Notes: generated by a model not told the origin, from the letters alone. 32,423 nucleotides of DNA from Candidatus Nomurabacteria bacterium GW2011_GWD2_36_14 (GCA_000991405.1 LBRL01000001.1:593418-625840), one strand, 5' to 3'. Counted from the first letter of the stretch, positions 1 to 32,423 are shown. Program-made: numbers and translations.

Positions 1-1023
1 CTAGATACATCTGCAAGCAACTACTTAGCTTACAGCTCATGTATTTATCCTCAAATACGATGCTTAGATACAACAGCTACCAATTACCTTGCTTATAGTG
101 CATGTACTTACAGACAAGTGTATGTAAACAAGAATGTTGTAACAACTGTTGCGACAAACATAACAAAGAATGAAGCACAGGTGAATGGATATATTACAAA
201 CTCAACATATTACAATGCTAATACTTACTTTGAGTATGGAACAACGGTAAACCTTGGTTCACGTACAAATGCTAAGAGTACTATTGGAAATAGTAATATG
301 AGTGATTATCTAACAGGTCTTGCCCCTAACACAATCTATTTCTATAGAGCAGTTGGAGAAGGTCCAGATGGAGTTTCAAAAGGAAGTATTGAAATATTTA
401 AAACATTGTCAGATGTAGCTCCAAAACCAATCATAATTCAAGGCACGACAGTGGTAGGGACAGCTTCACCTATAATGCTGAAGATTAGTAACAAGTATGA
501 ACTTATCGGTGAAGGGGACTTGATAGACTACATAGTGAACTACAAGAATATTGGCAAACAGTTACTGACTCACCCAATGGTTCAAGTAGTACTTCCTTCA
601 AATGTAACTCTTGTAAATTCTTCTCGTGGAACTTACTCTGTAGATACACACACACTCTCAGCACAAGTAGAAGATCTTAAGGCTGGGGATGAAGGAGTCA
701 TATTCTTGCAGGGTAGAGTAGATAGTATCCCACTCAACAATTCTCAGATTGCGACAACTGCTATCCTTGTATATACAACTCCAAACGGAACTCAAGAGAA
801 CGCTATGGCTTACGTCATAAACGTACCGAAGACTGTAGCAGTTGTAGCAGGAGATAACAATAGCGTCTTGGGTGGTAATGCATTCTTCGCAGGACTTCTA
901 TCTCTAGGATTCATAGGATGGTTGATACTAATACTTGTGATATTGCTCATAATCTTGATTGCTCGTTCTTATAGTAATAGAAAGACAACACAAGATACAA
1001 TAACACATACGACTACACACTAA
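1..1023 (+). CDS. Surface-anchored repeat/FN3-like protein, 5' truncated
   Basis: The frame is open from base 1, so the start lies outside the window and only the last 340 residues are visible. It opens with two copies of a roughly 21-residue Cys repeat (core LDTxAxNYLAYSxCxY), similar to the Asn/Tyr/Cys repeats common in large secreted proteins. Next comes a fibronectin-III-like domain (TNITKNEAQVNG to YFYRAVG), then a DUF11-like beta-sandwich (DYIVNYKNIG, HPMVQVVLPSNV), and finally one hydrophobic segment (GFIGWLILILVILLIILIA) followed by a short basic tail. It is therefore probably an extracellular protein held by a C-terminal membrane anchor. A GTG at 118 gives an internal reading start, but in-frame homology continues upstream of it, so I reject it. 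A strong terminator follows. Function unknown; adhesion is inference. Confidence 0.8.
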   Translation, partial: LDTSASNYLAYSSCIYPQIRCLDTTATNYLAYSACTYRQVYVNKNVVTTVATNITKNEAQVNGYITNSTYYNANTYFEYGTTVNLGSRTNAKSTIGNSNMSDYLTGLAPNTIYFYRAVGEGPDGVSKGSIEIFKTLSDVAPKPIIIQGTTVVGTASPIMLKISNKYELIGEGDLIDYIVNYKNIGKQLLTHPMVQVVLPSNVTLVNSSRGTYSVDTHTLSAQVEDLKAGDEGVIFLQGRVDSIPLNNSQIATTAILVYTTPNGTQENAMAYVINVPKTVAVVAGDNNSVLGGNAFFAGLLSLGFIGWLILILVILLIILIARSYSNRKTTQDTITHTTTH

Positions 1024-1025
1024 AT

Positions 1026-1057
1026 AATTAAGAATTAAGAATTAAGAATTAAGAATT
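1026..1057. repeat. 7-bp microsatellite (AATTAAG) x4.6
   Basis: AATTAAG is repeated four complete times plus AATT between the stop codon and the terminator stem. Such short repeats are prone to slippage. No function is visible. Confidence 0.85.
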
Positions 1058-1086
1058 GCCCCGCAGGCTTTGCCTGCGGGGCAATT
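1054..1086 (+). terminator. Intrinsic terminator, 15-bp perfect stem
   Basis: A 15-bp perfect inverted repeat (1054-1068 and 1072-1086, loop TTT) with a GC-rich core (GCCCCGCAGGC) lies 30 bp after the stop of the surface protein. The 3' side is only moderately T-rich. It separates that gene from tsaE, whose promoter follows at once. Confidence 0.8.
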
Positions 1087-1087
1087 G

Positions 1088-1096
1088 TGTTATTAT
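1088..1096 (+). promoter_or_regulatory. Extended -10 promoter of tsaE
   Basis: TGTTATTAT matches TGnTATAAT at five of the six hexamer positions. Six bases separate it from the ATG at 1103, so transcription should start at or next to the start codon (leaderless mRNA). Confidence 0.6.
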
Positions 1097-1102
1097 ATAA
1101 AA

Positions 1103-1549
1103 ATGAAAGAAGAAGAATTAAAATTTGAAGATATAGAAAAGAAGGCAATAGAAATTCTAGAAATGGTTAGCAATATGCCGAAAGAGAAGGCTGTAGTCAT
1201 AGCCCTGTCTGGTGACTTGGGAGTGGGGAAGACAACTATGACTCAAGAAATAGCAAAACACTTAGGAGTTATGGAAAACGTGATTTCTCCTACTTTTGTG
1301 ATTATGAAAATCTATAAAACCAAGAATGAAATATTTAAAAATTTAATTCACATAGATGCATATAGGCTAGAAAATGACGAAGAGATATTGATGCTCGGTT
1401 GGAAAGATATGATAGAAGATAGAGAGAATTTAATAATCCTAGAATGGCCAGAGAGGATAGGAGGATTCCTGCCAGAAGATGCCCACAAGATAAATATAGA
1501 ACATAAAGACGAGACAACCAGAAGTATAAAATTCTGCTATAATTACTAA
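1103..1549 (+). CDS. tsaE: tRNA threonylcarbamoyladenosine biosynthesis ATPase TsaE
   Basis: TsaE is the ATPase that drives the TsaB-TsaD complex making t6A37 on ANN-decoding tRNAs in the cytoplasm. The 148-residue product has the usual family length. Visible motifs are the P-loop GDLGVGKTT, the switch-like ISPTFVIMK, the HIDAYRL motif and the late ILEWPER (Walker-B-like Glu-Trp). I chose ATG 1103 over an upstream in-frame TTG at 1070 because the latter would read through the terminator stem and because an extended -10 box lies 6 nt before 1103. The stop codon directly abuts the polA start with no spacer. Confidence 0.93.
   Translation: MKEEELKFEDIEKKAIEILEMVSNMPKEKAVVIALSGDLGVGKTTMTQEIAKHLGVMENVISPTFVIMKIYKTKNEIFKNLIHIDAYRLENDEEILMLGWKDMIEDRENLIILEWPERIGGFLPEDAHKINIEHKDETTRSIKFCYNY
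1535..1543 (+). promoter_or_regulatory. Extended -10 promoter of polA inside tsaE
   Basis: TGCTATAAT is a perfect extended -10 box. It lies in the last codons of tsaE and ends 6 nt before the polA ATG at 1550, again predicting a leaderless transcript. Confidence 0.65.
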
Positions 1550-4027
1550 ATGGGGAAGAAAATAAATAACAATAACCCTAATTCTCATAAAGCTTCGAAC
1601 GGGCAAAAGAAGCTGGTATTGCTTGATACGCATGCGATTATTCACCGTGCTTACCATGCGCTTCCAGAGTTCATGAATTCAAAGGGCGAGCCGACAGGAG
1701 CTATATATGGACTTGCTACAATGCTATTCAAGATTATTACAGAGCTAAAGCCGGACTATATAATAGCTTGCTATGACTTACCCAAGAAAACTTTCCGTCA
1801 CATAGCATATGATGACTACAAAGCTGGACGTGCGAAAACTGACGATGCACTTGTAGCACAGCTCATACGTTCTAGAGAATTCTTCAAGTCTATGTCCATA
1901 CCTATGTATGAATGTGAGGGGTTTGAAGCCGACGACCTCCTAGGTACAATAGTAGAAGAGACGAAGTCCATGTCCGACGTGGACGTAGTGATAGCCTCGG
2001 GTGATATGGATACTCTACAGCTAGTAGATGATAAGAAAGTACAAGTTTATACTTTAAAGAAAGGTATAAACGATACCATCCTTTATAATGAAGAGAAAGT
2101 GAAAGAGAGATTTGGATTTGATCCTGTATATCTACCTGACTACAAGGGACTTCGTGGAGACCCATCGGACAATATTATAGGAATAAAGGGTATAGGCGAG
2201 AAAACAGCGACGATACTAATATCTAAATATGGAACGATAGAGAAGATGTACAAAGATTTAAAAAAGAACCCTGAAGTTTTTAAAAGCCTTGGTGTTACGG
2301 AGAGAGTTTCGAATCTTTTGAAAGAAGGGGAAGATGAAGCAATCTTCTCTAAAACTTTAGCTACTATCAGGCGCGATGCACCTATTGATTTCAAAATACC
2401 GAAAGAAACTTGGAAGGAAAAAGTGAAGGAAGAAGACGTAGCCTCGTTTTTCAAAACGATGGAATTCAAAAGTTTACAAAATAGATTTCTAAGGATTTTA
2501 AATCCCCTCCTTAGTGAGGGGGGGGCAGGGGGTGGTGGTCAGGAAGTTAATTACCACCTCACCCTAAAGGGCTCTCCTCCTCAAAAAGGAGGAGAGGATA
2601 AAATACAAATAGAGAAAGCCAAGATAGCTTTCTGGATTTTGGATTCGGAGAAAACAAATCCAGACATAGAAGATGTACTAGGATATAAAAACAGTTCTTC
2701 ATTAGACGAGGCTATCGCCAAAATGGAAGAAGATATAAAGAGAGAAGACTTAGACTACGTATACAGAGAAATAGAGCTTCCCCTGATACCCATAATAGCT
2801 AGGATGGAAAAGGTAGGAATTAAAATAGACAAGGAGTATCTAAGTAATCTTTCGAAAGAGTACCACTCTGACTTAGAGAAGATAGAGAAAGAAATCTGGA
2901 AGTATGGAGGAAGAGAATTCAACATAAATTCACCCAAACAACTAGCCGAAATACTCTTTGATGAAATCAAGATAGGAGAAGTAGACGGTAAGTCTCTAGG
3001 TATTAAAATGAAGAAGACAAGTGGTGGAGCAAGGTCTACTAAGGAAAGTGAACTTGAGAAGCTTCGCTCTCTTCATCCAATAATAGATAAAATTCTAGAA
3101 CATAGAGAATTACAAAAGTTGCTCTCTACATATATAGACACAATACCGAATTCTATTGGTGTTGATGGCAGACTGCATGCAAGCTTCTTGCAGTATGGGA
3201 CTACGACTGGTAGATTCTCTTCCAATAATCCAAACTTGCAAAATATTCCCACCAAAACAGAACGCGGGAAGAGGATTCGTAATGCATTCATAGCCGAAGA
3301 CGGCTATGTACTTGCTTCCTTTGACTATTCACAGATTGAACTTCGAATAGCGGCACTTCTTTCCCAAGATTCATACTTTATAAAAACATTCCAAGATAGA
3401 AGGGATATTCATAGTGCGGTCGCTATGAAAGTCTTCAACGTTGCCGAAGAAGATGTGACAGCCGATATGAGGAGAAGAGCAAAAGTTATAAACTTCGGAA
3501 TTCTTTATGGTATGGGAGTTACAGCCCTAAGTCAGAATTTAGGATCCAATAGGAAAGATGCACAGATATTCTACGACAATTACTTCAAACAATTCCCCAC
3601 GATTGCACACTATCTAGAAAGTATTAAAACATTTGCACGTGAACATAAATATACCAGAACTCTTTTCGGTAGGAAAAGATATTTCCCCAGTATCAACTCG
3701 CCCCTACCTTTCATGAGGGCTATGGCCGAGAGAATGGCTACCAATGCTCCTATCCAAGGGACGGCTACTGCTGATATTATAAAGATTGGAATGAATAAGG
3801 TAGAAGTGGAACTAGAGAAGGAAGGAATGCTAGAATCTGTAAGAATGGTCTTGCAAGTGCATGACGAGCTTGTGTATGAGATTAGACAGAAAGACCTAGA
3901 AAAGGCTAAAAGGATTATTGAAAATGGCATGATAAATGCAATTCCGAGTGAATTTATAAAGGACATGACACCAGTGCCACTTGAAGTATCAATGGGTTTT
4001 GGCAAGAATTGGGGAGAGTTGAAGTAG
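1550..4027 (+). CDS. polA: DNA polymerase I with degenerate proofreading domain
   Basis: The protein removes RNA primers and fills gaps in replication and repair. Its 825 residues hold an N-terminal 5' nuclease (YECEGFEADDLLGT, VVIASGDMDTLQLV, the helix-hairpin-helix region around GIKGIGEKTA) and a C-terminal family-A polymerase with motif A (ASFDYSQIELRIAA), motif B (RRRAKVINFGILYGMG) and motif C (LQVHDELVYE). Between them only about 70 residues remain of the 3'-5' exonuclease domain, without its metal-binding acids, so proofreading should be absent; this is common in reduced genomes. A palindrome-rich insertion of about 100 bp encodes roughly residues 317-350 (low complexity, GGAGGGG) at the domain junction. 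The start is supported by the -10 box and by abutment with tsaE. Confidence 0.96.
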   Translation: MGKKINNNNPNSHKASNGQKKLVLLDTHAIIHRAYHALPEFMNSKGEPTGAIYGLATMLFKIITELKPDYIIACYDLPKKTFRHIAYDDYKAGRAKTDDALVAQLIRSREFFKSMSIPMYECEGFEADDLLGTIVEETKSMSDVDVVIASGDMDTLQLVDDKKVQVYTLKKGINDTILYNEEKVKERFGFDPVYLPDYKGLRGDPSDNIIGIKGIGEKTATILISKYGTIEKMYKDLKKNPEVFKSLGVTERVSNLLKEGEDEAIFSKTLATIRRDAPIDFKIPKETWKEKVKEEDVASFFKTMEFKSLQNRFLRILNPLLSEGGAGGGGQEVNYHLTLKGSPPQKGGEDKIQIEKAKIAFWILDSEKTNPDIEDVLGYKNSSSLDEAIAKMEEDIKREDLDYVYREIELPLIPIIARMEKVGIKIDKEYLSNLSKEYHSDLEKIEKEIWKYGGREFNINSPKQLAEILFDEIKIGEVDGKSLGIKMKKTSGGARSTKESELEKLRSLHPIIDKILEHRELQKLLSTYIDTIPNSIGVDGRLHASFLQYGTTTGRFSSNNPNLQNIPTKTERGKRIRNAFIAEDGYVLASFDYSQIELRIAALLSQDSYFIKTFQDRRDIHSAVAMKVFNVAEEDVTADMRRRAKVINFGILYGMGVTALSQNLGSNRKDAQIFYDNYFKQFPTIAHYLESIKTFAREHKYTRTLFGRKRYFPSINSPLPFMRAMAERMATNAPIQGTATADIIKIGMNKVEVELEKEGMLESVRMVLQVHDELVYEIRQKDLEKAKRIIENGMINAIPSEFIKDMTPVPLEVSMGFGKNWGELK
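2501..2600 (+). repeat. Palindromic repeat inserted in frame in polA
   Basis: Three successive inverted repeats are packed here: CCCCTC/GAGGGG (2504-2509 and 2516-2521), a 10-bp stem with a 2-nt bulge (2530-2539 and 2553-2564), and a perfect 10-bp stem CTCTCCTCCT/AGGAGGAGAG (2572-2581 and 2587-2596). Base composition is G/C-tract rich, unlike the surrounding gene. The frame stays open. The pattern resembles intergenic repeats of CPR genomes and, in behaviour, Rickettsia palindromic elements inside genes; mobility is inference. Confidence 0.7.
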
Positions 4028-4046
4028 TGTCACAGGTAACTACATG

Positions 4047-4055
4047 TGATACAAT
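4047..4055 (+). promoter_or_regulatory. Extended -10 promoter of the methyltransferase gene
   Basis: TGATACAAT matches TGnTATAAT with one mismatch and ends 7 nt before the ATG at 4063. It supports that start over an upstream in-frame TTG at 4009 inside the end of polA. Confidence 0.55.
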
Positions 4056-4062
4056 AATATCT

Positions 4063-4572
4063 ATGAGAGAAGAAGAAAAAATAGAAAGAGCTAAAGAAAG
4101 AGAAAGAGCCAAGACCGTTGGGGTAATTCATATTTTATTGTTTCATACATATATTATATTTCTAGGAGCGGTTATCTTGGGAGTTATTTTCGATCAAATA
4201 TTTCATTTTGATTTATTCAAAAGTTTAACATTTCAATATTTGGGAATTGTTATGATTCTGTGGGGATCTATCCTTGTATACTGGGCTCAGTCAACTACAA
4301 GTCAGCCCAAGAGTGAAGTAGGGAAGGAAAGAGATACCAACTTCTTTTATCGTGGGCCATATAAGTATACTAGGAATCCTACCAATTTAGGACTCACTAT
4401 GATGTCTCTGGGGCTTGGATTTCTTCTGAACTCTCTTTTCTCAATAATTTTTATTGTGATCACTTATCTTATTTCAAGATTCATTTTTATAAAGAAACAA
4501 GACAAAATATTGGTGGAAAGATATGGTGACGTGTTTACAGAATATAAAAAGAGAGTTAAAGATTGGCTATGA
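4063..4572 (+). CDS. Isoprenylcysteine/phospholipid methyltransferase-family membrane protein
   Basis: A 169-residue integral membrane protein of the ICMT/PEMT-like family, which methylates lipids or prenyl-like thiols with SAM. After a charged N-terminus there are two hydrophobic segments (about residues 20-45 and 57-75), then the family signature FYRGPYKYTRNPTNLG and MSLGLGF, a hydrophobic stretch, and the terminal EYKKRVKDWL typical of the family (E-Y-x-x-Y/R-x-x-R-V). The substrate in this organism cannot be read from sequence. Its last bases overlap the next start (ATGA), so the two are probably translated together. Confidence 0.8.
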   Translation: MREEEKIERAKERERAKTVGVIHILLFHTYIIFLGAVILGVIFDQIFHFDLFKSLTFQYLGIVMILWGSILVYWAQSTTSQPKSEVGKERDTNFFYRGPYKYTRNPTNLGLTMMSLGLGFLLNSLFSIIFIVITYLISRFIFIKKQDKILVERYGDVFTEYKKRVKDWL

Positions 4573-5207
4573 TTCACATACTAGTGGGCGATGATACAAA
4601 AAGTAAGAATGACTATATCAAGGGACTCACGAGAGAGCGCGAGAGTTCCTTTCTGAATGGGGCAGACTTAGATAAAGGTTTGATACTAAGCTATGGGACT
4701 AACACAAGTCTCTTTGGAGGACTTAAGGCTCTTATAATGGAGAATGCTTTAAAGGAAGATACTATAGTGCTTGATGCGACAGAGTGGAATTTACTGAAAG
4801 AATCTGAAACCCTATTTATATTCAAAGAAGATAAACTTCTAGCAGTTGACCAGAAGAAGTATAAAAAGTACGGAGAGATAAAAACATTTGAAAGTAAAAA
4901 GAAAGCTGAGAAAGAAAAGTTTAACGTTTTTCAGATTACAGATGCGTATGCTAACCGCGACAAGGTAACAGCATGGACTTTGTACAGAAAGGGTATAGAA
5001 GCTGGAGTAGAGCCTGAGGCAATAGCGGGGATTCTCTTCTGGAAGATAAAAACAATGATACTAAGTAGTGCTAGGTCTTTCGGTAAAGATGAGCTCAAGC
5101 ACAATTCAAGCTCTATAGTGTCTATATATCATAAGGCTCACAGGGGAGAAGTAGATCTTACTATTGGACTTGAGCAGTTTATACTGAACTCTTTGTCTTC
5201 AAAGTAA
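4569..5207 (+). CDS. holA: Short DNA polymerase III delta subunit-like protein
   Basis: HolA (delta) opens and loads the sliding clamp. The 212-residue product is much shorter than the usual 330-350 residues, but it starts with the delta-type MIHILVGDD and ends with the family's C-terminal helical region (NRDKVTAWTLYRKG, GVEPEAIAGILFWKIK, HRGEVDLTIGLEQFIL). The N-terminal AAA+ fold is trimmed and no Walker A is visible, as expected for delta. ATG 4569 overlaps the previous stop by 4 nt (ATGA); the TTG 6 nt upstream is less likely. Identification rests on motif pattern and on compact CPR HolA proteins, so it is moderately sure. Confidence 0.65.
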   Translation: MIHILVGDDTKSKNDYIKGLTRERESSFLNGADLDKGLILSYGTNTSLFGGLKALIMENALKEDTIVLDATEWNLLKESETLFIFKEDKLLAVDQKKYKKYGEIKTFESKKKAEKEKFNVFQITDAYANRDKVTAWTLYRKGIEAGVEPEAIAGILFWKIKTMILSSARSFGKDELKHNSSSIVSIYHKAHRGEVDLTIGLEQFILNSLSSK

Positions 5208-5210
5208 AAG

Positions 5211-5221
5211 TGCTATATAAT
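5211..5221 (+). promoter_or_regulatory. -10 promoter of small membrane protein gene
   Basis: TGCTATATAAT contains a perfect TATAAT at 5216-5221, 6 nt before the ATG at 5228. This is the same leaderless geometry as for tsaE, polA and the methyltransferase gene. Confidence 0.6.
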
Positions 5222-5227
5222 GTGATT

Positions 5228-5476
5228 ATGGAATCAATTTTGAAGTCGGAAATATTTTTCTTTATTAGTTCTATTTCTGTAGTTTTGATTACAGTTATTT
5301 TTGTTATCGTGGGCTTCTATTTAGTGAAAATAATGAGAAACTTTTCTCATATATCTGAGAGATTAAAGGAAACCGTAGATAGCACAGCTTCTTCACTAGA
5401 AGAAGTAGGGAATGATATAAAAGAAAGTACACTTTTCAAATTCTTTTTTGGAAAGAAAAAGAAAAGTAAGAAGTAA
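5228..5476 (+). CDS. Small single-pass membrane protein
   Basis: An 82-residue protein with one long hydrophobic helix (about residues 8-33, FFFISSISVVLITVIFVIVGFY), then an amphipathic segment (SERLKETVDSTASSLEEVGNDI) and a Lys-rich tail (FFFGKKKKSKK). This resembles small DUF948-like or tail-anchored proteins in CPR genomes, but no family can be named firmly. The start is set by the -10 box 6 nt upstream, not by the in-frame TTG at 5210. A cytoplasmic C-terminus is likely from the positive charges. Confidence 0.65.
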   Translation: MESILKSEIFFFISSISVVLITVIFVIVGFYLVKIMRNFSHISERLKETVDSTASSLEEVGNDIKESTLFKFFFGKKKKSKK

Positions 5477-5620
5477 TTATTAATAGTTTAATAAGAAGTT
5501 ACACAAATTATATTCTAAAAAAAGTCCTCGGATCTCCTCGCCTATATCTTCTTCTTCGAAGATAGAAACTCGGCCAGACTAGTTTTTTATAAAATAATTT
5601 GCTTCACTTCTAAGTATAAT

Positions 5621-5992
5621 ATGGAAAAGAAAAAAGTAAGTAAAAAAGGTTTAACAGGAGGAGAGATGGTAGGGATAGGTGCGACAGTGGCAGCACTAGG
5701 GGCGGCAGCTTATGTACTTTTTGGACCAGATGGTAAGAAGAACAAGAAGGCCATAAAAGGTTGGGCTATAAAGATGAAAGGGGAAATTATTGAAAAATTA
5801 GAAGAGGCAAAGGAAATATCTGAGCCGGTCTACCATAAGATAATAGATCAAGTACAAGCAAAGTATGCCAAGGTAAAAAGTATTGATGCACAAGATTTAG
5901 AAAACGCTGTAAAAGAAGTGAAAAAGCACTGGAAGACAATGGTAAAAGATATTCAACCAAAGAAAAAAGCAAAAGCAAAAGCTAAGAAGTAG
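5621..5992 (+). CDS. Small basic protein with N-terminal hydrophobic helix
   Basis: A 123-residue protein with a Lys-rich N-terminus, a Gly/Ala hydrophobic helix (MVGIGATVAALGAAAYVLFG), the motif GPDGKKNKKAIKGWAIKMKG and a coiled, Lys-rich C-terminus ending in Lys-Ala repeats. Proteins with this helix-GPDGKKN layout recur in Parcubacteria; function unknown. The start is uncertain. TATAAT at 5615-5620 touches the ATG at 5621, too close for an mRNA from that box to contain it. ATG 5666 has a strong AGGAGG at 5656-5661 and would give a 108-residue protein. I keep 5621 because the KKGLTGGE segment looks like part of the family. Confidence 0.65.
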   Translation: MEKKKVSKKGLTGGEMVGIGATVAALGAAAYVLFGPDGKKNKKAIKGWAIKMKGEIIEKLEEAKEISEPVYHKIIDQVQAKYAKVKSIDAQDLENAVKEVKKHWKTMVKDIQPKKKAKAKAKK

Positions 5993-6040
5993 TCGCCTCG
6001 ATGGCGGCGGCCGAAAAGGCTGGAAAGTAGGTAAAGTCAG

Positions 6041-6077
6041 AAAACCCTCCCCTAGGCAAGGCCTAGGGGAGGGTTTT
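6041..6077 (+). terminator. Intrinsic terminator, 17-bp perfect stem
   Basis: AAAACCCTCCCCTAGGC (6041-6057) pairs perfectly with 6061-6077 around an AAG loop. The right arm ends in TTTT, and CTTTTAT follows. The left A-tract makes it bidirectional. It closes the compact CPR-like gene block. Confidence 0.9.
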
Positions 6078-6124
6078 CTTTTATGTTTTTTCGCTTTTAA
6101 AGGCTAACTTTTGATGACCAAAAG

Positions 6125-6186
6125 AAAAGGCCTAGGAGTCAATTCTTTATTATCTTTACGATAAAGGAGTGGCTCCTGGGCCTTTT
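6125..6186 (+). other. Long imperfect hairpin, possible second terminator
   Basis: A 14-bp stem with one G-T pair (6125-6138 and 6173-6186) encloses a smaller stem CTTTAT/ATAAAG (6145-6150 and 6161-6166). TTGGCTTTT follows. It could be a second terminator or the processed end of a short RNA; no gene is seen in 5,993-6,300. Confidence 0.5.
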
Positions 6187-6322
6187 GGCTTTTAGGAACG
6201 AAAGAACATGTGAAGCACTATATAAAAACTGTGCTCACTACAATGTACAAATCAGTGATAAATTTTCAGTCTCTATCAAGAGAAAACAAATCAATCTTTT
6301 GACTCGTGTGTATTATACACTA

Positions 6323-6560
6323 AAAAGGGGGAAAACAAAATCTCAGTAGGATCGTGAGGACACTTATCGAATATTTTAGAATTAAATTCAGTAGGACCGC
6401 GAGTACGCTTATCGAACCTTACAGGTTCAGTACACCTTTTCCGTTCGTGAGTACCCTCACAAGGAAAAGGTTTTCGATTCCTGCACGCTTCGTCTGTAGA
6501 GACGAAGCTCGAGAGGACAATATTAAAAAACACTTAATAAATTAAGTGTTTTTTAATATT
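6323..6560 (+). ncRNA. Candidate structured non-coding RNA
   Basis: No convincing protein fits 5,993-6,719, yet the sequence is dense in hairpins. A TATTAT box at 6311-6316 could start a transcript near 6323, and a bidirectional terminator ends near 6555. In between lie GTG-AGGA-CAC and GCG-AGTA-CGC hairpins inside two 28-nt repeats, GAACC-TTACA-GGTTC, a nested stem CCTTTTCC(GTGAG TACC CTCAC)GGAAAAGG, and the 9-bp stem GCTTCGTCT-GTAG-AGACGAAGC (6487-6508). It has no hallmarks of RNase P, tmRNA, SRP or 6S RNA that I can recognise. Strand assignment is tentative, because the structures work on both strands. Confidence 0.5.
6344..6416 (+). repeat. Two 28-nt imperfect direct repeats with covarying hairpin
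   Basis: The copies at 6344-6371 and 6389-6416 share the frame CAGTAGGA...CTTATCGAA with a period of 45 bp. Among the differences, GTG/CAC in copy 1 becomes GCG/CGC in copy 2, a paired change that keeps the stem. Confidence 0.75.
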
Positions 6561-6564
6561 GTCC
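6515..6564. terminator. 50-bp near-perfect palindrome, bidirectional terminator
   Basis: A 24-bp arm (6515-6538) pairs perfectly with 6541-6564 around a 2-nt spacer. Its centre is CACTTAAT/ATTAAGTG flanked by six A on one side and six T on the other, the layout of a terminator that works in both directions. It sits at the border between the CPR-like block and the accessory island. Confidence 0.8.
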
Positions 6565-6719
6565 GCAGGGTTAAAATTTTCAAGAACGGGTCAAAATGTC
6601 AAAAACTCGTGCCATTTGTTTGCAATTATTAACTCACTAGATTGTTTGCTTAGCGAAATTAATATCAAAGATTCAACCTTTTGAAATGGAAGGTGATTTT
6701 GTGTTTGGAATCATTATAA

Positions 6720-8576
6720 TTAACCCCACTCTTCCTCTAGTTTAACAGTATCACTTTGTGGTTGTTGTTCTTTTGGTAATAATTCTATATCAACTTTTAC
6801 TGGAATATCGGATGCAAGACCTGCAATGAAGCAACTGCCAACAGAAAGTATCGGTATTGTCTGAAATGATAGCCTATCAAGGTAGGCAACTGCTTTTTCC
6901 ACTGCACCAATATCGTTATCGTTAATGAGTCTGTGTATAAAATAGTTATGTAACTGCGATATTATCGTATGTGAAATATCATAAGGTCTTTGGCTTGCAA
7001 CAGTAAGGAAAACGCCAAATTTTCGCCCCTCCTTAATTATTTCCTCAAATGTTTCAAGGCGATAATCCTTCCATGTATCACTTTCACGTTGTGACGCTGT
7101 TGATAGAATGTTATGTGCTTCATCTATAATAATATGAAGTGATGTCATTCCGTTAACCTCTTTCTTTTCGTCATAAAGTTGCTTACATACAAGAAGAGGA
7201 ATAATTTTTTTCATTTCCGTGTTTACATCTCGCAGAGAGAGAATAACAAGATTTTTTTGCCATTCAGCGTTATCTTGTATATCCACTAATTTATCAAGCA
7301 TTTTAAACTTTTTGATCATTCTACCCATCAAAGGACCAATGTGTTCTTGGTTATAGAAACCACGTGTAATAGCATAAAAATACCCAAGTATAATTTTCAA
7401 TTTCAAGCCAGAAAAATGATCTGTTTTGAAAACTGCATTATCCACGATAGGAGCTATGTAAGTATCATAAATCGGGTTTGTATTATTGAAGTTGGATGTT
7501 ACTGGTCTATTCCAATAATATTCATTACTTTGACTATGATAATGTAAATTTATTTCTATATCATCTCGTAAATTTGAAATATTGTTATTGCTTGCAATGT
7601 CAACAATATCAAGGATTCGAGAAAATAATTCTGCAATGGTTCCTTCTCGCAGTCCATTACCTTTTTTATCTAATAAGACGGTTCTACATATATCTTCTAT
7701 TCGTTCGCGTACTCGCTGAATAAAAGTAGTGGGATCATCAAGATAATCACCCTTAATTACCCAGTCTAAAAATGGCTTCTGGGTTTTTTCTGTTGCTTCT
7801 AACAATACAGCAAGTGTCTCAGTCTTATTTAAATTGTCTGTAGTTATTGGATATTTTCGTTCACTACCGCCTTTCCCAGTAGAAAGTTTATATATCTCTT
7901 TCTCCGTAGTTATAGCTTTTTTACCAGAGTATTCTCCGTTAAAATCAATTATTATAAAACGCGAGTTATTTTTAAAATTTTCATTGCCTTTGTATAAAGA
8001 AAATAATTCCGTGTATATTTTTGCAAGCGTGTTTGATTTTCCACTCCCCGTATTTCCAAAGATACCAATATGACTAGCAAATAGATCATTTACACCAAGG
8101 CGAATGCGTTGAGCTGGTTCTTCGGTGAGTCCTCCTATTTCAATTGTTCTTTTATCGCAACCTGCGAAATTATGTAAGGCAGCAAACTCGTCACGGTCAA
8201 GCAAAAAACACTCATTATCAATCAAAGGCATCTCTTTGATGCCTTGTTTAAATTTGGTTCCATCAAAATGACCAAATAGAGAAACGTCCAGAACACGGTT
8301 AATTCGGGTTTCTTCTTTGTTATAGTCGCGATTGAAGTATCTTTCTTCGCTAATTCGTTCCCCTTCAACCTTCCCAATTATGTTTACAAAGCCCTTTGCA
8401 ATTTTGACATAACTACCGACCGAAACATTTTTTACCGTAGTTCCATCATAGATTATGTGTGAGCTATTCTTGTTCTTATTAACCTTAATTGTTACCAGTC
8501 GTTTCTCAACAGATAAAACCCGTCCAATAATAAATATGGACTCCCGTTTTGCTTTATCCTCAATGTCATTCTTCAT
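6720..8576 (-). CDS. HerA-family ATPase of a SIR2-HerA defence pair
   Basis: A hexameric HerA/FtsK-type DNA translocase. An N-terminal beta-barrel (HAS) region is followed by Walker A GIFGNTGSGKSNT, a FIIIDFNGEY strand, Walker B HIIIDEAHNIL, a VASQRPYDIS sensor region and a C-terminal RLINDNDIGAV segment. Total length is about 618 residues. I place the start at ATG 8576, which overlaps the SIR2 stop by 11 nt; upstream in-frame ATGs reach 8609. Paired SIR2 and HerA proteins (the SIR2-HerA or Nezha system) form a complex that degrades NAD+ and attacks nucleic acid on phage infection. The order SIR2 then HerA with overlapping ends supports one transcript and one complex. Confidence 0.87.
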   Translation of the reverse strand: MKNDIEDKAKRESIFIIGRVLSVEKRLVTIKVNKNKNSSHIIYDGTTVKNVSVGSYVKIAKGFVNIIGKVEGERISEERYFNRDYNKEETRINRVLDVSLFGHFDGTKFKQGIKEMPLIDNECFLLDRDEFAALHNFAGCDKRTIEIGGLTEEPAQRIRLGVNDLFASHIGIFGNTGSGKSNTLAKIYTELFSLYKGNENFKNNSRFIIIDFNGEYSGKKAITTEKEIYKLSTGKGGSERKYPITTDNLNKTETLAVLLEATEKTQKPFLDWVIKGDYLDDPTTFIQRVRERIEDICRTVLLDKKGNGLREGTIAELFSRILDIVDIASNNNISNLRDDIEINLHYHSQSNEYYWNRPVTSNFNNTNPIYDTYIAPIVDNAVFKTDHFSGLKLKIILGYFYAITRGFYNQEHIGPLMGRMIKKFKMLDKLVDIQDNAEWQKNLVILSLRDVNTEMKKIIPLLVCKQLYDEKKEVNGMTSLHIIIDEAHNILSTASQRESDTWKDYRLETFEEIIKEGRKFGVFLTVASQRPYDISHTIISQLHNYFIHRLINDNDIGAVEKAVAYLDRLSFQTIPILSVGSCFIAGLASDIPVKVDIELLPKEQQPQSDTVKLEEEWG

Positions 8577-9612
8577 CTTCATGTTCATTTTGTGAATCTG
8601 GATAATCAAGAATTATGTCAGAAAGCAAAATACTTACATTATTCAAAGTATATTTATTTTCCTGTGTATCATCGACTGGAATTATTACCTCAACATTATT
8701 GTAACGTCTCTTATCAATCTCTAATAAAGTGTTATAAGAATCCTTTTTTTTCTGTGAATGAGAAAAAATATAAATACGCAAAGTTGGATTTGAATCAGCG
8801 GCCCTTTTTATAATCTCTCGAATATGTTCATCTTCCATTGAGAAACCAACCACAAACAGAACTGTATTTTCTTTTTCAAGCTCACTTGAAAACATGCGGA
8901 GTAGTTCATAATAAGTTATGTCGATGACAGTTTCTTCGAATTTTTTCTTTTCCGGATTGACAATAGCGATTTGATTATATCCTTTATCAAACTTATCTCT
9001 CAGTTTTTGTTTAAGATCTTCTTTAAAATGGTCAAGCTTTGAAAAAGTCACAACATCACCATTTTTTTTCCAGTTCAATGAGCCGTGTACTTTTAGGAGA
9101 TTTATTACGGGGATTTCTGATATATTCTCAAAATGCATACTGCGTTTAAATACTGATTTTTTGAAGTTACTTAAACTAAAACTTGCATTAAATCTGCCAG
9201 AAAACCCATCATTATACTCAATTCCACATTCTTCTAATGATATTTCCATCAAGATATCAATGTTTGTAGTAAAAACATTGGCTTGCTTGCTTAAAAGTGT
9301 ACTTTTTCGGCGGAGGAGAATATGAGCAATTGCCTTAAAGAATTTTTCGTAACTGTCCAGAGTTTTAACTAAATCTGTCTGCTTGCTTTCCTCTACTGTA
9401 CCATTGACAACATCAAGATTCGGGATCATAACACCCTTAAAATATTCCTTCTTTATTGCCCGTTTCTCATTTATATCATTGGTGTTGGTCAATCTTTCCT
9501 CGATACCATTCAAAAGTGGCAAAAAGGGATTGGATGTGCCAGCACCAAATAGAAAGTTAACATGGCAACTCTGAATAACTTCTTTTATCTCTTGTTTTTT
9601 CTTGTTATCCAT
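8566..9612 (-). CDS. SIR2-family NADase of a SIR2-HerA defence pair
   Basis: A 348-residue defence-type SIR2 protein expected to hydrolyse NAD+ and cause abortive infection. Visible motifs are the Rossmann start NFLFGAGTS, TTNIDILME (the TTNYD motif with Ile for Tyr), the catalytic His in KVHGSLNW, and the late GFSMEDEHIREII typical of SIR2_2 proteins. There is no signal peptide or membrane segment. It is the first gene of the pair and overlaps HerA at its 3' end. The 237-bp gap upstream holds a terminator but no clear TAnnTTTG promoter. Confidence 0.88.
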   Translation of the reverse strand: MDNKKKQEIKEVIQSCHVNFLFGAGTSNPFLPLLNGIEERLTNTNDINEKRAIKKEYFKGVMIPNLDVVNGTVEESKQTDLVKTLDSYEKFFKAIAHILLRRKSTLLSKQANVFTTNIDILMEISLEECGIEYNDGFSGRFNASFSLSNFKKSVFKRSMHFENISEIPVINLLKVHGSLNWKKNGDVVTFSKLDHFKEDLKQKLRDKFDKGYNQIAIVNPEKKKFEETVIDITYYELLRMFSSELEKENTVLFVVGFSMEDEHIREIIKRAADSNPTLRIYIFSHSQKKKDSYNTLLEIDKRRYNNVEVIIPVDDTQENKYTLNNVSILLSDIILDYPDSQNEHEDEE

Positions 9613-9814
9613 AGTTAATTTTGTTTTTATGGGAAAAGTTCGTCTTTTAGGGTGTTTATCTTAAAGACTGTAATAACTCAATATATTAAGACACATAAAG
9701 ATAAAGAGTTTTTTCTTTCAAAAAACTAGATTTAATCAAACAATCTGTCCCATTAATAATTATATTTAATTTTACTACTTTATTTTACTCCTCTTTTGAG
9801 TGATTGACAAATCA

Positions 9815-9836
9815 AAAAGGGCGGATTCGCCCTTTT
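9815..9836 (-). terminator. Intrinsic terminator after the ArdC-like gene
   Basis: AAAAGGGCG (9815-9823) pairs with CGCCCTTTT (9828-9836) around GATT, 14 bp beyond the ArdC-like stop. Read on the - strand it ends in a run of T. The gap 9,613-9,814 shows nothing else. Confidence 0.8.
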
Positions 9837-9849
9837 AATTTTAATTTCT

Positions 9850-10716
9850 TCAATTAGTTGATTGTCCATTTGGTTGAAATTGGAGAATGTAATCCACCGC
9901 CTTTTGTGCTTGGGCAGCTGCCATTATTAAAACCTTAGAATCATTCTTGAATGTCTTAATCCAGCTTTTAATATATGATGCATTGTTCTCGATGGTTTGT
10001 TGCTGTATATCTGTTAATCCACAGAGATACGCGGCTCCCATTTCGGCCACTAATTCTTCTTGGCTGTAATCTTGTGACCCAAAACTGTGATTTTTTATTT
10101 TCGCATGACGACCAAGACGTTTATCGTGTCCTGTACTATGAACTAGCTCATGGTAAAGGGTGGAATAATATTGCTGGTCGCTAAAGAACGTTCTTGGACT
10201 TGGGATACAGACTAAATCGAATTTTGGTTCATAATAAGCGGAATTGCTACCCTGTACTATTTTTGGACAATCAATCCAATTGTTGATAATAGTTTCAGCA
10301 ACTGTTACCGGATTAAAATCATGATCGAAAGCATCTGTCTTTGGAATTCTTTTTTCATCTATTCCTTCAGTCTGGGAGATGTTAAAAACATGATAATAGC
10401 GAAGGAGTGGTGTTACTTTTTCTTCTGCTTCATCTTCAGACTTAAGCAGTTTCCAAAAAACAATCATTGTTGACTTCTCACCCTTTCGGATAGTCCCTCC
10501 AAGTGATTTAACTTGTTCAAATGTCAGGTAAAAAGGTATCGCATCCCTTTGACATAGCAACAACCAAAAGTTGATTCCATTATATGGTCTTAATGTCACT
10601 AAATTACGAGGCATTCCGCTTGCTGTCCTCCATGGGACCTGCCAGGGAACAACTCCGGTTTCAAGAAGATCAATAATTTTTTGAGTAACGATTTCATAAA
10701 TATCAAATTTATTCAT
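9850..10716 (-). CDS. ArdC-like ssDNA-binding antirestriction protein with zincin domain
   Basis: ArdC proteins of conjugative elements bind incoming single-stranded DNA and protect it from restriction. The 288-residue product has the N-terminal ArdC domain (YEIVTQKIIDLLETG, PWQVPWR, YNGINFWLL, GEKSTMIVFWK) and a C-terminal zincin-like metallopeptidase domain with HELVHSTGH and the downstream Glu in EELVAEMGAAYL. Start ATG 10716 matches the family N-terminus; an in-frame upstream start at 10785 would add 23 unrelated residues. It lies next to a VirD4-like ATPase, as in many Bacteroidota mobile elements. Confidence 0.88.
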   Translation of the reverse strand: MNKFDIYEIVTQKIIDLLETGVVPWQVPWRTASGMPRNLVTLRPYNGINFWLLLCQRDAIPFYLTFEQVKSLGGTIRKGEKSTMIVFWKLLKSEDEAEEKVTPLLRYYHVFNISQTEGIDEKRIPKTDAFDHDFNPVTVAETIINNWIDCPKIVQGSNSAYYEPKFDLVCIPSPRTFFSDQQYYSTLYHELVHSTGHDKRLGRHAKIKNHSFGSQDYSQEELVAEMGAAYLCGLTDIQQQTIENNASYIKSWIKTFKNDSKVLIMAAAQAQKAVDYILQFQPNGQSTN

Positions 10717-10957
10717 TCTAAACGCCGTTGCCCTACGGACTCTGTTTTGGCTACTGGCACGCCGGTTAATGACTTTCAGTAGCATTATCGCTTGGCGTGC
10801 TAATACAGGATAGAATGAATAAATTGCTTAAAAAACAAATGATTGATTTTTAAAATAAAAGGAGATTTTGATTTACATCTGGTTTAAATTTTTCTCCGAC
10901 TAGATTGGCAAATTCTCATTACTACCTGATTCATTTCAGTTTGATTATGATTGTGAA

Positions 10958-12118
10958 ATGAATTATTTAAGAAACAATCTTACGTACTTTGCAGAAGCAA
11001 ATAGATATAGTCGGACGATTCTTTTTGGAATCAAACAAGAGGATCGACTTTTGCATACCTACATTATTGGTAAGACAGGAACGGGGAAAACGAATTTACT
11101 TCAAACTCATATTATTCAGGATATAAGTTTTGGGAGGGGGTTTTGTGTGATTGATATTCACGGGGATTTGATTAAAAAGATCTTCGCTAATATTCCAAAA
11201 CGTAGAGAACAAGATGTTATTTATCTAGATATTACAAACCCAGACCACAACTTCAAATTCAATCCATTTATTAAAGTTCCTTATGAGAAAAGGCCACTAA
11301 TAGCTTCCGGGATATTGGATGTCTTTGAGAAATTATGGAAGTCAGCTTGGGGTTTAAAACTAGAGCATATTCTAAGATATATCCTTCTGACTTTACTTGA
11401 CCAAGAGGAAGCTAACATCTCCGATATTATCCGAATAATGGATGATGAAAAGTATCGAGAGGAATGTGCTATAAATGTTATCAATGATGATATTAAACGA
11501 TTCTGGCAAAAGGAATTTAAACATTACACCAAGGGAGATTTACTTCCAATCTATAATAAAGTGGGAGCCTTTCTTATTTATCCTGCCATTAAAAGGTTGC
11601 TAATTGATAATACTGATGAGATATCCTTCAGGCAGATAATGGACAATCGAAAGATATTATTAATCAATATCTCAAAAGGTGCTTTGGGAGAAAATGTAGC
11701 AAGTATTCTTGGGTCCTTAATATTAAATTCAATATCATTTTCGGCTTTTTCCAGAATTGATGTTTATGAAATGAACAGAGTGCCTTTCTTTGTCTATTTA
11801 GATGAATTTCAGAATTATACAACTCTAACTCTGGTCAACATGCTCTCAGAATTAAGAAAGTTTAAATTGGCTTTAATAATGGCTCATCAGTACTTAGCTC
11901 AATTAACTGATGAAATCAGAGATGCTGTATTGGGTAATGTTGGAACGGTGATTTCCTTCCGTTTGGGTGTTTCTGATGCCTCATATTTTGCAAAAGAATA
12001 CTATCCAGTTTTTGACATCGTTGATATTATTAACCTCCCGAATTATGACATATATCTGAAACTCATGATTGATGGGACACCGTCAGAACCGTTTAGTGCC
12101 ACAACAATAAAATGGTAA
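10958..12118 (+). CDS. VirD4/TraG-like DNA-transfer ATPase, short form
   Basis: A 386-residue ATPase of the type IV coupling protein family, which pumps DNA or protein substrates through a conjugation channel. Walker A is IIGKTGTGKTNLL, followed by FCVIDIHGDLIKKI. Walker B is FFVYLDEFQNY, with the AHQYLAQL and FRLGVSD motifs after it. It lines up with the C-terminal ATPase half of the 958-residue protein further right (shared HTHIIG/HTYIIG, HGD, YLDEFQN) but lacks that protein's N-terminal region and nuclease-like tail. No membrane helix is visible, so it may act as a soluble partner. Confidence 0.82.
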   Translation: MNYLRNNLTYFAEANRYSRTILFGIKQEDRLLHTYIIGKTGTGKTNLLQTHIIQDISFGRGFCVIDIHGDLIKKIFANIPKRREQDVIYLDITNPDHNFKFNPFIKVPYEKRPLIASGILDVFEKLWKSAWGLKLEHILRYILLTLLDQEEANISDIIRIMDDEKYREECAINVINDDIKRFWQKEFKHYTKGDLLPIYNKVGAFLIYPAIKRLLIDNTDEISFRQIMDNRKILLINISKGALGENVASILGSLILNSISFSAFSRIDVYEMNRVPFFVYLDEFQNYTTLTLVNMLSELRKFKLALIMAHQYLAQLTDEIRDAVLGNVGTVISFRLGVSDASYFAKEYYPVFDIVDIINLPNYDIYLKLMIDGTPSEPFSATTIKW

Positions 12119-12193
12119 AAATGACAAATTTTCCCTTCTACTTTTATCATCCACCATAGATTAAAATATTCCTAAACTTTAAAATTTAATGTT

Positions 12194-12637
12194 ATGGGAA
12201 AACTAATTGAAATTCACGAAGTTGAGATAGTTTACAAAAGACCAGTTCTTTCTTTGATGAAAGCTGTAAAATGTGCTGAAGATATTGTTGAATTATTTAG
12301 GGGGTTGATACCAGAGGATAAAATTGATTTTAAAGAGTTCTTTTTAGTCGCTTTATTGAGTCGTAGTAATCATGTATTTGGCGTATCTATAATTAGTATT
12401 GGTGCGACTGATGGGGCTTGTGTCAATATCAAGGAAATCTTCCAGCTTGCGATTAAAACAAATTCGTCTTCAATCATTTTATGTCATAATCACCCAAGTG
12501 GAAATCTTACACCTTCAGCAAGTGATATTAAACTCACGAAAAAGATAAAGGAAGTTTGCGGATTTTGTGATATTGCTCTTTTAGATCACGTAATCATATC
12601 AAGCGAAGGACATAATTCTTTCATTGATGAAATCTAA
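12194..12637 (+). CDS. RadC/JAB-domain protein of mobile elements
   Basis: A 147-residue protein made of only the RadC-type JAB domain. The metal-binding HNHPSG is followed at the right distance by Ser and Asp in PSASD, then by DIALLDHVIIS near the end. The helix-hairpin-helix part of long RadC proteins is missing, as in the short copies of Bacteroidota integrative elements. Its role is not established, and despite the gene name it is not needed for radiation resistance in E. coli. A clear terminator follows. Confidence 0.88.
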   Translation: MGKLIEIHEVEIVYKRPVLSLMKAVKCAEDIVELFRGLIPEDKIDFKEFFLVALLSRSNHVFGVSIISIGATDGACVNIKEIFQLAIKTNSSSIILCHNHPSGNLTPSASDIKLTKKIKEVCGFCDIALLDHVIISSEGHNSFIDEI

Positions 12638-12641
12638 CTTT

Positions 12642-12668
12642 AAGCCTCCTTTTGAAGGGGGCTTTTTT
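12642..12668 (+). terminator. Intrinsic terminator after the RadC-like gene
   Basis: AAGCCTCCTT (12642-12651) pairs with AAGGGGGCTT (12655-12664, one G-T) around TTG, followed by T4. The T-run overlaps the stop end of the convergent gene. Confidence 0.85.
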
Positions 12669-13179
12669 ATTTCCTTTTTATATAAGTTTTATTACCATTT
12701 TTGTTGATATAGTATTGTCCGCCCCTCGATCCTGTGTGAATGGTTCTGCCTGAGCCTGAATTTGATCCAGATGATGAACTTGATTTAACAGTGGATTTTG
12801 TTTCTTGACTACTTTTATGTTGCCAGCAATAGTCACTTCCCGCTTCAGCATTTCTTGAACACTGTGTTCCTTTTGCGGTTATCGCCTTACATTGATTGTT
12901 TGTGGAGTTAGATTTTTCTGATGATGTTGGTTGAGGTACGTCTGAAGGTTTATTTAATGAAATCGCTAATTTTAATCTCTCATTTTCATTTCTAAGGCTT
13001 TCATTCTCATATTTCAACTTTTCATTTTCATCTTTAAGTGATTTAAGATCTGAAGATGAAGCGGAAACCTTCTTTTCAAGTTTATAAATATCATATTTAA
13101 GCTCCTTTTTTGACTGGGGGAATGCATAAAATGTTAGCCCAAAGCAGAAAAGTAGTAAAATAAAAAAAGTTTTTTTCAT
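12667..13179 (-). CDS. Secreted coiled-coil protein with Cys-His finger and basic C-terminal motif
   Basis: A 170-residue protein. A signal peptide (KKTFFILLLFCFGLTFYAFP) precedes a coiled coil of repeated ENEKLKYENESL-type heptads (about residues 30-72), a Ser/Thr linker, a DUF5763-like finger with spacing C-x6-C-x11-C-x2-H (CKAITAKGTQC ... YCWQH), and a terminal GGQYYINKNGNKTYIKR motif found at the end of many Bacteroidota exported proteins. It is probably periplasmic or surface-exposed. The family is typical of Bacteroidota, which helps assign the island. Function unknown. Confidence 0.78.
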   Translation of the reverse strand: MKKTFFILLLFCFGLTFYAFPQSKKELKYDIYKLEKKVSASSSDLKSLKDENEKLKYENESLRNENERLKLAISLNKPSDVPQPTSSEKSNSTNNQCKAITAKGTQCSRNAEAGSDYCWQHKSSQETKSTVKSSSSSGSNSGSGRTIHTGSRGGQYYINKNGNKTYIKRK

Positions 13180-13230
13180 AATGAGTCAGTTTTATGTTGT
13201 TAATTGCAAGGTTGCGAAATAATAGTTGTT

Positions 13231-13253
13231 AAAAACCCCAGCCGAAGCTGGGG
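13231..13253 (-). terminator. Hairpin oriented as a - strand terminator
   Basis: CCCCAGC-CGAA-GCTGGGG (13236-13253) has a T5 run only when read on the - strand (A5 at 13231-13235). It lies upstream of the secreted coiled-coil gene, between two divergent genes, where a terminator is unexpected. It could be an attenuator in that gene's leader. Confidence 0.6.
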
Positions 13254-13351
13254 TATCGTTCTTCACCCCAAAGAACAAAAATCAAAACTAACTTTTTGTT
13301 TGTCAGTAAAAAAGTTGACACAAGTTAACAATTTTTATTATTTAAATCATC

Positions 13352-13359
13352 TATATTTG
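13352..13359 (+). promoter_or_regulatory. Bacteroidota -7 promoter element of the endonuclease gene
   Basis: TATATTTG fits TAnnTTTG exactly and lies 20 bp before the ATG. The -33 TTG is weak (TTT near 13332). Confidence 0.5.
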
Positions 13360-13379
13360 ATAAAAATAGTTTTATCTCC

Positions 13380-14120
13380 ATGAAAAAAATATTTCTGCTT
13401 TTTGTATTTATTCTTTCGATTTCTTGCAGGGGCGCCGATGACATTCAACCAGATCAAAGAACCGGATTTGAGCCAAAGTCACTGGGTGAAATAGTAAAGC
13501 ATACTTATTACACTCTAGCTTATTCTGAAGATAACGAACAAGCGTTCTGGGTCTATTATGAGCTTACGCCTGAACTTATTAGTGGCAATCAATCAAGAAC
13601 TGATGATTTTAGGGCTGATCCATTAGTAAGTACTGGTTCGGCTTCTTTGGGGGATTATAAAGGGTCAGGATATGACAGAGGGCATCTTTGTCCGGCGGGA
13701 GATATGAAATTAAATAAGACTACTATGTCTGAATCCTTTTATCTTTCAAATATGTCTCCACAAGTTGCTGGATTTAATCGAGGTATTTGGAGTACGATGG
13801 AAGATCAGGTCAGAGAATGGGCATTGAAATATTCAAAACTATATGTGGTAACTGGCCCCATATTTAAAGATAATATAGGGGTTATTGGGGAAGATAAGGT
13901 TACAGTGCCAGGATATTATTACAAAGTATTGTTTGATGGAAATAACAAGATGATAGGGTTGATACTACCAAATGCTTCATCATCGAAGAGTCTTGATCAG
14001 TTCGCCGTAGCTGTAGATGAGATTGAGAAACAAACAGGAATTGACTTCTTCTCAGAATTAAACGATCAGTTAGAGAATCAGCTTGAGGGTAATATAGATG
14101 TGACTAATTGGAATTTCTAA
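13380..14120 (+). CDS. Secreted DNA/RNA non-specific endonuclease (NUC1 family)
   Basis: A 246-residue beta-beta-alpha-metal nuclease that cuts DNA and RNA. A signal sequence ending in a lipobox-like LSISC suggests a lipoprotein. The catalytic motif DRGHLCPAGD holds the His general base, the metal-binding Asn is in NMSPQ, and LYVVTGPIF follows, as in the family. The length is normal. It may process DNA outside or in the periplasm, but its role in the element is unknown. It meets the next gene tail to tail with a 4-nt overlap. Confidence 0.9.
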   Translation: MKKIFLLFVFILSISCRGADDIQPDQRTGFEPKSLGEIVKHTYYTLAYSEDNEQAFWVYYELTPELISGNQSRTDDFRADPLVSTGSASLGDYKGSGYDRGHLCPAGDMKLNKTTMSESFYLSNMSPQVAGFNRGIWSTMEDQVREWALKYSKLYVVTGPIFKDNIGVIGEDKVTVPGYYYKVLFDGNNKMIGLILPNASSSKSLDQFAVAVDEIEKQTGIDFFSELNDQLENQLEGNIDVTNWNF

Positions 14121-15025
14121 CCTAATATTTGATTAATTCTTATTTCCCACCCAGGACTATGAAATATTCTATCCAGTTGGAGTTGATCATTTAAGATTTC
14201 TGCCTTAGTCATTCTTGATAATTCTTCCCAGTTCTGATCGAAAACATATGTTGCATTTCCACTTTTTATACTCTCTAAAATAAAGACTCCAATCGCAGGA
14301 AACCCAAATACAATGTAGTCATAAAATCCTCCTTGACCTACAGCTACAAAGTTCGGAGTATGCGAAGTAATTTTTTCGAGTCTGCTGGCAATAACTGGTC
14401 TATTCCCTATAGGCTGGCGTTGGATTCTTTCTTGTGCTATTTCTCTAACTGCTTCCCATGGATATTCTCCACGAGGGAAAATTTTCCAATTTAAATGTGT
14501 AATATTTTCGTAAAGAAAAGGAACATAATCCTCTCTGATTAAATCACATTCTCCAAATATTTCGAGAAATAGATTTATCGTATGTTTAATTTCACCATAA
14601 CTTTCTGGACTTTTTATGAATGCCCTTGAGACAATAATTGAATTTCCATTATAGTTATCGACTAATAATTCTTCGCATGGCGGTGTTACTAAATCTCTGT
14701 GATATCTATCTCTACTGACAAAGACTATTTCTTCAGTTTCATTTCCTTGCCAATCCCTCCTTTTCCAATATCGTTCAACAAAAAACTCTTCCTTAGGTAA
14801 ATCACGTCGAATATTGTATCTGCCATTGGAATTAAATCTTGAAACTGGACCCACAATTGTTGGTAATACCTGCTCGCCAGCCTGTGGATTTTGTGAAAAT
14901 CCAATTGTTTGAATTTTCCTAATTTGACTATCAAAATCTCTCAATGCTATAAAGAATACTTCATTGTCTCTGACAGTGGCAATGTAGTTTTCTACGTTTA
15001 CCACCCGTTTTTTAGAAATATGCAT
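14117..15025 (-). CDS. Hypothetical protein, 302 aa
   Basis: I do not recognise this family. The protein is soluble in appearance, without signal peptide or membrane helix. It is rich in aromatic and basic residues (KRRDWQGNE, FFVERYWKRRDW) and has a conserved-looking C-terminal block (FGFPAIGVFILES, GNATYVFDQNWEELSRMTKAEIL, FHSPGWE). That block reads like a domain shared among mobile-element proteins, but I cannot name it. It faces the nuclease gene in a convergent pair whose stop codons overlap by 4 nt. Confidence 0.7.
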   Translation of the reverse strand: MHISKKRVVNVENYIATVRDNEVFFIALRDFDSQIRKIQTIGFSQNPQAGEQVLPTIVGPVSRFNSNGRYNIRRDLPKEEFFVERYWKRRDWQGNETEEIVFVSRDRYHRDLVTPPCEELLVDNYNGNSIIVSRAFIKSPESYGEIKHTINLFLEIFGECDLIREDYVPFLYENITHLNWKIFPRGEYPWEAVREIAQERIQRQPIGNRPVIASRLEKITSHTPNFVAVGQGGFYDYIVFGFPAIGVFILESIKSGNATYVFDQNWEELSRMTKAEILNDQLQLDRIFHSPGWEIRINQILG

Positions 15026-15214
15026 AATATTTAATTTAGATTGCAGAAAAATTCTCGATAAATTAGATAAAAAATATCATGGTAATATTCAATAATTCAT
15101 GATCCTAAGATACAAAATATAAATTGTATTTATAGCATTCATAATTTGGTGTTTATGAGAAATATTTGAAATATTTTTTGTATCTTTTCCCGACAACTCC
15201 AAAAATCAACTACC

Positions 15215-15763
15215 ATGATCTCATTTATTATTTTCCTCCTGTTCGTTATCATTATCATTGGCCTCCTACGACAACCTAAAGAAGATTATCATTCCAACTG
15301 GGCTCAATTACTATCTGGCTTTAAATTCTCAACAAAGAGATTTTATGAACTTATCAAACAAGAAATGCAAAGTCATGAAATAAAGGAGATACAATTTGAA
15401 GGAGTTAATTTGAAAACGGGTAGTGTTTTTTCTTCTGAAAGATTGTACTTAAGGATTAGATGGCAAGAATATAGATACGATCTTTGTTTTGCTCCCTTTG
15501 GTGATGGATGTTTTGTTTCTTGGTGGCTGATTTATGAGACATCTACAAACGAGGAACTTTTAACAAAAATCCCTTTCATTGGAGAATGGATAAGGGGTGC
15601 TTTTTACAGAAGAACATATTATAAAATAGATACTGCCTCGATGTTTATGACTTTCTCGCATCATTCGGTGTTGGCGGTAATTGATGAAATAACCAAGGAT
15701 ACCGGTATAAGATTAAGCGAAATAGAAAGGAAGCCAATTTTGAATAATATATTCCATCGGTAA
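15215..15763 (+). CDS. Membrane-anchored partner of the large VirD4-like ATPase
   Basis: A 182-residue protein with one N-terminal helix (ISFIIFLLFVIIIIGLL) and a soluble body (RLYLRIRWQEYRYDLCFAP, GCFVSWWLIYET, IPFIGEWIRG). The family is unknown. Its stop codon shares one base with the start of the 958-residue ATPase (TAATG), so the two are translationally coupled and likely work together, with this protein possibly holding the ATPase at the membrane. A TATCTTTT box about 25 bp upstream of the ATG resembles the Bacteroidota -7 element. Confidence 0.72.
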   Translation: MISFIIFLLFVIIIIGLLRQPKEDYHSNWAQLLSGFKFSTKRFYELIKQEMQSHEIKEIQFEGVNLKTGSVFSSERLYLRIRWQEYRYDLCFAPFGDGCFVSWWLIYETSTNEELLTKIPFIGEWIRGAFYRRTYYKIDTASMFMTFSHHSVLAVIDEITKDTGIRLSEIERKPILNNIFHR

Positions 15764-18639
15764 TGAACTGTGAGGAAGCAACCATACATTTCTATGATTG
15801 GGAGGTTTCAGGTCGGGGCTACCTTTTATTCGATTATCCTGTTGATATAGAACCTTCATATCGGGAGTTCTATCATTCCCGAATCTCCAAAGAAGAATAT
15901 GTCGATGATGGGAAAGTACCTACTTTATTTGAAAGATTATTTTCAAGTAGCAACCCGGTTGTAAAAGAAGAAGAGGAAGACAAGAGACCACCAAGGAAAT
16001 TTGAGTATAATCCATTTCTTAAACAATTGAATATTTCTTTTGGAAGAATTCCAGAATTTGATGAATCTGTCTTTCTTGAATTCTTGAATATGCTTTCAAT
16101 CAGTGAAGAACGAATTTCATTTGAGATAGTTGGAAGTCATAATTCTATTGAAATACAGATTGTATGCGGTATTGATGATTACAAACGAATTATTCATCTC
16201 CTTAATGCTTACTTTCCTCTCATAATTATTAAAGAAAGCAATTTAAAAAAGCTTCCATTTGAAACTAATAGCAAGATTGCTATTGTTGATTTTGGCTACA
16301 ATGAGGAGTTTATGAGACCTCTAAACACCACCATTGATGGATTGACCTCTATTATGGCGGTATTGGACAATTTAGGGGTTAGTGATGTTGTCATACTTCA
16401 AATTATATTTAAGGGGGTTAAGAATGAGTGGGCAACTGGTATCTTAAATTCGGTTTGTGTTGGTAAAGATAGTTTCTTTCCTGAATCGCCTGAAATGGTT
16501 ACTTGTGCCAAAGAAAAAGTCTCAACTCCGTTATTTGCTGTTGTCTTTCGGTTGGCCGTTCAATCTTACCATTCAAAAGAAACTGAAGAGCTTGCTATGG
16601 AATTAATCCAGAATATTAAGTCCGCTTCTTCGTCTCTGTATAATTCTTTGATACCCTTAGATAATGAAGGTTACAGGTACGAATCACATTTGGATAATTT
16701 GAAAATTAGGGGAACAGACAGATTTGGAATGATAATGAATACGGAGGAATTGTTTTCCTTTCTTCATTTCCCGAATTCACCAAAATTGATTAGTAGCGAT
16801 TCAAAGACGAAAGCAGTGCCGGTGTCTTTAATTGATAATGAATATTTGATTGGAATAAATAGACATTTTGGAATTGAGAAGAAAGTCACCTTAAACGATG
16901 CTCAAAGGTTAAGACATACTCATATTATTGGAGCAACTGGTACAGGGAAATCAACCCTGATATCAAATCTGTTTTTGGAGGATGTCAGGCACGGAAATGG
17001 CTGTGTTATCTTTGACCCACATGGAGATACTATTGAAGAAATAATCCCACATATACCCGACAATAGATTAAGGGATGTTATTTTAATTGACCCATCGGAC
17101 AGCGAATATTCATTTGGGTTTAATCTTCTATCGGCTAAAACTGAAGTTGAAAAGATTGTACTATCGTCTGACTTAGTTGAAGCCTTTAGGCGACATTCTA
17201 CCAGTTGGGGTGATCAAATGACCTCAGTGTTATCAAATGCTATTAATACCTTCTTGTATTCAAGTAAAGGTGGAACATTAATTGAGTTGAAACGGTTTTT
17301 GCTTGAAAGTGTTTACCGCAAAGAGTTTCTGAAATCGGTTTCTGATAAAAGCATTCATTACTACTGGAATAACGAATTTACGTTATTAAAGAAATTAAGT
17401 ATTGCTCCATTACTCACAAGATTAGATACATTCTTGCGACCCAAGATGATACGAAACATTCTATCTCAAAAAGAAGGTTTAGATTTTAATGAGGTCATAA
17501 ATAACCGAAAGATTTTGCTTGTTAAATTATCTCAGGGCTTAATAGGGGAAGAAAATAGTTATCTACTTGGGACCTTAATTCTATCGAAAATATATCAAGT
17601 AGCCCAAGCTAGACAATCCCTACCTAAAGATGATCGTCACCCTTTCTATATCTACTTAGATGAATTTCAGAACTTCATTACTCCCTCAATCAATCAAATA
17701 CTATCAGGAGCCAGAAAGTATGGAACAGGTCTTGTTTTAGCCCATCAAGAATTGAATCAGATTAAGGATACTGATATTGGTAATTCAGTTCTTTCAAATG
17801 CCAATATCCGTATCTGTTTTAGATTAGGTGATTTTGATGCCAAGAAGTTAGAATCTGGCTTTTCTGGTTTTGATAGTAATGATTTACAGAATTTAAATAT
17901 TGGCGAAGCAATAGCTAGAGTTGGGAAGAATACGGATGACTTTTCGTTAAAGACTTTGCTACATAAAGACCTATCTGAGAATGAGAATAGGAGTATTATT
18001 GTTTCAAATACAAGGGAGAAATATTCAAAAAGAATCTCAGAAATTGAAGAAAATCTAGATACTCTTTTATCTGATATTAAAGAACAGAAGCCGGTTGTAA
18101 AAGAAGATATATCAGAACCTAAAGTTGAATTGCCAAAATCTGATATTCAAGAAAAAGGTCAAGAATATCTAGAAACCATTAAGGAGAAAGAAGAAATCCG
18201 AGAGCATAGATATTTACAGACCTTTATTAAGAAAATAGCTGAAGAAAGAGGTTTTAAAGCGACTATTGAGGAAACGATAAACAACGGACGGGTTGATGTT
18301 TCCTTAGTGAAAGATGATCTAAAAATTGCCTGTGAGATTGCAGTTTCAAATTCAGTGGAATATGAAGTCAAGAATATACAAAAGTGTTTAAATGTAGGAT
18401 ATACATATGTCTGTGTTATTTCAAAAGATGAAAGACATTTGGTAAATATTAGGAAAAAAGCTTTTAGTGATATTGAAAATCAAAACTGTATTCATTTTTT
18501 TAGTCCAAATCAGATAACAGAGTTTTTGGATTCAATATCAAGGAACAAAAGCAAAGGAACTCTTAGGATAAGGGGGTATCGAGTGAAGGTGAATTATAAA
18601 ATCGTTGATATAGAAAAAATTAGAAATCAACAGGATTAG
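15763..18639 (+). CDS. VirD4/TraG-like coupling ATPase with nuclease-like C-terminal domain
   Basis: A 958-residue protein with three parts. Residues 1 to about 370 form an uncharacterised N-terminal region. The ATPase follows, with HTHIIGATGTGKSTL (Walker A), VIFDPHGDTIEEI, YIYLDEFQNF (Walker B), LAHQELNQI and FRLGDFDAKK. After a charged linker (about 745-805) comes a domain with GRVDVSLVKDDLKIACEIAVS and NIQKCLNVGYTYVCVIS, a layout like a PD-(D/E)xK nuclease, although the final Lys is Ala here. It is likely the coupling ATPase of a conjugative or integrative element; whether the tail cuts or only binds DNA is open. It is coupled to the upstream membrane protein gene, and a terminator follows. 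Confidence 0.82.
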   Translation: MNCEEATIHFYDWEVSGRGYLLFDYPVDIEPSYREFYHSRISKEEYVDDGKVPTLFERLFSSSNPVVKEEEEDKRPPRKFEYNPFLKQLNISFGRIPEFDESVFLEFLNMLSISEERISFEIVGSHNSIEIQIVCGIDDYKRIIHLLNAYFPLIIIKESNLKKLPFETNSKIAIVDFGYNEEFMRPLNTTIDGLTSIMAVLDNLGVSDVVILQIIFKGVKNEWATGILNSVCVGKDSFFPESPEMVTCAKEKVSTPLFAVVFRLAVQSYHSKETEELAMELIQNIKSASSSLYNSLIPLDNEGYRYESHLDNLKIRGTDRFGMIMNTEELFSFLHFPNSPKLISSDSKTKAVPVSLIDNEYLIGINRHFGIEKKVTLNDAQRLRHTHIIGATGTGKSTLISNLFLEDVRHGNGCVIFDPHGDTIEEIIPHIPDNRLRDVILIDPSDSEYSFGFNLLSAKTEVEKIVLSSDLVEAFRRHSTSWGDQMTSVLSNAINTFLYSSKGGTLIELKRFLLESVYRKEFLKSVSDKSIHYYWNNEFTLLKKLSIAPLLTRLDTFLRPKMIRNILSQKEGLDFNEVINNRKILLVKLSQGLIGEENSYLLGTLILSKIYQVAQARQSLPKDDRHPFYIYLDEFQNFITPSINQILSGARKYGTGLVLAHQELNQIKDTDIGNSVLSNANIRICFRLGDFDAKKLESGFSGFDSNDLQNLNIGEAIARVGKNTDDFSLKTLLHKDLSENENRSIIVSNTREKYSKRISEIEENLDTLLSDIKEQKPVVKEDISEPKVELPKSDIQEKGQEYLETIKEKEEIREHRYLQTFIKKIAEERGFKATIEETINNGRVDVSLVKDDLKIACEIAVSNSVEYEVKNIQKCLNVGYTYVCVISKDERHLVNIRKKAFSDIENQNCIHFFSPNQITEFLDSISRNKSKGTLRIRGYRVKVNYKIVDIEKIRNQQD

Positions 18640-18702
18640 TAAAACATAAACATTTAAAAATAATACTCATAAAAGTATATTATTTGAGAAGATCAAAAGA
18701 AA

Positions 18703-18738
18703 AAAAGCCGCTCCCAATTTTATTTTGAGACGGCTTTT
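18703..18738 (+). terminator. Intrinsic terminator after the large ATPase gene
   Basis: AAAAGCCG (18703-18710) pairs with CGGCTTTT (18731-18738), extended inward by CTC/GAG past a 1-nt bulge. A- and T-tracts on both sides let it serve the convergent Cys-rich gene too. Confidence 0.75.
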
Positions 18739-18818
18739 AAATTAGTAAAACCTCTAAAACTTCTCTATGAATAATAAGCAAATGAACATAGAGAAATATG
18801 TTTATGGAGATTAAAGGA

Positions 18819-19406
18819 CTATTCCTTACGGAAAGCGAACCAGCCACCAAAGAGATCTGCAAAACATCCTTGCAAACATAAGTCAGATTCGCGATTTAGA
18901 TTGTACCACCACACACAGCACGCACAATCTTGGCAGTTATCAAACGTACATCCAGTTGTTTCAATTATGTACATCGGATTTGGTCCAATTTCATAGTTGA
19001 TTTCTGGGAACTGCTCGCCAATTGCAAATGGTACATATGGTGTAGTTTTATGTAGACCACTTGAAAGTCCCCATTCTACAGCTTTCTTATAACTTCCATA
19101 ACCATTTGCCCAGTTTAATAACACAATGACCTCATCTTTTATTTTATTTTCTGGTAGGTGATAAATATCAGCTACTTTAAAAACAAAACTACCTGAATTA
19201 GTTTGAGGTCCACCTGCCTTTACTGACTCAGCATATGGCCTTGTGTAATCAATCCTAATTTTAATAAGATGAACACGAGCACCTATTTTACTCGCTTTTG
19301 ATTGAAGTTTCTCAAACCAGATATCATCTTCAACTGATTTTTTTGAGATCATTTTTCTGAAAAATGATAAGAAATTTTTTAGGTGTTCATAAATTGATTT
19401 TTTCAT
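18819..19406 (-). CDS. Hypothetical protein with Cys-rich C-terminus
   Basis: A 195-residue protein of unknown family with a Lys-rich N-terminus, a middle part (GARVHLIKIRIDYTRPYA, VIVLLNWANGYGSYKKAVEW) and a C-terminal cluster of eight Cys (C-x4-C-x2-C-x-CC, then two more after LNRESDL) that could bind metal or form disulfides. There is no signal peptide. It stands alone between two terminator or relic regions. Confidence 0.6.
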   Translation of the reverse strand: MKKSIYEHLKNFLSFFRKMISKKSVEDDIWFEKLQSKASKIGARVHLIKIRIDYTRPYAESVKAGGPQTNSGSFVFKVADIYHLPENKIKDEVIVLLNWANGYGSYKKAVEWGLSSGLHKTTPYVPFAIGEQFPEINYEIGPNPMYIIETTGCTFDNCQDCACCVWWYNLNRESDLCLQGCFADLFGGWFAFRKE

Positions 19407-19572
19407 TTCTTTATTATAAATTGTTAGACTATATTTATTTTATTAGGTTCTCTCAATATCTATAAGGAAACTGGGAGAGCCCAATAAAACCAACAGTCAA
19501 ATCAATATATCAAAGAACTACTTACCTTTAAACTATAGCAGAATAGACTAATTCTGTCAATACCCATTCGCT

Positions 19573-19705
19573 ATTCTAGCTGGAGTAAGAAAATATGGAG
19601 TTAGTTTAGCTCTAACACTTTGAATCAGATTTAAGCATTTGTGAAATTATAGCGAGAATTGGCAAAAGTAGGGATGACTTTTCATTGAGAACCCTCAAAT
19701 CTTAA
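19573..19705 (+). pseudogene. Relic of a third VirD4/TraG-like ATPase
   Basis: Two in-frame fragments match the large ATPase. 19573-19620 reads ILAGVRKYGVSLAL (compare ILSGARKYGTGLVL). 19622-19705 reads CEIIARIGKSRDDFSLRTL (compare GEAIARVGKNTDDFSLKTL). The region between them is deleted and the frame shifts. Nothing else is seen in 19,407-19,572 or up to 19,761 apart from a TATATTTA box near 19,725. Confidence 0.8.
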
Positions 19706-19761
19706 AGTAGTTCAGTTTATTGAGTATATTTAGGCAATCGATTAAATCTTTTAAAAGATAA

Positions 19762-20391
19762 ATGGAAGAATTTAGAGCTCAAATAATTGGAAATGGGATA
19801 TCATACGATATAGTAAAGAAAGGTTTTACCCTTGACAAAACAGGGATTTCTAATTGGCTAAAAGAAAAATCAATACTACATGTTAATGATAATTTATTAA
19901 GTTTTGAAGAATTAAAACCTTGGATAAGAACTGGGGGAGAAACTTATTCTACAACATTTATATTTTCAACAAATGATACAACGTATTGGTTAATAGCTAA
20001 AGCATTAGTTACTTTGAATCCAGAAAAAAGTTTATTGGATTGGGAAAGAAGGAGAAAAATACTTTTAGATAATAATGTTCCAGTTTCCAATTGGTTTTGG
20101 ATTGGAGAAGGGACAATTATTGAAACATATTATCCTAAAACTTTTGTAGATGTTGTTAATTTTGAAGACTTAATCAAGATGGCATTTTCAATTGACAAGC
20201 TTGGTTTTGTAACTTTGAAGTTTTTGGATGACATAAGATGTGACGTTTTTGGATATCCTTTTTATGTTGATTTTGGTTTTGATTTAGGCGAACCATCAGG
20301 TAATCATCAATATGAAGCAAAAGGTTATTTAATTAAACAATTTCCTGCTAAAGAAAAAGAAATAAATATGTTTTATAGTTCAAATTTTTAA
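19762..20391 (+). CDS. Protein-kinase/aminoglycoside-phosphotransferase-like protein
   Basis: A 209-residue protein. It has a strand with YWLIAKAL (a possible ATP-binding Lys), an APH-like helix (SLLDWERRRKILLDNNVPV), a hinge-like segment (GTIIETYYP) and a C-terminal FLDDIRCDVFGYPFYVDFGFDLGEPS region. In that region the Asp-containing loop and VDFGFDLG stand where kinases have HxDxxxxN and DFG. It is short for an APH (usually 250-300 residues), so the fold assignment is tentative and the substrate unknown. Fourteen bases separate it from the NDK-like gene, suggesting an operon. A TATATTTA box lies about 30 bp upstream. Confidence 0.55.
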   Translation: MEEFRAQIIGNGISYDIVKKGFTLDKTGISNWLKEKSILHVNDNLLSFEELKPWIRTGGETYSTTFIFSTNDTTYWLIAKALVTLNPEKSLLDWERRRKILLDNNVPVSNWFWIGEGTIIETYYPKTFVDVVNFEDLIKMAFSIDKLGFVTLKFLDDIRCDVFGYPFYVDFGFDLGEPSGNHQYEAKGYLIKQFPAKEKEINMFYSSNF

Positions 20392-20405
20392 GGAATTTGT
20401 AATGT

Positions 20406-21431
20406 ATGGTAACAACAAAGAATTTAGTAGAATTGATTTCTGAGAAAGTTCATGAAGCACAGAATGAAAAAGTTTTTTATGAGGAGATTTACTCTAATTT
20501 AAATATTCAAACTGGCAAAAATGAATTTCTATTTTTTATTAAGCCAGAGATTACAGTTAAGTCACCTAGAATCAAACTTGAAGATATCTTGGAACTTATA
20601 TTAGAAAAGATTTTGACATTTGGTTTTAATATTCACAATATTAAAATTCTATCAGCAAAATATCTTGATAAGTACAATATTATAGCTCAACATTATGGTG
20701 TAATAAATAAGATTTCATCTAATGCTTCACTACATATGTCAGAATCCGCAAAAAAAAGTTTTAAAAAATTCTACCATAAAGATGTTAGTGACGTTAAGGT
20801 TTTAGGTGGTTTTGAATTTTTAGAAATGTACCCCGAATTTAATGCTAGGTCTTTAGATTACATATGGAAGAACCTCGAAACCAAAAAATTGGCAAGTGGG
20901 ACTTATTGTGAAGATGTTAAGATTGATAATGAAATAATTTACCTATTGAATGGATTTCACCCAAGACAGTTGACTCATTTCATAGATGAAGGAAAGAGTA
21001 TTGTAACAATGACATTATCAAGTAATCTATCTTGGAAAGAAGCACGAAGCTGTTTTGTTGGGTCAACTAATCCGTTTGATGCAAATCAAGGAAGTTTAAG
21101 ACGTGAATTATTAAATTTAAAGGATGAATTTGGATTGGAAGAGATTTCTCAGAGCAGGAATGGTGTTCATTTATCTGCTGGACCAGTTGAAGCTATTGTA
21201 GAACTTATTAGATTTAACTTAGATCCATCTAATTCAAACGAAAATACTGAATTTTTAGACTTCAAGTTTGGTAATTTATTGATGCAAAAGTTTAGTAATC
21301 GATTTGTAGATATCATAAATAATATTAATATTGATGTCGAAGGGGAAGCCATTTCAATTTTTGATATAACAGAAGAATTAGATAGCGATAGTGCAATATT
21401 TATTTTAGAAAAATATCTAGATCATAATTAA
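20406..21431 (+). CDS. Enlarged nucleoside-diphosphate-kinase-like protein
   Basis: NDK moves phosphate between nucleotides through a phospho-His. The 341-residue protein is more than twice the normal 140-150. The active-site pattern is nearly complete: Lys in FFIKPE, Tyr in QHYG, Arg in KEARSCF, Thr in GSTNP, Arg in GSLRRE, Asn and His in RNGVHLSAG, and the following EAIVELIRF helix. The extra length is an insertion of about 80 residues before the second half (about 105-185) and a 60-residue C-terminal extension. It is paired with the kinase-like gene. It may act on an unusual nucleotide; this is inference. Confidence 0.7.
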   Translation: MVTTKNLVELISEKVHEAQNEKVFYEEIYSNLNIQTGKNEFLFFIKPEITVKSPRIKLEDILELILEKILTFGFNIHNIKILSAKYLDKYNIIAQHYGVINKISSNASLHMSESAKKSFKKFYHKDVSDVKVLGGFEFLEMYPEFNARSLDYIWKNLETKKLASGTYCEDVKIDNEIIYLLNGFHPRQLTHFIDEGKSIVTMTLSSNLSWKEARSCFVGSTNPFDANQGSLRRELLNLKDEFGLEEISQSRNGVHLSAGPVEAIVELIRFNLDPSNSNENTEFLDFKFGNLLMQKFSNRFVDIINNINIDVEGEAISIFDITEELDSDSAIFILEKYLDHN

Positions 21432-21488
21432 GATGGGATATTAAGTGTCTGAGGGAAATGAGTATAAAAAGATGTTTGATTTGGTTAT

Positions 21489-21932
21489 TTATTTGATGTA
21501 AAATAATCCCTTTTTATATTTTTCTAGAATCTTGGCACTCGCAGGGAATATGTTGGTAGGGATATTGTTTAACTCAAACCAATCCCAACTTATTATTTCA
21601 TCCGGTTCCATTATTTTAAGATCACCAGATATTTTCTTTGCCAACATTCCAATTGTTATGAAATGAGCATATTCATTTAAATCTAACTGAACACCAACAA
21701 TCTCAATATCTGTAATATCCAGATTCAGATTTGTTTCTTCTTTCACTTCTCTAATAGCACCTTGCTCAAATGTTTCTCCATATTCAAATTTTCCACCCGG
21801 CATTGTCCAAGTACCCTCACCTCGTAAAGCACTATCTGCTTTTTGGGGATCTGAATTTCTTAATCCTAATAACAATTTATTGTCTTGTAATATGAGCACA
21901 CCAAAACCTGTTCCAATTTTCTTTTTTTCCAT
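21489..21932 (-). CDS. Nudix hydrolase
   Basis: A 147-residue single-domain Nudix protein, which hydrolyses a nucleoside diphosphate linked to another group. The Nudix box is complete: PGGKFEYGETFEQGAIREVKEETN, matching Gx5Ex7REUxEExGU except that Asn stands near the final Gly. The N-terminal GTGFGVLIL and GTWTMPGG fit MutT/NUDT-like pyrophosphatases. The substrate cannot be predicted. It is the third gene of a - strand operon, 18 bp after the FAD gene. Confidence 0.9.
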   Translation of the reverse strand: MEKKKIGTGFGVLILQDNKLLLGLRNSDPQKADSALRGEGTWTMPGGKFEYGETFEQGAIREVKEETNLNLDITDIEIVGVQLDLNEYAHFITIGMLAKKISGDLKIMEPDEIISWDWFELNNIPTNIFPASAKILEKYKKGLFYIK

Positions 21933-21950
21933 ATACTAATAAATTTAGCA

Positions 21951-23279
21951 TTATATTAATAATGCATGCGAGCCTTCTCTCTGTTTTATAGTTGGCGAAT
22001 TCTTTAAAAAAGTGATCGCCCATTTATATCCAGAGTACATTGCTTGAATATATCCTCTTGATAGACCTGCTGCATCACCAACAATAAAAACATTATTTGA
22101 TCCACGGATTGAAAAATCTTTATTAAGTATTGGTTGTATCCAATATCTATCAATTGCAGGTGCGTAAATTCTTAAACTTTCAGAATTTACGTCGAAATTT
22201 AGAATGTTAAATTTTCCTATAAAGATTTTATGTAGTAAGTGCTGAATTAACTTTTTATGTGTATTCGTTGGAAAGTATTTTATCAATTCTAATATCTCAG
22301 AAATCATCAATTCGCGGTTGTTTGATATTGCGATATCTCCAATTATTAGTTGGTTGTTTGATAATTCGTTAATACGTTGACACCAATCTTCTATTTGCTC
22401 TAAATTAAGATGGTTATTACTTCTTGCCATTAAAGCTATGTTATTTTTATCACCAAAGGAATCTCCAAACGAGCCTTCGGCATAGAAAGAGTTACCAAAC
22501 TTTACCGGAATAACCTCACCTTTATTAACAGCACAAAATGTCCTTCCAGAACCAAGATTATCAAATGAAAATCTAAATTTAGGATCAGCTTGATAGTAAT
22601 AGTTTTTTGAGAAATTATTCTTGTGAGTTTCAATTCTGATACCAATATCTTGCTTTTGTTCTTTGTATAAGAAATTATTTTTATGAAAAAAATCTTTAAG
22701 ATAATGATATGAAGACCTACCTGTTCCAATTAGAACAAAATCACATATATAATGATTTCCATTGCTTGTGTTGATATGTATCTCCTTCTCTTTGAGGGAA
22801 ATTGAAATTACATCAGAATTTGTGATTATGTGTGAATTAATCCTATTTGTAAAAAGATTAATCATCTCACGGAATTTATTTTTATCTAATACATCAGAAA
22901 TATAGTTTTTCTTTTCAGTTGATTCCCGATTTTCTTTATTAAATGAAGGTTCAACAATATTTGATATATTCTTTTGGATATAAGAAAAAGCATTTTCAAC
23001 TATATGATTTTCTGTTTGATTAAATATATTACAGCTTGAAGGGAAATAGCAAAGTTTGTTCCCGTTCAATGCATTTGCTCCTCCCACACCTTCAGTAATG
23101 GCGCATCCACTCAAGCAATGATAACATGTATATTTTTCTGCCCCATTACATTTTCTATTTAACAACAATTCGCCTTTTTCGAGAATTACAAAATCGTCAA
23201 ACGAATTATCTAGAAGGTAATTAGCGGCAGTCAAATTACTTATGCCAGCCCCTATTAATATGATTTTATTTTTTTTCAT
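21951..23279 (-). CDS. FAD-dependent oxidoreductase (COG2509-like)
   Basis: A 442-residue flavoprotein with an N-terminal dinucleotide-binding motif (IILIGAGISNLTAANYL, then the acidic strand end VILEKG) and a C-terminal FAD motif (VFIVGDAAGLSRGYIQAMYSG). Between them is a Cys-rich segment after LLNRKCN (C-x7-C-x2-C-x3-C) and EGVGGANALNGNKL, which resembles the family of uncharacterised FAD-dependent dehydrogenases. The substrate is unknown. Its start overlaps the end of the dCTP-deaminase-like gene by 14 nt, so the two are translationally coupled. Confidence 0.82.
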   Translation of the reverse strand: MKKNKIILIGAGISNLTAANYLLDNSFDDFVILEKGELLLNRKCNGAEKYTCYHCLSGCAITEGVGGANALNGNKLCYFPSSCNIFNQTENHIVENAFSYIQKNISNIVEPSFNKENRESTEKKNYISDVLDKNKFREMINLFTNRINSHIITNSDVISISLKEKEIHINTSNGNHYICDFVLIGTGRSSYHYLKDFFHKNNFLYKEQKQDIGIRIETHKNNFSKNYYYQADPKFRFSFDNLGSGRTFCAVNKGEVIPVKFGNSFYAEGSFGDSFGDKNNIALMARSNNHLNLEQIEDWCQRINELSNNQLIIGDIAISNNRELMISEILELIKYFPTNTHKKLIQHLLHKIFIGKFNILNFDVNSESLRIYAPAIDRYWIQPILNKDFSIRGSNNVFIVGDAAGLSRGYIQAMYSGYKWAITFLKNSPTIKQREGSHALLI

Positions 23280-24363
23280 TGTTTCTTTCTTGTTTAACGG
23301 ATTTTAGAGAGTCAAGTTCTAATTTCAGACCTAATATTTTATTTTGCTGTACTTGTAAAGCCTTTAATGTTTGCTCCAAGTCATATACTTTTTGAAAAGG
23401 GTAGTCATCTTTTTCCATTGTATATTTTGAAACGGCAAATGTTAATCCTACTGACAAAATGATAGTCAATACTCCCATAAAAACTGCCATACGAATAGTA
23501 TTTCTGAAACGATTTGCTTCTAGAATTTGTGCGTAACCTTCATTTATTTTATCTCTTGTATCTTCCATTTTACTCCTAAAATCATTTTCTGCTCTTTCTA
23601 TCTTTGTAAATAAATAAGAAAGTGATCCTTCCATAACGGAATATTCAGATAAATAGCCTTCAATTGTATTTGTGTTAAATTTTTCATTTTTATTTTTTTC
23701 TATCGGGATATCTGCCATTTCAGACGTATAAGTAAATTCAACCGTTAATAATCTTTCTTTAAACGGTATCAAAATTTCTCTGTTTGTTGTGTTTTTTATA
23801 TGCCCAAATAATCGACCAGTATAATAAGGTTCAATTTGTGTCCCAGCTTGAAATTCTAAGCCCTGTAGTGCCCATTTAATTCTCAAATCAAATCTCCCAA
23901 CAATATTCCCTGGTAATTTAACTTGTTCAAAAGTTGAGAATATTATGCTGGAGTGTGCTGGAATCCTGACAACGTTATTATATGAACGGCATGATTGAAT
24001 TTGAGGTTCATCTAATTTATAGTGGGGACAAGATAGTTGTTGATAAGACATATTAAATATACAACTTCCATTGTCTTTAGGGACTGCAAATTTTTCTCCT
24101 ATTCGGAAATCATAACTAGCATTAGAATAACAATCTTCATTGATATCTCTTAGGTTATCAAATAAGATTAGGTTTTTCTCTTTAATTTCTCTTTTTGTCA
24201 AGACTCCCCTTTGAGAATTGTTTTGATAAAAGGAGGGAATACCATTTGCTTTTTCTGTTACACTATCGACTAAAATAGATTCGTTTTTTTTAGAAGCATC
24301 TTCTGCAATTGCATCATCTTCTGTTTTATCATCATTTGCAATTGTTTGCATATGTTTTTTCAT
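23266..24363 (-). CDS. Membrane-anchored dCTP-deaminase/dUTPase-fold protein
   Basis: A 365-residue protein. Residues about 60-230 follow the Dcd/dUTPase trimer fold: NASYDFRIGEKF, IPAHSSIIFSTFEQVKLPGNIVGRF, GLEFQAGTQIEPYYTGRLFGHIKN. Residues about 250-290 are a charged helix, 293-313 a membrane helix (MAVFMGVLTIILSVGLTFAV), and the tail is a coiled coil (LEQTLKALQVQQNKILGL). The position of the catalytic Glu in the bacterial deaminase (LEFYN) is held by His in GHIKN, so deamination is doubtful and nucleotide binding more likely. It is first in an operon with the FAD and Nudix genes, behind a clear promoter. Confidence 0.7.
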   Translation of the reverse strand: MKKHMQTIANDDKTEDDAIAEDASKKNESILVDSVTEKANGIPSFYQNNSQRGVLTKREIKEKNLILFDNLRDINEDCYSNASYDFRIGEKFAVPKDNGSCIFNMSYQQLSCPHYKLDEPQIQSCRSYNNVVRIPAHSSIIFSTFEQVKLPGNIVGRFDLRIKWALQGLEFQAGTQIEPYYTGRLFGHIKNTTNREILIPFKERLLTVEFTYTSEMADIPIEKNKNEKFNTNTIEGYLSEYSVMEGSLSYLFTKIERAENDFRSKMEDTRDKINEGYAQILEANRFRNTIRMAVFMGVLTIILSVGLTFAVSKYTMEKDDYPFQKVYDLEQTLKALQVQQNKILGLKLELDSLKSVKQERNNEKK

Positions 24364-24396
24364 TTAAAATTTTCCTATTTAACGAAAGTATATTTA

Positions 24397-24426
24397 CAAA
24401 TATACAATCTTCTTATAACAAAACAA
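24397..24426 (-). promoter_or_regulatory. Bacteroidota-type promoter of the Dcd-FAD-Nudix operon
   Basis: On the - strand, TTG (24426-24424), 19 bases, then TATATTTG (24404-24397), an exact match to the Bacteroidota TTG-N19-TAnnTTTG promoter. Transcription would start near 24390, giving a leader of about 27 nt before the ATG at 24363. Confidence 0.75.
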
Positions 24427-24592
24427 TCTAATAATCAAACAAAAAAATGAATAGAACTCTCGTGAAATAAAAATAGAAAGAGAAGTAAAACGTTAAATAT
24501 CTTAAATTTTAGATAGATGAATTTTATATATAAATAGTTCTTGAAAGAATTATACCTGTTTTCTTTTTCATTTCATCAATCATCTTTATACC

Positions 24593-24964
24593 TCATCTTT
24601 TCTCAATTTTTGAAAACGTTATTGGATCAATTTTTAGAATTTTTGCAAATTTTTCTTGGGATATTCCTTTCTCAATTTTGTATTTCTTTATCGGGTTCTC
24701 ATTGAAATCGGGTGAGTACTCAAGAAATGAAATGATTTTGGGGATATAGGTTAAGTCTGGTGTATTTCTGTTTAGTTCCCAATTTGTGATTGAATCTGTT
24801 GTGACATTAATTAACTTAGCAACTTGTGATTGAGAAAGATTGAGGTCAAGGCGTCTGGTTCTTAGGTGATCGCCGTAGGTAATAAGTTCTTTGGGGTAAG
24901 GCTTGTTGTTTGGTTTTTGAGATTTAAGTTTGATATTGCAGGTGGTCAACGAAGCTAGGTTCAG
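24593..24964 (-). pseudogene. Decayed HTH tail of a serine recombinase, copy A
   Basis: The reading frame lines up with the last part of the intact recombinase at 28,773-30,674, for example KPYPKELITYGDHLR against KPYPKEFITYGDHLR, ITNWELNRNTPDL against ITNWELNRNIPDL, and KGISQEKFAKILKID against KGISQKEMARILEID. It has no ATG start (a TTG at 24949 only, with a stop just upstream at about 24,965), no catalytic domain, and a stop earlier than in the intact protein. It could be a small standalone HTH gene, but a truncated remnant fits better. Confidence 0.75.
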
Positions 24965-24986
24965 TTAATATTTGAAATTAGTTAGT

Positions 24987-25019
24987 TTTGATTTTTTTTA
25001 TAAACATTTATTATCTTTG
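24987..25019 (+). promoter_or_regulatory. Bacteroidota-type promoter of the E2-E1-JAB operon
   Basis: TTTG (24987-24990), 21 bases, then TATCTTTG (25012-25019), matching TTTG-N19-21-TAnnTTTG. It points to the ATG at 25054, with a leader of about 28 nt, and supports translation of the small ORF as the first gene. Confidence 0.7.
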
Positions 25020-25053
25020 ATACGATAAAGTATTTACCCCAAAGACAATTATT

Positions 25054-25185
25054 ATGCCTATTCAAGAAAAACCAGATCACCCACAGCATCCTGAACATCC
25101 ACAACACCCCGAACACCCAGGCAAGCCAATAACACCAGGACCACATAATCCGCCAAAACCTCCTGGAACTAGGCCAGTAGGATAA
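25054..25185 (+). CDS. 43-aa His/Pro-repeat peptide ending in Gly, candidate conjugation substrate
   Basis: This small ORF starts MPIQEKPDHP, then repeats HPxHPEHP units (HPQHPEH, HPQHPEHP), then a Pro/Gly part (GKPITPGPHNPPKPPG), and ends TRPVG. It has no beta-grasp ubiquitin fold and is predicted to be disordered. It lies directly behind a strong TAnnTTTG promoter and only 4 bp before the E2-E1 start, so it should be translated and coupled. By analogy with Cap2, which joins the C-terminal Gly/Ala of a CD-NTase to targets, the Gly end could be the residue activated by the E1. The His pattern could bind metal. The function is inference; the ORF and its position are seen directly. Confidence 0.7.
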   Translation: MPIQEKPDHPQHPEHPQHPEHPGKPITPGPHNPPKPPGTRPVG

Positions 25186-25189
25186 TTTT

Positions 25190-27061
25190 ATGAAGGATTG
25201 GTATAAGGAATACCCTGATTTACTTGAAAGAGAAATTAGGGTATTGAAAGATAACGGGATTTTGGTTGATGATGCCAATTTGAATCGAGGAGCTTTCAAT
25301 CGCGAAGGTGTACGCCTAATTTGTACTATTCCAGTAGAAAATAATTTAGGACTAAATCTTACTGACGACTTAAAGCTAAATATTCTTTTTCCTAGTAACT
25401 ACCCATATTTTAGACCCGATGTTTATGTAATTTCTGGTGTTGTACTACCAAGACACCACAACCCTCACGGGAAAAACCTTTGTTTACTTCCCCGACCAAC
25501 CCAGTTTTGGAATCCTGAAGATAGAATATATAAATATCTAAAAGAAAGGCTTCCTATAGTTTTTGAGAAAGGGAGGATCATAGATCAAGAAGTCATTGGA
25601 ATGGATCCAGAGGAGCAGGCTGAACCCATTTCTGAATACTATACGAATCCAACTAATGCTGTGGTTCTTAGTGCTCGTCCCGTAATTGAAAACATAGAGG
25701 TCCCGAATGATGAGGAATTTAAAGTCCTCGATCATGGAACTATACAAATATCTCATAGTCCCAATGGAGCTAAAGTTAAGTTAATTGAAACCATTATGTT
25801 CGGAGACGAGTTTTTGCCTGTTGCAGTGCTTGATGCCAATAGTGAAACATTAAAAATTGTTCTGGAGAAATGGTTTGATACAAAAGACAGAGTTATTGCA
25901 GATTTCCCGTTTAATAATTTTTTAAAATCTGAAAAAACACTCCGAACAAAATGGTATAAAATCAATTCTCTGGAGAAATTGCTTAATAAAAATGATAGTT
26001 TTAATTGGTTAATTGCTGACTTAAAGAGCAAAGGGGTCCAACAACCTTTACGTGTTGTAATTCAAACTAGAAACTATGTAATCAACCATATTGTTGGTTT
26101 GTTATTTCCAGAAGAAGAGGTTGCTGGTAAAATTGATTGGGGGTGGTTGTTATTTGTTGATGGCTATGTATTGAGAGCAAATGATCAAAAATTAAGAGTT
26201 CCTTTTCCATTTCCCATAGTTTTACCAATAATGAGTGTAGATCGATCTGAATTGTTTGTCAGAATTCCTCATTCTAAGGTTCTCAATGACAAAACTATAT
26301 CAATAATTGGATTGGGTTCTTTAGGAGCACCATCTGCATTAGAATTTGCAAAAAATGGGGTTAAAGAGTTGAGATTGATTGACTTTGATGTTGTGGAGGT
26401 TACTTCATCGGTAAGATGGCCTTTGGGTATAGAAAGTGCTGGAATGCTCAAAACGATTGCTTTAAAAAATTTTATTGAAAAAAATTATCCGGGAGTAAAA
26501 GTTAAAATATTTCATCATAAAATTGGGAGTACAGACCATATTGCCTTTCCAAATGAAAATGAAAAATTGGAAGAATTTTTCATTAGTACTGATTTAGTTT
26601 ACGATGCTTCTGCTGAAGAAGGTGTTAATAATCTTATATCCACTTTATGTAGGGAAAAGAAGATTCCCTACATCGAGATTGAGGGTAGGCGAGGTGCCTG
26701 GGGTGGAATTGTTATGAGAGCTATCCCTGAAAAAAAGAAAGGGTGTTGGATGTGCTTACAATACTCTCTTATTGATGGGACAATTACACCACCGAATGAA
26801 GATAATAATGGATTAATACAACCCAAAGGTTGTGGCGATCTAACTTTTACTGGGGCTAGTTTTGATATGCAAAATATATCTTTAGCTGGCGTGAGAATGG
26901 CCGTTTCTTCTTTGAGCAAAGAAGATAAATTAGGAGATTGGGATGTTGCTGTTTTATCAATGGTTGGTGACGAAAAAAAGCCTATAGCCCCTGAATGGGA
27001 AACTTTCGCACTTGAAATAAACTCGAAATGCCCAATTTGTAATGCAGGTAGTTTGGATTAA
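25190..27061 (+). CDS. E2-E1 fusion conjugation enzyme (Cap2/ThiF-like)
   Basis: A 623-residue protein. Residues 1 to about 150 form a prokaryotic E2 (UBC) domain with FPSNYPYFRPD and HNPHGKNLCLL, whose Cys should be the thioester carrier. A middle region (about 160-365) corresponds to the linker or inactive adenylation part of Cap2. The C-terminal E1 has ISIIGLGSLGAPSALEFAKNG and LIDFDVVEVTSSVRW (ATP site), probable zinc pairs CWMC and CPIC, and a GCGDLTFTG Cys that may be catalytic. Such fusions join a protein's C-terminus to targets, as in type II CBASS. No CD-NTase is present. The gene lies between the Gly-ended peptide (4-bp gap) and the JAMM peptidase (20-nt overlap). Confidence 0.88.
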   Translation: MKDWYKEYPDLLEREIRVLKDNGILVDDANLNRGAFNREGVRLICTIPVENNLGLNLTDDLKLNILFPSNYPYFRPDVYVISGVVLPRHHNPHGKNLCLLPRPTQFWNPEDRIYKYLKERLPIVFEKGRIIDQEVIGMDPEEQAEPISEYYTNPTNAVVLSARPVIENIEVPNDEEFKVLDHGTIQISHSPNGAKVKLIETIMFGDEFLPVAVLDANSETLKIVLEKWFDTKDRVIADFPFNNFLKSEKTLRTKWYKINSLEKLLNKNDSFNWLIADLKSKGVQQPLRVVIQTRNYVINHIVGLLFPEEEVAGKIDWGWLLFVDGYVLRANDQKLRVPFPFPIVLPIMSVDRSELFVRIPHSKVLNDKTISIIGLGSLGAPSALEFAKNGVKELRLIDFDVVEVTSSVRWPLGIESAGMLKTIALKNFIEKNYPGVKVKIFHHKIGSTDHIAFPNENEKLEEFFISTDLVYDASAEEGVNNLISTLCREKKIPYIEIEGRRGAWGGIVMRAIPEKKKGCWMCLQYSLIDGTITPPNEDNNGLIQPKGCGDLTFTGASFDMQNISLAGVRMAVSSLSKEDKLGDWDVAVLSMVGDEKKPIAPEWETFALEINSKCPICNAGSLD

Positions 27062-27503
27062 ACACAGTTTGTTTTACAAACTATTTGAAGAAACAAATAA
27101 TAAATTACCATTGGAAACGGGAGGTATGCTTTTGGGATATAAAGATGTTTATAATAATATTGTTATATCCGATCTTATCGGCCCAGGACCGAATGCAGTG
27201 CATAAAAAATATTCATTTATACCCGATGGAGAATATCAACAAAACGAGCTTACAAGAATTTATTTTGAAAGTAGCAGAATAACAACTTATTTGGGGGATT
27301 GGCATTCACATCCATACGAAAATTCGTACATGAGTTGGAGGGATAAGAAAACGCTTAAGAAAATAGCTAAAACAAAATCAGCAAGGGAACCAAATCCGAT
27401 ATTTATTATAATCGGGACAAAGACCAACGAAGCTAAATGTTGGAAGTATAATAAGGATACGTTTGAGTGCATCGAGTCGTTAGAAATTAAAGTATATGAA
27501 TAA
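27042..27503 (+). CDS. JAB/JAMM deconjugating peptidase (Cap3-like)
   Basis: A 153-residue metallopeptidase with a complete JAMM site: Glu in ETGGMLLG and GDWHSHPYENSYMSWRD (HxHPx(n)SxxD). It fits the JAB proteins that sit with E1-E2 fusions and cut the conjugates, like Cap3 in CBASS. ATG 27042 lies inside the last codons of the E2-E1 gene, a 20-nt overlap that shows translational coupling. No terminator is obvious afterwards. Confidence 0.9.
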   Translation: MQVVWIKHSLFYKLFEETNNKLPLETGGMLLGYKDVYNNIVISDLIGPGPNAVHKKYSFIPDGEYQQNELTRIYFESSRITTYLGDWHSHPYENSYMSWRDKKTLKKIAKTKSAREPNPIFIIIGTKTNEAKCWKYNKDTFECIESLEIKVYE

Positions 27504-27549
27504 TATTTATAATTATCTCAACCAAAGATCAATAAATGATTTTGGAATT

Positions 27550-27780
27550 AATGTATTTAACTGCCCCCTAGTACTCTTATCAACTTTAATTGTCATTCCC
27601 TTTTCGATTTTTGCAAGTGTGCCATGATCAATATCAAGAATCTTAGTAAATTCTTTCTTGGATATACCTTATTCAATCCTGTATTTCTTTATCGGATTTA
27701 TTTTGAAAGAGGATATATATTTAATAGATGAGATTATTTTGGGTCATAATTAATATTTGGAGTTGTCCTGTCACGAACAG
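27550..27780 (-). pseudogene. Decayed HTH tail of a serine recombinase, copy B
   Basis: On the - strand, fragments TTPNINYDPK, IISSIKYISSFKINPIKKYRIE-stop-GISKKEFTKILDID and TLAKIEKG match the HTH tail of the recombinase and copy A (NTPDLTYIPK, IISFLEYSPDF, NPIKKYKIEKGISQ). There is a frameshift and an in-frame TAA. It fills most of the 27,504-27,859 gap; nothing else is seen there. Confidence 0.8.
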
Positions 27781-27859
27781 AAATATCAAACTGTTACCAG
27801 TAAGGTAATAAATTCCAAAAAAATTGTACATTTATTCTTTAAATTGAAAATTTAAAGAA

Positions 27860-28111
27860 ATGGCTGGATTAAGAAAAATGAGGTCTGATAAAACTGTAAA
27901 AAGTATTGAGAAGGAATTGGGTGTTTCTATGTATAAAAAAGATGGAACTAAACAACCAAAAAACAAAGTTCTTGGCACAATAAGGAAAGAAGAAGAAATA
28001 TTATCAGTTGATCAAAAAGCTGCATCAAAAAGAATCGTAAAAGTTCATCCGAAGTCGAACCCATCTACAGTCAAGAAGGTCGTGAAATCATTAAAAACGA
28101 TTAAAAAATAA
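27860..28111 (+). CDS. Small basic hypothetical protein
   Basis: An 83-residue, Lys-rich protein (GLRKMRSDKTVKSIEKELGV, NPSTVKKVVKSLKTIKK) without membrane segment or recognised fold. Its charge suggests nucleic-acid binding; I cannot identify a family. Its stop shares one base with the next start (TAATG), so it is coupled to the TIR/deoxyribosyltransferase-like gene and may be its partner or antitoxin-like regulator (inference). Confidence 0.65.
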   Translation: MAGLRKMRSDKTVKSIEKELGVSMYKKDGTKQPKNKVLGTIRKEEEILSVDQKAASKRIVKVHPKSNPSTVKKVVKSLKTIKK

Positions 28112-28743
28112 TGGCATACCCAAAATATTATACGAGTAATGTCTTTATTAATTGTCCATTTGATAGTCTTTACAAACCGATTTTTGAAGCATTGGTCTTT
28201 ACAGTTCATGATTGTGGATATATTGCTAGATGTGCAAAGGAAGTGGATGATTCTGGAGATGTTAGAATAACAAAAATAATTAGAATAATAAATGAGTGTA
28301 AATTTGGGATTCATGACATATCCAAAGCTGATTTGGATTCTGTAACGGGGCTTGCCCGGTTTAATATGCCATTAGAATTGGGTATATTTATTGGCTGTCA
28401 TCAATTCAGTGATAATAAGGGTCATAATAAAGAAAAAAAATCTCTTATTCTTGATATTGAAAGATATCGCTATCGTAATTTCATTTCTGATTTAAGCGGT
28501 CAAGATATTAAAAATCACGATAATAATCCTGAGGTAGCAATACAGAATGTTCGTGATTTTTTGGTTACAAATTCCAGGCGGACAACAATTGCCGGAGGCA
28601 GATATATTATTGGAAGGTACAATCAGTTTAGAATAGACTTGCCTACGATTTGTTTAAGTCTCCATAAAGACATTTCAGAACTTACATTTATTGAGTTTTC
28701 TGATGTTGTTACCAGTTGGATAAGTACAAATCCGATATCTTAG
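28111..28743 (+). CDS. TIR/nucleoside-deoxyribosyltransferase-like protein
   Basis: A 210-residue protein with a Rossmann-like layout: VFINCPFDSLYKPIFEALVF (first strand and helix), CGYIARCAKEVDDSGD, RITKIIRIINECKFGIHDIS (strand with Asp), then FNMPLELGIFIGC, where the Glu sits as in TIR and deoxyribosyltransferase enzymes, and FISDLSGQDIKNH. This pattern belongs to a widespread bacterial family often left unannotated. NAD or nucleotide cleavage is plausible but not shown. With the small basic gene it forms a two-gene module between HTH relic B and the recombinase. Confidence 0.65.
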   Translation: MAYPKYYTSNVFINCPFDSLYKPIFEALVFTVHDCGYIARCAKEVDDSGDVRITKIIRIINECKFGIHDISKADLDSVTGLARFNMPLELGIFIGCHQFSDNKGHNKEKKSLILDIERYRYRNFISDLSGQDIKNHDNNPEVAIQNVRDFLVTNSRRTTIAGGRYIIGRYNQFRIDLPTICLSLHKDISELTFIEFSDVVTSWISTNPIS

Positions 28744-28772
28744 TTAAGAATCTTAGAAATAGAACTTGATTT

Positions 28773-30674
28773 TTACGAATCTAGTATCAAACTGGATAGT
28801 TTCATCTTTACTTTCCCTGATATTCTATCACTACTTCTTTCAATTCTAGAAAGAGTAGTCGTGTCGATTTCAAGAATTCTAGCCATTTCTTTCTGTGATA
28901 TTCCTTTTTGAATTCGGTATTGTTTTATCGAATTCTCATTAAGAGTTGGGATATAGCCTAAGAATTCAATAATTTTTGGAATCTGGTATAAGTCTGGGAT
29001 ATTTCTGTTTAACTCCCAATTAGTGATTGTGTTAATGGTGACATTGATTATTTTAGCAACTGCTGATTGATACAAGTTTAAATCAAGACGTTTCTTTCTT
29101 AAATGATCACCGTATGTTATAAATTCTTTAGGATATGGCTTTCTGTTTGGTTTTTGAGCCTTTAATTGGACATTGCAGATGGGCAATGAAACTATGAAGT
29201 TGTGGTGACCATTTGTGGGGTTTAAAGAAGAAGGGGGCATTAAGTATTTTACGTTTATGGTTACTTCTTCGGAATCAATGATTATGGATTCTGTTATGGA
29301 TTCAACAATATCTCTTTTTTGGTCTTTGGTTAAGGTGTTCCATTTGGAAAACAAGTTTTCTGCTTCAGAGAAGATATATTTACTGTTTTCTTCGTTTTGC
29401 TTTAAGGCGAGAATTTCTCCCTCTATTTGTGGTATTTGAGCTAGTATCTGCTGTAACTGCTCAAATAAAGGGCTGTAGTGGTGTTTAAAGCCTTCTGTAG
29501 GCATTTGCTTATTCAAATGAAGTTCTATCAGGTTATCAAGTTTGGATTGGATTTTTTGAGCTTCTTTTTGGCTGGTTTTTAAAAGAACTTCTTTTTCGCT
29601 CATTGTGTTGTTGTTATCTAAAATATACCTCTCAATATTTTCTTTGTAAATGGTATATTCTTGCAGTTTTGTGTAGAATATTTCTTCCAAAGTTTCTTCG
29701 GGAATTTTGTTTTTACACTTCTGGCAAGTGTATTTTGGATTGTTTGATAACAAATACATTTTAGTTCCACAATTACAAATAACATATCCAGTAAATAAAT
29801 GAGTTTTCTTATTAAGTGGTTGTTTGTTATTCTTGGCTTGCTCGGTTAAAACACCATTTACTTTATCCCAAACTTCCTCTTCGATAATAGCGGGAACGTC
29901 TTGGAAAACCCAATCATCTGTTTTCTTTAATTTCCAATGTTTGCTATCTCCTGTACTCGCTGTATAGTTTGTTCTTCTCATACCTTTGGCAATTGGGTCT
30001 TCCAAAAGTCTGACAACGGTAGTATAGGAGAACTTTGAGCCGTTTCTTGTTCTATAGCCTCTTTTGTTTAGAATTTCGGCAACGGTGTTTTTTCTTTTGT
30101 GTTCTAGAAAAAGGTCATATATAAGTTTTCGGATGGGGGCTTCGGTTTCGCTGGTGATAAGTTTTTTGTCTTTCCATTCATAACCGTATGGAGCTTGTCC
30201 TCCTAAAGGTTTACCTAGTTTGGCTCTGATTGGTATAGAGGCTGAAACTCGGTCGGCTATCTCTTCTCGTTCCCATTGAGCCATAGCAGAAATGAGAGTA
30301 TAGAAGAAACGTCCTGCTGGGCTTGAGGTATCTATACTTTCCTGTAATGAAATCAAGTCAGCGTTGTATTGTTTGAAAATGTCGGCTATTTGGAGTAGTT
30401 CTCTGGTGTTTCGGGCAAGTCTGGCAATTTTTGAGAAAATCAAGCCTGTGATTTTGCCTGTTCCGATGTCTTTCAACATTCTTTGAGCTTCAGGATGATG
30501 TAACACTGCTTTACCACTGACAGCTTCCAAATGATATACTTCTATAACTTCCCAGTCTTTTATTTGAGCGTAACTTCTTGCTCTTTGTTCGTGATTTTCT
30601 GGGCTTTCACCTTTAGCTTGGTCTTCGGTTGAAACTCTAATCCAGATACCGACTTGTTTTTTTGTTGTGTTCAT
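28773..30674 (-). CDS. Large serine recombinase with C-terminal HTH region
   Basis: A 633-residue site-specific recombinase. The N-terminal resolvase domain has the catalytic Ser in IWIRVSTEDQAKGES and the GLIFSKIARLARNTREL and MAQWEREEIADRV motifs. A recombinase domain (GGQAPYGYEW), a zinc ribbon (CNCGTKMYLL, CQKCKNK) and a coiled coil (about 345-430) follow. The last 130 residues carry two HTH-like units (YGDHLRKKRLDLNL with VAKIINV, and KGISQKEMARILEID), an unusual addition for this enzyme class. It probably integrates and excises the element or its modules. Two decayed copies of the HTH tail lie to the left in the same orientation. Confidence 0.92.
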   Translation of the reverse strand: MNTTKKQVGIWIRVSTEDQAKGESPENHEQRARSYAQIKDWEVIEVYHLEAVSGKAVLHHPEAQRMLKDIGTGKITGLIFSKIARLARNTRELLQIADIFKQYNADLISLQESIDTSSPAGRFFYTLISAMAQWEREEIADRVSASIPIRAKLGKPLGGQAPYGYEWKDKKLITSETEAPIRKLIYDLFLEHKRKNTVAEILNKRGYRTRNGSKFSYTTVVRLLEDPIAKGMRRTNYTASTGDSKHWKLKKTDDWVFQDVPAIIEEEVWDKVNGVLTEQAKNNKQPLNKKTHLFTGYVICNCGTKMYLLSNNPKYTCQKCKNKIPEETLEEIFYTKLQEYTIYKENIERYILDNNNTMSEKEVLLKTSQKEAQKIQSKLDNLIELHLNKQMPTEGFKHHYSPLFEQLQQILAQIPQIEGEILALKQNEENSKYIFSEAENLFSKWNTLTKDQKRDIVESITESIIIDSEEVTINVKYLMPPSSLNPTNGHHNFIVSLPICNVQLKAQKPNRKPYPKEFITYGDHLRKKRLDLNLYQSAVAKIINVTINTITNWELNRNIPDLYQIPKIIEFLGYIPTLNENSIKQYRIQKGISQKEMARILEIDTTTLSRIERSSDRISGKVKMKLSSLILDS

Positions 30675-30810
30675 TGCATTGAATTTTAATACATTAAAAA
30701 TACAAAAATCAATGAAACTATGGTTGCGGTAAAATAAATTATTTTAGACTATTTCTTTTTATTTTTCTTTTGAATTGAGCTTTACCAAAGTTGTCCTTGA
30801 GGAAAACTAT

Positions 30811-31290
30811 TTAATCGTTTAAATATTGATGAGTTAAAACCAAAGCCAAGGCATCAAATATTCCTTGATAATAATTTTCCGGCTCCCAGGGTTTTCTTTT
30901 ATTTGGAAGTTTTGTTTTTAGCTCTGGGTATATTTCAGAGATTTTTTGAGAAATTTCGTATTTATTTCTCGCTCCAAAAATCTCAAAAGTGTCTTTAACT
31001 TGTTCTCTGCTATATTCGAAGATTTTAATCCCTTCAGTTACACAACTGTATATTTGTTTGATTAATTCCTTTATTCTCTCCGATTTCACAGAATTTTCAT
31101 AATTTTCTAATATTAAGATGCTTGGCTGAAAGTAGCCGACCACCTCTTTTATTTTCTCAATACATTTTTCATTTTTAGCGGGGCGAATAGTGATAATCCC
31201 AAAATCTAGGATTTCAGCCTTTTCGTTTAAAATAACATAGCCAAATCCTGTTGTGTTAGGATAGACTGCAATTAATGTTCCTTCATTCAT
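30811..31290 (-). CDS. RuvC-like nuclease-fold protein with altered active site
   Basis: A 159-residue RNase-H-fold protein. IAVYPNTTGFGYVIL stands where RuvC has its first catalytic Asp (DPG), which here is Tyr. ILILENYE keeps the Glu, and YQGIFDALALVLTHQ keeps the late Asp. The RKPWEPEN segment resembles a RuvC-like family of Bacteroidota elements. Activity as a Holliday-junction nuclease is uncertain. It overlaps the upstream HTH gene by 4 nt (ATGA). Confidence 0.7.
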   Translation of the reverse strand: MNEGTLIAVYPNTTGFGYVILNEKAEILDFGIITIRPAKNEKCIEKIKEVVGYFQPSILILENYENSVKSERIKELIKQIYSCVTEGIKIFEYSREQVKDTFEIFGARNKYEISQKISEIYPELKTKLPNKRKPWEPENYYQGIFDALALVLTHQYLND

Positions 31291-31619
31291 ATTTTTGTAT
31301 TAATTAATGCTTTTAATGATTGCAGGAATAAGATTCGGGCCTCGACCTTTTTGGTCAAATCTTGTTTTGTAAGTATTTCAATTAACGGATCAATGTTTTC
31401 AGCAATTTTTCTAAGAGTATTTTTCATTTCATTTTCAAATAATTTTTCAATAGATACCTGAAATAAAATATTGTAGGTGAAGATTATTTCAAGGCTTGGC
31501 TTTCGCCAACTTCTTTCGCATCGAGATAGCATGGAGCTATCTTTCATGGAAAGGAGATAGGAAATATCATTGATTAATAATTCTGTCCTTTTACGATATG
31601 TTCTTAATAAATTTCTCAT
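31287..31619 (-). CDS. XRE-type HTH protein
   Basis: A 110-residue protein. LRTYRKRTELLINDISYLLSMKDSSMLSRCERSWRKPSLE has the helix-turn-helix spacing of XRE regulators. The C-terminal half (KNTLRKIAENIDPLIEIL) is helical and may dimerise. It is the first gene of a pair with the RuvC-like gene, and a regulatory role in this replication/recombination block is likely. Confidence 0.7.
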   Translation of the reverse strand: MRNLLRTYRKRTELLINDISYLLSMKDSSMLSRCERSWRKPSLEIIFTYNILFQVSIEKLFENEMKNTLRKIAENIDPLIEILTKQDLTKKVEARILFLQSLKALINTKI

Positions 31620-31746
31620 AAATATTTAATTCGCAATTAGTTATATTAAAATTGCTTAAATTAATTTTAGATAAAATTAAAAAAGGAAGGCAGTAACAAT
31701 AAATTGATATAAAGACAAAATGGTGATACAAATAAAAGTTATTGTA

Positions 31747-31780
31747 GATTTATCGGTATTCCTAAGAATACCGATAAATC
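31747..31780. terminator. 15-bp perfect inverted repeat after the rep gene
   Basis: GATTTATCGGTATTC (31747-31761) pairs with 31766-31780 around CTAA, 4 bp beyond the rep stop on the - strand. It has no long T-run. It may be a terminator or part of the replication origin. Confidence 0.65.
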
Positions 31781-31784
31781 GTTA

Positions 31785-32318
31785 TCATTCTTTTATTTTG
31801 TGTTCCCATCTTGATTTCACTACTTCAATAATTTCTCCAATTTGTTTGTAATTAGGCCCTCTTTCTTTTGATAAGTTTCTTTTGTTATAGTTTCTTTTGT
31901 TATGTACCATATTTTGCACATGTTGATGTCGCTTTTTGCACATGTTAGTATCATTTTTTGCACATGTTGATAGTGAATGAACATGTTTGATAAGTGCAGA
32001 ATAGTAAATAAAATATCGACCTTTTCTATCTTTTGGAACATCTAAAATATTCCCTGAAGTATCGGTAATTTCGATCAGATTCTTTTTGAGTAATGAATTA
32101 ATTGCAATAGAAATTATTCGTCTTGAAATACCAGTTTTAGAAATAAACTGGTTGTAAGTTATTCGATCTCTTTTTTTGTACTCTTTTGATTTGCTATCCC
32201 ACCAGCCATAAGTTTGTCTGACAATTACTAGAAGGATTTTAAGCTCCGAATTATTTAATTCTAGTAAAAGTTGATCGAAAATAATATTAGGCGTTTTTGT
32301 GTAATTCTCTTGCATCAT
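31785..32318 (-). CDS. Phage-O-like replication initiator
   Basis: A 177-residue protein with an N-terminal winged-helix like phage lambda O and related initiators (TPNIIFDQLLLELNNSELKILLVIVRQTYGW, DRITYNQFISKTGISRRIISIAINSLLKKNLIEI). The middle part, encoded by the iterons, is Cys/His/Lys-rich (CAKND, MCKKRHQHVQN). It should bind the iterons in its own gene and start replication, perhaps by recruiting a host helicase; no helicase is seen in the window. The start is ATG 32318, or the next Met codon three bases inside. Confidence 0.75.
   Translation of the reverse strand: MMQENYTKTPNIIFDQLLLELNNSELKILLVIVRQTYGWWDSKSKEYKKRDRITYNQFISKTGISRRIISIAINSLLKKNLIEITDTSGNILDVPKDRKGRYFIYYSALIKHVHSLSTCAKNDTNMCKKRHQHVQNMVHNKRNYNKRNLSKERGPNYKQIGEIIEVVKSRWEHKIKE
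31912..31986 (-). repeat. Iterons inside the rep gene, 22-bp spacing
   Basis: TTTTGCACATGTT occurs at 31912, 31934 and 31956 (plus-strand reading), exactly 22 bp apart, followed by a weaker ACATGT copy 19 bp further (31981-31986). Twenty-two is not a multiple of three, so the repeats fall in different frames and must be kept as DNA, not protein. This is the arrangement of a replication origin within an initiator gene. Confidence 0.8.
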
Positions 32319-32423
32319 TTAATAATAAATGAATTATGAGATTATTAGAGGTAGAAAAAAATTGAATTAGAGGCAGACGTTTAGTACTTTCTTTTACCTA
32401 TTGAAATTTTAGAATAAATTACA

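Follow-up and report, generated by a model that had tools for sequence, protein, structure and literature searches.

Which substrate does an E2-E1 conjugation enzyme act on when the gene directly before it encodes a 43-residue peptide rich in proline and histidine? The question is raised by a three-gene operon of Candidatus Nomurabacteria bacterium GW2011_GWD2_36_14, which lies in a stretch of 32,423 nucleotides analysed here as a whole and referred to as the window. The features on which the argument draws are the following.

24593-24949, minus strand: divergently oriented HTH (Cro/C1) ORF, perhaps a regulator, perhaps left over from recombination (HTH_3, 8e-16)
24987-25019, plus strand: TTTG-N21-TATCTTTG, a Bacteroidota-type promoter-like site (3 matches in the window, 2.75 expected)
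25054-25185, plus strand: ORF for a 43-aa Pro/His-rich peptide, candidate conjugated modifier in the form of an orphan disordered tail (ORF call, homologous upstream ORFs)
25190-27061, plus strand: E2-linker-E1 fusion, 623 aa (Pfam ThiF, 8.9e-21; Prok-E2_B, 0.0016, below cut-off)
27042-27503, plus strand: JAMM/JAB peptidase, 153 aa, proposed de-conjugating and precursor-trimming enzyme (Prok-JAB, 1.8e-11; PADLOC CBASS JAB, 3.4e-28)
27601-27743, minus strand: degraded stretch of the recombinase 3' end, the third copy, immediately following the operon (repeat family D2)
28773-30674, minus strand: large serine recombinase with a C-terminal HTH, probable element mobiliser (Resolvase, 5e-30; Recombinase, 1e-18; HTH_3, 2e-16)

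The operon and its surroundings

The 43 codons of the first ORF encode MPIQEKPDHPQHPEHPQHPEHPGKPITPGPHNPPKPPGTRPVG, with the C-terminus NPPKPPGTRPVG-stop, and the E2-E1 gene starts 4 nt further on. The E2 part of the fusion contains His89 and Cys98, the latter within HGKNLCLL (codon 25481-25483). The E1 part contains a GxGxxG motif (GLGSLG, residues 374-379), D398, R409, K421, D472 and Cys548 (codon 26831-26833), together with the zinc pairs C519/C522 and C614/C617 (CWMC and CPIC). All of these (for the second zinc pair, C614) are invariant in the family, as judged over 9-10 homologues. The JAMM gene overlaps the end of the E2-E1 gene by 20 nt and its product carries the motif WHSHP...SxxD (E25, H88xH90, S98, D101), invariant in the family and common to Cap3. 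The Gly-ended ORF, the fusion with its E2 cysteine, E1 motif and zinc pairs, and the overlapping peptidase had all been pointed out in a preliminary description of this DNA, and each was recovered here.

In PADLOC the two enzymes match the CBASS E1-E2 and JAB models. Their catalytic positions align with those of type II CBASS proteins except in the loop of E1 Cys548, which is invariant within the peptide-operon clade but stands in a loop that is not alignable with CBASS Cap2. AlphaFold2 models (pLDDT 37 for E2-E1 and 50 for JAMM) were too poor and were left out of fold searches.

The promoter proposed earlier is present as a match, but such matches are not above chance in this AT-rich window. 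The divergent ORF duplicates the C-terminal portion of the serine recombinase, as a 300-nt direct repeat with 70% identity (63% at the protein level, with recombinase residues 494-625). With a partial copy of the recombinase 3' end on either side, the operon looks like an inserted cassette. A SIR2-HerA pair identified by PADLOC lies about 15 kb from the operon in the window. The contig represents 704 kb of an 803 kb genome, and both of its flanks carry what we take by eye to be bacterial core genes (dnaA, dnaN, ruvB, ruvC, yidC and ruvA, mutM).

A conserved peptide end in front of related E2-E1 genes

A scan of the genome collection retrieved one full-length relative of the E2-E1, in Salegentibacter (44-46% identity). 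Searching plasmids with tblastn added Hymenobacter, Arthrobacter FB24, Indioceanicola, Sphingobium (two plasmids), five Sinorhizobium plasmids of one type, pNGR234a with two copies, Sinorhizobium CCBAU 05631, in which E2-E1 is split over two ORFs, and Iamia, in which E2 and E1 are annotated as separate genes. With the Arthrobacter protein as query in turn, the same set came back and the matches then dropped to E about 1e-6, which delimits the family well. The family covers at least four phyla: Bacteroidota, Alphaproteobacteria, Actinomycetota and that of the window host, a small Patescibacteria-like genome. Besides Salegentibacter and the window, no member was found in 397 Flavobacteriaceae, 395 Bacteroidota and 380 host-phylum genomes; the family is rare and mostly plasmid-borne. 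An extra match in Flavobacteriaceae proved to be a MoeB-like gene, relatives of the host gave only weak partial ThiF-type matches, the viral contigs searched contained 0 E2-E1 relatives and the phages searched one weak match, to E1 only. A Caballeronia JAB match was left out: a JAB-like frame is present there, and an intact E2-E1 and peptide were not found. In the E2-E1 tree, which leaves out one long-branch CBASS row present in a first tree, the enzymes of the peptide operons fall on one side of a branch, apart from CBASS, MBL and other E2-E1s, with moderate support (81/95). RES-Xre pairs adjoin the module in four loci, and the Hymenobacter and Arthrobacter loci sit among metal-resistance genes.

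Every homologous locus found has a Pro/Gly-rich ORF of 43-59 aa directly 5' of E2-E1 (14 loci with an intact E2-E1, that is the window and 13 others, 2 with a split E2-E1 and 1 degraded). The spacing is -8 to +6 nt, and +32 nt in Iamia; a Shine-Dalgarno-like GGAG precedes the ORF in the proteobacterial and actinobacterial copies. Proline makes up 30-46% of the peptides. All of them end in VG, as RPVG, RQVG or KHVG, with Hymenobacter having RPVG followed by QQ. Defined by a short Pro/Gly-rich ORF with an [RK]xVG end, an E2-E1 of this clade immediately behind it and then a JAMM gene, the family comprises the window, the 13 other intact loci and the 2 split ones. The bodies are variable while the last 10-14 residues are kept, V-G most of all; this end is encoded by many different codon pairs, is retained though E2-E1 identity within the family falls to 25-28%, and is still present in the degraded Rhizobium copy.

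Complete examples are the peptides of Salegentibacter (MSKPETPGKPDQPGKPNQPGRPDKPVKPEPKPHNPPKPPGTRPVG), Arthrobacter (MAGKPENPEHPQHPEHPEHPQHPEHPEHPDTPQGPPNPPVPPGPRPVG, from a GTG start), Sinorhizobium meliloti (MSKPPSSGIPGHTPPGPPPGVPGRPDGVPPGPKDPPQPPDRPVG) and Sphingobium (MNSNNGNPPGHPDHPQHPDVPKGPPSHTPGRPDGPPVPSNPPPHRPVG); the C-terminal parts of NGR234 copy 1 and of Hymenobacter read ...SVPPKVPPKHVG and ...HNPPKPPKDRPVGQQ. The string PHNPPKPP is common to the peptides of the window, Salegentibacter and Hymenobacter, and PSHTPGRPDGPPVPS to those of Sphingobium and NGR234 copy 2. Peptide types track the E2-E1 tree, closely related peptides being paired with closely related enzymes. A DNA pattern for PPxPPxxRPVG-stop picks out a single site among the 395 Bacteroidota genomes, namely the Salegentibacter operon, and its reversed control has 0 matches in the same genomes; seven viral-contig matches to the pattern of the peptide C-terminus were dismissed as chance, with no E2-E1 behind them. 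The preliminary description had proposed that short upstream ORFs with Gly ends and variable bodies be sought at homologous E2-E1-JAB loci, and had taken the lack of a conserved short ORF before related E2-E1 genes as evidence against its reading: such an ORF was found at all homologous loci, across phyla. It had also drawn attention to His/Pro repeats, which do occur in the window peptide but do not define the group, since His-rich bodies are confined to some homologues. What defines the peptide family is its C-terminal PPxPPx(x)RPVG block.

Two further properties of the peptide were set aside. Metal binding by the HPxHP repeats was considered because of the metal-resistance genes around the Hymenobacter and Arthrobacter loci, and was discarded because the peptides of Sinorhizobium (main type), Iamia and Indioceanicola have a single His. 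Lys-linked tag chains are ruled out as a general trait by the Iamia peptide, which contains no Lys.

Could the ORF be a chance open frame before an ordinary E2-E1 gene? It is short, of low complexity and usually unannotated, and it has no HMM match to any model in the Pfam, PADLOC and NCBIfam searches. However, the pattern of change refutes this, leaving it a negligible probability. The window and Salegentibacter peptides are identical over their last 14 residues, where the codons differ by 6 synonymous and 0 non-synonymous changes. Between S. americanum and S. meliloti, 21 codons of the peptide gene differ synonymously and 4 non-synonymously, with nucleotide changes distributed 3/3/23 by codon position (pS 0.63, pN 0.058); between Sphingobium and CCBAU 05631, pS is 0.77 and pN 0.039. 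With conservation in sister loci and across phyla, pS far above pN and 0/20,000 simulations with as few amino-acid changes as observed, the ORF at 25054-25185 appears to be a real, selected protein. The peptide gene is under purifying selection and travels with its E2-E1 enzyme. In Hymenobacter it is annotated as a hypothetical protein; most of the other records have missed the gene or do not list it, and this would account for the system having gone unnoticed.

The substrate slot and the role of the peptide

In type II CBASS operons of Klebsiella, Phaeobacter, Roseobacter, Gloeocapsa, Deinococcus and Agrobacterium, a CD-NTase gene lies directly 5' of E2-E1. All of these CD-NTases end in G or A, most with a short Pro-containing tail (for example PVTPNKSAGFA, RPTEPKGFG and PKKPGGFA), and the metallo-beta-lactamase-type partner in Hymenobacter swuensis ends in DDKPMG. 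Indeed, in all of the outgroup E2-E1-JAB operons examined, this upstream position is taken by a G/A-ending gene. In the operon of the window the preliminary description had seen neither a CD-NTase nor a beta-grasp gene, and had allowed that either might emerge as the consistent partner; neither did. Searches of the host and Salegentibacter genomes and of 12 plasmids detected no DncV-like nucleotidyltransferase; no SMODS match was found in the two genomes and none above cut-off in the 12 plasmids, although both positive-control CBASS plasmids (Klebsiella and Gloeocapsa) were detected. One match below cut-off, a weak SMODS-like gene of Sinorhizobium chiapasense, lies 1 kb off on the opposite strand. 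For 31 neighbouring proteins, the 25 families listed of 39 Pfam families include no ubiquitin-like or ThiS family, and only HTH domains are common to the loci; the matches listed for these neighbours include no common downstream or cyclic-nucleotide effector family. As the neighbours share nothing but HTH domains among the matches listed, the conserved module comprises three genes. The upstream slot of the peptide family is occupied by a tail alone, where CBASS has a CD-NTase. Since the CBASS relatives conjugate the product of this slot, a CD-NTase, by way of its C-terminal tail, the module looks like CBASS machinery acting on a tail without a globular domain.

These observations support the view, put forward in the preliminary description, that the short disordered peptide is a transferable tag: the survey of homologues agrees with it and rival partner genes were not found in the records searched. 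We consider it quite likely that the peptide is activated by E1, conjugated by E2 and removable by the JAMM peptidase, so that the operon by itself would suffice for attaching a peptide reversibly. Within the fusion, the E1 domain would bind the conserved C-terminal block, adenylate the terminal glycine and move the peptide to Cys548, from which it would pass to E2 Cys98 as a thioester. E2 could then join the glycine to amino groups of target proteins, most likely lysines, in an isopeptide linkage. That the E2 cysteine is intact speaks for transfer to protein, and that JAMM is intact speaks for reversal. The JAMM peptidase would take the tag off targets and, where residues follow the glycine as in Hymenobacter (RPVG-QQ), trim the precursor. 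The peptide body may be a variable, unfolded polyproline spacer. Transcription and translation of the operon, the chemistry (adenylation, thioester and isopeptide formation), the class of targets and a defensive role are all deduced from sequence. The module probably serves in defence, a role made plausible by its presence on mobile DNA, by the RES-Xre pairs beside four loci and by the SIR2-HerA pair of the window.

Other roles for the peptide have to be weighed against conjugation. The peptide could be a natural-product or sulfur-carrier precursor, of which E1 would adenylate or thiocarboxylate the C-terminus in the manner of MccB or ThiF/ThiS and which JAMM would process, with no attachment to protein. 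E1-like enzymes acting on short peptides do exist (MccB, PaaA), and PaaA is a weak PDB match. Against this, the operon encodes a full E2 domain with invariant His89 and Cys98, the JAMM is closest to Cap3-type isopeptidases, and transporter, immunity and tailoring genes common to the loci are not found among the listed neighbour matches; we regard such a precursor as unlikely. The short ORF might instead be a regulatory leader, its Pro-rich C-terminus stalling the ribosome and controlling translation of E2-E1, with a cellular or phage protein as the true E1 substrate. The ORF has the close coupling to the next gene (-8 to +32 nt), the polyproline stretches and the peak of amino-acid conservation at the C-terminus that arrest leaders show. 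However, E1 enzymes require a substrate C-terminus, and the peptide clade would have none in the slot where outgroup operons have a G/A-ending gene; moreover, the best conserved element is the terminal V-G, and Hymenobacter keeps RPVG despite the QQ added behind it. This makes a leader function quite improbable.

A closer tie to CBASS would be an operon whose CD-NTase is encoded elsewhere in the cell, with the short peptide as a minor accessory. The E2-E1 plus JAB architecture and the catalytic residues are indeed common to Cap2/Cap3, and the weak S. chiapasense gene could be taken in its favour. It is nevertheless very unlikely, given two whole genomes with no SMODS or DncV-like protein and 12 plasmids with none above cut-off in searches whose controls were detected, the distinct E2-E1 clade, and scores far under the NCBIfam cut-offs for Cap3 and 6A-MBL. 

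Taking conjugation of the peptide as the preferred reading, we hold, with somewhat less confidence than for the tag itself, that the operon represents a complete E1-E2-JAMM system with a foldless modifier of 43-59 residues. This modifier would be read only via the linear C-terminal PPxPPx(x)RPVG and would serve as a protein tag in four phyla or more, a Patescibacteria-like cell among them.

Relation to known conjugation systems

Experiments on CBASS have established that Cap2 links a terminal Ala or Gly to lysine and that Cap3 removes the conjugate without a scar (PMC10097602, PMC11153139). The peptide operon shares with Cap2/Cap3 an E2-E1 fusion followed by an overlapping JAB gene and the same catalytic residues, a substrate gene with a Gly/Ala end directly upstream (here the candidate peptide) and spread by mobile elements. 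The fusion is homologous to Cap2, and E2 Cys98 aligns with the CBASS proteins; the window JAMM scores 52 bits against the NCBIfam Cap3 model (cut-off 200) while having the active-site residues in common. In contrast to type II CBASS, the peptide module lacks a CD-NTase or nucleotide-sensing effector, its E2-E1s form a separate clade and its candidate substrate is a domainless peptide of 43-59 aa.

Bil, Bub and types 6d-6e of Iyer 2006 likewise combine E1, E2 and JAB with an operon-encoded small protein ending in Gly. However, their modifiers are beta-grasp proteins, whereas the present peptide is disordered, rich in Pro, Gly and His and too short for that fold, and E2 and E1 are one protein in the peptide operon. 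The 6A-MBL systems also have E2, E1 and JAB modules and an upstream partner gene, but as a triple fusion with an MBL partner, whereas the peptide operon has a separate JAB gene and no MBL neighbour; against the NCBIfam 6A-MBL model the window proteins score 39.9 and 71.5 bits (cut-off 320). Since each of these assignments fails on a tested defining feature, the operon is not filed under CBASS, Bil/Bub or 6A-MBL.

Small intrinsically disordered protein modifiers are known in Pup and UBact, which are attached by PafA-type ligases and are not known to depend on E1/E2 or on an E2-E1-JAMM operon. The candidate modifier is of the same nature, but its operon encodes E2-E1-JAMM and no PafA-type ligase. 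The E1-like MccB of microcin C7 likewise acts on a short linear peptide, which it adenylates on the way to an antibiotic, and is not known to work with E2 or JAMM; a similar pairing of enzyme and peptide is proposed here, but with E2 and JAMM present.

Some of these loci have been noted before. Iyer 2006 places the NGR234 plasmid of Rhizobium and Arthrobacter sp. among its E2-E1 and JAB operons, types 6b/6c; the partner given for these is either a nucleotidyltransferase of the pol-beta type or a protein that binds metal, and the short peptide goes unmentioned (PMC1779556). Members of the peptide family are present on pNGR234a and on a plasmid of Arthrobacter. The preliminary description knew of no system with such a substrate, and no description of a disordered-peptide E1/E2 system was found in the open-access literature. 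According to a 2025 review of E1 enzymes, known E1/E2 pathways use beta-grasp modifiers, with Cap2 and its CD-NTase as the sole exception, and further systems concealed by non-canonical substrates are predicted (PMC12355090). The peptide operon fits this prediction, with about the smallest modifier conceivable. The enzymes are of a known kind and the candidate modifier is new to the open-access literature. If the proposed conjugation is true, neither a beta-grasp nor another globular domain would be needed for E1/E2 chemistry, and the peptide would isolate what E1 must recognise, a linear tail. It would also provide a compact enzymatic tool for adding and removing a short peptide tag, and would help to connect ubiquitin-like tagging with the conjugation of CD-NTases in evolution.

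Recombinase copies and candidate defence genes in the window

The HTH-encoding 3' end of a large serine recombinase gene is present three times, and two cargo blocks lie between the copies: the peptide operon (peptide, E2-E1 fusion and JAMM genes) and a block encoding two further proteins.

24586-24949, 27601-27743 and 28773-30674: recombinase 3' ends
27860-28743: second cargo block, 83-aa and 210-aa proteins
6720-9612 (- strand): SIR2 and HerA defence pair
21489-24363 (- strand): three-protein cluster

From the three copies and the two blocks between them, cassettes appear to have been added serially at the 3' end of the recombinase. In the second block, the 83-aa protein is Lys-rich and has no family match, and the match of the 210-aa protein to CAP12/Pycsar TIR falls below threshold (0.052). 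The SIR2 and HerA pair shares the mobile region with the peptide operon. The three-protein cluster, composed of a dCTP-deaminase-like protein (365 aa, with a hydrophobic segment), a flavoprotein-like reductase and a Nudix-type protein, is a possible nucleotide-depletion defence.

Context of related peptide operons

Metal-resistance genes, including those for DUF305 proteins, surround both the Hymenobacter and Arthrobacter copies, a setting which may merely reflect plasmid content. A divergent RES-Xre toxin-antitoxin pair precedes L012, L017, L018 and L026, all members of one sub-branch. The Iamia plasmid member carries E2-linker and E1 as two annotated genes, owing to a natural split or else to a frameshift.

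L011:3257-5055: E2-linker and E1 genes, 4-nt overlap

Other proteins encoded upstream of E2-E1

L036:533-4522: E2-E1-JAB triple fusion with an MBL-type protein upstream, Hymenobacter swuensis plasmid
L028:27-3856: E2-E1/JAB operon, Sphingobium baderi plasmid NZ_CP128177.1

The MBL-type protein terminates in RLDDKPMG and might, with this Gly end, be a conjugation substrate in its own right. In S. baderi, the slot directly before E2-E1 holds a 219-aa protein, class III nucleotide cyclase-like by eye and without a Pfam match, followed by an effector with cNMP-binding and TIR domains (PF00027, PF10137). The operon is possibly a Pycsar system whose cyclase undergoes ubiquitin-like conjugation. The 219-aa protein ends in VTPTKPAGFA, resembling the C-termini of CBASS CD-NTases.
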